A stretch of DNA of 64,000 nucleotides from Victivallales bacterium (lineage in GTDB: Bacteria; Verrucomicrobiota; Lentisphaeria; Oligosphaerales; Oligosphaeraceae), in assembly GCA_017554445.1 (NCBI GenBank), contig JAFZIJ010000016.1, positions 1-64,000 of the forward strand, written 5' to 3'. How positions within the stretch are numbered: position 1 is the first letter of the stretch; each line of letters begins with the position of its first letter. Positions 1-64,000 of this stretch are shown here, one piece after another. The notes under the pieces were generated by a model. It was given only the letters and a program-made list of their open reading frames with translations, made no database searches and was not told where the DNA came from. Position numbers and translations under genes: made by a program.

Positions 1-605
1 CCTTCTTCTTCGACTGCCCCTTTCGGATAGCCGAAGCGGTCGTTGCGGGATTTGATCGGGCCGATTTCCGCCCAGAATGTCTGCGAATGGCCGAAGAACT
101 TCAGAATCGGAAAACGCTGCAAGGAGGCTTCAATGCCGGGCCGGCCAGCGTCATCGACCAGACCGTAGGCGTGGCCGATATATGGCGACAGATGGAACGT
201 CAGCGGAAGGCCGGATTCCTCAACGCCTTTGAAGAGATTCTGCACAAGCGGATCGAGAATGCGGAGGTTGGCGGTGACTTCGCCGACGCCTTTGCAGCCG
301 AGATCGCGATAGTATTTCGCCATGTCACCGAGCGGCGCGTTGGGGGAGTTGGTGAGAAAACGCGGGTCGATGTTGCAGAACGGGATGAAACGGCCCGGAT
401 AGGCGGCGCAGATGTCGAGCACGTCTTCGGCGTTCATCAGCGACGTGGCGCATTCGGGGCACATTTCAGGCAGGAGGCAGGCGGATTCGACACCGATTTC
501 ATCATAACCTGCAATCAGTTGCGGCGGCGTTGCGTAGGACATTTTATCGCCAAGGCGCGGATAGCCCGGGCGTTTGATGGTGTGGACATGGATGTCGATG
601 AACAT
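1..605 (-). CDS. Amidohydrolase family protein (C-terminus beyond window)
   Basis: This is a partial gene. The frame is open from an ATG at 605 to the left edge, giving about 201 residues, and the stop lies outside the window. The N-terminus MFIDIHVHTIKRP carries the HxH metal-binding motif (His6, His8) of amidohydrolase-superfamily TIM barrels (amidohydrolase_2). Further in are a CNIDP segment and a GCKGVGE segment. It is clearly paralogous to the complete gene at 56400-57293, sharing MFID-H-H, FCNIDPR, KYY/QYY-DLGCKGVGE and LDP-VQNLF in the same order. It is the last gene of a minus-strand run behind a GH-A glycosidase and a heparinase-like lyase, so a role in catabolism of a released sugar acid or aromatic unit is plausible but inferred. 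The start is preceded by AAGGAACCCCC. Confidence 0.85.
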   Translation of the reverse strand, partial: MFIDIHVHTIKRPGYPRLGDKMSYATPPQLIAGYDEIGVESACLLPEMCPECATSLMNAEDVLDICAAYPGRFIPFCNIDPRFLTNSPNAPLGDMAKYYRDLGCKGVGEVTANLRILDPLVQNLFKGVEESGLPLTFHLSPYIGHAYGLVDDAGRPGIEASLQRFPILKFFGHSQTFWAEIGPIKSRNDRFGYPKGAVEEE

Positions 606-621
606 GGTGGGGGTTCCTTTG

Positions 622-702
622 GAAGCTTATGGCTTATGGCTTATGGCTTATGGGTAAAGGGATGAAAGGGATGAAAGGGACTAAAGGGACTAAAGAGACA
701 GG
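622..702. repeat. Short-period word array: TTATGGC 7-mers then GGGACTAAA 9-mers
   Basis: Directly upstream of the amidohydrolase start, the unit GCTTATG is repeated four times at exact 7-bp spacing (627-653). It is followed by AAAGGGATG/AAAGGGACT units at exact 9-bp spacing (656-699). The same two word families recur together at 34380-34535 and, in other arrangements, at 57303-57443. No coding function is visible. Confidence 0.85.
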
Positions 703-740
703 TTTTTTATATAAGGTATATATAGATTGAAATAAATCAA

Positions 741-3596
741 CTATTTTGCCTCCACTTCAATTTCATAAAGCATTCTTGCTCCAGACGGGCCATCGACGGC
801 GAGATTGATGGAAAAGCCGTCCGCCGTGGCGGTTACGGGAATTTCTTCCAGCCGTTCGCCGTCCAGACGGAGGGCCCATGCGCGAATTGTTTCATTCGTT
901 GCGTTGCGTTTCTTGAACGTGACTTTTGCTCTGCCGTTGCGGACAAGATGCGGCATCTTGCCCCAGTCAAGCAATGTGCGGCGTTGTGGTTCGGCGAACG
1001 TCATCTCCGTATTGACAAGATCCGTAAGATGCGTCAGCAGAATGTGTTTCCCTTTTTCAAGATTGGAATCGATGGCGGACGCCCAGACGGTGGCGTCCGT
1101 ATCCATGATCGTGACATCGACGGAATCCGTGGTGATGGTGGTTCCGGCTGGAGCGAAGCCGCCTGCCGTTCGCGGCGTGTTCAGAATCATCGTGTCTTTC
1201 AGGGGGATTTGCGTGAACTGCTTGCCGATGGACTGGCGGATGGCCGGATCGGCGGTGAAATTCGTGATGTTGCCGTCGTCGCCTTCAAGCCATTTCTGCT
1301 TTTTGACGGCGTCGAAGACGGCGGAGGCGTTTGCTCTGGCAAGCGGCGCGTCATTACGGACGATGTCTTTTCCCGCGACGGGGGCGCGGTCGGACAGCGG
1401 GACGCAGATGTCCGGTTCGAGACCTTTCATGTCGTCGAGCACGACGCCGACCTGCGCATGTGTCACAAGTCCGCTCCAGCCAGGCGTTAGCGAACCTTCC
1501 GGCTTGCCCGTCTTCTTGGCGATATGGTCTCGTGTGAGTGTGATGGCGACGGATTTCTGCGACGGCTTCATGTCCTGCCGCAGATAGAGGAGCAATGAGG
1601 CGCGTTCCGCGCATTGGTTGAGCGGGTCGCGGCACATGTCGAAGTAGTTGGTTACGACTGGTTTGAATTCGCCGCCATTACCATGGGCGTAGGCGAACCG
1701 CCAGAGACCCGCCCAGTCTTGCAACGCGCCGAGGCAGCCTGTCAGAATGCCGCCGACGCCGCGGTAGCGGCCCGGGCCGGAGTAGTTGTATTCTGTGATG
1801 GTGAACGGACGGTCGAACAGTCGTGCGAACGCGCAGCCCGTGCCGCCGATACCGCCTTGCTTGACGACGCTTTCGTTGGGGCAGCTGGACGGCAACCGCC
1901 ATGGCTGATCCAAAAAGCCTGGATGGTCGATGTAGAAATGGTGGTCAACATAGTCGTAATGGGAGCGGATGTTTGCCGCCCAGGGAGCCGTCGAACTGTA
2001 GTTCATGTCTGTCAGAAGTGCTTTGCATCCAAGCTCTTCACGCAGGAAACGCTTCATCTCCGTGAACATGTCCGACATCAATTTGTCGGCAAGACAGCAT
2101 AGGTCGCGTCTGGCGATGTCCGGCAGATTTGTTGTGGCCAGATCAAGCGGCAGCGTGACGCCCCATGCTTCGGCCATTTTTTCCTCCGAGCCGTATTTTT
2201 CCAACAACCATGCCTTCCATGCCTTCCGCCACAATTTACCGACGATGTCGTCTTGGGTAATAAGGTTAAGGTTCGGTGTGTTTTCGTTGACCATGCTGAT
2301 CCACGCGAGGCACGGGTCTTCCGCGTAGGTCATGCCCGTGTAGGGGTTCTTATGAAGCAAGAAGTTGCGGGAGAACGCTTTCCAATTATCCATGGCTTCT
2401 TTGCAAACGGGCAGAAGTTGTTTGAATTCACCCATGCCGACACGGCCTTCCTCGCCCGGCCACAATTCCGTTCGGAGAACGACGCGGGAGACGTACATAT
2501 CTGTCGTGCAATAGATTCCGCGTTTTTTCAGTTCGTTGAAGAAATAGTCGAACAAATCCATGGTTTGCGGATTGAGCTTTACGGAGCTGTCCTTTTCATG
2601 GAGGACAAGATCGTTTTCATGGTGGTGGAAACGGACGGTGTTGTAGCCGATGCGGAGCAACCGTTCGGCCAGTTCTTCGCTCTGCGGCTTGGGATTGACC
2701 TGTCCCGTCGCCACGAAATTGATGCCGTAGAACCGCTGGTTGACGCCGGGCAGTTTTTCAAATTCAAAATGTTTTCCGACGGCTTTCACCCAGCCGTATT
2801 TGCCTGCGGGAGCGTCGGTAAAGTGCAAATTGGAGAAATCGAGAATGGAATCTTTCTTGATGCCGAGAACGGTGTCCAGCGGAATCCAATCGTCTCCGGC
2901 GGTCAGTTTTGTGATTTGCGGTTTGTTGAGAGTGAGCGGGGCTGGCGTGATAATATCGACGGTGAAGGATTCGGCATTGCCGTTTTTCCATTCCTTGTCG
3001 TCTTCGCCTACGGGCGCGATGCGCAGAAGGAAGCATTCCGCCCATTGGCGGTCGTCTTGAAGGAGAAGCTTCGTCGGCTCGTGGAAATTGAAGACCATTG
3101 GGCCGAATTTAGTACCAATTCTTAAATTTGTGACGGCCTTGCGGGCCAGATGTATCTTCTCAAGTTTTTCGGGAAACGTCTGCGGCGGATCATCGTCCAC
3201 TTGATATGGACAACCGACGAGATGTTCGACCGGGAAGCGGAAACCGACATAGAAGACGCGCAATGTGATGTCCGAAAGTGCTTTCAATGTGTAGTTTAGC
3301 GTGGTGGTCTTGTCGTTGGCGACATCCGCCTTTAGCTCGCAAGAAAGTTTCAGATCCGTCCGCCAGGCGGCTGTTTCCGTGTACATTTCGGCGTTGTTGA
3401 GCCGTTTCATGTCCAGCCGCGTCAAATCACCGCCGCTCCAGCCTGGCTTGAAATAGTTTGGCTGGAATTTACAGATGGATGTATTCTGAAAAAGGAGTTC
3501 TCCCGATGTGTTGAAATTGAGATTCAGTTGCCATGGATTGGCGAAAGCGACCATGGAGATGAGCGAACTTGTGAGAATGATTTGCTTGATTTTCAT
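741..3596 (-). CDS. Secreted clan GH-A glycoside hydrolase (cellulase-like TIM barrel)
   Basis: A 951-residue exported protein. Residues 1-19 form a signal peptide ending at VAFA|NPW. Residues 20-270 look like beta-sandwich material. A TIM barrel begins near FYGINFVATGQ (about 290) and continues with GYNTVRFHHHEND. Clan GH-A catalytic acids can be placed: the acid/base Glu438 in SMVNEN (strand 4) and the nucleophile Glu602 in ITEYNY (strand 7), 164 residues apart as the clan expects. The C-terminal 250 residues resemble accessory beta domains. The substrate is unknown. It lies 54 bp downstream of the secreted heparinase-like gene on the same strand, so the two probably act on one acidic glycan. 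The family within clan GH-A cannot be assigned by eye. Confidence 0.85.
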   Translation of the reverse strand: MKIKQIILTSSLISMVAFANPWQLNLNFNTSGELLFQNTSICKFQPNYFKPGWSGGDLTRLDMKRLNNAEMYTETAAWRTDLKLSCELKADVANDKTTTLNYTLKALSDITLRVFYVGFRFPVEHLVGCPYQVDDDPPQTFPEKLEKIHLARKAVTNLRIGTKFGPMVFNFHEPTKLLLQDDRQWAECFLLRIAPVGEDDKEWKNGNAESFTVDIITPAPLTLNKPQITKLTAGDDWIPLDTVLGIKKDSILDFSNLHFTDAPAGKYGWVKAVGKHFEFEKLPGVNQRFYGINFVATGQVNPKPQSEELAERLLRIGYNTVRFHHHENDLVLHEKDSSVKLNPQTMDLFDYFFNELKKRGIYCTTDMYVSRVVLRTELWPGEEGRVGMGEFKQLLPVCKEAMDNWKAFSRNFLLHKNPYTGMTYAEDPCLAWISMVNENTPNLNLITQDDIVGKLWRKAWKAWLLEKYGSEEKMAEAWGVTLPLDLATTNLPDIARRDLCCLADKLMSDMFTEMKRFLREELGCKALLTDMNYSSTAPWAANIRSHYDYVDHHFYIDHPGFLDQPWRLPSSCPNESVVKQGGIGGTGCAFARLFDRPFTITEYNYSGPGRYRGVGGILTGCLGALQDWAGLWRFAYAHGNGGEFKPVVTNYFDMCRDPLNQCAERASLLLYLRQDMKPSQKSVAITLTRDHIAKKTGKPEGSLTPGWSGLVTHAQVGVVLDDMKGLEPDICVPLSDRAPVAGKDIVRNDAPLARANASAVFDAVKKQKWLEGDDGNITNFTADPAIRQSIGKQFTQIPLKDTMILNTPRTAGGFAPAGTTITTDSVDVTIMDTDATVWASAIDSNLEKGKHILLTHLTDLVNTEMTFAEPQRRTLLDWGKMPHLVRNGRAKVTFKKRNATNETIRAWALRLDGERLEEIPVTATADGFSINLAVDGPSGARMLYEIEVEAK

Positions 3597-3615
3597 AGTC
3601 TTGTAGCGGGGCTGG

Positions 3616-3657
3616 CTTGTTCTGGATTTACTGGAAGTTCTGGATAGATTCTATTCC
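3616..3657. repeat. CTGGA 9-bp word array (short copy)
   Basis: Between two minus-strand genes, TTCTGGATT, TACTGGAAG and TTCTGGATA follow each other at 9-bp spacing and are closed by a CTATTCC. This is a short member of the CTGGA family seen in fuller form at 9032, 38461 and 57332. It overlaps the very end of the heparinase-like gene. Confidence 0.6.
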
Positions 3658-6209
3658 ACATTCGCGGCAGATTCAATGGAGCCGTCTGCACGCTTTTGGA
3701 TGACCGAGAGTTTGGAAATGCCGTCTCCATCCAACGTCAGTTCAACGATATGCACACGACCATCTGCAAACTGCAGTTCAATGTTTTTCGGCGTCGTCAT
3801 GCTGATGGATTTGACAGGCGGTTGCATTTCACCGGGCTTTAGCGGATACAGCAACCATGGCTCCAGCCATTGGCCAGCCGCCTTGCGGTTGTACAAAATG
3901 GTGGGAATCGCATGTTTATCGTAATAGCCAGAGCGAAGCTCCCAACCTTGCGCGGGCTCGTCTTCCTTTCCTTTTACAATGGTTGATGTCAAGCCAGCAG
4001 ATTTTACGGGAAGGATGGCGAGATTGGCGACATCTGCGTCGAGGCCGCGTGTGATCTGTGTCTTTTCATCGACGGTTGCTTCGATGTTCTCCAGATGAAA
4101 CATCGTCTCATAGGCATGCTCTTTCTCATCCTTTGGCGAGAGAACGTCCAAGACGAGCCAATATTGCGATTTGACAAAAATGACTGCGCGATAATGGGTT
4201 ACGGTTTGATCACGGTCATCGCCGAAACCTTCGTCATAGCGGCCTTCGATAAAATCGACGATGTCATTGCTCCGCCAACGGTTCTGCAACGGTTCTTCGA
4301 CGACGTTGTATTCCGCCTTGCCGCGACGATGTTGCGGCTTGCCATCGACGTTCACAACGTTGTGCGCGGCGGCTGCGAGCGTGTAACGGCGATACTGCGA
4401 GGAATCGTATGCGTAGCATGCACCTTCCGTGAGAATCTTCCGCCCATACGCGGCGGCGATGATGGACAGCTTGTCTTCATGCTGATGGCCTGCACCAAAC
4501 GGACCGACATCCACGTGCATGTACAACGCATTCGCGTCCCATCCTGAACGCATGACGGCCCATCCTGCGTAGGGCATCCAGACGGAGGTGAACGACGGCG
4601 CGGTGCCTTCCGCGCCGTAGGTGGCGGCGTAGAGGAAATCCGTTCGTTCAGGGAAGAGCCGTTGGCCGTTTTTGAGCACGTTCGACGTCTGCCCCCACAG
4701 CGAATCGTTGAGGGCGGGACAGCGGCCATCCGGCATGCGGATGTTCATGTAATACTGATACATGCGTTCCAGCCGTTGGCAGTAGTCTTCCGGCATGGCG
4801 ACATTGTTCAGTTTCCCTATGTTGTACAGTCCGAGGAAGTTGCCGAGACTGACGCCGTGGTAGCCCGGAGCGAGTTCCTTTTGCGCACCATCCGGATAGA
4901 CCTGCAGATCAAGCTCTTTGTAGATGCGGCCGATGGCGTAGTCGCGCCATTCTTGCGCGTCTTTGAATTCAGGGAAAAGGACGCCGATGTGGAAGAGGCC
5001 GTTCATTTCCATGGCGAGCCAGTTGTTGCGCGTCGGATAGGTACGCAGATGGTTGGCGTGTTCGTAGAACGACTTGACCATCAACACGATAGAATCATCG
5101 TCGAAGACTGGCGAACCGAGCATGCGGAAGAAGCAGTCCGGCCAGACGTTCAGTGTGCGGATACCCGTCGTGATGGTTCGCCATGCTGAGAAGGGGACAT
5201 TGCCGTTGCCAGTGACGGGCACGAGGCAGTCCTCAACCCAGCCGCGCATCTGGTTGACGAACTCCTTGCCGTATTTTTCGTCGCCAGTTTGCCAGTAGGC
5301 GTCCACGAGTGTCTTCCAGAATCCGTGGCGGTTCAACTGCCATGTCCATTCATGGTATGTCAACGGCGTTGGATTGATGAGCCATTCGATTCGGTCGCCG
5401 AATTGGTGGGTGTATTCGCAACTGGTCAGACGGTGGGCGACGATTTCGTCCGCAGGATGCGTATTGTATTGCGGATTACGTTGTTCAGGCGTGGGGCGGT
5501 CGTTCCACACTTGCGGCATGCGGGGCGTTTCGCGTTGTTTCAAATACGCTGCAAACGCATGGCCCGCCTGTGTGTAATCATGCTTTTTGACAGCGGTTTT
5601 GACATCTTCAAGTCCTTTTAAATCAAGATTCAAGGCATGATAGAACTCTTCTTCCGTCACACGCGGGCCTTTCGGGAGCGGCGGTACATCGCCCTGAAGG
5701 AGGCGGATTGGGCCGATATTGACGATAGCGGCTGGATTCAGTGTGTTATAAAAGCCTGTGGCTGCAAAACGGAGTTCTGTAATTCTTTGGAAACCAATGG
5801 GTTTACGTGTGACATGCAACCGCTCCAACGGGAAGAGGAAGCGTTTCCAGCCTGTGAAATTCAGTTTGATTTGTTCGCTGTAGTAGTCCGGTCCGTCCGA
5901 TTGTGAATTTTCGGAGCCGATGTAGAGGAGAAAACGTGTCTTCGGGCGCATGATGGGGGAGTACAGCCAGACTTCGAGAAGATTCCATTGGCCTATCCAA
6001 TTAGTCGGAAATCCTTTAAACGCAACGGTTGAGGCCTTGCCGTGCTCCCAGCGGATGCTGCCTTTGGCGATTTCGCAAGAAACGTTTTCATCCAATGTGC
6101 CGCCTGTCCAAGTGACTGGGCCTTCCGGAGATACGACGACGAGCGGCTCGGCGGCATGGACGGCCAAAGCGAGCATGGAAACCATCAACATGGGGCGGAA
6201 GTGTGACAT
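3651..6209 (-). CDS. Secreted heparinase II/III-like polysaccharide lyase
   Basis: An 852-residue exported protein with a signal peptide ending near LAVHA|AEPL. Residues 25-175 look like a carbohydrate-binding jelly roll (WNLLEVWLYSP, GWKRFLFPLERL). Residues 180-500 have the alpha/alpha-toroid pattern of heparinase N-terminal or alginate-lyase domains (YHEWTWQLNRHGFW, NNWLAMEMNGL). From about 540 the heparinase II/III beta domain follows, with GHQHEDKLS at 574-582; His575/His577 are the likely metal-site residues, and HNVVNVDG comes after. Lyases of this type (PL12, PL15, PL17, PL21 relatives) cleave uronate-containing polymers by beta-elimination, which would feed the KDG kinase at 26948. 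Which polymer is cut cannot be read from the sequence. It begins a minus-strand run of three genes, divergent from 6356. Confidence 0.88.
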   Translation of the reverse strand: MSHFRPMLMVSMLALAVHAAEPLVVVSPEGPVTWTGGTLDENVSCEIAKGSIRWEHGKASTVAFKGFPTNWIGQWNLLEVWLYSPIMRPKTRFLLYIGSENSQSDGPDYYSEQIKLNFTGWKRFLFPLERLHVTRKPIGFQRITELRFAATGFYNTLNPAAIVNIGPIRLLQGDVPPLPKGPRVTEEEFYHALNLDLKGLEDVKTAVKKHDYTQAGHAFAAYLKQRETPRMPQVWNDRPTPEQRNPQYNTHPADEIVAHRLTSCEYTHQFGDRIEWLINPTPLTYHEWTWQLNRHGFWKTLVDAYWQTGDEKYGKEFVNQMRGWVEDCLVPVTGNGNVPFSAWRTITTGIRTLNVWPDCFFRMLGSPVFDDDSIVLMVKSFYEHANHLRTYPTRNNWLAMEMNGLFHIGVLFPEFKDAQEWRDYAIGRIYKELDLQVYPDGAQKELAPGYHGVSLGNFLGLYNIGKLNNVAMPEDYCQRLERMYQYYMNIRMPDGRCPALNDSLWGQTSNVLKNGQRLFPERTDFLYAATYGAEGTAPSFTSVWMPYAGWAVMRSGWDANALYMHVDVGPFGAGHQHEDKLSIIAAAYGRKILTEGACYAYDSSQYRRYTLAAAAHNVVNVDGKPQHRRGKAEYNVVEEPLQNRWRSNDIVDFIEGRYDEGFGDDRDQTVTHYRAVIFVKSQYWLVLDVLSPKDEKEHAYETMFHLENIEATVDEKTQITRGLDADVANLAILPVKSAGLTSTIVKGKEDEPAQGWELRSGYYDKHAIPTILYNRKAAGQWLEPWLLYPLKPGEMQPPVKSISMTTPKNIELQFADGRVHIVELTLDGDGISKLSVIQKRADGSIESAANVE

Positions 6210-6355
6210 GGATTTATCCTATAAAATATTAATTTATTGAAAAAGGAGACAATTCCTCTACAATAACATCTTTTATGTGATTGGCAAAATCTGCAAGTGA
6301 GATTAAGTTTGAGAAATGCAATGGAAAGAACTGCAATTGATGATATGGAGCAAGC

Positions 6356-8977
6356 ATGAAGAAGACAGGAAGTTTGATGATGCTGACGCTTGGACTGATG
6401 ACGGCGATGGGCGCGGAAATACCGTTCACGGCGGCATTTCCGCCTGTGGAAAAGGTGGAGGTCAAGCCCGGAGAGACGGAAGCTGTTTCGTCGCCAATCG
6501 TTTTTCCCGCGATGAAAGGCGGCGACGGCATGGTTGCCGTGCTGAAAGTCAATCTGCGCATGGTGACAAAGGTTTTCGCCGGTTGGAATCCATGGTGCGC
6601 CATCGAGTTGAACGGGAAGGATATAGACCAGTTTGCCGCCAACGGTACACCACGTCTTCTGCTACGTGGCGCTGTCCTGCACACGACGTTGGCGCGCGAA
6701 GCGAAGAAGCCGTATTGGGGGCATGGGGCCCATCCGCAGCTGATGACGTTTTTCGCTCCGGCGGATGCGGTGGATTTGGATCCGCGCATTCTGGACAGAG
6801 AGTTTGGATACGATTATTATCTGGATGTGGATGATATTGTGAATAAGGTGGTTATTGGCGCTGACGACCGCATCGAGGAGGAGAAGCCGAACACGCTGCG
6901 GTTCTTCAATGTGCTGTCGAACACGATATCGCAAAGCTATTTGCTGGCGAAGGACATCCAGCTGGGATGGGTTCCGCGGGAGACGTTGAACGATTTGAAG
7001 GGAATCCGCATGTGGCGTCTTGACAAGGAGATGCAGACGAAGGCGATGTTGGATGGCGACGGTTTCTCATTGGCCGTTTCACGCGATGGCGGCATGGCGG
7101 TGGCATTTGGCAACAAGTCTGCGCAAACGCTTTTTATTGAGTCCGCCTACAGCTATCCGCAGGAGCCGGAGATGGGATTCAACCGACTGGAAGTCGTTGA
7201 TGGAAAGGATGCTGCGAATGTGTCGGTGACAAAAAATGGCGCGGTGATTGACGTTGTTCTGCAGGGAAAGGCCGTGAAGGTTGAACGGCATATGTCATTG
7301 GATGGACGGCGGATTCGCGTCCAGGAGGACATCACGAATCTTTTGGAGGAGGATTTGGGGCTGGTCTGGCGGCAGGAGGCGTCCTACAGCGGCATGATGC
7401 CGAAATCGTGGCGGTTGACTGGCTTGACAGGCATCGAGGCGGCGGATGTGCAGGCGGCGGAGAATCCGACCGTCTATATGACGGATGGTGTTCGTGCCGT
7501 CGGTTTTGTCATGGAGGACACGGTCAGCCGAATCCTTTTGGATTTGCATAAGTCCGGTAATACGTGTATCTTCGGATCACGCGGCGTGGGTATTCCCACC
7601 AAAGGAAAACTGTCGGTCGAATGGAGCATCTATCCGCTTGGCGGTGAAGAGATTGGCTATTTTGATTTCATTAATCGCGTCCGCGAAGACTGGGGCGTAA
7701 ATAACACGGTTCCAGGTCCTTATCTGATCAAGGCGGAGGCCTTGCCCGGCCTGAGGCTTGGGCTGGCATCCGTCCAGCCATGGCTAGACTACGCGGGCGG
7801 CATGGATTTGACGCGAGACGAATATAAAGCAACCGTGACGCCGCAGATGGCGGAACTGAAAAAGCAATTTCCGGGCATTTTGCTCATGGGGCTGATTGAG
7901 ACGAATCTCGTCAAATTCGATTCGCGGACAGTGCCATGGGGCGAACAGCTTCCGCTGACATACGCTGACCGCACGAATCCTAAGACACGTTATGGACAGT
8001 ATTTAAATCTTGAATTGTCGAAGAAGCTTGAAGCCGTGACGCCGTATCGCGATTCGCTGTTGCATGACGCGGAAGGGCGCGTCATGATCGACAATTACTA
8101 TGTCTATCAGAAGAAGCCGTACATCAATTTGATGCCGCAGGTCGAACGCGGCAACCATCGCTACAACGTCTTCTTGGAGCAGGTGGATTTTCTTATGAAG
8201 AATGTCAAATTCGATGGCGTCTATATTGACCAATTCAATCCAACTATGCGTGACGGCGTGAGTTACGACCGTTGGGACGGCCGCAGTGTGAAGCTTGACA
8301 AGAGCGGAAAAATCATCGGTCGTTTCTACAATTACGCGATCACGGGGGCGGAAGGCCGTATGGACATCGTGAAACGGATTCGCGAACTGGGCGGTGTCGT
8401 GCTGACGAACGGCCATCCCGTCACGAAGGAGGAGCAGAATTCCGGTCGGTTGAGTTTCGCTGAGATGGAGAACGATCCATGCAACCCGTTGCCATTCTTG
8501 GACAAGAAGCCGCCGGAATTCCGTTATCAGGCGAAAGGCCATTTGGCGTCGCCGATTATTTTGAACTTGCGGCCGCGTCGCTACCAGTCTGAAAACGGGC
8601 CGGATTTGCGCGCGCGGATACTCATGAAAGGCATGATCACCGCCATCCGCAATGGCGTGCTGCCATATTATTATGGTACGGAACAGCCGCTGGAAGGTCC
8701 GGAGGCGGGCAGCTACGAACTCGCCAACTGGCTGTTCCAGTTCACGCCTGTGAAGCTTGGAGAGGGTGTTTTGCAGGGAAAGGAACGGACAATTACCGTG
8801 ATTTCAGGAACTTACCGTCTTGGCGGCGTGAAACGTCCCGCCGTCGCGCGATTCGACGACCATGGCCGTCCGAAGGGAGAAGAGGGTATTACGGTTTCAG
8901 GCAAGCCTGGCGACTGGACAGTTGTCGTGACGCTGAAGGATTGGAATGAAATGGCCTGCTTGGTTCGCTTCGATTGA
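6356..8977 (+). CDS. Secreted TIM-barrel glycosidase-like protein, family unassigned
   Basis: An 873-residue exported protein. The start has GGAG 6-9 bp upstream (gatatGGAGcaagcATG), and the signal peptide ends at LMTAMGA|EIP. Residues 20-440 are beta-rich with substrate-domain character. A TIM-barrel-like half starts near PWLDYAGGMDL (about 475). Candidate catalytic acids are Asp625 in FDGVYIDQFNP, a strand-4-type motif seen in GH36/GH101-like and DUF6259-like barrels, and Glu703/Glu705 in FAEMEND. The domain order (beta-sandwich, barrel, beta cap) suits a retaining alpha-glycosidase, but this is inference. It is divergent from the lyase/GH-A operon, with a 146-bp AT-rich gap between the starts that probably holds both promoters. 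Confidence 0.75.
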   Translation: MKKTGSLMMLTLGLMTAMGAEIPFTAAFPPVEKVEVKPGETEAVSSPIVFPAMKGGDGMVAVLKVNLRMVTKVFAGWNPWCAIELNGKDIDQFAANGTPRLLLRGAVLHTTLAREAKKPYWGHGAHPQLMTFFAPADAVDLDPRILDREFGYDYYLDVDDIVNKVVIGADDRIEEEKPNTLRFFNVLSNTISQSYLLAKDIQLGWVPRETLNDLKGIRMWRLDKEMQTKAMLDGDGFSLAVSRDGGMAVAFGNKSAQTLFIESAYSYPQEPEMGFNRLEVVDGKDAANVSVTKNGAVIDVVLQGKAVKVERHMSLDGRRIRVQEDITNLLEEDLGLVWRQEASYSGMMPKSWRLTGLTGIEAADVQAAENPTVYMTDGVRAVGFVMEDTVSRILLDLHKSGNTCIFGSRGVGIPTKGKLSVEWSIYPLGGEEIGYFDFINRVREDWGVNNTVPGPYLIKAEALPGLRLGLASVQPWLDYAGGMDLTRDEYKATVTPQMAELKKQFPGILLMGLIETNLVKFDSRTVPWGEQLPLTYADRTNPKTRYGQYLNLELSKKLEAVTPYRDSLLHDAEGRVMIDNYYVYQKKPYINLMPQVERGNHRYNVFLEQVDFLMKNVKFDGVYIDQFNPTMRDGVSYDRWDGRSVKLDKSGKIIGRFYNYAITGAEGRMDIVKRIRELGGVVLTNGHPVTKEEQNSGRLSFAEMENDPCNPLPFLDKKPPEFRYQAKGHLASPIILNLRPRRYQSENGPDLRARILMKGMITAIRNGVLPYYYGTEQPLEGPEAGSYELANWLFQFTPVKLGEGVLQGKERTITVISGTYRLGGVKRPAVARFDDHGRPKGEEGITVSGKPGDWTVVVTLKDWNEMACLVRFD

Positions 8978-9031
8978 AGCGAACCGCTGATGGCTTGGGA
9001 GGGGCGCGCTCCTGCGCGACTTCAATAGATT

Positions 9032-9115
9032 GGTATTCTGGATGTTCTGGAAAATCTGGACGTTCTGGAGAATGTTTAATTCCAGTTAATCCAGTCCATC
9101 CAGAGAATCCAGTCT
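9032..9115. repeat. CTGGA/TCCAG 9-bp word array, 4+4 stepped hairpin
   Basis: Four units TTCTGGATG, TTCTGGAAA, ATCTGGACG, TTCTGGAGA at exact 9-bp spacing are followed, after a short spacer, by four units TTCCAGTTA, ATCCAGTCC, ATCCAGAGA, ATCCAGTCT, again at 9-bp spacing. The second arm is the inverse word, so the transcript could pair as a ladder of CTGGA/TCCAG steps. It sits after the stop of the 6356 gene and before the esterase. Confidence 0.85.
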
Positions 9116-9185
9116 CTTCATTAGCTTAAGTTTTAAAGATTTTTTTTTTTTGAATGTTGAACCAATAACCAAAGAGGAAAAAACA

Positions 9186-10004
9186 ATGAGCGAACCATTG
9201 AAGATGTTGTTGTGGCCGGACGGAGCACCTGGAGCGAAAGGCGATGCCGTGGAGGACAAGCCGGATCTGACGTTGTACATGCCTGAGAATTATGATATTA
9301 GCAAGCCGCGTGGCTTGGTTGTCGTGTTGCCTGGTGGCGGTTATCATTTCAAGGCGGCCCATGAAGGCGAACCGATTGCGAAGATGCTGAACGCGGCGGG
9401 GATTCCGGCTGTCGTCGTGCAGTATCGTGTGTCGCCGTATCGCTATCCGATTCCGGCGGAAGACGCACGACGCGCCATTCGTCTTGTGCGCTATCATGCG
9501 GCGGAATGGCATATCGATCCGAATCATGTCGGCATTCTCGGATTTTCCGCCGGAGGTCATTGCGCGGCAACGGCTTCCACGATTTTTGAATCGACCGTGC
9601 TCAATCCGAATGATCCTGTTGATAAAGAATCGTCGCGTCCTGACGCGTTCGTCTCCTGCTATTCCGTCATCACGTTCGGTTTCAAACGTCATGACGGTTC
9701 CATGCACTGCCTGCTGGACGACGCCCATGGCAAGGTTGATCCGAAGATGCAGGAATATCTGTCGTTGGAATATCGTGTAACGCCGCAGACGCCGCCCACA
9801 TTCCTTTGGACGACGTTCGAAGATGATCTTGTTCCCGTGGAGAACACGCTGTATTTCGCCAACGCGTTGCGGGCCAACAACGTTCCGTTCGAACTGCACA
9901 TTTTCCCCAAAGGGCATCATGGCCTTGGACTGGCGGTCGGTAATCCGATTGTCTCTCAGTGGGCGGATCTTTGCACGAAATGGCTGGCTGGACAAGGCTT
10001 TTAA
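9186..10004 (+). CDS. Alpha/beta hydrolase, acetylxylan-esterase/BD-FAE-like
   Basis: A 272-residue cytoplasmic protein. The start is placed at 9186 rather than the upstream in-frame ATG at 9150 because AGAGG lies about 9 bases before it and the product then begins MSEPLKM. The fold is the alpha/beta hydrolase of the acetyl-esterase group: oxyanion loop PGGGYHF (49-55), nucleophile elbow GFSAGGH with Ser121, probable Asp214 in FEDDLVP and His245 in KGHHGLG. These enzymes remove acyl groups from sugars. No signal peptide is visible, so it should act on imported oligosaccharides or monosaccharides. It lies between secreted glycosidases and a sugar isomerase; a poly-T tract precedes the ribosome site. 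Confidence 0.85.
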   Translation: MSEPLKMLLWPDGAPGAKGDAVEDKPDLTLYMPENYDISKPRGLVVVLPGGGYHFKAAHEGEPIAKMLNAAGIPAVVVQYRVSPYRYPIPAEDARRAIRLVRYHAAEWHIDPNHVGILGFSAGGHCAATASTIFESTVLNPNDPVDKESSRPDAFVSCYSVITFGFKRHDGSMHCLLDDAHGKVDPKMQEYLSLEYRVTPQTPPTFLWTTFEDDLVPVENTLYFANALRANNVPFELHIFPKGHHGLGLAVGNPIVSQWADLCTKWLAGQGF

Positions 10005-10200
10005 ACCACGAATGGACGCGAATAAACACTAATTCGGCAGTCCACGGAATACACTGAATAAACAGAAAATAGTGCCTCGCAGACGTCGGCCAGATTGCTG
10101 ATGGCGTTGTGTGAAAATATGATGTGTCAATGAAAAGTAATCGGGATGGCCTCCGTCTGCTCGGCGGTTTCCATACGCTTCGCGTGGAGATTTCTTTGTG
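10005..10200. repeat. Composite intergenic repeat, copy A (diverged)
   Basis: The repeat begins at the stop codon of the esterase with ACCACGAAT-type words (10-bp period), then GTCCACGGAATACACTGAAT, a TGCCTCGCAGACGTCGGC block, and finally GGCCTCCGTCTGCTCGGCGG plus ACGCTTCGCG. The block order matches copies B (11166) and C (17400), with more divergence. It ends just before the ribosome site of the next gene. Confidence 0.7.
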
Positions 10201-10228
10201 AAAAACAAGAAAAGAGGATAAGGATACC

Positions 10229-11161
10229 ATGAAAATCGCGACGACAACGGGCGACTTCAAAGATTATGTGAAACGAGACGACGTCGCTGGTGCCGTGTGG
10301 CTGCTGGCGAAATGCGGCTTCAAGCATATCGATATTGCGTTGGACAGCGTGTTTTACGAAGGCTCGCCCATGCGTTCTGACAACTGGCGTGAATGGGTGG
10401 AAGGCATCCGTGTGGCGGGCGAGGAGGCTGGCGTGGATTTCGTTCAGGCCCATGCTTCCGACGGCTTTTTCGATGAAGGGGCCGAGCGGGATTATCGTAT
10501 CTCCATGCTGAAACGCGAGATGCAGATTTGCAAACTGCTTGGTATACCGGGCATGGTCGTGCATGCGATCTGCCGTCCAAACGGAACACGGGAGGAGTTC
10601 ATGGATGCGAATACGCGTTTCTATGGACAGCTTCTGCCGGAAGCGGAGGCGACTGGCGTGCGCATCTACACGGAAAACACGTGTAGGCAGAACTGTCCGT
10701 CGTATTTTCTTTTCGAAGGCGCTGATTTCAATGAACTTCGCGGCCGTTTGGGCAACCATCCGTTGTTCGGCTGCTGCTGGGATGTTGGCCACGGCAACTG
10801 CCACGGCGTGGACCAGTACAAATCCATCATGGAGATGGGCGACGGCCTGATGGCTGTGCACATTCATGATAATGTCCATGGCTTCGATGCGCATCTGCAG
10901 CCGTTCTGCGGCAACACGAACTACGACGCCATCATCAACGGTCTTGTCGATGGCGGTTTCAAAGGCTATTTCACGCTGGAATCGTTCTCGCTTCCTGTGC
11001 CGAAGACGTTCTGCAACTGCGGTCGTCAGAGCTTCTTGCAGAAAGGGCCTGATTTCGATAGACTTAGCATGCTTCCGTTGGAGTTCAAGATGCGTTCGGA
11101 GACGCTGATGCTGGACATCGTACGCTACATGCTCAAGACCTATAACTGCTTGGAAGAGTAG
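10229..11161 (+). CDS. Sugar phosphate isomerase/epimerase (xylose isomerase-like TIM barrel)
   Basis: A 310-residue cytoplasmic protein of the AP-endonuclease-2/xylose-isomerase-like family. The metal-site residues line up as in the family: Glu149 in IYTENTC, Asp185 and His188 in CWDVGHGN, His211/His213/Asp214 in VHIHDN, and Glu251 in TLESF. A ribosome site (AAGAGGATAAGG) precedes the ATG. Such enzymes interconvert ketoses or aldoses, or oxidised inositols, so a role in processing sugars released by the neighbouring hydrolases is likely. The exact substrate is not visible. It is flanked on both sides by copies of the composite repeat. Confidence 0.83.
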   Translation: MKIATTTGDFKDYVKRDDVAGAVWLLAKCGFKHIDIALDSVFYEGSPMRSDNWREWVEGIRVAGEEAGVDFVQAHASDGFFDEGAERDYRISMLKREMQICKLLGIPGMVVHAICRPNGTREEFMDANTRFYGQLLPEAEATGVRIYTENTCRQNCPSYFLFEGADFNELRGRLGNHPLFGCCWDVGHGNCHGVDQYKSIMEMGDGLMAVHIHDNVHGFDAHLQPFCGNTNYDAIINGLVDGGFKGYFTLESFSLPVPKTFCNCGRQSFLQKGPDFDRLSMLPLEFKMRSETLMLDIVRYMLKTYNCLEE

Positions 11162-11464
11162 TTCTTAACCACGAATTCACACGAATAAACACGAATTGGG
11201 ACAGTCCACTGAATACACGGAAGAAACGGAATGCCTCCCCGCAGGAGCCGACAAAATCAGAAGAATTTTGGTATGTATATGAAATCTAAAGAAGAGAGAG
11301 TATTAACGGCTGCCTGCGGCTCGGCGGTTCGTCACGCTTCGCGCAAGCGCAAACAACGTCATGCGGAAGCTTGAAGTCTATGATCTGTCTGTTCAGGCGG
11401 TCTGAAAACGCTTCTTGCGGGGATCTTATCGCGAAAAACAATAACAATTGAAGAGAGGAAAATC
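11162..11464. repeat. Composite intergenic repeat, copy B, filling a 303-bp gap
   Basis: From 11166: ACCACGAATTCACACGAATA words (10-bp period), then GCCTCCCCGCAGGAGCCGAC (11232-11252), a variable AT-rich spacer, CGGCTGCCTGCGGCTCGGCG (from about 11308), GTCACGCTTCGCGCAAG and ATGCGGAAGCTTGAAG. Several blocks are identical to copy C at 17400 (21, 24, 17 and 16 bp by eye) while the spacers differ. No gene is seen in the gap. The last 40 bases supply the ribosome site (GAGAGGAAAATC) of the next gene. Confidence 0.8.
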
Positions 11465-13375
11465 ATGAGAACATTGCCGTTGATTATGTCCGCATCGTTG
11501 GCGATAGGTGTCTGCATGGCGGAAGATGCGCCGCTAAGGGTTCGCAATGCCGTCCATGGCGTCGTCTGCAGCCTGCCGAATGAACCATTTGGCTATTTCG
11601 GTTGGCCGAGCATCACAAAGCAGGATGACGGAACGCTTTGCGTCGTCGCGTCGGGCCTGCGGCAAGGCCATGTCTGCCCATGGGGGCGGACCATCATCTG
11701 CAAAAGCCGCGACAACGGCAAGACGTGGACCTATCCAAAAGTCATCAACAACACGCCGTTGGACGACCGTGACGCGGGCATCGTGAATCTTGGCGGCAAA
11801 CGCCTTGCGGTGACGTGGTTTACGTCGAACACATGGCAGATCTGGCGGAACCAGAAGAATCCTGACGGCACATGGAAGAACTGGGTGAAGCCGCAGGCGG
11901 ATGTCTTCGAGACATGGACGCCGGAACTGCTTAAGCGTGAACTGGATTCGTGGATTCGTGTCAGCGAGGACGGCGAATATTGGGGCGAACCGCGGAGGGC
12001 TCCTGTCAACACGCCGCACGGATTCATCGTTCTGAAGGATGGTTCATGGCTGTATTTCGGTAAACGGTGGCTCATGGAAGGCGAAGGCGTCATGTGGACG
12101 ATGCGCGGCGATACAGAGATCTGCGCGGCGCGTTCGACGGACGAAGGCCGCCATTGGGAGATGCTTGGCAACGTGCCGCGGCCGGAAGGTGTTCTCGGAG
12201 AACAATGTCACGAGCCGCATGTCATTGAACTGAATGACGGCAGCCTGCTGGGCGTTGTCCGCGTGGAACTTCCGTTCCGTACGATGGTTACGCGTTCGAG
12301 TGACGGCGGCAAGACATGGTCGGTGATGGAGGAGGTCGGTGCCCACGGCGCGCCGCCGCATCTGATGCGACATTCATCCGGAGCGATTGTCTGCGTCTAT
12401 GGCTATCGTCAGCAGCCGTATGGACAGCGCTGCATGATTTCGAACGATGAAGGGAAGACGTGGAAGACGGACATCATCATCCGCGAAGACGGGCCGAGCG
12501 GTGATCTGGGCTATCCAGCCTCCGTCGAACTGCTGGATGGTTCGATTCTAACCATTTATTACCAATATCTTGCGAATCAGAACAAGGCTTCCATCCTCTG
12601 GACACGATGGAATCTGCCGACGGAAGAGGAAGCCAAATTCAACACGGAGACGTTGGAGCAGAATGAGCTGGAAGTCAACCGCCGTTATTTCTTCAACGAC
12701 TGCGAATGCCGCATCATGGCGTCGCCAAACTATGATCCGAAATCAGGCAAAGTGGCCATGACGTTCAGCGGCCGCGGCAATACGCCGTTTTTGTCCAATT
12801 TGGATTCAGTTGATGCGGTGGATTTCAGACGTAAGTTGTTGGCAGAAGGCTATATGATCATCATTCCGTTCTGCGGCGGGAACTCATGGGGAAGCGTCGA
12901 TGCGACGACGAAAGCCCTCAAATCGTTGGAACATCTGGAGAAAGACGCGGGCTTTCCCATTCCCGAACGCATCCCTGTGTTCGGTTATTCCATGGGCGGT
13001 TTGGCCGTGTTGATGTTCGCGGCGCGCCATCCTGAACGCGTTTCGAAAGTTGTGAATTTCTTCGGTGCGATTGATTTGGCGGATATGGCGAAACGCATTG
13101 ACGCATACGCTCCGCTCATCCACGAACTGTATCCCGACGAAGCGGCATTGAAGGCGGCGTCACCTTTGAACTACGGTAAGACATTGGCGCAGTTCCCGAT
13201 ACGAATCTACCACGGCGCAAAAGACCAGTTGGTTCCGATGTCATATTCGACTCGTTTGGAGGCTGTTCTGAAAAAGAACGGCGGCAAGGTGGATCTCGTG
13301 GTCATACCGGAAGTCGGCCATGAAAACGCCATCATGAAATACATGGCGGATGATTTTATAAAGTTTTTGAAATGA
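11465..13375 (+). CDS. Secreted Asp-box sialidase-like protein fused to alpha/beta hydrolase
   Basis: A 636-residue exported protein with a signal peptide ending at GVCMA|EDAP. Residues 25-390 form a BNR/Asp-box beta-propeller with four Asp boxes (SRDNGKTW, STDEGRHW, SSDGGKTW, SNDEGKTW), as in exo-sialidases; the usual FRIP motif is replaced by WPSIT. After a short linker (NPNYDPKSG-like), residues 410-636 form a complete alpha/beta hydrolase with Ser509 in GYSMGG, Asp587 in GAKDQLV and His619 in EVGHEN. One polypeptide therefore joins a glycosidase-like and an esterase-like domain, which would suit O-acylated sialic acids or similar esterified terminal sugars. That substrate is inferred. The frame is uninterrupted across the junction, with no stop in between. 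Confidence 0.82.
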   Translation: MRTLPLIMSASLAIGVCMAEDAPLRVRNAVHGVVCSLPNEPFGYFGWPSITKQDDGTLCVVASGLRQGHVCPWGRTIICKSRDNGKTWTYPKVINNTPLDDRDAGIVNLGGKRLAVTWFTSNTWQIWRNQKNPDGTWKNWVKPQADVFETWTPELLKRELDSWIRVSEDGEYWGEPRRAPVNTPHGFIVLKDGSWLYFGKRWLMEGEGVMWTMRGDTEICAARSTDEGRHWEMLGNVPRPEGVLGEQCHEPHVIELNDGSLLGVVRVELPFRTMVTRSSDGGKTWSVMEEVGAHGAPPHLMRHSSGAIVCVYGYRQQPYGQRCMISNDEGKTWKTDIIIREDGPSGDLGYPASVELLDGSILTIYYQYLANQNKASILWTRWNLPTEEEAKFNTETLEQNELEVNRRYFFNDCECRIMASPNYDPKSGKVAMTFSGRGNTPFLSNLDSVDAVDFRRKLLAEGYMIIIPFCGGNSWGSVDATTKALKSLEHLEKDAGFPIPERIPVFGYSMGGLAVLMFAARHPERVSKVVNFFGAIDLADMAKRIDAYAPLIHELYPDEAALKAASPLNYGKTLAQFPIRIYHGAKDQLVPMSYSTRLEAVLKKNGGKVDLVVIPEVGHENAIMKYMADDFIKFLK

Positions 13376-13395
13376 GTTTGTTATAAAACTCAAGC

Positions 13396-13465
13396 CTCAC
13401 GTCTCTCGTTTCATGTCCAAAATTGACATGAGACATGAGACGAGAGACGTGAGACTGTGTTTTTT
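13396..13465. terminator. Heptamer hairpin, bidirectional terminator candidate
   Basis: CTCACGTCTCTCG (13396-13408) pairs perfectly with CGAGAGACGTGAG (13441-13453), with a second inner step CATGTC/GACATG. A T-run follows on the plus strand (13460-13465). The right arm is built of GACATGA, GACATGA, GACGAGA, GACGTGA at exact 7-bp spacing. It lies between the convergent genes ending at 13375 and 13525, so it can terminate both. Confidence 0.75.
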
Positions 13466-13524
13466 AACGCAGAGACGCGGATGTGCGGAGGCACGGAGGC
13501 GCCGATAAGCAGAGATGCAACGGT

Positions 13525-15378
13525 TTAGCGATTGATGGTTATCTTGGTTGCCCCTTCCAGATAGACGAGTTGCGTTGTGACTTTCAAGGTGCCGTTCGGG
13601 ATGACGATGGAGTTGCCGTTCATGTTATAGGCGTTCCGGATGGCGCCTTCGACGGACAGCTTGCAGTCGATGGGGGCGGCGGGTGTCCAGATGGCGCTGA
13701 CGGGCGTGCCGTCGGGCTTCGTCCATGACGTCTGGTAGATGTTGTTCGTGACTGTCAGTTCGGGGCGTGTGGAGCCGCTGGGGCACATTTTTGCAAGTGC
13801 CTGGTATGTATAGAACGACGGCTTCTGCGAGAGGTCGCGGTGGACGATGCCGAAATGATGTTCGCGCTCCGTGGGATCGCCTTCCCATGAGCGGAAATTG
13901 TACCAGAAGACGCGGTCGATGCCGAGGGCGAAGGCCAAAAGAAATGTGCGCGGAAGGTCTTCCGCCTGTGTCTCCAACGAGACGCATTCGTTGATCTGCA
14001 TGTTCGTGCAGGCGAGAATGTTGCCTTTCAGATCGCTGTTCAGTTCATAGAGGGCGATGATCGGGGCGGAGAAATCCTTGTCACCCGCGAGAACGATCGG
14101 CGTCATCTTGTCGCCTTCTTTCAGATTGCGGCCGTCCAGAAAGCGGACATCTCTGTTTCCTTTCCAGTCGGCCTTCAGAGATTCGAAGCCGGCGGCGGCT
14201 TTGGCGAACGTCATTCTTTCGGGCGTGCCTTTGTGCGTCCACCAGGAAGTCCATGCAATGTGGAAACTTGCGACATCGCGGTCGTTGACCTGCACTTGTT
14301 TCACGGAGCCGTCCGGCTGGATCTGGATGTCGTAGTAGAACGGCAGTCCGGACGGGAGGACGATGGTGCCGCCTTTCGCCATGTAGGCGCGGAGGGCGTC
14401 ATGGTATTTGGCGGGGAAGGCTTCGCCGCCGCAGGGGACGAGAACGGGGCATTCCGCAGGGGAGAGCGCGGCGATTTCGTCCAATGTCACGGAACGGATG
14501 CCGTTGAAGAAATGGTTCCCGTAGGAGGGAGTGCGCTGGAAAGCCGTCTTTTGATCTGAAACGACGGCGAGTGGATATTTCTTTTCGGCGATGCCGAGAT
14601 GCTTGAAGGCGGCGACGAACGCATCGTCGTTCTGCTTGTTCTGTTCGGCGGTTGACCAGCCGATCTCCGTGATCCAGATGGGCTTGTGGGCGACGCCGTA
14701 TTTCGCCATAAGTTCCTTCAACTGCTTGAGTTGCGGAATCATATTCTCCGGCGTGCCGTGCCAGTTGTAGGGATGGACGTTCATGATGTCGAAATAGGGG
14801 GCCGCACCCGCCTTCAGCGTCGCTTCGATATAGCCGAAGGGAACGCCCGCCGTTCCGCCGTAAAGCACTTGCAGGTCGGGATCTATGGCTTTGATTGTTT
14901 CATAGCTGCGTTTCAGGAGCGGCGTGTAGTCTTCACCGCGAGCGGGTCTGTCCCAAAAGCCGTTCTGCTCGTTCCAGACTTCCCAGTAACGGATGTCCTT
15001 AGCGTAGCGGCTGACGGTCTTCTGGACGTATTCCGCCCACAAATCGAGATTCTTGTAGGCGGGATGGGCCCATTTGACATCGTAGTCCAGAATCGGCAAG
15101 ATATTAACGTTGGCGGCCTTGGAGAGGGTGATCAATTTGTCGAGATGGCCGTAGTTCCATGTCTCCTGATTCGGCTGGATGCCGCCCCAGTCGTAGTCCG
15201 TGCGGACCCAATTGACGGGAATTTCGGAGAGGCGTTTGAACTCGTCCGTTGCGACGGCGAGTTCGCCGCGGCTGACATGTGCGCAGATGGCATACGGATC
15301 TTGCAGACGGTCGGCGGCATGGCTTGTGGCGGCGAGGCCGCTCAGGCAGATGATAAGGCTGAGAGAGAGGTTTTTCAT
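13525..15378 (-). CDS. Secreted GH39-like (clan GH-A) glycoside hydrolase
   Basis: A 617-residue exported protein with a signal peptide ending at AATSHA|ADRL. The TIM barrel runs from about 28 to 290. Acid/base Glu137 lies in EVWNEQNGFW and the nucleophile Glu238 in WITEIGWST, the spacing of GH39/GH5-like barrels. From about 300 a Rossmann-like segment (CPVLVPCGGE, YMAKGGTIVLPSG) resembles the glutamine-amidotransferase-like domain found in beta-galactosidase-type enzymes. The C-terminus is beta-rich. Substrates in this group include beta-xylosides and iduronides; an acidic glycan would fit the neighbours, but this is inference. It is 26 bp downstream of cdsA on the same strand, probably by chance. 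Confidence 0.85.
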   Translation of the reverse strand: MKNLSLSLIICLSGLAATSHAADRLQDPYAICAHVSRGELAVATDEFKRLSEIPVNWVRTDYDWGGIQPNQETWNYGHLDKLITLSKAANVNILPILDYDVKWAHPAYKNLDLWAEYVQKTVSRYAKDIRYWEVWNEQNGFWDRPARGEDYTPLLKRSYETIKAIDPDLQVLYGGTAGVPFGYIEATLKAGAAPYFDIMNVHPYNWHGTPENMIPQLKQLKELMAKYGVAHKPIWITEIGWSTAEQNKQNDDAFVAAFKHLGIAEKKYPLAVVSDQKTAFQRTPSYGNHFFNGIRSVTLDEIAALSPAECPVLVPCGGEAFPAKYHDALRAYMAKGGTIVLPSGLPFYYDIQIQPDGSVKQVQVNDRDVASFHIAWTSWWTHKGTPERMTFAKAAAGFESLKADWKGNRDVRFLDGRNLKEGDKMTPIVLAGDKDFSAPIIALYELNSDLKGNILACTNMQINECVSLETQAEDLPRTFLLAFALGIDRVFWYNFRSWEGDPTEREHHFGIVHRDLSQKPSFYTYQALAKMCPSGSTRPELTVTNNIYQTSWTKPDGTPVSAIWTPAAPIDCKLSVEGAIRNAYNMNGNSIVIPNGTLKVTTQLVYLEGATKITINR

Positions 15379-15404
15379 GATGGAAGTGCCTTTTGTATAG
15401 GTTA

Positions 15405-16391
15405 TTATTGGTTGAATTTCATGATCTGTGCGGCTTGGTTTGCTATCGCGAAATTGAGATAGGCGTAGAAGAGCGGAGCTACGAAAATCAATGAATCAAG
15501 TGTGTCGAGAATGCCACCGATGCCTGGCAGATTTCCCGAATCCTTGGCTCCAGCGGCGCGTTTCAAGGCGGATTCCGCCAAATCACCGAGGAGTCCGATG
15601 ACGGACGCAAGAATGCCGATGACAATGACTTCCGCAATTCCAAACACTTTCACGCCGTTGATGGAGACGGAGGCTGGCCAGCAGAAATAGCAGATGAGTG
15701 CGGTCACGACGGAGGCGACGGTGCCGCCGATGAGGCCTTCCCAACTCTTCTTGGGGCTGACAAGCGGGATGAGCTTGTGGTTGCCTTCAGGCCGTTTCGC
15801 CGTCCATGAGCCAGCCGCAAATGCCCCTGTGTCCGCAATTTTCGTGACAAGAATCATGAAAAATAGGATGGGGCGCATGTCCATCTTGGGGGTGGGGTAA
15901 TAATAGAAGATTTTGGGAATGAACATCAACGACCATGGGATGAAAATGGTGGCGCCGATGGACGCCAACGTGCCGTTGACATTTTCCTTTGTCGGCGCGT
16001 CTTTGAAGCAGATGCAGAATGCGGCGAGAACGACCAGTCCGATTGATATTTGATTGAGAAGTGAGAGCATTGAACCGAGAGAACGCATGATCAGCCACGG
16101 CATTTCAGTCAATGGCGCGGAGCCATCAAAGGTATTTCTCCAATGCAACTGGCTCAAAAATAGATGCAGGTGTGGCAGAAGGAAGGAAGCAAGCCCATAG
16201 ACGACGGCGACGATTTCCAATTCCTTCTTGTGCGGCGGATTCAGAAGTTCAAATGTCTCGTGGCACGCTAGAAAGAGCATGAGCGTGGCAACGGGAAGAA
16301 AAAGCAACCGTCCATATTCAAACGGCAGGAAGAAGCAGAGGGCGATGACGACGATGATTGGAATGGCGGACTTGAGTCTATCGATGAGCAT
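15405..16391 (-). CDS. cdsA: Phosphatidate cytidylyltransferase
   Basis: A 328-residue integral membrane enzyme making CDP-diacylglycerol from phosphatidate and CTP, the entry step to phospholipids. About eight hydrophobic segments run from residue 10 to the end. The CdsA signature is near the C-terminus: SALKRAAGAKDSGN followed by LPGIGGILDTLDS. Compared with the proteobacterial signature, the His of PGHGG is Ile, one residue is missing before PG, and the DR is DT. As far as I recall this variant is usual in PVC bacteria, so it is a lineage hint rather than damage. The next gene (16517) is divergent across a 125-bp AT-rich gap. Confidence 0.92.
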   Translation of the reverse strand: MLIDRLKSAIPIIVVIALCFFLPFEYGRLLFLPVATLMLFLACHETFELLNPPHKKELEIVAVVYGLASFLLPHLHLFLSQLHWRNTFDGSAPLTEMPWLIMRSLGSMLSLLNQISIGLVVLAAFCICFKDAPTKENVNGTLASIGATIFIPWSLMFIPKIFYYYPTPKMDMRPILFFMILVTKIADTGAFAAGSWTAKRPEGNHKLIPLVSPKKSWEGLIGGTVASVVTALICYFCWPASVSINGVKVFGIAEVIVIGILASVIGLLGDLAESALKRAAGAKDSGNLPGIGGILDTLDSLIFVAPLFYAYLNFAIANQAAQIMKFNQ

Positions 16392-16516
16392 GAATGAAAT
16401 TCCTGTGATTTTGTCGGATTTTATTGAAGATAACGGAATATGTTATATTTTAGTATATAAATGAAAGAGTTCAAATGGACATTTGTCGTCAAATGCCGCA
16501 AAAAACAGGAGACAAG

Positions 16517-17386
16517 ATGGATTTTCCGTCGGCGAAATTGCTGACAAGCATGCAGAATCCGCTGGTGAAGCAGGTTGCGAAATGGCGGGACCGCCACGAC
16601 CGCGACGCGGATCAAAAGGTGCTGATCGAAGGTTATCGTGCGTTGACGCGCGCGATGGCGGGCCAATATCCGATTGAGCAGCTGTTTATCTGCCCGGAAT
16701 GGTTCCAAGGCGAGAACGAAGGGACGCTGATTGAGGCAGTCTGCAAGCAGGGCGCGAAACTTTATCAAGTTGGCAAAGAGGCATTTGTGAAAATGACCTA
16801 CCGCGACCGGCCGGAAGGGCTGCTGGGCGTCGGACCGCAGATCCACCATACATTGGACGATTTGCCGAAACTCGATCGTCCTGCGTTCTATCTTGTTGCG
16901 GAGCAGATAGAAAAGCCCGGCAATCTGGGCACGATGCTACGCAGCGCGGACGCGGCGGGCGTCGATGGCTTGATCTTGTGCGATCCCGTGACGGATTTGT
17001 ACAATCCAAACGTCGTTCGTGCGAGCACGGGCGTGCTGTTCACGCTGCCGATTGCGGAGGCGTCGTCGGAAGAGACGCTGAAGTGGTTGCGCAAGAACGG
17101 CGTGAAGATTTTGTCGGCGACGCCGCACACGGAGAATCTGTTCACGGATGTGGCGATGACGACGCCGTTGGCGGTGGCCGTCGGCGCGGAGCAGTTCGGG
17201 CTGAGCGACTTGTGGATGAACGAGGCGGATTTGCAAGTGCGGTTGCCGATGATGGGCGCGGCTGATTCGCTGAATGTCGCGACGGCGACGACGATTCTGT
17301 TGTACGAAGCGTTGCGGCAACGGCTTGCGGCGGGAATCGTGAAGGATACGGGCATGGTTGTCGATCCGAACCATGGAAGGCAATAG
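16517..17386 (+). CDS. SpoU/TrmH-family RNA 2'-O-methyltransferase
   Basis: A 289-residue SPOUT-fold methyltransferase. The start is set at 16517 because AGGAG lies 5 bp upstream (16507-16511); the in-frame ATG at 16475 lacks one. The N-terminal 100 residues form an RNA-binding domain (SMQNPLVKQVAKWRDR, VLIEGYRAL). The three SpoU motifs follow: EKPGNLGTMLRSADAAG, VGAEQFGLS and LPMMGAADSLNVA, which form the knotted SAM site. Relatives methylate ribose in rRNA or tRNA (RlmB, TsnR, TrmH). The target base cannot be chosen from sequence alone. Confidence 0.92.
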   Translation: MDFPSAKLLTSMQNPLVKQVAKWRDRHDRDADQKVLIEGYRALTRAMAGQYPIEQLFICPEWFQGENEGTLIEAVCKQGAKLYQVGKEAFVKMTYRDRPEGLLGVGPQIHHTLDDLPKLDRPAFYLVAEQIEKPGNLGTMLRSADAAGVDGLILCDPVTDLYNPNVVRASTGVLFTLPIAEASSEETLKWLRKNGVKILSATPHTENLFTDVAMTTPLAVAVGAEQFGLSDLWMNEADLQVRLPMMGAADSLNVATATTILLYEALRQRLAAGIVKDTGMVVDPNHGRQ

Positions 17387-17756
17387 CTAAGTCGTTTATT
17401 AATAACCACGAATGGACACGAATGCACACGAATTTTAATCAAACCACAGATCACACGGATCACACAGATTGCCTCCCCGCAGGAGCCGACAATCGCAAGA
17501 AGGCTTGATTAAAGATGACAAAATTCAAATGGGAAAGAAAATCAACGGCTGCCTGCGGCTCGGCGGTCTGTCACGCTTCGCGCAAGTGCTAACAACATCA
17601 TGCGGAAGCTTGAAGGTAATCGTTTGCTAGCTCTAGTTGGCTTCCGGCGAATTGGCGGTTTTCAGTCGCTTCGCGCGACAGGAAAAGACAATGCAAAATT
17701 TTTAATATCCAGAATATCAAGAATATAACGTTAATATAAGAGTAAAGAAAGGGCTT
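17387..17756. repeat. Composite intergenic repeat, copy C, filling a 370-bp gap
   Basis: From 17400: ACCACGAATGGACACGAATG words (10-bp period), CACAGATCACACGGATCACA words (9-bp period), then GCCTCCCCGCAGGAGCCGAC, a variable spacer, CGGCTGCCTGCGGCTCGGCG, GTCACGCTTCGCGCAAG and ATGCGGAAGCTTGAAG. It closes with a further TTCCGGCGAATTGGCGG / TCGCTTCGCGCGACAGG pair. Block order and sequence match copy B at 11166. No gene is seen here. Confidence 0.82.
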
Positions 17757-18773
17757 ATGAGTTTGCATATTCATTCGGGCGATAGCGCGGCGATAACCGC
17801 GGCGAAAGTGATTCCAGGCCAGCATCTTGCGTGGACAGACAATCTGTTTGAAGGGCCATTGCCGAAGGCGGACTGGAACGATTTGACATGGTTCGAGGCG
17901 CGTTCGGCGGCGTTGGCGGATTATCTTGGCGGCAAGGAAATTGCGTCGCAGAAATTGGCGTCCCGCTACTATGTGATTCGCGAGGCGTTGAACTGCGAAT
18001 GTGAAGTCACGCTGTGGTTCGACAGTTGCATGTACGACATGATGCTTCTCTGCCAGTTCCTTGCGTTTACGAAGAGCATCATCCGCGAAGATTCCGTCAT
18101 TTATCTTGTCTGCGAAGAACTGCGGGAAGACAGCAGCCGTTTCGCAGGCTACGGCGAGCTGAATGAAGAGGAAATCCAATCCATGATGAAACGACGGAAG
18201 CTTGTGACGCCCGCCATGCGGGAGGAAGCCGTCAAGGCATGGGAGGCTTTCACATCGCCCGATCCGCATGCATGGCAGGAGGCCGCGAAAGGCTCTTATG
18301 AATTGACGCCGTTTTTGGCCCCAGCGTTCGAAAGGCTCTTGGAACAGTTGCCGAATGATTTGGGATTCAACAGGTTGGAAATGGAGATCATGTTCTCCAT
18401 CATGGATGGTTGTTCGGAGCCCATGCCCATGTTCGAGCATGTGTCCGAGCAGGAGGAACGCCCGTATTTCGGCGATACCGTTTTCTACAAGGCGTTGAAC
18501 CGCCTCGCGACGGCGCGTCAGCCATTGATCCGTTTCTTCGGGCCGGGCAAATTGCTGCCGCTGGACGTGTATCCGGAAAAGGATGCTCCCGCGTTCCATG
18601 AGGAGGATTGGCGGGTGACGATGACGCTGGCGGGCATGCGCGCCGTCTGGAGCGTCGGGCAGGGCAAAGGCGGCTTCTACGACGACACGCGTTGGCTCGC
18701 CAATGTAAAGCTCTCTCCTGACGACGATTGGCGATATGATCCAAAGCAAAAGAAGCTGTATAAACGGCAATAA
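17757..18773 (+). CDS. DUF1835 domain-containing protein
   Basis: A 338-residue cytoplasmic protein. The N-terminus SLHIHSGDSAA plus GQHLAWTDNLFEGPLP and the following FEARSAAL match the DUF1835 pattern (LHI-NGDS, then W-D-L-EGP-P). The second half, with AGMRAVWSVGQGKGG-type segments, fits the usual DUF3658-like partner region. The function of the family is unknown. The start has AAAGGG 4-9 bp upstream. It lies 54 bp before the endolysin-like gene in the same direction. A 390-residue open frame runs antisense across it, but it has no recognisable domains and is a shadow. Confidence 0.8.
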   Translation: MSLHIHSGDSAAITAAKVIPGQHLAWTDNLFEGPLPKADWNDLTWFEARSAALADYLGGKEIASQKLASRYYVIREALNCECEVTLWFDSCMYDMMLLCQFLAFTKSIIREDSVIYLVCEELREDSSRFAGYGELNEEEIQSMMKRRKLVTPAMREEAVKAWEAFTSPDPHAWQEAAKGSYELTPFLAPAFERLLEQLPNDLGFNRLEMEIMFSIMDGCSEPMPMFEHVSEQEERPYFGDTVFYKALNRLATARQPLIRFFGPGKLLPLDVYPEKDAPAFHEEDWRVTMTLAGMRAVWSVGQGKGGFYDDTRWLANVKLSPDDDWRYDPKQKKLYKRQ

Positions 18774-18777
18774 CAGT

Positions 18778-18806
18778 TCTCGTCTCTCGTTTCATGTCTC
18801 TCGTCA
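18778..18806. repeat. CTCGTCT heptamer array
   Basis: TCTCGTC, TCTCGTT, TCATGTC, TCTCGTC follow each other at exact 7-bp spacing between two co-directional genes. This is the same word family as the hairpin at 13396-13453, here without the inverted arm. Confidence 0.75.
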
Positions 18807-18827
18807 ATTATAGAAAAAGGTAAAAAA

Positions 18828-19985
18828 ATGAAAATTGAAGACGCGTTGCTTACGAAGAATCCATGCTACAAGACGGGGCGGAAGATTGAAGTGAAAGGGC
18901 TGATGCTGCATTCAGTCGGATGCACGCAGCCGCATGCCATGGCGTTTGTAAGGTCATGGAACAGTCCGGATTATGAACGCGCATGCGTTCATGGATTCAT
19001 CGATGCGGAGACGGGTGTCGTCTATCAGACGTTGCCGTGGGCGCATCGCGGCTGGCATGGCGCGTCCGGCCCGAACGGCAGCGTGAACAACACGCACATC
19101 GGCGTGGAAATGTGCGAATCCGGAAGCCTGAAATACACGCATGGCGCGACGTTTGAATGCTCCAATCCGGACGAAGCGAAGACGATGGCGAAGCGGACGT
19201 TTGACTCTGCGGTGGAGCTATTTGCGTATCTGTGCAAGAAATATCGGCTGGATCCGCTGGAAGACGGCGTCATCATCTCCCATAAGGAAGGGCATGATCG
19301 CGGCGTCGCGTCGGGCCATGTCGATCCAGAGCATTTGTGGACACAGTTGAGCATGCCGCTCTCCATGGATGTGTTCCGCAAGGCCGTGAAGGCTAAACTG
19401 GACAGCGGCGATGTTTACTGCGACGAATATCCTACTCATTTGCAGGCGAAGGATTTGGCGGATTTGCCCGAAGAGGCGATCGTGGAGAAGGTCGGTCCAT
19501 TGTTTACGGCGGACCATCGGGCCTATGGCGTCATGGCGGCCGTTTCGATGGCGCAGTTCATTCTGGAATCCGCCTACGGCAAATCGGAACTTGCGCAGAA
19601 TGCGAACAACTGCTTCGGCATGAAGAAGACACTTTCCGGCAACTGCTGGGGCGGCTCCGCATGGGACGGTGAGTCGTTCTACACGAAAAAGACGACGGAA
19701 GAATATAAGGTTGGCGAAATTTCCATCATCACGGCGGACTTCCGCAAATATCCGTGCGTGGAGGCGTCGATTGCGGATCATTCCGCCTATCTGCTGGGTG
19801 CGAAGAACGGTGACAAGTTGCGCTATGAGGGAATTGCGGAACTGACCGATTACCATGACGTTGCGCAGTGTATCAAGGATGGCGGATACGCGACATCCTC
19901 CACGTATGTGGAGAAGCTCTGCCGCATCATTGAGAAGTGGGATCTGACACGGTTCAATTTTGTGGATCGAGACTTTGTTGTCTAG
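18828..19985 (+). CDS. Endolysin-like N-acetylmuramoyl-L-alanine amidase / glucosaminidase
   Basis: A 385-residue two-domain peptidoglycan hydrolase. Residues 10-175 are an Amidase_2/PGRP-type domain (GLMLHSVGC with His28, NNTHIGVEMCE, SGHVDPEHLW with His164 as probable zinc ligands). Residues 205-375 are a glucosaminidase (FlgJ/LytG-like) domain with catalytic Glu247 in FILESAYGKSELA and NNCFGMK. No signal peptide is visible. The opening KNPCYKTGRKIEVKGLMLHS recalls endolysins of Firmicutes phages, suggesting acquisition from a phage or prophage. VanX-like and M28 peptidases follow, giving a contiguous set able to take apart glycan, stem peptide and D-Ala-D-Ala. How it would reach the wall without a leader or holin is not explained. 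Confidence 0.85.
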   Translation: MKIEDALLTKNPCYKTGRKIEVKGLMLHSVGCTQPHAMAFVRSWNSPDYERACVHGFIDAETGVVYQTLPWAHRGWHGASGPNGSVNNTHIGVEMCESGSLKYTHGATFECSNPDEAKTMAKRTFDSAVELFAYLCKKYRLDPLEDGVIISHKEGHDRGVASGHVDPEHLWTQLSMPLSMDVFRKAVKAKLDSGDVYCDEYPTHLQAKDLADLPEEAIVEKVGPLFTADHRAYGVMAAVSMAQFILESAYGKSELAQNANNCFGMKKTLSGNCWGGSAWDGESFYTKKTTEEYKVGEISIITADFRKYPCVEASIADHSAYLLGAKNGDKLRYEGIAELTDYHDVAQCIKDGGYATSSTYVEKLCRIIEKWDLTRFNFVDRDFVV

Positions 19986-20043
19986 CCTTTAGAAATATAG
20001 CCTTTGGGTCAGAGGGGGAGAAGATGTATAAACGGAAAAGCAC

Positions 20044-20646
20044 ATGGAGCCAGATTTTCTGTATTTGAATGATGTGATTCCGGACGCGATCATTGATTTG
20101 CGATATGCGTCGGATTTCAATTTCGTGGGGCATCGGATCGACGGTTATCTGTCATCGCGGCCGAGTCTTGCGCGTCCTGCGGCGGAAGGCCTTGCAGCGG
20201 TTGCGGAGGATTTTCGACGGCTTGGTTACCGCATTCTGATTTTTGACGCGTATCGTCCGCAACGAGCGGTGGATCATTTCATCCGTTGGAGCCTGGATCC
20301 GAACGATTTGGGAAATCCAACGTTCTATGAAGGCACGCCAAAGGACGAAATCTTCGCCAAAGGTTTTCTGAGCAAACGTTCCGCGCATTCGCGCGGCAGT
20401 GCCGTCGATATGACGATCGTTCATCCAGACGGCTCGCCCGTCGATATGGGCGGCGGTTTCGACTGGTTCATGCCAGTTTCCTATACAGAATGTCCGGACA
20501 TCACGGATGAACAGCGTGCCAATCGCCGTCTCTTGGCGAAAGTCGTGACGGCGCATGGCTTCAAATCTATCACGACCGAGTGGTGGCATTTCAAACTGAT
20601 TGACGAACCGTATCCCGATACCTTCTTTGACTTTCCTGTGCAGTGA
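20044..20646 (+). CDS. D-alanyl-D-alanine dipeptidase, VanX/DdpX-like (peptidase M15D)
   Basis: A 200-residue zinc dipeptidase splitting D-Ala-D-Ala. All VanX active-site residues are visible with near-identical spacing: Arg71 in DAYRP, zinc ligands His115 and Asp122 in SAHSRGSAVD, catalytic Glu179 and zinc ligand His182 in TEWWHF. No signal peptide is seen, so it acts in the cytoplasm. No vanH, vanA or vanRS genes are nearby. The context (an endolysin-like enzyme before, an M28 peptidase after) favours peptidoglycan-peptide salvage over vancomycin resistance; this is inferred. Confidence 0.9.
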   Translation: MEPDFLYLNDVIPDAIIDLRYASDFNFVGHRIDGYLSSRPSLARPAAEGLAAVAEDFRRLGYRILIFDAYRPQRAVDHFIRWSLDPNDLGNPTFYEGTPKDEIFAKGFLSKRSAHSRGSAVDMTIVHPDGSPVDMGGGFDWFMPVSYTECPDITDEQRANRRLLAKVVTAHGFKSITTEWWHFKLIDEPYPDTFFDFPVQ

Positions 20647-20658
20647 GTTAACTACCGT

Positions 20659-20685
20659 GTCCCTTTAGTCCCTTCTGTCCCTTCA
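20659..20685. repeat. GTCCCTTTA 9-bp word array
   Basis: GTCCCTTTA, GTCCCTTCT, GTCCCTTCA stand at exact 9-bp spacing just after the VanX-like gene. This is the reverse-complement orientation of the AAAGGGACT words at 656, 34436 and 59196. Confidence 0.75.
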
Positions 20686-20705
20686 ATAAAAAAGGTATCA
20701 CACCC

Positions 20706-21644
20706 ATGAACAAAGAACTTCTTTCCAACGTTTCGATTGAGAATCTCCGCCGTGACTTGTTCTATTTCTGCCGCGATCCGTTCACGTTCCGCACGGTTTC
20801 CTACACGGCACCGTGGCATGAGAAGAATTCGCTGGACGAAATCGACGATTTCATCTTCGCGGAACTGAAAAAGTATGCGGACGATGTAAAGAAATATCCG
20901 AACAAAATACGTGCGTTCCGTTGCAACAGCAGTAGGCCGCTCCATCATTGGTATGATTCGCCGCATCCAGAAGATCCGTGGTATGACGCGAACAGCATTC
21001 AAGTGACGCTGCCTGGCTCGGAGAAGCCCGATGAAATCATCCAGCTGATCTCTCATAAGGATTCCATGAGTTGGATCAATTCGCCTGGATCGCACGATAA
21101 CGCGGTTGGCGCGGTGGCGAATCTAGAATTGGTTCGTGTTTTGTCCAAACTGCCTCACAAGAGGACGATACGCGTGTTGTTCTGCAACGAGGAGCATAAT
21201 CCATGGCACAGTCTCGTCATGGCGGAGACAGCAAAAAAGGCAGGCGACAACATCATCGCTGTCATGAATCAAGACTCCCTCTGTGGCAAGTCGGACGAAG
21301 CGGCGGCGGCCGGCATTAAAACGATGGTGGCCTGCTACAGCACACCGCAGGGCAAACAGCTGGCGGAATTCGTCGTGAAGGAGAATGAAAAATACGGTAT
21401 TCCGATGTGCGTGACGATTGGCGACAAGCCGGGTATCAACGATGATGACGGCAGCTATGTCAAGGCGGGTTTCGTCAATACCATTAATAATATCGGTTCA
21501 TGGCCGTATGCGGATCCGCAGTACCATCTGCGTGGCGACATTCCCGAACGCGTGGATATGTTCAACTTGTTGTACAGCACGCAGTTGATTCTGGCGGCCA
21601 TCATGGATATTGACGAAGTTGGCAGCACTGCCTTCCTAAGCTAA
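20706..21644 (+). CDS. M28-family zinc aminopeptidase
   Basis: A 312-residue cytoplasmic peptidase. Metal-site residues of family M28 are seen: His117 in ISHKDS, bridging Asp131 in GSHDNAVGAV, catalytic Glu162 with Glu163 in CNEEHNPW, and Asp190 in VMNQDSL. The last His ligand is probably within ADPQYHLRGD near residue 278. These enzymes remove N-terminal residues from peptides. The start has AAAGG upstream. It follows the VanX-like gene by 59 bp and could share its transcript, consistent with peptide salvage. Confidence 0.85.
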   Translation: MNKELLSNVSIENLRRDLFYFCRDPFTFRTVSYTAPWHEKNSLDEIDDFIFAELKKYADDVKKYPNKIRAFRCNSSRPLHHWYDSPHPEDPWYDANSIQVTLPGSEKPDEIIQLISHKDSMSWINSPGSHDNAVGAVANLELVRVLSKLPHKRTIRVLFCNEEHNPWHSLVMAETAKKAGDNIIAVMNQDSLCGKSDEAAAAGIKTMVACYSTPQGKQLAEFVVKENEKYGIPMCVTIGDKPGINDDDGSYVKAGFVNTINNIGSWPYADPQYHLRGDIPERVDMFNLLYSTQLILAAIMDIDEVGSTAFLS

Positions 21645-21690
21645 TAGCTTAAGCTGAAATCTTTTAGAGAAAACAGATTATAGTGAAAAT

Positions 21691-22254
21691 ATGAAAAGCA
21701 TTTTGGCGACAATGGCGGTTTTGCTGGCAGCGGGTGTGGCGTCGCATGCGGAGGATGTGAAGCCTGCGGAGGCGGGCTCCACGGCGTGTGCATGCATCGA
21801 CTGGTGGACGACGAAGAATCTGTGGGTGGGCAATCCGAACTTGCTCAACCGAAAGGACCGCACGTCCATCCGCTTTGATTTGACGAAACATCTCGCCAAA
21901 GGGCGTGTCAGCAAGGCGGAATTGTGCCTTGCAGTGCATCCGTTCGGCATTTATGACGAGAACACGTTCGTCGTGGAGCAACTGATGCGTGAACGCATGG
22001 AGTTGAAGCCGACGGATACGTTGAGCGATGATGCCGAAAAGCGAGCGGAATTTGTCCTCAAGGCTGAAGACAAGCCGCCTTGCCGTCAGCGGTTGGATGT
22101 GACGGAATGCGTGAACAAACTGTTGCAAACAGGTCATACGCAACTCGTTCTGCGCCTTCGTGATACGACGGTGGAAGACCGCGGCAACAAGAAAAACAAA
22201 GCGGAGGGGCTGGCCGTCATTGCCAATGAGTTGAAATTGGAGATATTGCCATGA
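21691..22254 (+). CDS. Small secreted DNRLRE/CBM96-like protein
   Basis: A 187-residue exported protein with a signal peptide ending at GVASHA|EDVK. The mature part has the rhythm of a DNRLRE-type beta-sandwich: KDRTSIRFDLTKHL, VSKAELCLAVHPFG, RLDVTECVNKLLQTGHTQLV and a terminal NELKLEILP. This fold often binds polysaccharide. Its stop overlaps the start of the DUF4838 gene (ATGA-type overlap at 22251-22254), implying coupled translation and possibly a two-part surface complex. The assignment rests on pattern, not on a diagnostic motif. Confidence 0.7.
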   Translation: MKSILATMAVLLAAGVASHAEDVKPAEAGSTACACIDWWTTKNLWVGNPNLLNRKDRTSIRFDLTKHLAKGRVSKAELCLAVHPFGIYDENTFVVEQLMRERMELKPTDTLSDDAEKRAEFVLKAEDKPPCRQRLDVTECVNKLLQTGHTQLVLRLRDTTVEDRGNKKNKAEGLAVIANELKLEILP

Positions 22255-24566
22255 TGCACAGACCATTGACGATGTTCACAACCGTGACGATGCTGATGGC
22301 CGCGGCGGCGGCTCATGCGGGATTCCGTGGGCCGGACGGGCAGGCATTTACGCATATTGTCATCGAAAAAGACGCGCCGGATTCCGTGAAATTAGCGGCT
22401 TCCGAAATGCAGCAGTTCATCGGGCGGTTGTGCGGTGTCCAACTGCCAATCCGTGATGAGGCGACGGTTGGCGAAGGTGCGGTCCATCTTGGTCATGGCC
22501 TTGAAACGGAGTCACTTCCGTCGGACGGTTTCCGCATCAAAACGGCGCCATGGGCGTTATACATCGCAGGAAAGGACAGCCGTAATCCGCCGCCGATCGG
22601 TCCGCGCAATCCATGGCGTCGGACAGAACTGTACAGCGATGAACTGAAACTGACTGCGCTTCAGGATCAAGGGACGCTGTGCGGCGTCTATGCGTTTCTG
22701 GAAGAATTCGGCGGCATCCGTTTCTACTGGCCGGGTGAAGATGGAATCGTTCTACAATCCGTTGATGATTTGAAACTTCCAGAAATCGACATGACGCGTT
22801 CGCCGCGTTTCAGCTACCGTTATCCATGGTTCTGTTTGTTTGAAAAGGACAAAGACAACGCGTTGTGGTTCCATCGCGCAGGCTTTGGTGGCCACGCTCC
22901 TGTGGTCATCATCCACAGCTTCAACTTCGTGAAGCATCATCAGCAGGAACATCCGGAATTCTGGGCGCTCGTCAATGGTAAACGCGCATTCACAAACGAA
23001 TGCGTCGCGGACGGCCATGGGCATCTCTGTCTGAACAATCCGGATTTGCTGAAAACATGGTGCGACGATATTCGACAATATTTCGACGCCAATCCTGAAA
23101 TGGAAGTCTATCCTATTGTGCCGAACGACGGCTTGACGCGGATTTGCGAATGTCCAGAATGCCAGGCGGATCTGCGCCCGCAGGCCGCTTCCAACGGCGT
23201 GTTCTCCTATCATATCTGGAAATTCGTCAACAAAGTCGCGAAGGAAATCCGCAAGACGCATCCCAACCGCTACATCGGCTGTCTGGCCTACGAAAAATAC
23301 TGGCAACCGCCGGAAGAGATTGATTTCGAACCAAATGTGGCGGTCATGATCTGCCATTCACGCAGTTCGATGACCGATGAAAAGACCAGTGAGGACTTTT
23401 GGAACGGCGTGAATGCATGGTCGAAAAAGTCCGGACGGCTCTATTTCTGGGATTGGTATCTCAACCATTGGCCGCCGACGGATTTCCTGCCGATTTTCTA
23501 TTCGCAAACCATTGAACGCGAAATCCGTAAGATGGCGGCGAATCCAAAATTCTGCGGCGAATTCATCGAATCGGAGAACTTTCGCGACGCCTTCCCGTTC
23601 GGTCATGAACGCATCGGAATGCCCGGCATGCAGCATTTGAATCTTTATCTGACAGCGAAGCTGTTGTGGAATCCGCAATTGAGCGTCAAGGCGATTCTGG
23701 ACGAATACTACAAGTTGTTCTATGGTCCGGCAGAAGCGCCGATGCGCGGTTTCTGGAAGATGGCGGAGGCCATCCGCAATGAGGCGTTTGTCAAAGGAAA
23801 TACCGCTCCCGATAGTATTTTTACACGTCAGAACCTATTGGCGTTGAATGAATTCCTGCAAAACGCGCTAAAAGCCGCCCCGTTGGATTCCGTTTATGCG
23901 CGGCGAATCAAAACGGTGAATGACGAGTTCCAGAAAGGCGCCAAACGGCTGACGAGCATGGCGGCCGCGGGAAAATCACTTTTCGAAGTGCAACCAGTGG
24001 AGAAACTTGCCGATCTGGACAATCTGAAACCAATGCGCTTCTATGACAAGATGGCGGACTGGAGCGAGCCGCCAACATGGCTTTACGCAGGCTATGACCG
24101 CCGTAACTTGTATCTGAAATTCCTCTGCTATGAGCCGAACATGTCTAAACTGCGCGCAACGGTTACAGAGCATGACAAAGGGACGATTTGGGACGACGAC
24201 TGCGTGGAACTCTTCTTCTTTACGGACCCGAACACGTTGGAAGAAGGCTATCATATTATTATCAATACACTTGGAACCGTGATGGACGGGATACAGACAC
24301 GCCCCGTCGCTCCGGATCTGTCATGGGAATCCAATGTGAAATGCGAAATCGTGAAAGAGAAGACGCGATGGACCGTGAACGTGACGCTTCCGTTTACATC
24401 ATTGGGAATCAACGATATAAACTTCGCGGGAGAAATGGTCGTGAATTTCTACCGTACGCGCGTTGCGGGCGGCCAGCCGATGCCGTTTGTCTGGTCACCG
24501 ACGGGCGATGCGGCGTATTTCGTCCCGAAGAAGTTCGGACGGATGCGCTTTGTGAAGGCCGAATAG
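22251..24566 (+). CDS. Secreted DUF4838 (GH20/alpha-glucuronidase-like) protein with C-terminal CBM9-like domain
   Basis: A 771-residue exported protein with a signal peptide ending at AAAAHA|GFRG. Residues 30-150 match the alpha/beta N-domain of alpha-glucuronidase and GH20-like enzymes (SVKLAASEMQQFIGRLCG). Residues 170-540 are the DUF4838 barrel, including ICECPECQ and the YFWDWYLNHWP segment. Residues 590-771 resemble a CBM9-type sugar-binding domain (WLYAGYDRRNLYLKF, WDDDCVELFF). Members are thought to be glycosidases, but a catalytic pair is not assigned here. It overlaps the DNRLRE-like gene by four bases. Confidence 0.82.
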   Translation: MMHRPLTMFTTVTMLMAAAAAHAGFRGPDGQAFTHIVIEKDAPDSVKLAASEMQQFIGRLCGVQLPIRDEATVGEGAVHLGHGLETESLPSDGFRIKTAPWALYIAGKDSRNPPPIGPRNPWRRTELYSDELKLTALQDQGTLCGVYAFLEEFGGIRFYWPGEDGIVLQSVDDLKLPEIDMTRSPRFSYRYPWFCLFEKDKDNALWFHRAGFGGHAPVVIIHSFNFVKHHQQEHPEFWALVNGKRAFTNECVADGHGHLCLNNPDLLKTWCDDIRQYFDANPEMEVYPIVPNDGLTRICECPECQADLRPQAASNGVFSYHIWKFVNKVAKEIRKTHPNRYIGCLAYEKYWQPPEEIDFEPNVAVMICHSRSSMTDEKTSEDFWNGVNAWSKKSGRLYFWDWYLNHWPPTDFLPIFYSQTIEREIRKMAANPKFCGEFIESENFRDAFPFGHERIGMPGMQHLNLYLTAKLLWNPQLSVKAILDEYYKLFYGPAEAPMRGFWKMAEAIRNEAFVKGNTAPDSIFTRQNLLALNEFLQNALKAAPLDSVYARRIKTVNDEFQKGAKRLTSMAAAGKSLFEVQPVEKLADLDNLKPMRFYDKMADWSEPPTWLYAGYDRRNLYLKFLCYEPNMSKLRATVTEHDKGTIWDDDCVELFFFTDPNTLEEGYHIIINTLGTVMDGIQTRPVAPDLSWESNVKCEIVKEKTRWTVNVTLPFTSLGINDINFAGEMVVNFYRTRVAGGQPMPFVWSPTGDAAYFVPKKFGRMRFVKAE

Positions 24567-24624
24567 GATTTTTTTATTTCAGAGACATTGAGATTTTTTT
24601 ATTATATATATGAAGGAGCATAGC

Positions 24625-26790
24625 ATGTTGAAGAAATTGATTGCGATGATGGTGTTGCTGGCGACGGTTTGCGGGCTGATGGCGCAAGGCGTGAACCGAA
24701 CGTACAAGGATGTCGATGGCGACAATCTGCCGGAAGTGATTCTGGAGAATGAATATCTGCAAGTCATTGTCATGACGGGCGAAATGCCGAAAGAGATTCC
24801 AGCGCCAGATGAACTGCCGGATGGACGGAAAGTGCCTTATAAATATGGTGAACGTTTCGCGCGTGGTGGTTGGATCTACAACATGATCTTCAAGCCGACG
24901 AATCGCAAGTGGTTCATCAACGACATCACGCAGGGCGAACATCGCCACGGCATTCCGGAGGAATTCGAAATCACGGAGCGCATGCGGGAAGTCGAACCGG
25001 GCTTCTATGAAGCGATGAAGCCTTCCGTTGGCACAGGCATCGGGCCGGGCTTGTGCTTCCGTAACACGTTGAAGGACATGAAGATCCCTGCATGGGGCAT
25101 GAAAGAGGAAATGTTCGCTGACGGCGAATGGAAGGTTGCTGCAAAAGACACGACGGCTCCCGCGAAAGGCTGGCGGTTGACTTTCACGCATGTCATCACC
25201 ACGGATTTAGGCTATGGTTGCGCCTATACGAAGACATTGACGCTCATGGAGGGCGAATCCGTTCTGCGGTGCCGTCGTGAACTGGCGAACACAGGCGAAA
25301 AGGAATTTTCGACATCGTTCTATACGCATGGTTTCTTCTCGCAGGGGGAGACGAATGGTCTGCTGGACGGCAACTGCTGGAGCGTCATTCCGCTCTGTCC
25401 GCCGAATGCAAAAGATTCGCCGTTCCCGAAGGATCTGATCGACGTGGAGCGCGGCATCATCCATGCGACGAGGCCCGCTTATTATTGGGGAGCAAAGAGT
25501 TATGATGAAGTCGGCGGCAGTTGGCATGCTTGCGGCAACGACAAGACGAAAGACGTCTTTCTGACGGCCGTTGACCGCAAGCCTGAGTTCTTCCGCATGT
25601 GGAATTGCGACATGACGTACTCCTACGAGCCGTTCATGGTGTTCGACCTAAAAGGCGGAAAGAAAGTGGTTTGGAACACGAATCGCGGCGTCGGCAACGG
25701 TCTGGACAGCGTGAAGGCATGCGGCGAAGGCGGCATGCTGGACTGGGATGTGACAGTGAATGAAAAGGGCGCGAAAGTGTTGAACATCCGTTTCCTGCCG
25801 TTCAAGGTCATCAAAGACGGTCTGACCTTCCATGGCACGATTACGGTCGGGCCGACAACGCAGACGTTCGACAGCGTCATGAAGAATGGCGTAGTTTCAC
25901 CAACGCAGCCGTGGATTTTCCCGCTGGAGCTTACGCCTGCGGTGGCGGCTGCGGAAGTCGCTGAAATGCACTTGTATGTGACGGAAGAAGGGCAATCGGC
26001 AGGTAATCTTGCGAATGCGGATGGCCATTATCGCATGGGCTTGAAGCCGCGTACGGCATGGGAGGGTGACGGCAACGGCGCACAGGGCGTGATTCTTGCG
26101 GAGACCAGTAAAGACGACGATGGCAATTGGAAGCACAATATGAGCACGAAATTCGCGCAGGACTATCTGAATGGCGCGGGTTTCAAAATGTCGCTGTCAT
26201 CTTCCATGGAGGATGGTTCGGAATTGAATTGGGCGAATTTGAAGTTCGTGATTCTGTCATCGCGCAGAATCAACATCAAGCTGCTACGGAAGTTGGAAGA
26301 ATTTGCGCGGCAGGGCGGTGCGGTCATCGTGACGGGGATGATCGACTTCCGTCAGTTTGAACTGTCCGATCTGCTTCCTATTAAATTTATCTATGGTGAA
26401 AGCAATACGTATGCGTTGAATCCGCGCGATGGCACGCTGGAGTTCATGGTGCAAGACGACTATCGCTATCAGCTGAAGGCGGTCGGCCAACATGAAATCA
26501 CACGCGGATTGCCGTGGTATCCGGAAAGCTACCAGAGTGTCGGTGCGTTGCAACGTGTTGTGCCGAAGGATGATGCGCAGGTCGTGTTGAATTTCACGCC
26601 TGGTCCGGGCATGTCCGATGCGGGCAGCGAATTTCCCGCGTTGGTTTTAGGCAAATACGGCAAAGGAAAAGTGGCGTATTTCGGCAGCCCGGTCGCGTGG
26701 GGCGGCCATCAGTCCAATTGCATGTGGGGACGTCTGGGCGAATACCACCAAAAGTTCTTCGTGCAGATGGCGCTGTGGGCCATTAAATAG
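24625..26790 (+). CDS. Secreted mutarotase-like protein with glutamine-amidotransferase-like C-domain
   Basis: A 721-residue exported protein. The start is set at 24625 because AAGGAG lies 8 bp upstream (within the longer frame opening at 24610); the signal peptide then ends at CGLMA|QGVN. Residues 25-430 have a galactose-mutarotase-like beta-sandwich pattern (ENEYLQVIV, FARGGWIYNMIF, TKTLTLMEGESVLRC). Residues 490-721 carry a Rossmann-like segment (LKFVILSSRRINIKLL, FARQGGAVIVTG, YGKGKVAYFGSPVAWGG) like the class-I-GATase-like domains of beta-galactosidase-type enzymes. No catalytic residues are assigned. It follows the DUF4838 gene by 58 bp, so co-expression is likely. Confidence 0.65.
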   Translation: MLKKLIAMMVLLATVCGLMAQGVNRTYKDVDGDNLPEVILENEYLQVIVMTGEMPKEIPAPDELPDGRKVPYKYGERFARGGWIYNMIFKPTNRKWFINDITQGEHRHGIPEEFEITERMREVEPGFYEAMKPSVGTGIGPGLCFRNTLKDMKIPAWGMKEEMFADGEWKVAAKDTTAPAKGWRLTFTHVITTDLGYGCAYTKTLTLMEGESVLRCRRELANTGEKEFSTSFYTHGFFSQGETNGLLDGNCWSVIPLCPPNAKDSPFPKDLIDVERGIIHATRPAYYWGAKSYDEVGGSWHACGNDKTKDVFLTAVDRKPEFFRMWNCDMTYSYEPFMVFDLKGGKKVVWNTNRGVGNGLDSVKACGEGGMLDWDVTVNEKGAKVLNIRFLPFKVIKDGLTFHGTITVGPTTQTFDSVMKNGVVSPTQPWIFPLELTPAVAAAEVAEMHLYVTEEGQSAGNLANADGHYRMGLKPRTAWEGDGNGAQGVILAETSKDDDGNWKHNMSTKFAQDYLNGAGFKMSLSSSMEDGSELNWANLKFVILSSRRINIKLLRKLEEFARQGGAVIVTGMIDFRQFELSDLLPIKFIYGESNTYALNPRDGTLEFMVQDDYRYQLKAVGQHEITRGLPWYPESYQSVGALQRVVPKDDAQVVLNFTPGPGMSDAGSEFPALVLGKYGKGKVAYFGSPVAWGGHQSNCMWGRLGEYHQKFFVQMALWAIK

Positions 26791-26820
26791 CTAAAAGCTT
26801 AAAGCTGAAAGCTTAAAGCA
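26791..26820. repeat. GCTTAAA heptamer array
   Basis: Immediately after the stop codon: GCTAAAA, GCTTAAA, GCTGAAA, GCTTAAA at exact 7-bp spacing. Nearly the same string follows the alpha-2-macroglobulin gene at 44841. Confidence 0.8.
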
Positions 26821-26826
26821 AAAACA

Positions 26827-26870
26827 AAACGGGCTGTTGCCAAATCCATAAGGAGGGCAACAGCCCGTTT
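26827..26870. terminator. 15-bp perfect hairpin, bidirectional terminator
   Basis: AAACGGGCTGTTGCC (26827-26841) pairs exactly with GGCAACAGCCCGTTT (26856-26870) around a 14-base loop. The stem is flanked by A/T on both sides and lies between convergent genes. Confidence 0.85.
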
Positions 26871-26877
26871 GTTATTC

Positions 26878-26946
26878 CGACGGCGAGACGCCGTCGTTAC
26901 CAACGGCGAGACGCCGTCGTTACCAACGGCGAGACGCCGTCGTTAC
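26878..26946. repeat. Three tandem 23-bp palindromic units
   Basis: The unit (C)AACGGCGAGACGCCGTCGTTAC occurs three times head to tail (26878, 26901, 26924); only the first differs at its second base. Each contains the self-complementary core ACGGCG-nnn-CGCCGT. The array stops one base before the kdgK stop codon. A related palindrome is duplicated at 56321-56384. Confidence 0.9.
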
Positions 26947-26947
26947 T

Positions 26948-28027
26948 TCAGCGTTTCACACGGGCGTTGCCGCCCCAGATGCTCCAGACCTGCTCTTCGT
27001 CCGCAGGTTGCGCATAATCCGTGAGATGTGTCGTCGCGAGGGCGCCCGTGGCCCAGCCGAACTGGATCCATTTTTCGGGCTCCCAACCTTTCAGCATGGC
27101 GTAGAGGAAGCCGCCGACGAATCCGTCGCCGCCGCCGATACGGTCGAGAACGTGGATTTCGCGCGGTTCGACGACAGACCATTCGCCGCCGATATTCGTG
27201 ATGGCACCCCAACGGTGGCAGTTCGTGTTCACGACTTCACGCAACGTCGTCGCGAATGCGTAGGCGTTCGGATAGGCCGCTTTCACGCGATTGACCATTT
27301 CCTTGAAGTTTTCAATCTTCGCGGAGATGTCTTTTCCGCCTGCTTCGGGGCCTTTGATGCCGAGGCAGAGCTGGAAGTCCTCTTCATTGCCGATGAGCAC
27401 GTCCGCCAGACTGGCGATTTCGGAGAACGTGTCATGAAGCTCCTGTTCGCGGCCTTTCCAGAAGGAGGCGCGGTAGTTGAGATCGAAGGAGATCTTCGTG
27501 CCGTACTTTTTGGCGGTGCGGGCGATTTCAAGACAGAACTTGCTTGTGCTTTCGGAAAGAGCACCGACAAGGCCGGAGAGATGGACGATTTTCACGCCTT
27601 CCTTGCCGAAGATGCGGTCCAAATCGAAATATTTGGCATCGAGAATGCGGCCGACTTCGCCAGCGCGGTCGTTCTGGACGCGTGGGCCGCGTGAACCGAA
27701 GCCTGAATCCGCGAGATTGAACTGATGGCGGTAGCCCCATGGGCCGCCCTGTTCGATTTCGGGGCCTTCGTAATCCATGTGGCGGCTGGCGAGATTATCT
27801 TTGATCATGCGCGCAATCGGGCTGTCTTTCACAAACGCCGTGAGGACTTTGACAGGCATGCCCAGATAGGAAATGATGCTGACGACGTTCGTCTCGGCGG
27901 ACGTGACCTGCAGCTTGAAGGTATCCGCGCAATGGAACGGCTGGCCGTCCGGCGGGGTGAGGCGGATGCCCATGCTGGTCGGGACGAGGGCGGCGTACTT
28001 CGCGTCGGCTTTGAATTCGAGAGCCAT
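26948..28027 (-). CDS. kdgK: PfkB-family sugar kinase, probable 2-keto-3-deoxygluconate kinase
   Basis: A 359-residue cytoplasmic kinase. The PfkB C-terminal signature is DRIGGGDGFVGGFLYAML, with catalytic Asp301; the second signature residue is Arg where Thr is usual, and GAGD reads GGGD. Early segments PTSMGIRLTPPDGQPF and YRHQFNLADSGFGSRG match KDG-kinase-like proteins. Phosphorylating 2-keto-3-deoxygluconate is the step that joins uronate breakdown (lyase products) to KDPG and glycolysis, so it fits the two heparinase-like genes in the window. The substrate is inferred from similarity. It lies 52 bp downstream of metG, with GGAG before the ATG. Confidence 0.8.
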   Translation of the reverse strand: MALEFKADAKYAALVPTSMGIRLTPPDGQPFHCADTFKLQVTSAETNVVSIISYLGMPVKVLTAFVKDSPIARMIKDNLASRHMDYEGPEIEQGGPWGYRHQFNLADSGFGSRGPRVQNDRAGEVGRILDAKYFDLDRIFGKEGVKIVHLSGLVGALSESTSKFCLEIARTAKKYGTKISFDLNYRASFWKGREQELHDTFSEIASLADVLIGNEEDFQLCLGIKGPEAGGKDISAKIENFKEMVNRVKAAYPNAYAFATTLREVVNTNCHRWGAITNIGGEWSVVEPREIHVLDRIGGGDGFVGGFLYAMLKGWEPEKWIQFGWATGALATTHLTDYAQPADEEQVWSIWGGNARVKR

Positions 28028-28079
28028 GGTGTTCTCCTTTTGTTGATATGGTGGAATGACGGAATGGAAATGGAATCAA

Positions 28080-30020
28080 TCAGCCGACGGACGCGCCGGA
28101 GGCGATTTCCCCGTCGGTGGTGACGAGACGGAGCGTCTTGCCTTTTTTGGCGGCGAGCAGCATGCCGTTGGATTCTATGCCGCGCAGGATGGCCGGCTTC
28201 AGATTGGCGATGACGATAATCGTCTTACCGACAAGATCTTCCGGCTTGTAGTATTCTGCGATTCCGGAGACGATCTGCCGTTGTTCGTCTCCAAGTTGGA
28301 TTTTCAGCAGAAGCAACTTGTCCGCGTCTTTCACCTTTTCAGCGGAGACGACGACGGCCGTCTTCAGCTGGACTTTGCCGACTTCATCGATGGTGATGAC
28401 GTTGACAGGTTTCGCCTCGTCTTTCTTACCGCCTTTATCCGTGGCCTTTGCGGCCGCGGCGGCTTCTTCTTCCTCTTTGATCGGTTCGACACGCGGGAAG
28501 AGCGGCGTGAAATCGAGCACAGCGGCACCGTCTTCAAGACCTTTCCATATGCTGAGCTTGTCAATGCTCGGGATGATGTCTTCTTCCTTCAGACCAAGCG
28601 TCTTACGGAGTTCTGCCATCTTGGCGGGCATGACAGGATAGAGCAGACCTGACACGATGCGGAGGCATTCCGCCGTGTGGCGCAGGACTTTGCCAAGACC
28701 TGCGGTGTCGCCGGCCTTCGCGAGCGCCCACGGCTTCATCTTGTCGAAGTAACGGTTGCCTTCGCGGACGGCGTTGTTGATGATGGAGAGGCCACGGTCC
28801 AACTGCATGTTCTGAACGGCAGCGGCCATTTCCTTTACGGCGGTCATCGTGGAATCGACGAGTTCCTTTTCATCGTCGCCAGGCTCGCAATAAACGGGAA
28901 TCTTGCCGTCGGCATTTCGTTTGATCATGGAAATGACGCGGCTGGAGAGGTTTCCGAGATCGTTTGCGAGTTCGGCGTTGTAGCGTTCGACGAACAATTT
29001 TTCCGTGAACGACGCGTCGAGGCCGAGGTTCATGGCGGCCATCAGGAAGTAGCGGAACGGATCGACGCCGTATTTGTCAATCATGTCCATGGGATTGACC
29101 ACGTTATGGAGCGACTTGCTCATCTTCGTGTTGCCGACGAGCCACCAGCCGTGGGCGAAAATCGTCTTCGGCATGGGCAGTCCCATGGCATGGAGCATGG
29201 TGGGCCAGAAGACGGAATGCGTGCGGAGGATGTCCTTTCCGATCAGATGGTAGGAGGCGGGCCACCACGTCTCGAACTTCACGTCGTCAGCAAGATAGCC
29301 GACGGCGGAGATATAGTTGACAAGAGCGTCAAACCAGACGTAAGTGACGTAATCCGTGTCGAATGGCAGTTCAATGCCCCATGACAGACGCGCTTTCGGG
29401 CGGCTGATGCAGAGATCGCCGAGTTTTTCGCTGCGGAGGAAGCCAAGCGTTTCCTGGCGGCGATGTTCGGGCATGATGAAGCCCGGATGCTGTTCGATGT
29501 AGTCGATCAGCCAGTCTTGATACTGGCCCATCTTGAAGAAGTAGCTCTTTTCCTCCAGTTGTTCAACGGGGCGGTGGCAATCCGGGCAGCAGCCGTCCAC
29601 AAGATCCTTTTCCGTGAAATAGCGTTCATCGGGAACGCAATACCAACCTTTATAGGTGGAGGAATAGATCAGATCGCGATCATAGAAATCCTGCAAGATC
29701 TTCTGGACGATGGTTTTGTGACGCTCCTGCGTCGTGCGGATGAAATCGTCGTTCGTGATGCCGAGGCGTTTCCAAAGGTCTTGGAAGCGAACGACATACT
29801 TGTCGCAGTGCTCCAATGGCGTACAGCCGGCCTGCTGGGCGGCCCGCTGGACTTTCTGCCCATGTTCGTCCGTTCCCGTCAGGAAGAAGGTCTTCTCGCC
29901 GAGCAGGCGGTGGTATTGTGCGAGCACGTCGGCCAGAATGGTCGTGTAGGCATGGCCGATGTGGGGGATGTCGTTTACATAATAAATAGGTGTGGTGATG
30001 TAGAAGTTGTTTTCGTTCAT
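28080..30020 (-). CDS. metG: Methionyl-tRNA synthetase
   Basis: A 646-residue class I synthetase. The start is placed at 30020 (MNENNFYITTP), preceded by AGGA, rather than at the upstream in-frame ATG at 30095. The HIGH motif is at 20-23 and KMSKS at 299-303. The four-cysteine zinc knuckle region includes a CCPDCHRP segment. An anticodon-binding helical domain follows, then an Ala/Lys-rich linker (about 510-535) and a C-terminal EMAP/Trbp111-like tRNA-binding OB domain (VGKVQLKTAVVVSAEKV, ESNGMLLAA). It charges initiator and elongator tRNA-Met in the cytoplasm. Confidence 0.97.
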   Translation of the reverse strand: MNENNFYITTPIYYVNDIPHIGHAYTTILADVLAQYHRLLGEKTFFLTGTDEHGQKVQRAAQQAGCTPLEHCDKYVVRFQDLWKRLGITNDDFIRTTQERHKTIVQKILQDFYDRDLIYSSTYKGWYCVPDERYFTEKDLVDGCCPDCHRPVEQLEEKSYFFKMGQYQDWLIDYIEQHPGFIMPEHRRQETLGFLRSEKLGDLCISRPKARLSWGIELPFDTDYVTYVWFDALVNYISAVGYLADDVKFETWWPASYHLIGKDILRTHSVFWPTMLHAMGLPMPKTIFAHGWWLVGNTKMSKSLHNVVNPMDMIDKYGVDPFRYFLMAAMNLGLDASFTEKLFVERYNAELANDLGNLSSRVISMIKRNADGKIPVYCEPGDDEKELVDSTMTAVKEMAAAVQNMQLDRGLSIINNAVREGNRYFDKMKPWALAKAGDTAGLGKVLRHTAECLRIVSGLLYPVMPAKMAELRKTLGLKEEDIIPSIDKLSIWKGLEDGAAVLDFTPLFPRVEPIKEEEEAAAAAKATDKGGKKDEAKPVNVITIDEVGKVQLKTAVVVSAEKVKDADKLLLLKIQLGDEQRQIVSGIAEYYKPEDLVGKTIIVIANLKPAILRGIESNGMLLAAKKGKTLRLVTTDGEIASGASVG

Positions 30021-30157
30021 AATGGTTCCTATATGATGTTTGGTTGTGGTGATTGCATGGCGCGTCATGCGCATATATGAAAGCCGCCGGACCATGGATG
30101 AACAGGTCTGTTCAAATGGGCCGACGGCTCGTTTTCCGATACGTGGTTGTTTTCTGC

Positions 30158-31597
30158 TTATTCGACAATCTGCTTGCCGACTTCACGGTCTCCGAAGAGG
30201 AAGACGGCGATGACCATCAGCAAAACGACGAACAGCGCGACATAGACGAATCCGTAAGCGACGTATGACCATGGAACGGCTTTCTTGATGGCCATGGCGT
30301 CCGCCATCCAGAAGAGCTGCCAGTTCGGAACGAGCGCGTAGGCGAAACTCGCCATATAGCTCCCGCCGCCGGGAATCGGCGACAGGTAGGTCCCTCCGAC
30401 TGGTGTCTGCGGTGGATTTTCCGAACGGCGGAATACATAGGCGTCGTATGAATCGTCAATATCACGCGACTCCTTGTTGATGCTTTCCGTCTCATTGGCG
30501 ATTTTAATGACCGTCCAGTGCTTGGTTTCGTTTTCGGCGTCGTACTGCGCCATGTAGAGGATGCGACCTTCGATTTCGTTGGGATCGGACGCCCATCCTT
30601 GGCCGTTTTTCCAAGTGGCTTTCGGATTGGTGCCTAGCTGCGGCAAATCCTTTGGATCTTCCTTTTCAAGGATGGAGGAAGATTTGTCTTCTGATGACCA
30701 GACGGTGAAGGGGAACGTGTCGTCCACGGGAACGGGGCGTTCCCATTTGCCGATGTCCGAACGTTCGGTCGGTGCGAAGCGATAAGTGGTCATCCACAGC
30801 GGGTGAGTGCCTTTGGGTACAGTGTCGCTCCACGGCTCGCGGGCCTTGCGACCGAGCATGTAGTCCGACATAAGACCGAGGATGAAAATGACTAGGCAGA
30901 GCAGAATGTTGGAGACGAGCCCGAAGCGTGTCGAAAGGGCCGTCGCCAACGCGCCCATGGCCAGCAGTGAGAAGAGGATGAGCACGAGCGCGGGGAGGAT
31001 GTACCATGAAAGGCCTGTCACGACTTCAGCGTCCTGATAGGGCTTGAACTGGCCGACAAGCGCGAGAAGCGGGAGCAGAACGACGAGGCAGAGGACGACG
31101 CCCATGCCGAACGACGCCTGGTTGACGTAGTTGAAGGCACCCGCGATTGCGAACGCCAGCAGAATCGCCCCGAAGTACAGGCTCATGATCGTCGTGTCGA
31201 AACGGAACTGGTCTTCCGCAACACGCAGGGTGATGATGGTCGCCGTCGCCGTAAGGAACCAGAAGACCGTCACGGCGAAGAGAATTCCGAGGATCTTGGC
31301 GATGATGAAGACAGGCCGCTGAACTGGCTTGGACAGCAGCAAAAGCGCCGTCCCGTTGTCGATTTCACGTGACACCGCATAGCTGGCGATCAGCACGGCG
31401 ACGCTCCAGCCGAGAACCATCATGGTCGTCATGGAACTGTCTATGACGAGTTTTTCCTGTGCGCGGAAGACGAACATGCTGCAGACCGGGAAGAGGCCGA
31501 TCATGCAGAGTGCGCTGATGAGCACGAGTAGATAGATGGGTTCGCGAAGCGCTTCACGGAACGTGTTTTTGGATATTTGGTACAGGCAGGTGAACAT
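30158..31597 (-). CDS. ABC-2 type transporter permease
   Basis: A 479-residue membrane protein. Hydrophobic segments are seen near residues 20-45, 60-80, 105-130, 140-165, 175-200 and 215-250, with a final pair at the C-terminus around 440-470. Between them, residues 275-435 form a soluble domain with no recognised motif. The opening SKNTFREALREPIYLLVLIS and the SREIDNGTALLLLSKPVQR segment are typical of ABC-2 permeases. No ATPase gene adjoins it. A small exported protein gene lies 59 bp upstream on the same strand and may be a partner. Confidence 0.83.
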   Translation of the reverse strand: MFTCLYQISKNTFREALREPIYLLVLISALCMIGLFPVCSMFVFRAQEKLVIDSSMTTMMVLGWSVAVLIASYAVSREIDNGTALLLLSKPVQRPVFIIAKILGILFAVTVFWFLTATATIITLRVAEDQFRFDTTIMSLYFGAILLAFAIAGAFNYVNQASFGMGVVLCLVVLLPLLALVGQFKPYQDAEVVTGLSWYILPALVLILFSLLAMGALATALSTRFGLVSNILLCLVIFILGLMSDYMLGRKAREPWSDTVPKGTHPLWMTTYRFAPTERSDIGKWERPVPVDDTFPFTVWSSEDKSSSILEKEDPKDLPQLGTNPKATWKNGQGWASDPNEIEGRILYMAQYDAENETKHWTVIKIANETESINKESRDIDDSYDAYVFRRSENPPQTPVGGTYLSPIPGGGSYMASFAYALVPNWQLFWMADAMAIKKAVPWSYVAYGFVYVALFVVLLMVIAVFLFGDREVGKQIVE

Positions 31598-31656
31598 GGT
31601 TTCAGATTCGTGTTTCCTGTGTCAAAAAGACAATGATGTGTCAGAATGGCGTGTTG

Positions 31657-32181
31657 TCAGTTCTGTTTGACGGAGTTGCTGGATTCTTTCATGCGGTCAT
31701 GGTAATCGATATAGAGGCGGGTGAGTTTCGGCTGCTTGAGCAGGTCGCCGAGAGACTGCGCATTCTTTTCCCAGTCTTTGCTGTTGAGGATGAAAACAGA
31801 ATATTTCTCCTGCGCGAGATCGATGAAAGACTGCGGGACGAAATCCGTGTCGCCAAGGAAGACGATGCGGCGGGGGTTGATGAAATCGACTAATTCCATG
31901 AATTTCTCCTTCGGTTCAGCAACGGCCTTGGCACCGGGAGGCATGAAGAACAACTGGTAGTTTTCAAAGCCGTCAGGTGAGAGCAGGAGGATTGGCTGTT
32001 TGGTGCGATGCTGCGCGAGCTCGACGAGCAGGCGGGAGTCCAGATAATTGCCGGTAATCATCAGCGTGTGGGCGCGTGTGCGGCCTTCACGTTTGAAGGG
32101 ATTCATGCTCAAGGCATCTGCGGGCTTGGACATAAGCAGGCAGAAGATAGCGGTTAGCAAAACCAATCCAGTTTTCTTCAT
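31657..32181 (-). CDS. Small exported protein of unknown function
   Basis: A 174-residue protein. The start is set at 32181 because AAGGAG lies about 9 bp upstream and the product then begins MKKTGLVLLTAIFCLL, a clean signal peptide ending at KPADA|LSM. The mature part reads like one small alpha/beta domain (TLMITGNYLDSRLLVELAQ, RIVFLGDTDFVPQSFIDLA). I do not recognise the family. It probably shares a transcript with the permease downstream. Confidence 0.7.
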   Translation of the reverse strand: MKKTGLVLLTAIFCLLMSKPADALSMNPFKREGRTRAHTLMITGNYLDSRLLVELAQHRTKQPILLLSPDGFENYQLFFMPPGAKAVAEPKEKFMELVDFINPRRIVFLGDTDFVPQSFIDLAQEKYSVFILNSKDWEKNAQSLGDLLKQPKLTRLYIDYHDRMKESSNSVKQN

Positions 32182-32247
32182 TTGGGGGAGCTCCTTGTTT
32201 GTTTTGATATTATTTTTTTGATTGTGATTCAATTTATCCTTGTAAAC

Positions 32248-32280
32248 ATTATACTATGTTCAATAAACGGAAACTGTCAA
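32248..32280 (-). promoter_or_regulatory. Candidate sigma-70-like promoter for the 32181 gene
   Basis: On the minus strand a TTGACA (32280-32275) is followed by TATAAT (32253-32248), both perfect hexamers. The spacer is 21 bp, longer than usual; TAGTAT three bases earlier gives an 18-bp spacer. No transcription data are available. Confidence 0.4.
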
Positions 32281-32427
32281 AGTTTTTTCAGTAAAAAAAC
32301 ACATTTTTCTTCCAAAAACAAGAATTATTTATGAACTTTCACTAAAAAATGCATGTCGTGATTCGCATTTTTAAGATTCATGATATATTGTTCATAAGCT
32401 TGCCATTTCATTCGTACATGAGAGGGA

Positions 32428-32461
32428 CATGATTTTTCATGAACCTTTATGAAAGATCATG
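32428..32461. promoter_or_regulatory. 13-bp inverted repeat upstream of formyltransferase
   Basis: CATGATTTTTCAT (32428-32440) and ATGAAAGATCATG (32449-32461) are inverted copies with one mismatch and an 8-base loop, 60 bp before the start codon. It could be an operator or a leader hairpin. There is no T-run, so a terminator is unlikely. Confidence 0.5.
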
Positions 32462-32520
32462 GCTGACTAAGAGAACAAACGGATAAAAACATTCGATACA
32501 CGAAAAGGAGAATACACGCA

Positions 32521-33420
32521 ATGGAATCCATCAAGCCGCTTTTGCCGTCAAACGGACATGCGCTCCCCCGGACCGCTATTTTTCTAAGCGGTTCGGGCAG
32601 CAACGCGGAGCATCTTCTGCTGACGCTGGCCGGCATGCAGACGCCGCCGCTGCAGATGATGGCCCTTGTGACGGATGCCCCGGAAAACAGTCGCGCCAAA
32701 GAACTTGGAAAGAAGTTTGATGTGCCAGTCATCGCGTCGGACATCCGTAAATTCTACAGCGATCATGGCGAGACGCGTGTCTCGCTGGCGACGCCGCAGG
32801 GCCAGGAGCTGCGGAAGCTCTGGACGGACGGTCTGCGCAAGAAGCTGAAGAAATTGGAACTGGACTTCGCGGTATTCGCGGGCTTCGTGCCGCTGACGAA
32901 TCTGACGAACGACTTCCCATGTCTGAACGTCCATCCAGGCGATTTGACTTACACGGTGGCTGGCCAGCGGGTGCTCGTCGGCCTGCATACGCTGCCGATC
33001 GAACGCGCGATTCTGGCGGGACTGACCTCCTTGCGCAGCAGCGTCATCATCGCGCAGACCTACACGGGAAAAGGCAGTGACATGGACAACGGTCCAGTCT
33101 TGGGCATTTCCGGTGAAGTTCCGATTGATTTCAAAGGTTTTACGGTTGCGCAACTGCTTGAAAACCAGCGCCATCGGCCGATGGTTCGCCCAAAGGGCGG
33201 TTTCGGTGACGATCTGGAGGCTGTCGCCAAGGCGAATCAGAGCAATCTGAAGGAAAAGGGCGACTGGGTCGTCCTGCCGAAAGTCGTGTTGGACTATGCG
33301 GAAGGCCGTTTCGGCATGGATGAAAACGGGACGATCTGCTACCGTATCGGTGAAACGTGGAAGAAAGTGGAAACCGTCATCTACAACGCCAACGGGCAGA
33401 AAGAACCAGTTTTCATCTGA
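32521..33420 (+). CDS. Formyltransferase-family protein, PurN-like but longer
   Basis: A 299-residue cytoplasmic protein, about 100 residues longer than PurN. The glycinamide-ribotide-transformylase elements are present: SGSGSN (23-28), the catalytic Asn136 and His138 in LNVHPGDL, and Asp187/Asp189 in GSDMDNGPVL. The folate-binding HPS of PurN reads HPG. The last 90 residues have no counterpart in PurN. Another formyl acceptor is possible, and a purine role is not proven. AAGGAG lies 10 bp before the ATG. No purine genes are adjacent. Confidence 0.78.
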   Translation: MESIKPLLPSNGHALPRTAIFLSGSGSNAEHLLLTLAGMQTPPLQMMALVTDAPENSRAKELGKKFDVPVIASDIRKFYSDHGETRVSLATPQGQELRKLWTDGLRKKLKKLELDFAVFAGFVPLTNLTNDFPCLNVHPGDLTYTVAGQRVLVGLHTLPIERAILAGLTSLRSSVIIAQTYTGKGSDMDNGPVLGISGEVPIDFKGFTVAQLLENQRHRPMVRPKGGFGDDLEAVAKANQSNLKEKGDWVVLPKVVLDYAEGRFGMDENGTICYRIGETWKKVETVIYNANGQKEPVFI

Positions 33421-33427
33421 GCAGGCT

Positions 33428-33590
33428 CAGCTTAAAGCTTAAAGCTTAAAGCTCAAAGCTTAAAGCAAATACAGATTTGGTAGCTGAAAGCTTAAAGCCG
33501 AAAGCTTAAAGCAAATACAGATTTGGTAGCTGAAAGCTTAAAGCCGAAAGCTTAAAGCAAATACAGATTTGAAAGCTTAAAGCAAATACA
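33428..33590. repeat. GCTTAAA heptamers inside a 46-bp tandem repeat
   Basis: GCTTAAA/GCTGAAA/GCCGAAA words stand at 7-bp spacing. The block from TAGCTGAAAG to GATTTGG repeats as a 46-bp unit at 33481-33526 and 33527-33572, with partial units on both sides. Two levels of repetition are thus nested after the formyltransferase stop codon. Confidence 0.88.
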
Positions 33591-33614
33591 GTATTTTATG
33601 ATAGCGGTCTTTTG

Positions 33615-33649
33615 CTAGGCTTCTGGAATTCCAGAAGCCTAGTTTTTTT
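33615..33649 (+). terminator. Rho-independent terminator
   Basis: CTAGGCTTCTGG (33615-33626), AATT loop, CCAGAAGCCTAG (33631-33642) and seven T (33643-33649). It is perfect and serves the plus-strand formyltransferase; the T-run overlaps the last codon of rsmI on the other strand. Confidence 0.92.
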
Positions 33650-34370
33650 ATGCTTCTGGAGAATCGCAATCTTCTTCTTCCTCTAGCGGTTTATTGCGTC
33701 CGTTGCCTTCAATGACAATGACGGCTTCGCCCTTAACTTTTTTGTCTTTGTAGTCCGCCGCCAATTGCGAAAGCGGACCGCGTTGGACACGTTCAAACTG
33801 TTTCGTCAATTCCAGACAGACGGCGGCTGCGCGGTCGCCATACACTTCAAAAGCTTCCTGCAGCAGTTTGCCAATGCGGAACGGTGATTCATAGAAGACA
33901 AGCGTATGGCGGGAATCTTTTTCCTCTTCGAGAAAACGACGGCGGTTGCCCGGCTTGCGTGGTGCAAAGCCTTTGAACGTAAAGCTTGAGGCGGGCAGTC
34001 CGGAGGCCATCAACGCCAAAATGGCGGCGTTGGGGCCCGGAATCGGTATGACATCATGACCCGCTTCGATGGCGGCGCGAACGGCGGGAAAACCCGGATC
34101 GCTGATGACAGGGCAGCCTGCGTCGCTGCAGATGCCCACCGTCTTGCCGTCGTTGAGATATCCGACGACCCGCGCGGCGTTGCCGCGCTCGTTGTGATCG
34201 TGGTTGGAAAGAACGACGGGTGGACGCGGTATGTTCAACAGCGACAACAAGTTGCCTGTATGGCGCGTGTCTTCGCAGAAGAGCACGTCCAGACTCTTGA
34301 TGGTCTCGATGGCGCGCGGCGTCATGTCGCCCAAATTGCCGATGGGAGTTGCGATGAGATAGAGTTTCAT
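33648..34370 (-). CDS. rsmI: 16S rRNA (cytidine(1402)-2'-O)-methyltransferase
   Basis: A 240-residue tetrapyrrole-methylase-fold enzyme that methylates the ribose of C1402 in 16S rRNA using SAM. The hallmark segments are in order: YLIATPIGNLGDMTPRA, CEDTRHTGNLL, CSDAGCPVISDPG, PIPGPNAAILALMASGLP and FYESPFRI. The start is set at 34370 (MKLYLIATP) because the nine codons before it, MAPMAPLTA, arise from a repeat in the intergenic DNA. It is slightly shorter than many homologues because the C-terminal helical extension is short. Confidence 0.95.
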   Translation of the reverse strand: MKLYLIATPIGNLGDMTPRAIETIKSLDVLFCEDTRHTGNLLSLLNIPRPPVVLSNHDHNERGNAARVVGYLNDGKTVGICSDAGCPVISDPGFPAVRAAIEAGHDVIPIPGPNAAILALMASGLPASSFTFKGFAPRKPGNRRRFLEEEKDSRHTLVFYESPFRIGKLLQEAFEVYGDRAAAVCLELTKQFERVQRGPLSQLAADYKDKKVKGEAVIVIEGNGRNKPLEEEEDCDSPEA

Positions 34371-34537
34371 AGCCGTCAATGGCGCCATTGGCGCCACTGA
34401 CGGCGCTTATGGCTAATGGCCTATGGCTTATGGTGGAAAAGGACGAAAGGGACAAAAGGGACGAAAACGACAACGATTGGCACCCTTTGCATTTCGCTTT
34501 AAGCTTTAAGCTTTAAGCTTTAGGCTTTTAGCTGATA
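34371..34537. repeat. Composite of three short-period word arrays
   Basis: In plus-strand order: GTCAATGGCGCCATTGGCGC palindromic material with a CTGACGGCG repeat; GCTTATG/GCTAATG words at 7 bp (34406-34433); GACGAAAGG/GACAAAAGG/GACGAAAAC words at 9 bp (34441-34473); and GCTTTAA words at 7 bp (34498-34530). The same families co-occur at 622-702 and 57303-57443. Confidence 0.82.
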
Positions 34538-36250
34538 CTATTTCTTCTTGGTGATTTTGCGAATGCCGGTCGTGCGGCGATAGACGCGTTTTTTGACAGC
34601 CTTGAGCTTGGCGGCTTTTTCCTCTGTTTTTGCGGCAGCATCGGACGATTGCTCGTCCGACGCAACTTCTGGGGCAGATTCAGCCGCTTCCGTGGCGGCT
34701 GGCTGTTCGAAAACCAATTCTAGCTGTTTTTCAACAACAGGCTTTTCAACGACGGGTTCGGGCTGTTTTTCAACGACGGGTTCGGCGGCGGGAAGAGGCG
34801 GCGGTTCGACAACCGCCGCGGCTACTGGTTCGGCAGGAGCTTCAGCCACGGGCTCCGCATTGTCATGGCCGGCGTTGTACCACGGTTCGGACGACTGCTT
34901 GTCACGCTTGTCATGCTTGTTGTGTTTGCGCTGATGTTTTTTGGAACCATCGTATCGCTTGGGCTCTTTTTGCTCCGCAACTTGTTCTTGCGCAGAAGTT
35001 TCAGCTGTTTCTGCAACGGCAGGCTTTTCCTCTGGAATGGCGGTCTCGTCGACCGTTTGAACGGCGGTCTCCGCGACCGTTTCATGGGGCACAGGTTGTG
35101 TTTCCGCAGGAGCCGCGACACCGCCTTTGACGGTTTTGTTGATGATGTCATCGACATCGACGCCGCAGAAGACGGCGGCGGTCATGAGATCGGCTTCCGG
35201 CGGTGTCAGGTCGGACAACGTCTCGTCTTTGATGCGCAGAGCGAGTTCCAAGGCAATGGTCAGGGCGCTGGAAGCGTTGGCGACGAACTGCTTGCGTGCG
35301 ACGACATCTCCGGAGACCTTCACTTCCGTCGGTGAAAGCATGGAATCGAGTTCGACGACGCCTTGCCAGCCAAGCTTGGCGAGAATCCACAGCGTCTGGA
35401 CGGTTTCCTTTAGATTGGCCGTTCCGAACAGCGGAGGCAACGGGCGGTCCGCCAATTTCTGCGTGCCCGAACCGACTTTTACACAGGCCAGGCCGCCGCA
35501 GGCGGCGAGATTGGCGATGGTCGCCGGAGCGGCGCTCCAGCCGGATTGCTCCAACTGATAAGTGCTCGGACAAATGCCCCAAAACTCTGGCGTTCTAAGA
35601 TTTCCGTGAATCAACGACAATGCGTCGCCGACGTTGTTGACGTAGCCATATTGGAATGGAACAGCTTTTCGCGGGGCAAGGCAAGCGCCCATGTAGTTTT
35701 CAAGCTTTTCGCCTTTGATGACGTCTTCGATATGGTTTAGGCCGTTCGTGAGATTCTGCAACGCCTCCAGCCAGTTGATGGTGAAGGGGGAGTCGAAGCC
35801 TTCGGCATCCGCGTCAAAAACGAATACGGCGGCCTTGAAGAAATGGCCGATCTGGATGGCACGGTCGATTTTCTTGATGGCTAGTTCGCGGATGGCGGCG
35901 TCTTTATTCGTCAATGCGCCGTAGGTGAAGCAGTCATGGGCGGCAAGATCGCAGGAGACGGAGAAGACCTCCACGCCGACAGCGTCCAATTTGGCTTTTA
36001 CATCCGCCAGATGCTTCCAGAACTGTGAATTCGGATCTTTATAGAAATCAGCGGCTTGCGGTGTCCAGGCCAACGCCACGTCGTCATCGTAGAAGGACGT
36101 GGTTTCGGCAAGGTTCTGCGATACGGCCCAAGCGACTAGTTCCGCGTTCTGGAAGGGATTCAATTGATGGCGCCCCATCCCCTTGACGGTGCGGAACGGA
36201 AGGCATCGACTCGTGACAGGACCGATGCTGAAAGGAGCAACTTTTGACAT
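34538..36250 (-). CDS. Xylose-isomerase-like TIM-barrel protein with long charged low-complexity tail
   Basis: A 570-residue protein; the start at 36250 (MSKVAPFSIGPVTSR) is preferred over the ATG at 36301, and neither has a clear ribosome site. Residues 1-375 read as a xylose-isomerase-like TIM barrel (RHQLNPFQNAELVAWAV, DAVGVEVFSVSCDLAAHD, LGWQGVVELDSML). Residues 385-570 are low complexity: Ala/Glu/Pro/Val runs with repeated EPVVEKQPEP-type motifs, a His/Lys-rich patch (SKKHQRKHNKHDKRDK) and a basic end (KKRVYRRTTGIRKITKKK). Such tails occur on RNA-binding proteins, and its presence on an isomerase-like domain is odd. The substrate is unknown. It lies between an MBL-fold hydrolase and rsmI on the same strand. 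Confidence 0.75.
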   Translation of the reverse strand: MSKVAPFSIGPVTSRCLPFRTVKGMGRHQLNPFQNAELVAWAVSQNLAETTSFYDDDVALAWTPQAADFYKDPNSQFWKHLADVKAKLDAVGVEVFSVSCDLAAHDCFTYGALTNKDAAIRELAIKKIDRAIQIGHFFKAAVFVFDADAEGFDSPFTINWLEALQNLTNGLNHIEDVIKGEKLENYMGACLAPRKAVPFQYGYVNNVGDALSLIHGNLRTPEFWGICPSTYQLEQSGWSAAPATIANLAACGGLACVKVGSGTQKLADRPLPPLFGTANLKETVQTLWILAKLGWQGVVELDSMLSPTEVKVSGDVVARKQFVANASSALTIALELALRIKDETLSDLTPPEADLMTAAVFCGVDVDDIINKTVKGGVAAPAETQPVPHETVAETAVQTVDETAIPEEKPAVAETAETSAQEQVAEQKEPKRYDGSKKHQRKHNKHDKRDKQSSEPWYNAGHDNAEPVAEAPAEPVAAAVVEPPPLPAAEPVVEKQPEPVVEKPVVEKQLELVFEQPAATEAAESAPEVASDEQSSDAAAKTEEKAAKLKAVKKRVYRRTTGIRKITKKK

Positions 36251-36386
36251 AACAGTTTTGATATTAGTGGATTCAGTAAAAGGCAACAGACCGCTGAACA
36301 TCAGCGCCTGAAAAATATATACTATAAACGTATAGATGGCAAATGCCTAATGAACGCACACGAAAAACGTTCTGTTCAAGTGATTT

Positions 36387-37148
36387 TTACAGGACGGTGA
36401 CGCAACCGTCGTAGGTGAATTCGACGGGGTAGGGGAGGTGCGCCGTCATGGCCAACGCCTTCTGTCGGCCTTCCTGCGTCTGCCACGGATTGTGGATGTG
36501 GTAGAATTTCAGCTTACCGCAACGCAATTTTTCCAACGTCGGAATCGCTTTTTCCAATGGGTAATGGGTGATTTCGGAAAAGACGAGATCGCAACCCTGT
36601 GCGGCATCCAGCGGAAAATCGTCGAATGTGTGTGACAAATCACCTGTGAACAACACCTTTTTGCCTTCCGTTTCAACCTTTAATGCGAAGGATGCGGCGG
36701 ACGGATCGTTTGGAATGTTGATATGGCGTGTTCGCGTGGCGGTGACACGGATGAAACCGTCGTCGTAACCGTTCTGTTCGTCATAGGCGCGCATGGTGAT
36801 TTCGGCTTGCCCAAAGCGGGCATGGTTGGCCTGTAACCAACTGTTCATCAACGGGATGGCGGCGGCTTCAGGGAAGTTGACCGTCAATGACACATCTGGA
36901 AAACGGCTACGGTACTTCTTGGCCTGCTCGCAGATGACGGGCAAGCTGCCCGTGTGGTCGATGTGCATATGGGTGATGAAGACGGCCGAAACGCGTGATG
37001 CGCACAAGCCATTGCGGACAAGAAGCGCGTTGGCAGGCTCGCCTGCGTCGATCAGATAGTAGCGGCCTTGTGTCTCCAAAAGCGTCGAACTGCAGAAATG
37101 CTCCAGCGTGGGATCGCCGTGGCTTGTGCCGAAATTGGTGATTTTCAT
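36387..37148 (-). CDS. MBL-fold metallo-hydrolase (RNase Z-like)
   Basis: A 253-residue cytoplasmic metallo-beta-lactamase-fold protein. The metal motif is THMHIDHTGSLP with His60, His62, Asp64 and His65; the bridging Asp is in LFTGDLSHTF and a late His in KFYHIHNPW. The layout resembles RNase Z and small phosphodiesterase-like MBL proteins, but the RNase Z exosite is not evident, so the substrate is left open. It follows the mannose-1-phosphate guanylyltransferase by 73 bp. Confidence 0.85.
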   Translation of the reverse strand: MKITNFGTSHGDPTLEHFCSSTLLETQGRYYLIDAGEPANALLVRNGLCASRVSAVFITHMHIDHTGSLPVICEQAKKYRSRFPDVSLTVNFPEAAAIPLMNSWLQANHARFGQAEITMRAYDEQNGYDDGFIRVTATRTRHINIPNDPSAASFALKVETEGKKVLFTGDLSHTFDDFPLDAAQGCDLVFSEITHYPLEKAIPTLEKLRCGKLKFYHIHNPWQTQEGRQKALAMTAHLPYPVEFTYDGCVTVL

Positions 37149-37221
37149 GGTAAGGCAATGGAATGAAAACGACGCAATCCGCCTACGTTACGTGGCGGAT
37201 TGCGCATTGTGGTTGAGATAA

Positions 37222-38319
37222 TTACAACTGCTCGGCGTTCTTCTCGCGAAGGGCGACGACGACCTTGCGGACGTCCTGAGCACGATCTTTCGGCAGAATG
37301 AGAAGCGAATCGCCGGAGACGACGACGATCATGTCTTTCAGACCGACAGCTCCGACGGCTAAGTTCTTCTGACCAGCCGCGTTATAGACGATGCAGTCTT
37401 GGCAGTCGATGAGAATCGGATCGCCGACTTCGACGTTGCCGTTGAGGTCTTTCGGAATCGTTCGGTCGAGAGCGTCCCATGAACCGACGTCGTCCCACAC
37501 GAACTTGCCGGGAATGACCATGACATGGGCGGCCTTCTCCATGAGGGCGTAGTCGATGGAAATGTTCGGCAGGGCGTTGAAAATCTGTCCCGCGCGGGCG
37601 GCGTCCTGCTCCATGAGGGCGTCCGTCAGATCTTCCAGCGTCTGGGCCATGACGGGATTCGCCTTGCCGAATTCATTCTGGAAGGTGGAAAGCCGCCAGA
37701 AGAACATGCCGGAATTCCACAGGAAGTTGCCTGACGCGATGTATTTAGCGGCATTTTCAGGCGTGGGTTTTTCGCGGAAGGAGGCGACCTTGTAGCAAGG
37801 CGTTTCCGTTTCTTGCTTTTTGTTGTCCTGGGCGATTTCTATGTAGCCGTAGCCTGTTTCAGGGCGGACGGGCTGGATGCCGATCGTCACCAACGCGTTG
37901 TTCTTTTCAGCGGCTTCGAGGGCGGCTTCGACGGTATCGACAAACGGCTTCGTGTCCGGAATGCGATGGTCCGCCGTCAGAACGCCGACCGTAAGTTCTT
38001 CCGGTGAAAGGTTATAGCGCGCAAGAATGGTGGCGGCGGCGAAGATCAGGCAACCTGCCGTGTTGCGTTTGCAGGGCTCCGCGATGACGTTTTCCGATGG
38101 AATGCCCAAATCGGCGTCTTGGATGGCCTTCTGCAGATTCTTGCCTGTGGCGATATAGATATTGCTGGGCGGAACGATGGCCATGGAGCGTTCGACGGCT
38201 TCCTCCAGAAGGGACTGCCCGCTGCCCGTCAGCTTCAGCAGCTGTTTCGGATGGTTGCCGCGGGAAAGGGGCCAGAAACGTTCGCCGGCGCCGCCGGCCA
38301 TGATGACAATGACTTTCAT
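37222..38319 (-). CDS. manC: Mannose-1-phosphate guanylyltransferase
   Basis: A 365-residue cytoplasmic nucleotidyltransferase making GDP-mannose from mannose-1-phosphate and GTP, used for surface polysaccharides. The start is set at 38319 (MKVIVIMAGGAGERFWPLSR), with GGAG 8 bp upstream. The pyrophosphorylase signature GGAGERFWPLSRGNHPKQLL and the sugar-site segments EKPTPENA and NSGMFFWRLSTF are present. It ends after the left-handed-helix region without the cupin phosphomannose-isomerase domain of bifunctional ManC/AlgA. Confidence 0.92.
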   Translation of the reverse strand: MKVIVIMAGGAGERFWPLSRGNHPKQLLKLTGSGQSLLEEAVERSMAIVPPSNIYIATGKNLQKAIQDADLGIPSENVIAEPCKRNTAGCLIFAAATILARYNLSPEELTVGVLTADHRIPDTKPFVDTVEAALEAAEKNNALVTIGIQPVRPETGYGYIEIAQDNKKQETETPCYKVASFREKPTPENAAKYIASGNFLWNSGMFFWRLSTFQNEFGKANPVMAQTLEDLTDALMEQDAARAGQIFNALPNISIDYALMEKAAHVMVIPGKFVWDDVGSWDALDRTIPKDLNGNVEVGDPILIDCQDCIVYNAAGQKNLAVGAVGLKDMIVVVSGDSLLILPKDRAQDVRKVVVALREKNAEQL

Positions 38320-38460
38320 TTGCGATTCTCCATGTGTTTGGAATGGTTTTGGTCTATTGGATGGATAGAAAATACATCCTGCCATGGGAAGTTGCAAATT
38401 TTTCTGCAGATTTCATCAAATTCCATAAGATTTTGGCATGTGACGCGTCTAATATAGTGG

Positions 38461-38540
38461 ATACTGGATGTACTGGAGATACTGGAGATACTGGAGATAC
38501 CCAAACTTCCAGAACTTCCAGAACAAACCAGAGCTTCCAG
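38461..38540. repeat. TACTGGAGA/TTCCAGAAC 9-bp word array, stepped hairpin
   Basis: TACTGGATG, TACTGGAGA, TACTGGAGA, TACTGGAGA at exact 9-bp spacing, a spacer, then TTCCAGAAC, TTCCAGAAC, AAACCAGAG, CTTCCAGAT. The design is the same as at 9032 and 57332: four direct words, then four inverted words. Here it sits in a divergent promoter region, not after a stop codon. Confidence 0.85.
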
Positions 38541-38548
38541 ATGATGAT

Positions 38549-38579
38549 TTGCTTTTAAAAGATTTCTTATTATTATAAT
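38549..38579 (+). promoter_or_regulatory. Candidate promoter of the alpha-2-macroglobulin gene
   Basis: TATAAT at 38574-38579 with a weak TTGCTT at 38549-38554 (19-bp spacer). The predicted start would leave a leader of about 40 bases before the AAGGAG and ATG at 38627. Confidence 0.4.
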
Positions 38580-38626
38580 GTACATGCAATAAAAACTCCC
38601 ATAGGATTATAAAAGGAGATATCATC

Positions 38627-41600
38627 ATGTCACACGGTAAATTCTTTTTCTCTGTCATGGCTTTGATGGCTTTTGCATGTTGTGCGCATGCGGACGACAT
38701 GAAAGCCTTTTCAGACGCCGCAAAACTGAGTGGCGACGGAAAATTCAAGGAAGCGTATGACGCATATGTCAAGCTGCTGGATGATCCCCAAAACAGCGGT
38801 CGATTGGCGGCTGATATATTTAACGGAGCCGTTTATTGTCTTTCAAGGCTCAACCGCATCGGCGAATTCGATGCGTTGTTGAAAAAGACATTGGAGATGC
38901 GTAAAGATGATTGGCGGTTCGTCAGCAGATATCATTATCCAATGAGCAATGGATATATTCTGGATGGAAAATTCACCCGCGGATGGAATCGCGGCGGACA
39001 GGCCAGATATATCGATGTGCGTTACGCGGACTTGCTTGCACAGACTAAGTTGATGGTTCGGAACATGCCGTCCGTCGAGGAAAAAGACAGCTATGAATTT
39101 TATAAGGGGCTGGCTGGCATATTCTCCAATTTATTCGGAAATGGTTTTCAAGGGCCTAAAACCATATTGACAGATTTGACGCAGGAGCCTGACTACTTGA
39201 ATCCGCACGTTATGGGGAGCATGACTGAAGGCACACCCGTCGATGCGGACGGCAATCCCGTCTTCTTCCTTTGCCCGAAGAGCTTCGAAGAGGCGAAAAA
39301 CGACGGCGAACGTGTTGTCTGGGCCTATCAGATGGCTGCAAAATGCAATATCCAGGAGATTTACCGCATTTATGCAAAATTGGAACTTGTGACATTCTAC
39401 AAGCGGCTTTATGGAGTCGAAACGCTTATCCAGTCCGGATTCTTCAATCGTCGCGGAAAGCAGGACGATGAAGCATTCCGTGACAGCATTTTAGCCTTGG
39501 AAACGCTTAAGGACAATGAAACCATCGCGAAACTGGCGACTGGCATCAAACGTTTCAACTTGCCGGATGAATGCAATCCGATTGTGCTAAATCAGCGGCT
39601 CGTAGAGACAATCGATCAGTCAAAACATCTTTTTCATCAGCCGTATTTGGACTTGGCGGCGATTTACGAAAACCGTTGTCAGTATGAGAAGGCGCTGATC
39701 TGGTGGCGTAAGTATCTCGAATTAGTTGACAAGCCGCACATTGATAAAAGCTCGGCAGAGAATGCGCGGAATTCAATCCGCAAGATCACTGGCAACTGGT
39801 GCCGTATCGACGATGTCCGCAAGCAGATTGCGGGTGAGATGGGCAGTATGCGACTCTGTTTCCGCAATGGCACGAAGGCGAATTTCACGTTGCAGCGCAT
39901 CGATATGGATCAGATCGTGGCGGACTGCCAGGAGTATCTCGCCAATCTGAAAGGACGCGGAAATGACTGGAATCAGCGGAATTTCACGAATCTCGCGTGG
40001 CGGCTGTACCAAATGGACGGCGGCGAGAAGAAATATCTGAAGGAAACGACGGCCACTTGGTCCATGGATGTGACGCCCGCCGAGAAGTATCACGACCGCA
40101 CGATCACCGTGCCGCTTCCCGCCCAGAAGAGCGGTTGGTATCTACTGACCTGCTCGTTGGAGAAGGGAGAGAATACCGCCAGAGTGCCCGTCTATTTTGC
40201 GGATACGGAAATCGTTGAGAAACAGTTGAAGGATGGGAAGAAGCTTTGGCAGGTTCTCGACGCGAAGAGCGGTCAGCCGCTTGCCAATGAAAAAGTCGAA
40301 TTTTTCGTCTTATCAACGTGGTGGAACGATAAAACGAAAAAGCAGGAAAGCGATCATTCTCGTTTCGCGGAAGTGACGGATAGCGAAGGAAAAATTGTCA
40401 AAAGTGACGCTGAACTGTTTGACGGTCATAAGGAAACGAACGGTGAAGTTCAAATTGTCTTGAAAGACGACACGGGGCGCAGGGCATGGTATTCGACAAA
40501 TGGATCCTATAGGGGAGGACGGTTCGGTGTAAGAATGTTCGACGAGAACTTCCCTGAAAATCAGACACGCGCGTTTTTCCTGACGGACCGTCCTGTCTAT
40601 CGGCCTGGCCAGAAGGTGGAGTTCAAATTCTGGATTGCAAAATCACAGTACGACTACGAAGGCAAGAGCGCGGCAGCGGGCCTGATGTACGATGTCGAAA
40701 TCCGCGATCCACGCGGGCAGGTCATCAAGAAGTACAACATCACGGCGGATTCCTACGGCGGCATCGCCAATACGTTCGAACTGCCTGCGGATGCGATGCT
40801 TGGAGTGTATCATGTGAACATGCAGCATGGTTCGGGCATGTTCCGCGTGGAGGAATACAAGAAGCCTGAATTTGAAGTTACCATCGATACGCCGAAAGAG
40901 GCTCCTGAACTTGGCGACAAGTTCGAATTGACAGTCAAGGCGAAATACTATTTCGGGGCGCCTGTTTCAGAAGGGACGGCCAAAATCAAAATCCTGCGTA
41001 TGACGCATGAGGCGAAATGGTGGCCTGTCCGCCCATGGGACTGGTACTATGGCAACGGCTACTGGTGGTATTGGACGGACTGCCCATGGTATCCGGGCTG
41101 GGCGAAATGGGGCTGCCGTGCGCCGCGTTGGAGCTGGTATCGCGGCGGCTTCAGCTACGAAGCCCCTGAAGTTGTCATGGATTTGGAACAGAAGTTGCAA
41201 CCCGATGGAACCGTGAAGATTACGGTTGATACCGCCATGGCGAAACAGCTTCTTGGCGACCGTGACCACAAATACGAAATCACGGCTTCCGTGACGGATT
41301 CGAGCCGTCGTGAAATCCATGGACAGGGCAGTGTGACGGTCGCTCGCGAACCGTTCAAGGCGTATGTTTGGCTGGATCGCGGCTATGGTTTGGTCGGCGA
41401 CGCGATGACGGCCAACATGCAGGCTCGTACGCTGGACGGTGCTCCTGTCAGCGGTAAAGGCGTCATGAAATTGTATCGCGTCATGTATAATAAGGAAGGC
41501 GTCGCGGAGGAGACGGAAGAGCGCAGCTGGGAGGTCGATGCCGATGCGCAAGGCAAAGGACAGCAGATGTTTAGCGCTTCCCGTGCAGGACAGTACCGTC

Positions 41601-44600
41601 TCAGTTGGACATTGACGGATGCGAAGGGACGTTCCGTGGAAGGCGGCCAGTTGTTCACCGTCCATGGGCCTGGTTACGACGGACGGGACTTCCGTTACAA
41701 TGCCTTGGAACTGATTCCCGACAAGGCGGAATATGCAGCTGGCGAGACCGTCAAACTGATGATCAATACAGAATTGAGCGGTAGTGTCGTCATGCTGTTT
41801 GTTCGTGGAACGCAAGGGCTTCTGCCGTTGCCGCAGATCATCCGCATGAAAGGCAAGAGCCAGATCGTGGAGATTCCTGTCGAGAAAAAGGATATGCCGA
41901 ACATCTACGTGGAGGCTTACACGATGGCGAATGGCGTGTTGCACAACGTCATCCGCGAAATCATCGTTCCGCCTGAGAAGAAGATGCTGGATGTGGCCGT
42001 CAAGCCGGAAGTGGAACGGTCAAAGCCTGGAACGACGAACAAGGCGAAAATCGTCTTGAAGGATTTGCAGGGCAAGCCGTATCGCGGAAGTGTGGTCGTG
42101 TCCGTCTATGACAAGAGTCTGGAATACATTTCGGGCGGATCGAATATCGGTGACATCCGTAAGTTCTTCTGGCAGTGGCGTCGTCATCATCATTTGAATG
42201 GCGGTATCTTCAACCGCTGGCCGTTGTATCAGATTCTCAAGGAAGGTGAAGTCTTCATGCAGTCGATCGGCATGTTCAGCCAGTATCTGGCCGATATGGT
42301 GGATGTCAGTTCGACCATGGCGAAGGGGGACATAGACGGTGATGCAGGAGACGGAAGGTTGGGGATGATGCGTGCGGAACGGCCGAGGGCGAAGATGGCG
42401 ATGAAAGCGGCTCCTATGAAGGCTCTTGCTGCCGCGCCTGCGCCCATGATGGAGGCGAAAGCCGCCGGTGGTGCGATGATGGCTGTAAATGCCGCCATGG
42501 ATGTGGCAGAAGCGGAGGAGGCTGTGGCGGATGAAGGCGGGATGGTCGAACCGACCGTCCGTTCCAATTTCGCGGACACGGCATTGTGGATCGCCAGTCT
42601 GGAGACGGATGAAAACGGTGAGGCGGATATCGAAATACCGATGCCGGAGAATCTTAGCACATGGAAGATTCGCGTGTGGGCCATGGGCAACGGCACACGC
42701 GTCGGCGAAGGTTCAACGGAAGTCATCACGACGAAGGATCTGATTGTTCGTTTGGAAGCGCCACGTTTCTTCGTGCAGTCGGACGAAGTTGTTTTGAGCG
42801 CCATCGCGCATAATTATTTAAAGGAAAAGAAGACGGTCGATGTCGAATTGAAACTGGACGGCGGCTGCCTGAAGGCGAAGGACAGATTGAAGAAGAGCGT
42901 GAAAATCGATGCGGGCGGCGAAAGCCGCGTCGATTGGCGCGTCAGTGTTGTGAAAGACGGCGAAGCCGTCGTGCAGATGCGTGCGTTGACGGACGAAGAG
43001 TCGGATGCCGTCGAGCAGAAGTTCCCCGTATTCGTCCATGGCGCGGACAAGCAGGTGGCGTTCAGCGGCGCGTTGCGACCGGACCAGACGGAAGCGAAAA
43101 TCACGTTGGAGATTCCGAAACAACGGCGGCCTGAGACGACGAAGCTGGAAGTCCGCTGGAGTCCGACACTTGCGTTGGCGATGATCGATGCCGTTCCATA
43201 TCTGGCGGACTATCCGTACGGTTGTACGGAGCAGACGTTGAACCGCTTCCTGCCCGCCGAGCAGACGCGGCAAGTCTTGCGCGATCTTGGCGTTTCGTTG
43301 GCGGACATCAAGGCCGCCCGTGCGAATCTGAACGCGCAGGAAATCGGTGATGCGGAGACGCGCAAAGCGCAGTGGAAACGGTATGACCGCGATCCTGTTT
43401 TTGACGAAGAACTGCTCGATTCGATGATTCGCAAAGGGTTGAAGGATTTGACGGCGATGCAATGCTCAGACGGCGGTTGGGGATGGTTCAGCGGTTGGGG
43501 CGAACGCTCTTGGCCGCATACAACAGCCATTGTTGTGCAAGGACTTAAAACTGCCGAAAGCTGCAAATTGGTCGTGCCAAACGATGTGCTAAGACGCGGC
43601 ATCCAATGGCTGGATAACTACCAGAAGGAACAAGTCCGCCGTCTGAAACTCAAGCCGGAAGATAGACATTACAAGTCATCTGCTGACAATACGGATGCGT
43701 TGATTTATCGGATTCTTTGCGAATGCGGCGTTTTCAACAAGGAGATGGATGACTTCCTCTTCCGTGACAAAGTAAAGTCGCTTTCGCCGTATGGTCTTGC
43801 ATTGTATGGACTTGGGCTCTATTATGCAAAACAGGCGGACCGCTTGGCGGAAGTCATGCAGAATCTCGGACAGTTTGTCGTACAGGATAATGAAAACCAG
43901 ACGGCGTATCTGAACATCGGCAATGGCTTCTGGTGGTGCTGGTATGGCGATGAAATCGAGACGCAAGCCGCTTATCTAAAACTACTTGCAGTGACGAAAG
44001 AACAGCCCGAACTGGCTTCCCGTTTCGTCAAATATCTGCTGAACAATCGCAAACACGCCACCTATTGGCGTTCGACGCGCGACACGGCGGCCTGTCTGGA
44101 TGCTTTCGCGACGTATTTGCAATTCTCCAACGAAATGAATCCGGACATGACGGTGGAAATTCTGCTGGACGGAAAAGTCGTGGCGACATCCAAGATCACC
44201 CGCGAGAATCTGTTCACGGCGGACTTGACGTTTGTCGCTGAAGCGGAGAAACTTGCGAGTGGAAAGCATGAACTCGCCATCCGCAAGACGGGCAGCGTGC
44301 CGTTGTATTTCAACGCCTATCTGTCCTATTTTACACTGGAGGATTTCATCACGAAGACCGGTCTGGAAGTGAAGGTGGAACGCCGCGTCTACAAGCTTGT
44401 GCGCGACGACAAGATGGCGGATGCGACGGATTCCCGCGGACAGGCCATCAAGCAGCGCGTCGAGCAGTACAAACGTGTTCCGTTGAAGACTGGCGACACG
44501 TTGGAGAGCGGCGACCAGCTGGAAATCGAACTGATCGTCGAGAGCAAGAACGACTACGAATATCTGCTGATGGAGGACTACAAGGCGGCCGGAACGGAAG

Positions 44601-44839
44601 CCGTCGATCTGCGTAGTGGCTACAACGGCAACGAGATGGGTGCCTATGTGGAATTCCGTGACGCGAAAGTGTCGTTCTTCCTGCGGACGCTGGCCCGCGG
44701 CACTCACAGCCTGCGTTACCGTCTCCGCGCGGAGATTCCGGGCAAGTTCAGCGCCTTGCCGACGCAGATCAGCGGCATGTACGCCCCCGAACTGCGCGGC
44801 AATTCCGACGAATTCAAGCTGAAGATCAAAGACAAGTGA
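38627..44839 (+). CDS. Bacterial alpha-2-macroglobulin family protein with thioester motif
   Basis: A 2070-residue exported giant, the longest gene here. The signal peptide ends at CCAHA|DDM. Residues 25-420 are helical and TPR-like. MG1-MG6 beta domains follow, including FFLTDRPVYRPGQKVEF (about 645-665). Residues 796-840 are a Trp/Tyr-rich insert with 14 or so Trp, such as GNGYWWYWTDCPWYPGW. Residues 1245-1305 form a Met/Ala-rich flexible stretch (AMKAAPMKALAAAPAPMM) at the bait position. The A2M domain starts near NFADTALWIASLETDENG (1313). The thioester is PYGCTEQTLNRF with Cys1533, Glu1535 and Gln1536. Such proteins trap proteases covalently in the periplasm. The usual pbpC partner is absent. 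Confidence 0.93.
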   Translation: MSHGKFFFSVMALMAFACCAHADDMKAFSDAAKLSGDGKFKEAYDAYVKLLDDPQNSGRLAADIFNGAVYCLSRLNRIGEFDALLKKTLEMRKDDWRFVSRYHYPMSNGYILDGKFTRGWNRGGQARYIDVRYADLLAQTKLMVRNMPSVEEKDSYEFYKGLAGIFSNLFGNGFQGPKTILTDLTQEPDYLNPHVMGSMTEGTPVDADGNPVFFLCPKSFEEAKNDGERVVWAYQMAAKCNIQEIYRIYAKLELVTFYKRLYGVETLIQSGFFNRRGKQDDEAFRDSILALETLKDNETIAKLATGIKRFNLPDECNPIVLNQRLVETIDQSKHLFHQPYLDLAAIYENRCQYEKALIWWRKYLELVDKPHIDKSSAENARNSIRKITGNWCRIDDVRKQIAGEMGSMRLCFRNGTKANFTLQRIDMDQIVADCQEYLANLKGRGNDWNQRNFTNLAWRLYQMDGGEKKYLKETTATWSMDVTPAEKYHDRTITVPLPAQKSGWYLLTCSLEKGENTARVPVYFADTEIVEKQLKDGKKLWQVLDAKSGQPLANEKVEFFVLSTWWNDKTKKQESDHSRFAEVTDSEGKIVKSDAELFDGHKETNGEVQIVLKDDTGRRAWYSTNGSYRGGRFGVRMFDENFPENQTRAFFLTDRPVYRPGQKVEFKFWIAKSQYDYEGKSAAAGLMYDVEIRDPRGQVIKKYNITADSYGGIANTFELPADAMLGVYHVNMQHGSGMFRVEEYKKPEFEVTIDTPKEAPELGDKFELTVKAKYYFGAPVSEGTAKIKILRMTHEAKWWPVRPWDWYYGNGYWWYWTDCPWYPGWAKWGCRAPRWSWYRGGFSYEAPEVVMDLEQKLQPDGTVKITVDTAMAKQLLGDRDHKYEITASVTDSSRREIHGQGSVTVAREPFKAYVWLDRGYGLVGDAMTANMQARTLDGAPVSGKGVMKLYRVMYNKEGVAEETEERSWEVDADAQGKGQQMFSASRAGQYRLSWTLTDAKGRSVEGGQLFTVHGPGYDGRDFRYNALELIPDKAEYAAGETVKLMINTELSGSVVMLFVRGTQGLLPLPQIIRMKGKSQIVEIPVEKKDMPNIYVEAYTMANGVLHNVIREIIVPPEKKMLDVAVKPEVERSKPGTTNKAKIVLKDLQGKPYRGSVVVSVYDKSLEYISGGSNIGDIRKFFWQWRRHHHLNGGIFNRWPLYQILKEGEVFMQSIGMFSQYLADMVDVSSTMAKGDIDGDAGDGRLGMMRAERPRAKMAMKAAPMKALAAAPAPMMEAKAAGGAMMAVNAAMDVAEAEEAVADEGGMVEPTVRSNFADTALWIASLETDENGEADIEIPMPENLSTWKIRVWAMGNGTRVGEGSTEVITTKDLIVRLEAPRFFVQSDEVVLSAIAHNYLKEKKTVDVELKLDGGCLKAKDRLKKSVKIDAGGESRVDWRVSVVKDGEAVVQMRALTDEESDAVEQKFPVFVHGADKQVAFSGALRPDQTEAKITLEIPKQRRPETTKLEVRWSPTLALAMIDAVPYLADYPYGCTEQTLNRFLPAEQTRQVLRDLGVSLADIKAARANLNAQEIGDAETRKAQWKRYDRDPVFDEELLDSMIRKGLKDLTAMQCSDGGWGWFSGWGERSWPHTTAIVVQGLKTAESCKLVVPNDVLRRGIQWLDNYQKEQVRRLKLKPEDRHYKSSADNTDALIYRILCECGVFNKEMDDFLFRDKVKSLSPYGLALYGLGLYYAKQADRLAEVMQNLGQFVVQDNENQTAYLNIGNGFWWCWYGDEIETQAAYLKLLAVTKEQPELASRFVKYLLNNRKHATYWRSTRDTAACLDAFATYLQFSNEMNPDMTVEILLDGKVVATSKITRENLFTADLTFVAEAEKLASGKHELAIRKTGSVPLYFNAYLSYFTLEDFITKTGLEVKVERRVYKLVRDDKMADATDSRGQAIKQRVEQYKRVPLKTGDTLESGDQLEIELIVESKNDYEYLLMEDYKAAGTEAVDLRSGYNGNEMGAYVEFRDAKVSFFLRTLARGTHSLRYRLRAEIPGKFSALPTQISGMYAPELRGNSDEFKLKIKDK

Positions 44840-44840
44840 G

Positions 44841-44870
44841 CTAAAAGCTTAAAGCTGAAAGCTTAAAGCA
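44841..44870. repeat. GCTTAAA heptamer array
   Basis: One base after the stop codon: GCTAAAA, GCTTAAA, GCTGAAA, GCTTAAA at 7-bp spacing, almost identical to the array after the gene ending at 26790. Confidence 0.82.
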
Positions 44871-44886
44871 TAATACATTAGAGGTT

Positions 44887-44970
44887 CTAGATTTCTAGGC
44901 AGCTAGGCGGCTAGACGGCTAGAAACCTAGAATGCTAGCCATCTAGAATGCTAGCCATCTAGCCATCTAG
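44887..44970. repeat. Eleven CTAG words at exact 8-bp spacing
   Basis: CTAG begins at 44887, 44895, 44903, 44911, 44919, 44927, 44935, 44943, 44951, 44959 and 44967, with changing 4-base fillers (ATTT, GCAG, GCGG, ACGG, AAAC, AATG, CCAT). Because CTAG is a palindrome, the array can pair with itself in many registers. It lies between convergent genes. Confidence 0.93.
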
Positions 44971-44997
44971 TAGCCGCTTTGCCACGCAAAGCGGCTA
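44971..44997. terminator. 11-bp perfect hairpin at convergent gene ends
   Basis: TAGCCGCTTTG (44971-44981), loop CCACG, CAAAGCGGCTA (44987-44997). The right arm overlaps the stop codon of the minus-strand glycosidase. No clear T-run, so the terminator role is tentative. Confidence 0.6.
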
Positions 44998-47118
44998 TGG
45001 TGCCACATCCGCGAAGATGTCTTTGATGTCCAACGTGCCGTTGCAGGCGGGCTTCGCCGTGTTGACGATGTAGATGTTCGCGAGTGTCACAGGAGCGCGC
45101 ATGCCGACGGGCGGGCGGATGCTGACATCTTGCCAACCGCCTTTCGGAACATCATTATGGAACGTCAGATAGTGCGTACTGTTCAGAGAGTCGATGAAAA
45201 TGGCTCGAAGGAGCATTTTGCCTTCGCCTTGGACACGCGCCTTGAGACGCAGGCGGATGGGCGTCGTCTCGAATTTGCGCTGCGGACGGAAGTTGACGCT
45301 GCGTGTTCCAGGGCCTGCGCCAAGATTGAACGCCATGCGCAGGAAATTCTTTCCATCTTCTTCTTGGACAGAGCTTTCCAGCTTCAGCGGATCCTGCGCG
45401 GGCACGACGTCGCAGGGCAGTTCCATGCCGGGCTTGAATTCGCAGACGGAAATCTCTTTCGTGCAGTTCAGCGGAATCTGGCAGGAGGCGTTGCCGAGAC
45501 TGACACGGGCCTGCGGCTGCGCGCCGCTCTTCACGGCGATGAATTCGCCCGGCTTGCCAAGCTTGAAGCCGCTGTCTTCCGCAAGCTCCCATGTTAGCTT
45601 TTCGACAGGAATCTCCACTTGATTGCCTTTCGCGTTCTCTCCGAAGACCTTAACGGAACCTTTGTCTTCCGGGCACATCGTCAGAGAGGCAGGAACGACG
45701 ACGAGTTTCGCAAAGTCATGGACGACTTCTATTTCCAATTTGGCGGAGACTTCCGGATGTTCACGATGGCGGACGATGAAGGCGGCCGTGCCTTCCTTCT
45801 TGATATCCGCAAGCGTGACGGCACCGTCTTTCAATACGCAGGAGAACAACGTATCTTGCTCGGCGGGAATCAGTTCCCACGCCTCTGCTTTGACATCGAC
45901 AGGATTGAAATAGATGTCGCCCGGCCAGAATTGCAGGCGGCCTGTCAGGCCAGGAGCCAGAAGAAGGCGTTTCGGATGGATTTCCAACGTCGCCAACGGG
46001 CCTTGTTCAACTTCGGAGACGACGATGACGCCGTTGGCGTTGCGGCGGAGGCCGCCATCGGACGGACGGTTTTCGACGACATCGCGCACGATAGCCGTCG
46101 TGGAACCGCCGCCGTCGAGATTGAGGGCTTCCTTCATGCCCCATTCCTTCATGAAAACGGCGAGATCTTCATAGCGCATGCCGATGGACCATCCGGGCTG
46201 GCGGCCATCGACGGTCATCAGCATGATTTCGTCGTCGTTGAAACCGATGGTCGTACGCGGATGGCGTGCCTTGTCTCCAGTGCCTGGAGCAAAGGGCAGT
46301 TCACCGTCCTTCAGCAGGATGACACCGCCGCCGACCGCTTGCGTGACAGGCTGCCCCGCTTCTGGAACTTCCATTTTGAAAACGACTTCCGTGCCTTCTT
46401 TCAGATTGGACAGCAACGCTTTTGATTCATCGCCTGCGGCGACAAGAACGAGTTCCGCCAAATCGTCGGTTTCGATTTTCCCTGCGTTGAAATTGCCTGT
46501 GACTTTCGCCGTCCAGTTGCCGTGGGCGCCCAATGGGACGTTGTCCAGACGGAGGCGAAGGCCGGCGGGCAATTCCCACTGGAAGTCGCGCGTGAAAAGG
46601 AAGAGGCCATTTTCAGTTGGCGGGCGATTGACTGTTTGAATAGGAAGCGTTTTATCACCGACAAGAAGCGTTGCGTTAATGGTAATCACCCCAATATGCG
46701 GGACACGGTCTGCCGTGATGTAGAAGGCCGTGCGACCAGCACTGCTTTCAACGAGACGGCCATTGCTGATGGATGCACCAACCGTCATGCCGGCCGTCTT
46801 ACTGTGGGCCATATGGAAGAAGTCGCCGTTCGTTCCACCGACGACCTGCCGTTTTGGTCCTTTGAAACGGTTGATGGTATTGCGGAGATTTTCATCGCCT
46901 GTCAGACGGTCGAACGCCATGACGACTTCCAGATGGGTAAGTGGTTCCTGCCGTTTGACATGGATGAGTCGAATCTCATACGGGCCAGGGCGGGTGATGC
47001 GGCTGTATTCGACGCCTGGGCCGACTTTGCGGCGGATGATGTCCTCCGCATGGACTTGGCAAAGCGCCAAAATCATGACAAACGCGAAAAACGGACGAAT
47101 GAATCGATTCAACATCAT
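44995..47118 (-). CDS. Secreted phosphodiester glycosidase (NAGPA-domain protein)
   Basis: A 707-residue exported protein with a signal peptide ending at CQVHA|EDII; GGAAAACC precedes the ATG. Residues 60-360 carry the NAGPA/DUF2233 phosphodiester-glycosidase domain, with GGTNGDFFHM (94-103), GGGVILLKDGE and NLDGGGSTTAIV (from 333). Enzymes of this fold remove GlcNAc from GlcNAc-1-phosphodiesters, so wall or capsule phosphodiesters are possible substrates. Residues 365-707 are accessory beta domains, the last resembling a carbohydrate-binding jelly roll (RLKARVQGEGKMLLRAIFID). It faces the alpha-2-macroglobulin gene. Confidence 0.87.
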   Translation of the reverse strand: MMLNRFIRPFFAFVMILALCQVHAEDIIRRKVGPGVEYSRITRPGPYEIRLIHVKRQEPLTHLEVVMAFDRLTGDENLRNTINRFKGPKRQVVGGTNGDFFHMAHSKTAGMTVGASISNGRLVESSAGRTAFYITADRVPHIGVITINATLLVGDKTLPIQTVNRPPTENGLFLFTRDFQWELPAGLRLRLDNVPLGAHGNWTAKVTGNFNAGKIETDDLAELVLVAAGDESKALLSNLKEGTEVVFKMEVPEAGQPVTQAVGGGVILLKDGELPFAPGTGDKARHPRTTIGFNDDEIMLMTVDGRQPGWSIGMRYEDLAVFMKEWGMKEALNLDGGGSTTAIVRDVVENRPSDGGLRRNANGVIVVSEVEQGPLATLEIHPKRLLLAPGLTGRLQFWPGDIYFNPVDVKAEAWELIPAEQDTLFSCVLKDGAVTLADIKKEGTAAFIVRHREHPEVSAKLEIEVVHDFAKLVVVPASLTMCPEDKGSVKVFGENAKGNQVEIPVEKLTWELAEDSGFKLGKPGEFIAVKSGAQPQARVSLGNASCQIPLNCTKEISVCEFKPGMELPCDVVPAQDPLKLESSVQEEDGKNFLRMAFNLGAGPGTRSVNFRPQRKFETTPIRLRLKARVQGEGKMLLRAIFIDSLNSTHYLTFHNDVPKGGWQDVSIRPPVGMRAPVTLANIYIVNTAKPACNGTLDIKDIFADVAP

Positions 47119-47330
47119 GGTTTTCCTTTTGGGGTGATGGGACTGTATGGATAATGCACAATCCTTTTAAAATACGTCCATTTATTGAAGTGGCAAATCA
47201 CTAGACCGCTTTGCGGAGCTAAAAGCTACAAGTAGAATGCTAAAGGCAAATGCAATGCCATCTGCTTGGAGTGAAATGAAGGAGAAAGAGGCTTAGATGA
47301 AAGAAATGCAAGAAAATTTTAGCTGATGGT

Positions 47331-47358
47331 TTGCAAAAATGGAAAAACGGTGTAATGT
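47331..47358 (+). promoter_or_regulatory. Candidate promoter of tRNA-Thr
   Basis: TTGCAA (47331-47336) and TAATGT (47353-47358) with a 16-bp spacer lie 25 bp before the mature tRNA 5' end. Match and position are fair only. Confidence 0.3.
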
Positions 47359-47382
47359 AATGACGTTTTCATCAATGAAGAC

Positions 47383-47457
47383 GCCAGCATAGCTCAGCGG
47401 TAGAGCAGCGCATTCGTAATGCGCAGGTCAAGGGTTCAAATCCCTTCGCTGGCTCCA
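47383..47457 (+). tRNA. tRNA-Thr (anticodon CGU)
   Basis: A 75-nt cloverleaf with encoded CCA. Acceptor GCCAGCA/CGCTGGC (one A-C mismatch at the inner pair), D stem GCTC/GAGC, anticodon stem GCGCA/TGCGC with loop TTCGTAA (anticodon CGT), T arm AAGGG-TTCAAAT-CCCTT, discriminator T. CGU reads ACG codons. Confidence 0.95.
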
Positions 47458-47463
47458 TCATAG

Positions 47464-47492
47464 CCGTCCGCCGATTGGCGGACGGTTTTTTT
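47464..47492 (+). terminator. Rho-independent terminator of tRNA-Thr
   Basis: CCGTCCGCC (47464-47472), GATT loop, GGCGGACGG (47477-47485), then seven T. It starts seven bases after the tRNA CCA. Confidence 0.95.
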
Positions 47493-47589
47493 GTGTGTTG
47501 GAGAAGCCGCTGACTTCCTTTGACAGATGCGTGTCGAATGATACATTAAGAGATTGCGTTTGTCGTTAACACTTCATAAAGGATGCACG

Positions 47590-48324
47590 ATGCTGAACAC
47601 GTTATTCTCAAAAACACGTCGAGTGATTGCTTTAGCAGGCATAGGCCTGTTTGCCGCGAACGGCTTAATGGCGGATATATTGCCATACCCGACCCGTCAC
47701 CGTCCACAGCCCATTCCCATGAAGGGTGATCCGTCGCAACAGCAGCCCGTCAGGCCATATATCGAGCGGCCGGAACCTGCGAAACATGGGGCACCGATGC
47801 CTATGACCGGGACGATGTACGGACGTTTGATTTGGTTGGGCTTGAACGCGACGCAGGACGCGAATTATGCTCTGTGCAGAAAAGACGGTGAAAAAATGAT
47901 TCCCGTGTGCTATATCAAGACGGTGGGAAGAAGTCTTGAACGCTTTGAAAACCATGAGGTTAAAGCCACAGGCTTTCTTCAGACGATGAAAGGATGGAGT
48001 TGTCCGCTTCTTGTTGGCGTTTACCCAGACAACGTCGAGTTCCATAATCCTGAAGATGGCAAGCCCAAGCCGCCGGCGGCTGTTTTTACTCCAGCAGATC
48101 AGAGATCCGTACCACCGCTGCCAAAGCCTGATGCCGTCAAACCGTTGCCACCGCCAGCCGCTGTTCAGCCACCGCAACCGAAGCCAGAGCCTGTGAAGCC
48201 GTTGCCGTCTGAGGTTGGCCAGCCGCCACAACCGTTGATTCCGCGGGATGCTGGGAAGACGTTTACGCCGTCGACACAGGAGACTTTCAAGCCAAACCCG
48301 CAGGCAAAGCAATTTCATCGTTGA
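47590..48324 (+). CDS. Secreted proline-rich protein of unknown function
   Basis: A 244-residue protein. The start is set at 47590 because AAAGGA lies 7-12 bp upstream; the longer frame at 47554 lacks a ribosome site. The signal peptide ends near NGLMA|DILP. Residues 70-150 form a compact domain (MTGTMYGRLIWLGLN, VCYIKTVGRSLERFENHEVKATGFLQ) that could be a small OB- or beta-barrel-like fold. Residues 155-244 are Pro/Lys-rich (PKPPAAV, KPLPPPAAVQPPQPKPEPV), as in wall- or membrane-spanning linkers. The signal-peptide junction MADIL is shared with the small ORF at 48541. I do not recognise the family. Confidence 0.75.
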   Translation: MLNTLFSKTRRVIALAGIGLFAANGLMADILPYPTRHRPQPIPMKGDPSQQQPVRPYIERPEPAKHGAPMPMTGTMYGRLIWLGLNATQDANYALCRKDGEKMIPVCYIKTVGRSLERFENHEVKATGFLQTMKGWSCPLLVGVYPDNVEFHNPEDGKPKPPAAVFTPADQRSVPPLPKPDAVKPLPPPAAVQPPQPKPEPVKPLPSEVGQPPQPLIPRDAGKTFTPSTQETFKPNPQAKQFHR

Positions 48325-48334
48325 TTTTTGACGT

Positions 48335-48368
48335 AACGGCCTGGATGCGAGTCATCTGGGCCGTTTTC
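48335..48368 (+). terminator. Probable terminator after the proline-rich gene
   Basis: AACGGCC (48335-48341) and GGCCGTT (48359-48365) form a 7-bp stem with a 17-base loop, followed by TTTTCTT. It lies just after the stop codon at 48324. Confidence 0.6.
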
Positions 48369-48540
48369 TTGTTTGTCCATGTGATGGCTTGATTTTAGTA
48401 TTTTTCCACTAAATTTGTGAATGTCATGAAAATGGGGGGGCAATATTGTCCATACCTTAGTGTGAGAGGTTTTTTATGGGTATGTATGTGCAACACATGC
48501 CGTGTGGGGTAATAGTATAAATGAGTAGTAGGAGGTTTTC

Positions 48541-48878
48541 ATGAAGATGATGAAACGAAACAGATGTTTCATGATGTTGACGGCTTTTTTCATGTTGCTG
48601 GTGGCAAAACCCGCGATGGCGGATATACTTGGAGGCCAAGAAGTTCAGGATCACAGAAGCCAGAAGCACCGAAAACGAGAGGCCGATTTCTGGAAGAACC
48701 GCTCATGCAGATGTATTTGGTTCAATTGGATAACAAAAGGAGAAGACGTTATGGAGGCACGATTATGAGCCATCTGGATTGGCTGAAACAACGCATGATA
48801 ATGTTTTTTAGAAAAAACTTGTCTATAAATTCTGTAGGAAAGACTAAGTCAGGATTCAGTTTGTTATATACGGTTTGA
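48541..48878 (+). pseudogene. Small exported protein, possibly frameshifted
   Basis: A strong ribosome site (TAGGAGG, 7-8 bp spacing) precedes the ATG at 48541, and the first 30 residues are a clear signal peptide (TAFFMLLVAKPAMADIL). The frame then reads an unlikely Arg/Lys/Trp-rich tail and stops at 48768. The frame one base over, open to 48878, gives a more natural sequence (GSQKPEAPKTRGRFLEEP, MQMYLVQLDNK) ending four bases before the permease ATG, which fits coupled translation. Either a one-base shift broke the gene near 48635, or two tiny overlapping ORFs (ATGA at 48765) exist. The choice cannot be made from one sequence. Confidence 0.4.
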
Positions 48879-48882
48879 TAAG

Positions 48883-49899
48883 ATGATGCTTGTCTTCGCC
48901 ATGATATTCCATTTTCTCGTCGATGCACTGTGCGGATCGACGATGATGTGGCATGTCGTGAAAGATCTTCCGGAAAAAGCGTTTGAACTGGTCATGTTCT
49001 ACAATGCGCTGGCATTTGCAACGCAAGTTTTTACAGGTTGGTTTGCAGACAGGGTGAAACATGACCGTTTGCTATGGCTTGTCTCCATTGCCTTGTTGTT
49101 AATCGGAGCGACAGGGGCACTCAGCATGCCGTGGCTGGCAACCGTTCTCTTGGGGCTTGGAAACAGTCTGTTCCACGTCTCGGCAGGACGGGAAGTAATT
49201 CGCCATTATGCACATAGAGGTAAGGGGAAGGCGTTCGAACTTGGCCTTTTTGTCGCGCCTGGTGTGCTAGGCATTGGGCTTGGCTGCATGTTTCCGACAG
49301 AATTGTATATCATTTCTCTAGGGGGATTCTGGCTGACGTTAACGCCTTTCTTGTGGATTTGGCCAAAAGAAACACCTGAAACGGAAGTCGTTGAGAAATC
49401 AAAACAAGTTGATATTCAATGTCTTCTTGCGGCCCTTGTGATGACGTTCTGCGTGTTCTGCCGAGCGGCGTCTGGATTCTGCGCGGAAGCGCCGTGGAAG
49501 GCTTCCACCACGTTGTCTATCCTGTGTTTCGTATTGGTGATGGGCGGCAAGATGGCAGGCGGTTTCGCAGGAGACCATTGCGGCCATTGGCTGACGGGAA
49601 TCGTGGCGTTGGCGATTTCATGGGCGTTGTTTGCGTTCGGCGGCGGAAACGTTGTCATCGGGCTGTCTGCGCAGTTCATCGCTAACTTAATGATGGCCAT
49701 TACATTATATATATTGGTCAAGTTGTATCCATCATCGCCTGGACTGATGTTCGGGCTGGCGGCGGCCGTCCTGTTTCCAGGTTCCCTCATGAAACTGCTA
49801 CCGAACCATGGAATGATTTTCAACATCTCCTACCTGTTGGCAGCCATCAGTTTCGGAATCGCATGGTGGCTATGCCATAAGAGGAAATTATGTTCATAA
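48883..49899 (+). CDS. MFS-like polytopic membrane protein
   Basis: A 338-residue inner-membrane protein with about ten hydrophobic segments from residue 2 to the end. The FTGWFADRVKHDRLLWL segment (about 50-66) matches the MFS loop 2-3 pattern (G-aDr-grR). It is shorter than the usual 400 residues and has only 10-11 segments. The substrate is unknown. No ribosome site precedes the ATG-ATG start; translation is probably coupled to the upstream small ORF. Its last codons overlap the next gene by 10 bases. Confidence 0.75.
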   Translation: MMLVFAMIFHFLVDALCGSTMMWHVVKDLPEKAFELVMFYNALAFATQVFTGWFADRVKHDRLLWLVSIALLLIGATGALSMPWLATVLLGLGNSLFHVSAGREVIRHYAHRGKGKAFELGLFVAPGVLGIGLGCMFPTELYIISLGGFWLTLTPFLWIWPKETPETEVVEKSKQVDIQCLLAALVMTFCVFCRAASGFCAEAPWKASTTLSILCFVLVMGGKMAGGFAGDHCGHWLTGIVALAISWALFAFGGGNVVIGLSAQFIANLMMAITLYILVKLYPSSPGLMFGLAAAVLFPGSLMKLLPNHGMIFNISYLLAAISFGIAWWLCHKRKLCS

Positions 49900-50219
49900 C
49901 GTTGGTCATCATCGGCAGCGCCTTGTTGACGATTCTGGTGGAGACGTTGGTTTTCATGACCAACCGCGAATACAGAAATCGCCATTTCGTGGTGGCGTCC
50001 GTTGTTGTCAACGCCACCACGAATATACTGCTGAATGTGTCTTTCTATTTGTCAGGAGGGGAGTTCGAACTGTTGTCGATTCCCGTTCTGATGTCTGAAT
50101 TTGTTGTTTTCATCACGGAATTTATCGCTTACGGACTGTGGTTCCGTTTCACATGGAAACTGATGGCTTTCGTGTTTTTGGCTAATCTCATCACGTTCTC
50201 CATGAGCTTTCTGTTTTGA
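49890..50219 (+). CDS. Small integral membrane protein
   Basis: A 109-residue protein with three or four hydrophobic segments (about 2-22, 30-52, 60-85, 90-108). It starts inside the last codons of the MFS-like gene (ATGTTCATAA overlap), a strong sign of coupled translation and probably of a joint complex. The family is not recognised. Confidence 0.72.
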   Translation: MFITLVIIGSALLTILVETLVFMTNREYRNRHFVVASVVVNATTNILLNVSFYLSGGEFELLSIPVLMSEFVVFITEFIAYGLWFRFTWKLMAFVFLANLITFSMSFLF

Positions 50220-50304
50220 ATGACAGTCGTTTGACATTCATTGTTTGATGTATAAATTAAAAAGATGTTTTAATTATTTAAGAATCAAGCAAGAACCTTA
50301 AAAT

Positions 50305-51267
50305 ATGAAAAAGTCATTCAAATTCCTAATCCGACATTGGAAAGCCATTATCGGAATCATCTTTCTTCTAGGATGTTCCGGCTGCATCACGACGGCGGTC
50401 GTCATCCATAAAAAACTGAAAAATGCCGATTATCTGGAAGATTGGAAGGATGGCGACGGCACCATCATCGCCGACATCGTCTATGATGAACAGAAAAACT
50501 TGAAGTACGACCTCTATCTGCCTAATACTACGAGTGATAAGCCAGTCGGCGCGATGCTGTTCATCCATGGCGGAGCTTGGAAAATGGGCAAGCGGAGCGA
50601 CATGGCGCATGCCTGCAAACGTTTTGTCAAAGAAGGCTATGTGACGGCGACGATCCAGTATTCGCTTGTCACAAAAGAAAATAAAGTTCCATTTTCCACC
50701 ATGCTGGATGACATCAGCAAGTGCTTGGAACACATGAAATTAACAGCGGCGGCAAACCATCATCCTGTAAAAGCGGTCGCGTTGTCTGGTATATCGGCGG
50801 GCGGTCATTTGTCAATGCTGTATGCTTATTCAAGGGCGAAGACGTCGCCGATTCCGATCGCTTTCGTCTTTCAGCAGGTTGGTCCGGCCAGTTTTGAAAA
50901 AGGCATGTGGACGAATCATCCGGAATGGTCCTATGGTTTGGCTGTGGCTGGATCAGGCATCGAAATGAGCAAGGAAGATTTTGAAAGTGGCAAAATGGCG
51001 GATGTCGTCAAATCCATTTCCCCTGCGCTGCTGATTGACGAACATTCGGTTCCGACCATCGCCGCCTATGGTGGAAAAGACGAACTGGTTCCAAACACAC
51101 ATGCGGAGAAAATTCGCGAAGCCCTTGAAACGCATCATGTTCCGCATGTCTTCATCCTATATCCAAATTCAGGCCATTTTCTCTGCGAAGATCCAGATTG
51201 CGCAAAACAATACCGCAAGGCTATTCTGGAATTCTGCCAGAAATATTTTGATTCAGAGGGCGAATAG
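50305..51267 (+). CDS. Alpha/beta hydrolase, carboxylesterase-like, possible lipoprotein
   Basis: A 320-residue protein. The N-terminal hydrophobic stretch ends in LLGC, so lipidation at Cys24 is possible; otherwise it is an anchor. The hydrolase domain shows the HGGAW oxyanion loop (88-92), the nucleophile Ser164 in GISAGGH, an acid in AAYGGKDELVP and a late His in NSGHFLC. This is the BD-FAE/acetyl-esterase pattern, as for the 9186 gene, but this one is exported. It probably deacylates carbohydrates at the cell surface. The substrate is not visible. Confidence 0.82.
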   Translation: MKKSFKFLIRHWKAIIGIIFLLGCSGCITTAVVIHKKLKNADYLEDWKDGDGTIIADIVYDEQKNLKYDLYLPNTTSDKPVGAMLFIHGGAWKMGKRSDMAHACKRFVKEGYVTATIQYSLVTKENKVPFSTMLDDISKCLEHMKLTAAANHHPVKAVALSGISAGGHLSMLYAYSRAKTSPIPIAFVFQQVGPASFEKGMWTNHPEWSYGLAVAGSGIEMSKEDFESGKMADVVKSISPALLIDEHSVPTIAAYGGKDELVPNTHAEKIREALETHHVPHVFILYPNSGHFLCEDPDCAKQYRKAILEFCQKYFDSEGE

Positions 51268-51304
51268 AACAGACGGATTTTCAATCAAGCCGTAACGGAC
51301 GCCG

Positions 51305-52108
51305 TCAAGGCTTTTCGTTCAGAAAATCAGCCATTTCCTTCCAGAAGTCATCGCCAAGACAGTTGAACAAATCATTGTGGTCAGCTTCGGGCTGCAAGAC
51401 GAGCCGTTTACGACCTTGCGCCTTCTTGTAGAGCAACGTGCTGTTACGGACAGGAATGACGCTGTCTTTTTTGCCATGGAAGATCAATACAGGCGTTTTG
51501 CTTTTGGCTAAAAGACGATAGTTCAAGAACTTGTCGCCCGGAAGCGAGAATGGCAGGACGACATGCACGGCCGACGCGAACGGCGCGCAAAGGACAAGCG
51601 CCTTGGCCGGATATTTGGAAACCAAATGGCAGCTTGGACCGCTGCCGACGGAATAGCCGATGACTACGATGTCTTCCGGCTGGACATTCATTTCTTTTAC
51701 AAGAAAGTCGTAGGCGGCTTCGACGTCGTGGCAGGATTGTTTGGATGATGCTTTTCCGGTGGATGCGCCGTAACCCGCGTAGTCGTATGCGAAAATGCCA
51801 TAGCCATGCATCTGGAAGTTCTTGCAAAACAACTTGATATCCGTGATTCTCTGGTAGTTTCCATGACTGAAGAGGAAGACAGGCATGCCTTCCTTTCCTT
51901 CCATCCACAGAGCGTCCAGCGTTTCGCCATTGGAGGATAATTGACAGTTGCCCGCGGGGGGCGTGGGCGGCGGCGTCGGAAACAGTTGTTTTTCAATGGT
52001 TGAGCAGGAAATGAACATGGCAAGTAACGGTAAGATAAGAATGTAGAGCAGGCAACGGTATTGCCATGGGGAGAGGAAAGAAGGGAGTTTCATGGAATGT
52101 TCATGCAT
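51305..52108 (-). CDS. Alpha/beta hydrolase lipoprotein (serine aminopeptidase S33/BAAT-like)
   Basis: A 267-residue protein with a hydrophobic leader ending in MFISC, so lipidation at Cys35 is likely. The hydrolase core has VFLFSHGN, the nucleophile elbow VIGYSVGSGPS, an acid in FHGKKDSVIP and His in EADHNDLF. The pattern matches YfhR/BEM46-like hydrolases. Two starts are possible: 52108, six bases after the upstream gene's stop and so coupled, or 52093. Neither has a ribosome site. It probably forms one transcript with the heparinase-like gene upstream. Confidence 0.8.
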   Translation of the reverse strand: MHEHSMKLPSFLSPWQYRCLLYILILPLLAMFISCSTIEKQLFPTPPPTPPAGNCQLSSNGETLDALWMEGKEGMPVFLFSHGNYQRITDIKLFCKNFQMHGYGIFAYDYAGYGASTGKASSKQSCHDVEAAYDFLVKEMNVQPEDIVVIGYSVGSGPSCHLVSKYPAKALVLCAPFASAVHVVLPFSLPGDKFLNYRLLAKSKTPVLIFHGKKDSVIPVRNSTLLYKKAQGRKRLVLQPEADHNDLFNCLGDDFWKEMADFLNEKP

Positions 52109-52114
52109 TATTGG

Positions 52115-53851
52115 TTACAGCGGAAAGTTCAGCGTCAGCGAGCCTGCCGTGGCTTCCGGAGCCGTGATGAGCGTTCTGTAAAGCATGTCGCCCCAGTTGC
52201 TTGCAAGCCAGTCGTCATGGATTGGGAACGGCTCCGTCGTCTTGGGAAGAATGCAGTTGAAAAGCGGTTCGGGCGTTTCGTGGAGCAACGTCATGGTCGG
52301 TTTCAGAGGAGCGGAGGCCTTCCATTCGTCATGGACGGTTAGTGCTTTGCCATCGTATGTCAATGTCCGATAATAGGATATGAGACCGAGAGAGGCTGGA
52401 TAGCAGTCGCTGATCTCCATGCGGCAGGTGAAGGCGTTTTCATCTCCGCTGGCTTCGAACAGGCTGGCTTCGTGGCCTTTTCCCGCCTCTTGCGGGATGC
52501 CGTTGAAAACAAGCGGATTATGGCTCAGACCGCTCTGTGGATAGTTGTCGTAGCGCTGTTTGGAAAACGTCTTCTGGTCGTAGGTGGCTGAACCAAGATC
52601 GAGAACGGTGAAACGGCCATCTTTCGCGATGACAAACTGCCCGACGTCGTTGTGGTTGTGCGATTCATGATTGTGGCCGCCTTTCACCGCAATAAACAGA
52701 CTGTCACGTTTCATAAACAGTTGCTGTGTAGTCGGATAGACTTTGAAAGACCGTCTGGGGAGCGACAAGTCAGGACGGCGATTTGTAAACAGATCGAAGA
52801 GCGGCGGGATGATGGCGGAATGTGGCTTCGGGAAAATCGTCGTGCAATCGTCGAGCATGTCCGCCAAGGCGATGCCTTCCGGAACGCTTGCACGTTCGCA
52901 CATCGCGCGAAGCAATCCTGTATTGAGGGTGTGGCGACCGCCGTTGTCCGCAAAGTGAACGTTTCTGTTCTGATCGACCCACGCATCGACAATGTAGGTG
53001 CACATGTTCTTGAATTTCAAATCGTTGAAGCATGAGACAGTCCCATCTGAAGCGCGATACAGGCCTTCCATGAAGAGGAAGAATTTCGGCGGTGAGAGAT
53101 TCCAATAGCCTGGCCCTTCGTCGCAGCAGCCGTCTTCCGGATAGGCGTCGTAGTAATGATCGACGGACGGCATGAGAAGCCGCACATACGCGTCAAAACG
53201 TGACGGATCATCCGCGAAAATCGTGTTGGCTGTCCACAGGAGATTCGAGCAAATCCATGGCGTCCAGTTGTTCTTGCCGCGGCTCCAACCGAAGCGAGAA
53301 AGATCGCTTTCCGTCGAAACCAACAGCCGCCGAGTGACTTCCGATTTGATTCTTGCGACAAGATTCGGTGAAATTGCCGCCAGTTCGTCGCCCATGATTT
53401 CCAAAATCATCGCCATAAAGACACCTGTTTCGGCGGCGAAAAGATCGACGATTTCGTATTCGATTGTCGGCAACGGATCCCGCTGGGGAAGCTTCTCGCC
53501 TCCGACGCGTGTATGCGCGGGCACGCACCAGACTGGCTCGCCGAAAATCGCCCAGATGTAGTCGATGATTTTGTCGAGAAAACGGCCATTGTATTCAAGT
53601 CCTTCCGCTAGAACGAGTGACGACAAGTTGATACGTCGTGCGAAATAATCCGCTTCGTAGCGGGAGCGGTTGCCGTTGCGGACGTATTCCATGAATTGAC
53701 CGGCCGTCAACTGCGGGACGGGAAACGGCAGGACTTCCTCCGCCTTCGACAGAATGGCGGAGACCAGCGGGCGTTTCTCATCGGAAACCGACAGCTTGCC
53801 CCAAATCTCTCGTTCTGAAATCTTTGGAAATGCTTTGAATGGATGGAACAT
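52115..53851 (-). CDS. Cytoplasmic heparinase II/III-like protein
   Basis: A 578-residue protein without a signal peptide (MFHPFKAFPKISERE). The first 350 residues fit the alpha/alpha-toroid half. The beta half includes KGGHNHESHNHNDVGQFVI (390-408), the His-rich core of the heparinase II/III family, followed by VLDLGSATYD. Without a leader it should act on oligosaccharides already imported, complementing the secreted lyase at 3651. The lipoprotein hydrolase gene follows six bases downstream. Whether it is a lyase for heparinoid, alginate or another uronate oligomer is unknown. Confidence 0.87.
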   Translation of the reverse strand: MFHPFKAFPKISEREIWGKLSVSDEKRPLVSAILSKAEEVLPFPVPQLTAGQFMEYVRNGNRSRYEADYFARRINLSSLVLAEGLEYNGRFLDKIIDYIWAIFGEPVWCVPAHTRVGGEKLPQRDPLPTIEYEIVDLFAAETGVFMAMILEIMGDELAAISPNLVARIKSEVTRRLLVSTESDLSRFGWSRGKNNWTPWICSNLLWTANTIFADDPSRFDAYVRLLMPSVDHYYDAYPEDGCCDEGPGYWNLSPPKFFLFMEGLYRASDGTVSCFNDLKFKNMCTYIVDAWVDQNRNVHFADNGGRHTLNTGLLRAMCERASVPEGIALADMLDDCTTIFPKPHSAIIPPLFDLFTNRRPDLSLPRRSFKVYPTTQQLFMKRDSLFIAVKGGHNHESHNHNDVGQFVIAKDGRFTVLDLGSATYDQKTFSKQRYDNYPQSGLSHNPLVFNGIPQEAGKGHEASLFEASGDENAFTCRMEISDCYPASLGLISYYRTLTYDGKALTVHDEWKASAPLKPTMTLLHETPEPLFNCILPKTTEPFPIHDDWLASNWGDMLYRTLITAPEATAGSLTLNFPL

Positions 53852-53920
53852 GGTGTTTTATATTAGACAATAGGAAATTTGCAGATAATATCCTGCAAAA
53901 TTTGGCTTTTTCAAAAAAGA

Positions 53921-53948
53921 AAAGGACAAAAGAAAACTTTTGTCCTTT
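53921..53948 (-). terminator. Terminator of the leucine-rich repeat gene
   Basis: AAAGGACAAAAG (53921-53932), AAAA loop, CTTTTGTCCTTT (53937-53948): a perfect 12-bp stem. Read on the minus strand it is followed by TCTTTTTTGA, and it lies 77 bp past the stop of the 54025 gene. Confidence 0.88.
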
Positions 53949-54024
53949 GAAAAACAAAACGAATGATCCATGCCAAGCACTGCTAGTGACATCCATGGAG
54001 TCTGGTGTTAGCAGACTCTATGGA

Positions 54025-55566
54025 TTATGCTTCAGCGTTTGGGCAACCGTCAAAAGCATCATGGCTGATTTCCGTAACACTGTCTGGTATGACGACATTC
54101 GTCAAATGGGTGCATTCCGCAAAGGCAAGTTTACCGATTGTCTCCACGCCATTGGATATGACGACTTTTTTCAAGTGCTCGCAACCAGCGAATGCTGAAT
54201 CGTAGATATCCTTGACATTGGGCGGTATGGTGATGCTTCTTAAACTTTTGCAAGAAGCAAATGCTTCTTCCCCAATTACTTCAACATTATTGGGGATGGT
54301 GATATTATTCAGTCGTGAACAACCTTCGAACATCCACTCGCCGATTTCCGTTATGCTTTTTGATAAAATGATGTCGGTGAGGTTTGAGCATTCATTAAAG
54401 GCGGCACCACCGATTTCCTGGACGCTGTCGGATATGATGACTTTGGCCAGGCTTGTGCATTGGGAAAATGCTCCGTAACCGATTTTCGTGATGCTGTCAG
54501 GTATGATAAAATTGCTCAAGCTCGTACAACTTGCGAACGCATAATCGCCGATTTTCTTGACACTTTTGGGGATGTTGACCTGTGTCAACCCCGTGCAATC
54601 TGAAAATGCCCCGTCTTTAATTTCATCAATACCATCTGGTATAGTAACAATACCAGTCGCCGAAGGCCAAGCTTCAAGTTTTTTACCGATGCAAATCATC
54701 GGTACGCAAGAACAACCAACAAATGCACGATAACCGAGTTTTTTGAGGCCTTTGGGAATGTTGACGCGGCTCAAAGACGGGCAATCATGAAATGCACGAT
54801 CGCCGATTTTCGTGACGCTTTCCGGAATAGTGACGCTGGTCAGAGCTTTGCAGTATTGGAAAGCCTCGGCACCGATTTCCGTGACACCTTCTAGAATTGT
54901 GACGCTGGTCAGGCTCGTACAGTTATAAAATGCATTGTCACCGATTTTCGTGACACCTTTGGGAATTGTGACGCTGGTCAGGCTCGTGCAGTTATAAAAT
55001 GCCCTTTTACCGATTTGGGTAATATTGTCTGGTAAGGTGATTGCTCCAGAAGCAGACGGCCAAGCTACGAGACAACCGTCTTGACATATCATTGGCAAGG
55101 AAGTGCAGCCATAGAATACACTGCCGTCACACTTCTCAAAACAAAGGGGAAGTGTGACTTCGGTCAAGGCTGTACAGTGATTAAACGCCTTGTAACCAAT
55201 TTTCGTGATGTCGTCTGGAAGAATAACACAGATCAAGCTTGTGCAATTATTGAATGCATAGTCGTCAATTGTTGTGACACTGTCAGGTATGTTGATATTA
55301 GTTAAATTCTTGCAGTTTTTGAACGCGTTTTCTCCGATTTTCTCAAGACCAGATGGTAATTCCACCTCGCATAAGTCTTCGAAATTCATGAACGCACCAT
55401 CTCCGATAACGGAAATTCCCTTGCCGATGATCAGCTTTTTAACTCCCTTGCAAATTGTACCAGAGGATTTGCAAAAAATGTCCTTGATCTTGTGCGGCTC
55501 TGATTTAGACACGTACTTTGAACCAACTTCAATGACCAGCGTTTCTTTTTCGTTGAATTTTTTCAT
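54025..55566 (-). CDS. BspA-type leucine-rich repeat protein
   Basis: A 513-residue protein made of about 20 LRR_5 (Treponema pallidum/BspA) repeats of 23 residues, consensus LTSVTIPEGVTKIGDNAF-YNCTS. The start is set at 55566 because AAGGAGG lies 6-8 bp upstream. No signal peptide or anchor is visible, so it is cytoplasmic or exported by another route. Twice the ladder is broken by a variant block with MICxDGCLVAWPSASG and MICIGKKLEAWPSATG, about 135 residues apart. Codon use is more AT-rich than in the neighbours, suggesting acquisition. BspA-like proteins usually bind host or bacterial surfaces; the role here is open. Confidence 0.9.
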   Translation of the reverse strand: MKKFNEKETLVIEVGSKYVSKSEPHKIKDIFCKSSGTICKGVKKLIIGKGISVIGDGAFMNFEDLCEVELPSGLEKIGENAFKNCKNLTNINIPDSVTTIDDYAFNNCTSLICVILPDDITKIGYKAFNHCTALTEVTLPLCFEKCDGSVFYGCTSLPMICQDGCLVAWPSASGAITLPDNITQIGKRAFYNCTSLTSVTIPKGVTKIGDNAFYNCTSLTSVTILEGVTEIGAEAFQYCKALTSVTIPESVTKIGDRAFHDCPSLSRVNIPKGLKKLGYRAFVGCSCVPMICIGKKLEAWPSATGIVTIPDGIDEIKDGAFSDCTGLTQVNIPKSVKKIGDYAFASCTSLSNFIIPDSITKIGYGAFSQCTSLAKVIISDSVQEIGGAAFNECSNLTDIILSKSITEIGEWMFEGCSRLNNITIPNNVEVIGEEAFASCKSLRSITIPPNVKDIYDSAFAGCEHLKKVVISNGVETIGKLAFAECTHLTNVVIPDSVTEISHDAFDGCPNAEA

Positions 55567-56097
55567 TGTTTCCTCCTTCTCTGAAACACTTTTTTTACTA
55601 TTGTCAAAAATCGACTTAGTTAGCAAAAGATCAAGGAGAGAATTTGATAGAGGAAATCTCCAGTTCCCTTTTTTTTAAATACTCTGACCTCAATCCTGAT
55701 TATCAATTTATTTTTGTTTCATTGTTTGTCAAGTCCATTCCACGATTATTTTTTGAAAAATGTCTCCACAGGTATTTTTTTTGTGATGGTAGAGAGGAGA
55801 CTGAAAATATGTTCTTTGAACTGGCTTGAACATTGTCAGGCATCTGGGGGACGCCCATCCACATGCTGCCGCCCATCGTGAAAAAGGGCAATTTCTGGCT
55901 CAAATAAAAGAACCAAATAGAGCGGATTTGCAGGGGCATGTATAAAACTCTTTGCTTATAATTTGCTTATCTTTAGGGGAAACATGTGGAATTTGTACGT
56001 AATTCGTGATGACACTGATAAAATCATGCTAGTATGTATTCGTTTTAAGAGCAACAATAAAAAAGCCTGCAAATCGTTGGAAATGCAGGCTTTAAGA
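55567..56097. other. 531-bp AT-rich gap, possible gene remnant
   Basis: No convincing gene is found. On the minus strand 55939-55805 reads about 45 residues of plausible coding sequence (MPLQIRSIWFFYLSQKLPFF, then TMGGSMWMGVPQMPD) before passing into AT-rich DNA with no recognisable domain and a stop at 55703. It could be the start of a truncated gene. The right end holds the tRNA-Arg terminator. Confidence 0.4.
56062..56093 (-). terminator. Rho-independent terminator of tRNA-Arg
   Basis: On the minus strand AAAGCCTGCA (56093-56084) pairs with TGCAGGCTTT (56071-56062), followed by TTTTATT. It starts five bases past the tRNA CCA. Confidence 0.9.
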
Positions 56098-56173
56098 TGG
56101 TACCCGGGGCGGGAATTGAACCCGCGACCAATGGTTTAGGAAACCACTGCTCTATCCACTGAGCTACCCAGGC
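56098..56173 (-). tRNA. tRNA-Arg (anticodon CCU)
   Basis: A 76-nt cloverleaf on the minus strand with encoded CCA. Acceptor GCCTGGG/CCCGGGT with two G-T pairs, D arm GCTC-AGTGGATA-GAGC, anticodon stem GTGGT/ACCAT with loop TTCCTAA (anticodon CCT), T arm GCGGG-TTCAATT-CCCGC, discriminator A. It reads AGG codons. Confidence 0.95.
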
Positions 56174-56320
56174 GTCAACAAACTTAATATAGAGGAAAAA
56201 GGTGTTTTTACAACCAGCAGGCATTCACAAGGCCGTTTTTTCCGTTAAAGCCATTGCGTGAGAGGCATTTGAACTGGAGGCTTGAGTGATTATATTTTTT
56301 CAAAAGAAGTGATATTTTAT

Positions 56321-56384
56321 TTTTGCCAACGGCGGGACGCCGTCGCTACAACTTTTGCCAACGGCGGGACGCCGTCGCTACAAC
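56321..56384. repeat. Two tandem 32-bp palindrome-containing units
   Basis: The 32-bp unit from TTTTGCCAAC to GCTACAAC is duplicated exactly (56321-56352 and 56353-56384). Each holds ACGGCG-GGA-CGCCGT, the same palindromic core as in the 23-bp units at 26878 (ACGGCG-AGA-CGCCGT). It ends three bases before the ribosome site of the amidohydrolase. Confidence 0.92.
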
Positions 56385-56399
56385 TCAAAGGAAAACATC

Positions 56400-57293
56400 A
56401 TGTTCATCGACAGCCATGCCCATGCATTCAGACGCCCCATACCGTTTGTCGTCAAATTCTGCACCGTCGATGAATTGCTGAAACGGTATGATGATGCGGG
56501 CATCGAAAAGGGCATTCTCATGCCGGTCGTCAATTCGGAAGTCTATCTGCCGCAGGCAAATGAAGATATTCTCGACATGGTCGCCGCGCATCCCGACCGC
56601 TTGGCGGCGTTCTGCAACATTGATCCGCGCGCGATTTCCAATTCCATCCATGCGCCGCTGGACAAGATCCTGCAATATTATAAGGATCTGGGTTGCAAAG
56701 GTGTCGGCGAAATCATGCCCAATCTGCCGATGCTGGATCCCATGGTGCAGAATCTCTTCGCCTGCGCGGAAAAGGTTGGGCTGCCGGTCACGACCGACGG
56801 CTCCATGATTGTCGGCGGCGATTTCGGTCTTCAAGACGAGCCTGGCCTGCCACAGCTTGAATACACGTTGGCGCGGTTTCCCGATTTGAAATACATCGCG
56901 CATGGCCCGATTTTCTGGGGGGAACTCGGTGGTTTCAAGACGCCTGCGCAACGCAAGCCCGTCATGAAAGCCAATGGTGGGCAGACGTATTATTTTGCAC
57001 CGCAAGGGCCGTTGACGGGAGAATGCGTCGTCCATTCATTGTTCAGACGATTTCCGAATCTTATGGCGGAACTGTCTGACGCGTATATGGTTCTGAACTG
57101 CGATCATGCGTATGCCGCGCGTTTTCTGACGGAATTTCAGGACCGTCTGTTTTTCGGGACGGATATCTGCGGCTTCGGCCATCGTTTCACGATGATGGAA
57201 TTGCTTTTGAAGCTTCGCGATGACGGCAGTCTTCCGGAAGACGCCTTCCGGAAGATCGCTCATGACAATGCGAGTAAATACTTTGATTTATAA
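56400..57293 (+). CDS. Amidohydrolase family protein (metal-dependent TIM barrel)
   Basis: A 297-residue cytoplasmic protein. The start at 56400 follows AAAGGA; the longer frame from 56355 would translate the upstream tandem repeat. MFIDSHAHAF carries the HxH motif (His6, His8). Further metal-site candidates are His in KYIAHGPIFWGE and Asp in FFGTDICGFGHRF near the C-terminus. It is paralogous to the partial gene at 1-605. Amidohydrolase_2 proteins include lactonases and decarboxylases, and the substrate here is unknown. It lies downstream of tRNA-Arg (opposite strand) and convergent with the sialidase gene. Confidence 0.86.
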   Translation: MFIDSHAHAFRRPIPFVVKFCTVDELLKRYDDAGIEKGILMPVVNSEVYLPQANEDILDMVAAHPDRLAAFCNIDPRAISNSIHAPLDKILQYYKDLGCKGVGEIMPNLPMLDPMVQNLFACAEKVGLPVTTDGSMIVGGDFGLQDEPGLPQLEYTLARFPDLKYIAHGPIFWGELGGFKTPAQRKPVMKANGGQTYYFAPQGPLTGECVVHSLFRRFPNLMAELSDAYMVLNCDHAYAARFLTEFQDRLFFGTDICGFGHRFTMMELLLKLRDDGSLPEDAFRKIAHDNASKYFDL

Positions 57294-57302
57294 GCGACGC
57301 AA

Positions 57303-57443
57303 GGGACAGAAGAGACGAAAACGACTGAATAGCTGGATTTTCTGGATGATTTGGATATACTGGAATAGATTTTCCAGAACATCCAGAATATCCAGAACAT
57401 CCAGAATATAAATACCATAAGCCATTGGCCATCAGCCATCAGC
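57303..57443. repeat. Composite of three word arrays between convergent genes
   Basis: GGGACAGAA, GAGACGAAA, ACGACTGAA at 9 bp (57303-57329); CTGGATTTT, CTGGATGAT, TTGGATATA, CTGGAATAG then TCCAGAACA, TCCAGAATA, TCCAGAACA, TCCAGAATA at 9 bp (57332-57408); and CCATAAG, CCATTGG, CCATCAG, CCATCAG at 7 bp (57414-57441). The middle array is a 4+4 stepped hairpin. Confidence 0.88.
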
Positions 57444-57459
57444 ACACGCCGAAGGCGGG

Positions 57460-59178
57460 TTACTTGAACCATGATTCATCAATTTCGCGGCCCAGCAGAT
57501 AGAACTTCTTGTCGGGGAACCAGAGAATGCCTTTGCCGTCGATGACCGTGTAGCTGGTATAGAAGGAATTGCCGCCTTTGCGCGGCGCGAAGAGTTTCGG
57601 CTCCGCGAATTGAATAGGTTGTTCCGCATCCGGATCAAAGTGCCCTGCAATGAGATACAACGGTCCGCGCGGCTGATAGGCATTGGGCAATGACGGATCA
57701 AATGTGTTGTGAACCAAAGCAAAATACATGCCGCTGGCGGCTTCGCAACCTTTCCAATCGTAAAGCGGGCAGGGCGAACGCGGATGCTTGTAGGGATTGC
57801 CATGACGGTCTTTCAACTGCTTCGTCGGCTCCCATGTGACGCCGCCGTCGCGGCTCTGCGACCATAGCGGCGAACCGCAGCTGCTGCGCATCATGGCGAA
57901 AAGACGTCCATCAGGCAACTTAACGATGGCCGCCTCTTCGGCGGCCGGTTCGTAGTCGTTGAGCTTCGGAGCGGTCAACGCGGCGCGATTCGTCGAAAAA
58001 TGCGTCAAATGAATCTTTTCGACAGGCGGATCGTCGTCGATATTGTCATATTGCAGGAAGTCGATCTTGCAACCGAACTTTTCATCGTAGGGGGCCTTGC
58101 CGTGACGGGAGACGCCGACGTAAAAGCGGCCATCCTGTCCTAAACGCAAGGGGCGCTGCCAGTTGCACCAACTTGGCGGGATGAGCGGATTAGCGGGATC
58201 GTTGTCCATGCGGACGGTCATGGGCACCATCTTGGGCGGCGTCCATGTTTCGCCGTCGTCGTCGGAATAGGCGCCGAACATCTGTCCGCAATGCGGTCCA
58301 GCGCTGGTGGTCTGCTGGTTCCACAGGCAGTAGATGCGGCCGCTTTTGGAAATCATCGGCTGCTGCCAGCTGGCGAGCAGGCCTGGATTCTTCTTGTTGT
58401 GCGAGCCTGCGAGAATGACGGGTTCCGTCCATGTACGGCCTTTGTCCGCGCTTTTCGCGAAGGCGATATGCTGGTCTGGCTCGGATTCTCTGGAAGCTTG
58501 CGTCCAGAAGGCGAAAAGCATCTGGTTCTGCGGTTTATAAATGACTTGGAAGTGGTCGTTGTAGGTGTCGCCCGGCTTGGAGATGTCCCGTTTTGTGACG
58601 TCTATCGGTTGTTTCGGAATGAACACAAGATAGTCAGGGCGGTTGATGGCGAGGTCGTGGGCATATCCTTCGTAAGGTGTTCCTTTTAATTGGTCAATGA
58701 TTCGCTGAACATTTTCCGACAGCTTCCATGACTGATTCGAAACATCGAATCCCGCGATAATGGCCCATTTGTTCAGCGTGAAACTTTCGCCTTCACGGAC
58801 GTTTTTCTGCCAGACGCGCGTCACGTCACAGGCATTGGAACCATGCGGCTGGAACGGCGGAATGTCTTCACGAAGTGTAAATCCATGTTCTTTTAATATA
58901 GGTGCTTGCGAAAATTGCGAGCCTTCGAACGGCGTCAAAACCGTCAGCGAACCTTCCCGTTGAACTTTCACTGTGACTTTTCCGTCGATTTCCGCGCAAA
59001 GGAAATCCATGCCGCGGATGGCTTCTGGTGGCGCATACATTTGATAATTGCGATCCGCATAGAGGAAAGCGCCTTCCTCAAATTTGCCAAATGTATAGCC
59101 TTCAAATGGTTGCAGAAGCGCGGGAGCGGCCTGCACGAACGGAGCCACGGATAATAGGAGAAGAAGATGTTTTGTCAT
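57460..59178 (-). CDS. Secreted exo-sialidase-like protein (Asp-box beta-propeller)
   Basis: A 572-residue exported protein with a signal peptide ending at PFVQA|APAL. Residues 20-200 are a beta-rich N-domain. Residues 215-560 form the propeller, with Asp boxes SADKGRTW, SDDDGETW and SRDGGVTW, and the loops RPLRLGQDGRFYVGVSRHG and FAMMRSSCGSPLW. The FRIP arginine is not certain. Enzymes with this fold release terminal sialic acid or related sugars, so it may pair with the sialidase-esterase fusion at 11465. It is not obviously in an operon. Confidence 0.8.
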   Translation of the reverse strand: MTKHLLLLLSVAPFVQAAPALLQPFEGYTFGKFEEGAFLYADRNYQMYAPPEAIRGMDFLCAEIDGKVTVKVQREGSLTVLTPFEGSQFSQAPILKEHGFTLREDIPPFQPHGSNACDVTRVWQKNVREGESFTLNKWAIIAGFDVSNQSWKLSENVQRIIDQLKGTPYEGYAHDLAINRPDYLVFIPKQPIDVTKRDISKPGDTYNDHFQVIYKPQNQMLFAFWTQASRESEPDQHIAFAKSADKGRTWTEPVILAGSHNKKNPGLLASWQQPMISKSGRIYCLWNQQTTSAGPHCGQMFGAYSDDDGETWTPPKMVPMTVRMDNDPANPLIPPSWCNWQRPLRLGQDGRFYVGVSRHGKAPYDEKFGCKIDFLQYDNIDDDPPVEKIHLTHFSTNRAALTAPKLNDYEPAAEEAAIVKLPDGRLFAMMRSSCGSPLWSQSRDGGVTWEPTKQLKDRHGNPYKHPRSPCPLYDWKGCEAASGMYFALVHNTFDPSLPNAYQPRGPLYLIAGHFDPDAEQPIQFAEPKLFAPRKGGNSFYTSYTVIDGKGILWFPDKKFYLLGREIDESWFK

Positions 59179-59195
59179 GGGAGTACCAAGATAAA

Positions 59196-59241
59196 GAAGG
59201 ACGAAAGGGACTAAAACGACTAAAGGGACTAAAGCGACTAA
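59196..59241. repeat. GACTAAAGG 9-bp word array
   Basis: GACGAAAGG, GACTAAAAC, GACTAAAGG, GACTAAAGC, GACTAAAGT stand at exact 9-bp spacing between two minus-strand genes, running up to the stop codon of the DUF4340 gene. Confidence 0.88.
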
Positions 59242-60311
59242 AGTTGTTCTGTGAGTTTAAGCAGTTCAGGGAAAAGGGCTTCCGTGGAGAACGGCTTGAG
59301 CAGGAACGTCCATTTGACATAGCGTTTGTTGAAATCGGCGGCGGCTTTTTCAAGAGCCTGGCGGCGGATGGCGGCGGCTTCATCGGATTCATCCGTATCG
59401 GTGGCGTCGGCGTATTTCTGTTGTGACTGCTGGGAGGTTTCGGCCGTCAGTTGAAGCGTCATAAGTCCTTGCGGCGTCTTGCCGAAGGAAAGGAACATGA
59501 TGAGGCCGTCCTTTCGGGTGACGACGAGAACGACAGGCTTGTCCTGTCCGCTTTGCTCCGCCGTGATCTTTTCCGGCAACACGTCGATAATGGAAATAGT
59601 GTGTAGTGTCTTGACGACTTGTTCGACGGCAGTGGGGCTGACGGTCTGATCTTCCGGCAACGGCGTTTTCAGCTGGTAACGGTTGTGGCGGAAGACGATC
59701 TGCCATTCGGGAACACCGTTTTTCACCATGGCGACAGCGGCTGGCGCGAGCAGTTCCGGAAGGCTTTTTTCCAGCCACTCGGCGGCCCGTCTATCCGCGA
59801 ACGGGAAGAGATACTGCGATGTGGCGGTTCGTTGGTCAGGCAGGAGAACATAGCGCCGTTGTGGCGTATTATCATGGTTCTCAAGGAGTTTGCCAAGCTG
59901 ATAAACGGCTAGGGCGTTGCCGTCGAGATCGCAGAGTTCGAGGCTTGCGCCGTCTTCCTGCGGCGGGAAGCCTGCTTCCTGCCGCAATGATTCTGAAAGC
60001 GACGTCGTCCGCGCATTTTCCGAACAGAGTGCGAAGACCAGCGTGTCGATGTCCTCACGATGGGCAAAAAAGTCGTTTTTCTCCTTGATGCGCCATCCTT
60101 CGGGTGAGCGATAGAGTGTCGTGACGCCATGTGCGTTCCGTACGACGATACTTCCAAGCGTCTCCGCATTGAAATCGGGAGCCAGCAGCTGGACGTCTTC
60201 ATGTGTCTCCTTTTCAACATGTTTTGGGGCCATAACGACGTGGAGCACAATGGCTACCGCCAGCAAGGCGATGGCGATATAGAATGATGTATAGGCGGAT
60301 TTCATGGACAT
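59238..60311 (-). CDS. DUF4340 domain protein of a Gld-type ABC transporter
   Basis: A 357-residue protein. The start is set at 60311 because AAGGAG lies 8 bp upstream, inside the end of the preceding gene; the longer frame from 60371 is unlikely. One N-terminal membrane segment (YIAIALLAVAIVLHVVM) is followed by an extracytoplasmic DUF4340 domain (APDFNAETLGSIVVRNAHG, GWRIKEKNDFFAHREDIDTL). DUF4340 genes typically follow gldA-gldF-gldG-like genes, exactly as here. Function unknown. It probably binds the periplasmic GldG-like domain or its ligand. Confidence 0.85.
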   Translation of the reverse strand: MSMKSAYTSFYIAIALLAVAIVLHVVMAPKHVEKETHEDVQLLAPDFNAETLGSIVVRNAHGVTTLYRSPEGWRIKEKNDFFAHREDIDTLVFALCSENARTTSLSESLRQEAGFPPQEDGASLELCDLDGNALAVYQLGKLLENHDNTPQRRYVLLPDQRTATSQYLFPFADRRAAEWLEKSLPELLAPAAVAMVKNGVPEWQIVFRHNRYQLKTPLPEDQTVSPTAVEQVVKTLHTISIIDVLPEKITAEQSGQDKPVVLVVTRKDGLIMFLSFGKTPQGLMTLQLTAETSQQSQQKYADATDTDESDEAAAIRRQALEKAAADFNKRYVKWTFLLKPFSTEALFPELLKLTEQL

Positions 60312-60322
60312 GTGCTTCTCCT

Positions 60323-62848
60323 TCAGCGTCTTCTCCAGCCCCAAATGCAACCGCATATCACCAATGCGCATGGCACGATGAGCAAATTGGCCAGAATGAT
60401 GCGGAATTGGAAAGCTTCGATGCTCTTGCGGACATGGGAGCGAAGGTTGCGCAACTGTCGGTTGGAATCCGCAATCTGCCGTTTCAGTTTGACGAATTCC
60501 GTCCGTTGCGCGGCGGTCAGCAGTGTCGAACCGCTTTGCTGCCGTGCCTTCTCCATGTTCATGAGGCGTGCACGTGCTTCGCGGTATTCTGTTTCAAACG
60601 CTTCCAGACGCTCTTGATATTGCAATTGGCCTGCCTCTTCCATCTTCTGCAACTTGCTGAGCGAACGTTGGATATTGGCCCGATTTCTGATGCCGGACAG
60701 ACTGTCTCCGCCGACGAGACTGTCCAAGATGTTCAACAGGAACTGCATGTTGTGATTGCCGCGTTGCACGGACATCGCATCATGAAGGCAATCTGCATCG
60801 CCAACGAGAATCGCCGTGGATTGCCGCGGCGGATTTACCGCCTGCCCGTAGGGGGACGGGAAGATGCCTTCCAGACGGACGGCCAGCGGGAAGGTTTTGT
60901 TTTGAGGCGTGAAATCGGTCATGATGTCCTGCGCGGAGCGGAATGTCATGGAGGAAAGAAGCGATTGAGATTGCGTGCTTGAATTGATAAGCGGCGTAAC
61001 AGTAATACCTTGCGATGATGTTTCAGAGAAGACACCGGCTTTGAAGAACTCCAAGGAGGAAAGGGCGGTTGTCGTTCTGTCGCCTGTGAATTGTTGTTGC
61101 GTGATGGTCAGCCAATCCAAATGGCGGACAGTGGCGCCTTTGCTGTTCAGCAAAATAGTCGCTAATTCCGTGTCCACCAACACTTTGTCATCGGAGAACT
61201 GAATACCCCAAGCATCCGTCAATGGCTTGATGGAGGATGAAATGCATGGCGCGTATTTCAGATTGGCGTGGCGGCTGTTCATCTGCGTCCAGCAGGCCGG
61301 ATCGAGGAAGACGGCGAGTGGCTTACCCGCTTGAATGAAAGCATCGATGGCTTTCAGCGTGTTTTCCGGAAGTTGTTCTGGTTGAGCAAGAAGCAATACG
61401 TCTGTGTCTTCGGGTATTTTGTCGCAGCTTAACGGCAACGGCGTCAGATTGAAGTTGTTGTTCTGCAGTTCTTCAACGAGCGCCCACGGTTGCGTAGCGC
61501 GTTGCGTGGCAATATCAACGCCGCCGAGAATCTTCATAGGGCTGATAATGGCGATGGTCGCACGTCTGCGAGGCGTGAGCTTGGCGACTGCGCTCGTCAA
61601 ATCATATTCCAAATATGTGGCCCGTTTGGGATCCAGATAGGGGATGACGATGCTCTTACGTGCTTCCTGCGAGAAACTTGTGCCGATGTAGAGACGACTT
61701 TCCAGATTGTTCGGCGTTGCGTATTGCGGCATGATTCCCGCTTCGACGGCGGCTTCTTCCTGTGGCGAATCCGCCTCCGGAATGATGCGATTGACGGAAA
61801 GCATGCCGTTTGAACGGCGTTCGTATTCCGTCAGTAAATCATCGATTCGGCGGATGTGCGATTTGAAGGCGGCCGGCAGGCCAGGCTGTTCGGGCGTGCG
61901 ATAGAAATCAACAGTGACTGGCCTGTCCAGATTCTTAAGAATTTGGCGGGTGGCGGGCGAAAGGGTGAAGAGCCTGTCCGCCGTGCAGTCCATTGTCAGA
62001 TTGAAATTCGAGCAGATGCTGTTCAATGAAAGAACGGAGACGCAAAGCAACGCGAATTGCGCTAGCGGATGGATGAGCAACTTGCCGAATGTGCTTGGCG
62101 TTTCGATAGTTGCATGGCCTCGTTGCAGTTCGATGATGGCTTGATTGAGACGCAAGGCGATGACGATGATTGACAGGAAATAGAGGATGTCCTGTACGTC
62201 CAGAATGCCGCGTTGGAAATTCTCCAGATGCGGCATGACACTGAATTTCGCCGCGGTAGCAGCCCAATCCGCATCAAGGCCCCATTTGGCTAGGAAAAGC
62301 GACGTCGGCCCATGGCCGCCTAGCACGAACAGCAGGCAGATCGCCACGGAGAAGATGAAACTGATGACTTGATTCTTCGTGCAGGCGGACGTGAGCGAAC
62401 AGATGGATAAAAAGGCGCCCGCCAGCAGAAAACCGCCGAGATATCCGGTCAGCATCGCACCCCAGTCTGGCGAACCAAGCCATGCGACCGTCAGCGGAAG
62501 CGGAAAGGTCAGTAGCAGACCGGCTCCAAGAAAAAACCAACCTGCGAGAAATTTGCCCAGAACGGCCTGTCGTGGCGTAACTGGCATCGTAAGAAGGATT
62601 TCCACCGTGCCTTGACGGCGTTCCTCCGCCCAAAGACGCATGCCGGCGGCGGGAACGAACAACAGAAACAGCCACGGCAGCCAGAAGAACAATGTCCGTA
62701 GGGACGCTTCGTTGAACGCGAAAAAGTCACCGACCAGGAAAGTGGCGATAGTCGTCATGACGAGAAACGTGACGAGAAACACGTAGGCGATTGGCGTGCA
62801 GATATATCCGCGTATTTCTCGTTTGGCTATGGAGAGGACGGTGTTCAT
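60323..62848 (-). CDS. GldF-GldG fusion: ABC-2 permease joined to periplasmic GldG-like domain
   Basis: An 841-residue membrane protein. Residues 1-240 are an ABC-2 permease (MNTVLSIAKREIRGYICTPI, LWAEERRQGTVEILLTMPV) with about six membrane segments. A further segment lies near 270-290 (FALLCVSVLSLNSI). Residues 300-760 are the GldG/ABC_transp_aux domain (LFTLSPATRQILKNLDRPV, YLEYDLTSAVAKL, LVGDADCLHD). A coiled-coil stretch (about 745-805) leads to a C-terminal membrane segment. In Bacteroidota GldF and GldG are separate; a fusion with GldA and DUF4340 partners is common outside gliding bacteria. Export of an unknown substrate is likely. Confidence 0.9.
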   Translation of the reverse strand: MNTVLSIAKREIRGYICTPIAYVFLVTFLVMTTIATFLVGDFFAFNEASLRTLFFWLPWLFLLFVPAAGMRLWAEERRQGTVEILLTMPVTPRQAVLGKFLAGWFFLGAGLLLTFPLPLTVAWLGSPDWGAMLTGYLGGFLLAGAFLSICSLTSACTKNQVISFIFSVAICLLFVLGGHGPTSLFLAKWGLDADWAATAAKFSVMPHLENFQRGILDVQDILYFLSIIVIALRLNQAIIELQRGHATIETPSTFGKLLIHPLAQFALLCVSVLSLNSICSNFNLTMDCTADRLFTLSPATRQILKNLDRPVTVDFYRTPEQPGLPAAFKSHIRRIDDLLTEYERRSNGMLSVNRIIPEADSPQEEAAVEAGIMPQYATPNNLESRLYIGTSFSQEARKSIVIPYLDPKRATYLEYDLTSAVAKLTPRRRATIAIISPMKILGGVDIATQRATQPWALVEELQNNNFNLTPLPLSCDKIPEDTDVLLLAQPEQLPENTLKAIDAFIQAGKPLAVFLDPACWTQMNSRHANLKYAPCISSSIKPLTDAWGIQFSDDKVLVDTELATILLNSKGATVRHLDWLTITQQQFTGDRTTTALSSLEFFKAGVFSETSSQGITVTPLINSSTQSQSLLSSMTFRSAQDIMTDFTPQNKTFPLAVRLEGIFPSPYGQAVNPPRQSTAILVGDADCLHDAMSVQRGNHNMQFLLNILDSLVGGDSLSGIRNRANIQRSLSKLQKMEEAGQLQYQERLEAFETEYREARARLMNMEKARQQSGSTLLTAAQRTEFVKLKRQIADSNRQLRNLRSHVRKSIEAFQFRIILANLLIVPCALVICGCIWGWRRR

Positions 62849-62864
62849 TGAAGTGTATGGGCGA

Positions 62865-63569
62865 TTAAGCCTGGACGGCGGTCAGTTTTCTGAAGATTTC
62901 GAACAGATGGCCTTTGACATCCGCGATCGGCTTGTCCATGACAAGCCGTCCTTTGTCGATGATGACGACGCGTGTACAGATGTCTTCGACTTCATCAAGC
63001 AGGTGGGTGGAGATGAGTATGGCCTTTTCGCGGCCCATCTCCTTGATCATGCGGCGCATTTCGTATTTTTGATTGGGATCGAGGCCGTCCGTCGGTTCGT
63101 CCAGCAAGAGGGCGGGCGGATTGTGGACAAGAGCCTGCGCGAAGCATGCGCGGTGCGAATAGCCTTTGGAGAGAGTTCCAATGACTTGCCGCCTGACGCC
63201 TTGCAGTTGGCAAAGCTCCAAAGCATTGTCAACTGCTTTTTTGTATTCCGTTTTGACAAGACCGCGCGTTTCCGCGCAAAATGACAGGAAGCTTTCTACG
63301 GTCATCTCCTGGTAGAGCGGTGCGTTTTCAGGCAGATAACCGAAACGGCGGCGGGCTTCGACGGGATGGAGCGCCACATCCAGCTCGTCGATGAAGGCAT
63401 GGCCGGACGTCGGTGCGATGAATCCCGTCATCATGCGCATGGTCGTGGATTTTCCCGCGCCATTCGGGCCGAGAAAGCCCAAAACCTCTCCGGGCTTGAC
63501 GTCAAAGGATATGTCGTTGACGGCGAGCCTTGAGCCAAAGGATTTGGTGAGTGACTGCGCTTTGAGCAT
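62865..63569 (-). CDS. ABC transporter ATP-binding protein, GldA-like
   Basis: A 234-residue ATPase. Walker A is GPNGAGKST (34-42) and Walker B is ALLLDEP (153-159), with DEPTDGLDPNQ as D-loop and His189 in ISTHLLDE as the switch histidine. The signature reads LSKGYSHR instead of LSGGQ, as is usual in the GldA/NatA-like branch. It is 16 bp upstream of the GldF-GldG fusion and forms with it and the DUF4340 gene a three-gene operon. Confidence 0.95.
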   Translation of the reverse strand: MLKAQSLTKSFGSRLAVNDISFDVKPGEVLGFLGPNGAGKSTTMRMMTGFIAPTSGHAFIDELDVALHPVEARRRFGYLPENAPLYQEMTVESFLSFCAETRGLVKTEYKKAVDNALELCQLQGVRRQVIGTLSKGYSHRACFAQALVHNPPALLLDEPTDGLDPNQKYEMRRMIKEMGREKAILISTHLLDEVEDICTRVVIIDKGRLVMDKPIADVKGHLFEIFRKLTAVQA

Positions 63570-63585
63570 AATGGGAATCGTCGGT

Positions 63586-64000
63586 CTAGGGAGGTGTTAC
63601 GAATTTGGCGAAACTGACGGCGCGTTTGCCGAAGTTCTTGATTTGGATGAGCTTCCAGCAAGATTTTGGGAACCAGTCAAACGGCATGCGCGCCGCATGT
63701 TCCAAAGTGAGAATACAGCCTTCCGCCACCAGTTTCGGCCAGGCAGGGCTTGCGACGAGTTCTGCCCCGCCGAAGACACCGTCCGGCTGGTGGTAGGGCG
63801 GATCCGCCAGAATCAGATTGATTTTTCCCGCGACGGAAGAAAGCAGGCTTGCGAACTGCGAGACGTCGCCGCGGATGAGTTCGAACGCGTCTTTTTGCAG
63901 TTTTTCGCCCATGGATTTGGCGACGGCGTTGAAATTCCGCTGGATGAATTCCGCATGTAAAGGATTGAGTTCAATGGATTTGACGCATGCCGCCCCGCGA
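63586..64000 (-). CDS. rsmD: 16S rRNA (guanine(966)-N(2))-methyltransferase (N-terminus beyond window)
   Basis: Partial: the frame is open from the right edge and stops at 63586, giving 137 C-terminal residues. The visible part starts within the SAM-binding fold (GAACVKSIELNPLHAEFIQR) and contains the N6/N2-amino methylase motif ILADPPYHQPD (motif IV, DPPY), typical of RsmD. RsmD methylates G966 of 16S rRNA. It ends 16 bp before the ABC ATPase start and may be transcribed with it. Confidence 0.85.
   Translation of the reverse strand, partial: RGAACVKSIELNPLHAEFIQRNFNAVAKSMGEKLQKDAFELIRGDVSQFASLLSSVAGKINLILADPPYHQPDGVFGGAELVASPAWPKLVAEGCILTLEHAARMPFDWFPKSCWKLIQIKNFGKRAVSFAKFVTPP

Follow-up and report, generated by a model that had tools for sequence, protein, structure and literature searches.

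Intergenic CTAG arrays with an 8-bp period and variable fillers at the 3′ ends of genes in a Victivallales bacterium

Short intergenic arrays are commonly written off as products of slippage. In the 64,000-nucleotide stretch of DNA analysed here (the window), the gap between two convergent genes holds an array in which one four-base word recurs with a strict period while the bases between its copies vary, and this raises the question of whether something reads the word or whether it is a by-product of the way in which such DNA is copied. The features of the locus are as follows:

38627 to 44839, plus strand: gene for a bacterial alpha-2-macroglobulin (PF00207, PF17973), 2070 aa, the upstream convergent gene
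44839 to 44869, plus strand: 7-bp array (AGCTAAAAGCTTAAAGCTGAAAGCTTAAAGC) that overlaps the upstream gene's stop codon
44887 to 44970, no strand: CTAG array, 11 CTAG with a period of 8 bp and ten variable 4-bp fillers
44971 to 44997, no strand: perfect hairpin with a 12-bp stem and a 3-base loop, which includes the minus-strand gene's stop codon
44995 to 47118, minus strand: NAGPA / phosphodiester glycosidase gene (PF09992), 707 aa, the downstream convergent gene

The plus-strand gene ends with a TGA at 44839, and the minus-strand gene has its TAG stop at 44995-44997, within the hairpin. The gap of 155 bp is mostly filled by the array, whose words start at 44887 and then every 8 bp up to 44967. 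The initial annotation had reported eleven CTAG at exact 8-bp spacing between convergent genes, next to a perfect hairpin, and all of this is confirmed. It had also called the array far from chance and CTAG a word that bacterial genomes often avoid. Both are borne out here: the three-word phased pattern has 9 matches in the window and none in 100 dinucleotide-preserving shuffles, and CTAG is depleted across the window with 38 occurrences against 56 expected, or 27 without the array. The module AGCTAAAAGCTTAAAGCTGAAAGCTTAAAGC is found ahead of CTAG arrays elsewhere, too. At the site of the window array, the related genome G003 has a 2.4-kb insert with a 539-aa gene (L060:1014-3381).

A search for further phased arrays in this and related genomes, suggested when the array was first described, found them. 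There are 67 overlapping matches to four phased CTAGs in this genome (G000), where the reversed word gives 0, as well as 113 in G002 and 305 in G003. The sister species G001 and G004 gave 0, so that two of the four sister species are without phased CTAG arrays, and the search was negative in nearly all members of the rest of the family. Across the phylum, 16 of 388 genomes have phased CTAG matches, and variable-filler CTAG arrays are found in distant families (55 matches in G141, 25 in G155, 15 each in G158 and G289). Other lineages use other array words: G239 has 16 matches to phased GATC arrays, and G001 has AGGTC-N4 patterns of period 9, with 84 and 110 matches on the two strands. The genomes are fragmented metagenome assemblies, one per species, and genes were called with a simple purpose-written script. 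The statistics come from sampled stretches, some of them picked for CTAG arrays, while the density figures come from unselected subsets.

CTAG is conserved far beyond its fillers. When pairs of CTAG 16 bp apart were selected blind to the word between them, this middle word was CTAG in 126 of 131 pairs, and word and filler variation differed with a Fisher p of 2e-35 in the smaller set. In a larger set the mismatch was 0.0068 per base (0.7%) in the words and 0.47 (47%) in the fillers, a 69-fold difference; fillers whose two neighbours are equal served as the matched control. The distant lineages, at 56-69% GC, have CTAG as the middle word in 67 of 69 pairs, and there a purine follows CTAG in 99% of the fillers and a pyrimidine precedes it in 97%, which is a dyad-symmetric extension of the word (YCTAGR). 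In alignable orthologous arrays the words are 91% identical and the fillers 70% (p = 0.0005), with 88% in other intergenic DNA, values that rest on few bases and depend on the alignment. In 424 kb that had not been selected for arrays, about 40% of the CTAGs belong to pairs phased at 8 or 9 bp. The proposals that the phased CTAG itself is maintained, and that the period is kept as the fillers drift, are thus both borne out.

The view of CTAG as the maintained word needs to be widened, however: it is held, but it is only one among several locked words with periods of 7, 8 and 9 bp. AAAGC-NN (period 7) and CTGGA-N4 (period 9) are also locked in the CTAG-bearing genomes, less strongly than CTAG; the contrast does not extend to TCCAG, whose filler control is almost invariant. 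The survey of array words found no period-8 word besides CTAG. A sample of 204 kb from this genome, for the most part chosen regardless of arrays, holds 43 arrays with a conserved word of at least 4 bases, mostly with periods of 7, 8 or 9 bp, and all of them are intergenic. Convergent gaps hold 6.9 arrays per kb of intergenic DNA, tandem gaps 1.9 and divergent gaps 0.4. In the sister clade the density is far lower, the arrays are near-perfect repeats, and neither CTGGA nor CTAG arrays occur. Matches to CTGGA on both strands number in the hundreds in this genome and G002 and are few in G003 (336, 231 and 27, against 67, 113 and 305 for CTAG). In the window, (CTGGA-N4)n followed by (TCCAG-N4)n forms inverted 9-bp pairs and long interrupted hairpins at 9037-9112, 38460-38541 and 57334-57406. 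GC-rich dispersed repeats (ACGGCGAGACGCCGTCGTTACCA and relatives) stand in tandem in gene-end gaps (26880-26946 and 56321-56385), and a 69-bp tandem repeat in three copies lies within a coding region (54803-55016).

The first description had also asked whether the copies are always intergenic. The CTAG arrays are, and they favour convergent genes: they sit at gene 3′ ends in 21 convergent, 14 tandem and 0 divergent gaps (p about 1e-18 against intergenic length). The median distance to the stop codon is 10 bp for 3′-end CTAG arrays and 6 bp for AAAGC arrays; some arrays contain stop codons, and CTAG arrays are frequently preceded by an AAAGC array. Sense-oriented 7-bp arrays of the form (AAAGC-Y-D)n lie right after stop codons in the window (26789-26824, 33429-33583 and 34496-34533) and are dispersed in three species.

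How do the arrays arise? The variable fillers had been taken as an argument against slippage, and this argument is not supported. Read in the same direction, but not as inverted copies, the fillers of one array are related: identity at lags 1-2 is 16-22%, compared with 3% between different arrays. At one orthologous site, the unit number is 2 in G000, 4 in G002 and about 15 in G003. Therefore, tandem duplication builds the arrays, with units multiplying locally by direct duplication of 8 and 16 bp. The fillers of the window array fall into the blocks GCAG GCGG ACGG and AATG CCAT AATG CCAT CCAT, the latter a 16-bp duplication. Entire 3′ regions turn over rapidly between species: among 129 orthologous gaps, the convergent ones have a median identity of 0.16, the tandem ones 0.63 and the divergent ones 0.76, and array types swap at orthologous gene ends, with a CTGGA hairpin in one species and a CTAG array in another. 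A segment between inverted (TAATGAT)n arrays is flipped from one species to another, and G002 has an additional small gene there (L044:15769-15928 and L084:4838-5277).

Much of this is what a non-adaptive, satellite-like library would produce, and we regard such an origin as a credible competitor, if a somewhat doubtful one. The arrays would be microsatellites, grown in rapidly evolving 3′ regions by slipped-strand or unequal duplication, and the word would be kept since copying, through microhomology or a templated step, needs it and the cell does not. The related fillers with their 16-bp duplications, the variable unit number at one site, the swapped array types in unalignable convergent gaps and the fact that each lineage has its own dominant words all point in this direction. 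On the other hand, ordinary copying homogenises or decays every column equally. Given the 69-fold gap between word and filler and the slower change of the word between orthologues, a cause beyond ordinary copying is therefore needed.

As this cause we tentatively prefer, at a little short of even chances, a constraint on CTAG as a recognition word, which would keep the arrays that tandem duplication makes. CTAG would be the word recognised by a putative sequence-specific DNA-binding (or DNA-processing) factor that may sit on a number of sites close to gene ends, 8 bp apart, with CTGGA (9 bp) and AAAGC (7 bp) as equivalent or rival site types. Such an architecture would resemble known arrays of several sites to which dimers bind cooperatively, such as the 7-bp parS heptads of pSM19035. 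Our narrow leaning towards a reader, over word-dependent copying, has two grounds: between species the filler changes faster than the word, and the combination of word and period is found again in distant genomes. Several observations count against a reader. Dominant words differ between close species and the sister clade is without both, so any factor would have to change fast or be dispensable, and CTAG also occurs with a 9-bp period. The operator of the Trp repressor has CTAG half-sites at 8-bp spacing and is found at promoters. Word and spacing are those of the arrays, but the arrays lie at gene ends and the TrpR family (PF01371) is absent from all five genus genomes, with positive controls; Trp repressor was therefore rejected as the reader, and no CTAG-binding protein was found.

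An element acting at the RNA level, in which the arrays would fold in the transcript as (possibly bidirectional) terminators or 3′ stabilisers, appears improbable, although the 3′ location suits it. CTGGA arrays come before TCCAG arrays and never the reverse (21:0), AAAGC arrays are in sense orientation after stop codons at 38 of 40 3′-end sites, and one orthologous pair shows paired changes (CTAG-AATT-CTAG and CTGG-AATT-CCAG). The CTAG arrays themselves behave differently: their fillers have no clear strand preference, and their folds are less stable than those of control arrays in which the order and orientation of the fillers had been shuffled (mean z +0.98). Across the class of CTAG arrays, this trend is the opposite of that expected from filler pairing across the array, and a hairpin terminator of this kind is ruled against. 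Nor do arrays replace intrinsic terminators, which occur at 35% of convergent ends both with and without arrays; in the sister clade the value is 62% against 35%, on small numbers. Rho utilisation sites, with their period of 7-9 bases, were rejected by reasoning only, as AAAGC units are without pyrimidine-C steps and the TAG of CTAG would be superfluous for Rho.

That the arrays serve as stop codons is very unlikely. TAG is contained in CTAG on either strand, and since a unit of 8 bp changes the reading frame, three units close all six frames. Within the genus, 7 of 40 gene ends have their stop at a CTAG of an array; the other lineages give 9 of 22. However, stops are not favoured in the 7-bp units, where the stop-less AAAGC-CG occurs about as often as its two positions predict (12 against about 9, an estimate from counts), the 9-bp CTGGA units bring neither a stop nor a frame shift, and TAG is not clearly enriched outside arrays. 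Least probable of all are mobile-element footprints with a CTAG target-site duplication: 3′ gaps are hotspots of insertion and rearrangement, as the G003 insert at the window array's site illustrates, but the same design exists in other locked words, this insert has no transposase by inspection, and all five species have Y1 transposases of the REP type, whether they carry arrays or not. The presence of these transposases thus does not match that of the repeats, and a REP/RAYT system was rejected.

Paper searches on CTAG octamer arrays found nothing relevant. The closest described kind are the heterogeneous heptamer repeats of Xanthomonas, (GGGANTN)n, and Nostoc, GGGGA(C/T)T, which are intergenic, scarce between divergent genes and at most 50 bp from stop codons, sometimes overlapping them; they often have four units, vary in length between species, and are G-rich with quadruplex formation proposed (PMC4692102). 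The CTAG arrays share the short units with a conserved core and variable positions, the intergenic placement outside coding DNA and away from divergent gaps, and the proximity to stop codons, some of which lie inside arrays. They differ in the absence of G-runs for quadruplexes and in coexisting with 7- and 9-bp families, and since their word is a palindrome, their period 8 bp and four bases of each unit free, they are a variant of this kind and not a member. The TAACTGA heptamers of Beggiatoaceae, and long simple sequence repeats in general, are likewise short tandem repeats that are genome-wide, intergenic and patchy across phyla (PMC4679880, citing Mrazek 2007), but they are near-perfect fixed units that lie upstream of start codons and not at 3′ ends, with no split into word and filler (PMC4679880). 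How a CTAG array could be read may be modelled on the parS sites of pSM19035, where 7-10 contiguous heptads in mixed orientations are bound by the RHH protein ParB/Omega and at least four contiguous repeats are needed (PMC9499535). Contiguous short sites with a fixed core and variable edges are common to both, whereas parS comprises only six sites, on one plasmid and at promoters (PMC9499535).

In its fullest form, the preferred reading would have a putative protein that reads CTAG (YCTAGR in other lineages) at 8-bp spacing at the 3′ ends of many genes, with the other words and periods as equivalent sites. Such a system would mark gene ends or organise the chromosome, and it would have arisen more than once or have moved among lineages of the phylum; in our judgement, this is unlikely. 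Because the filler provides an internal control, with half of the unit held and half drifting in at least two independent groups, it becomes testable whether a sequence reader makes use of gene-end arrays or whether these only result from copying, and species pairs in which one array type has replaced another at orthologous sites offer natural experiments for this comparison.
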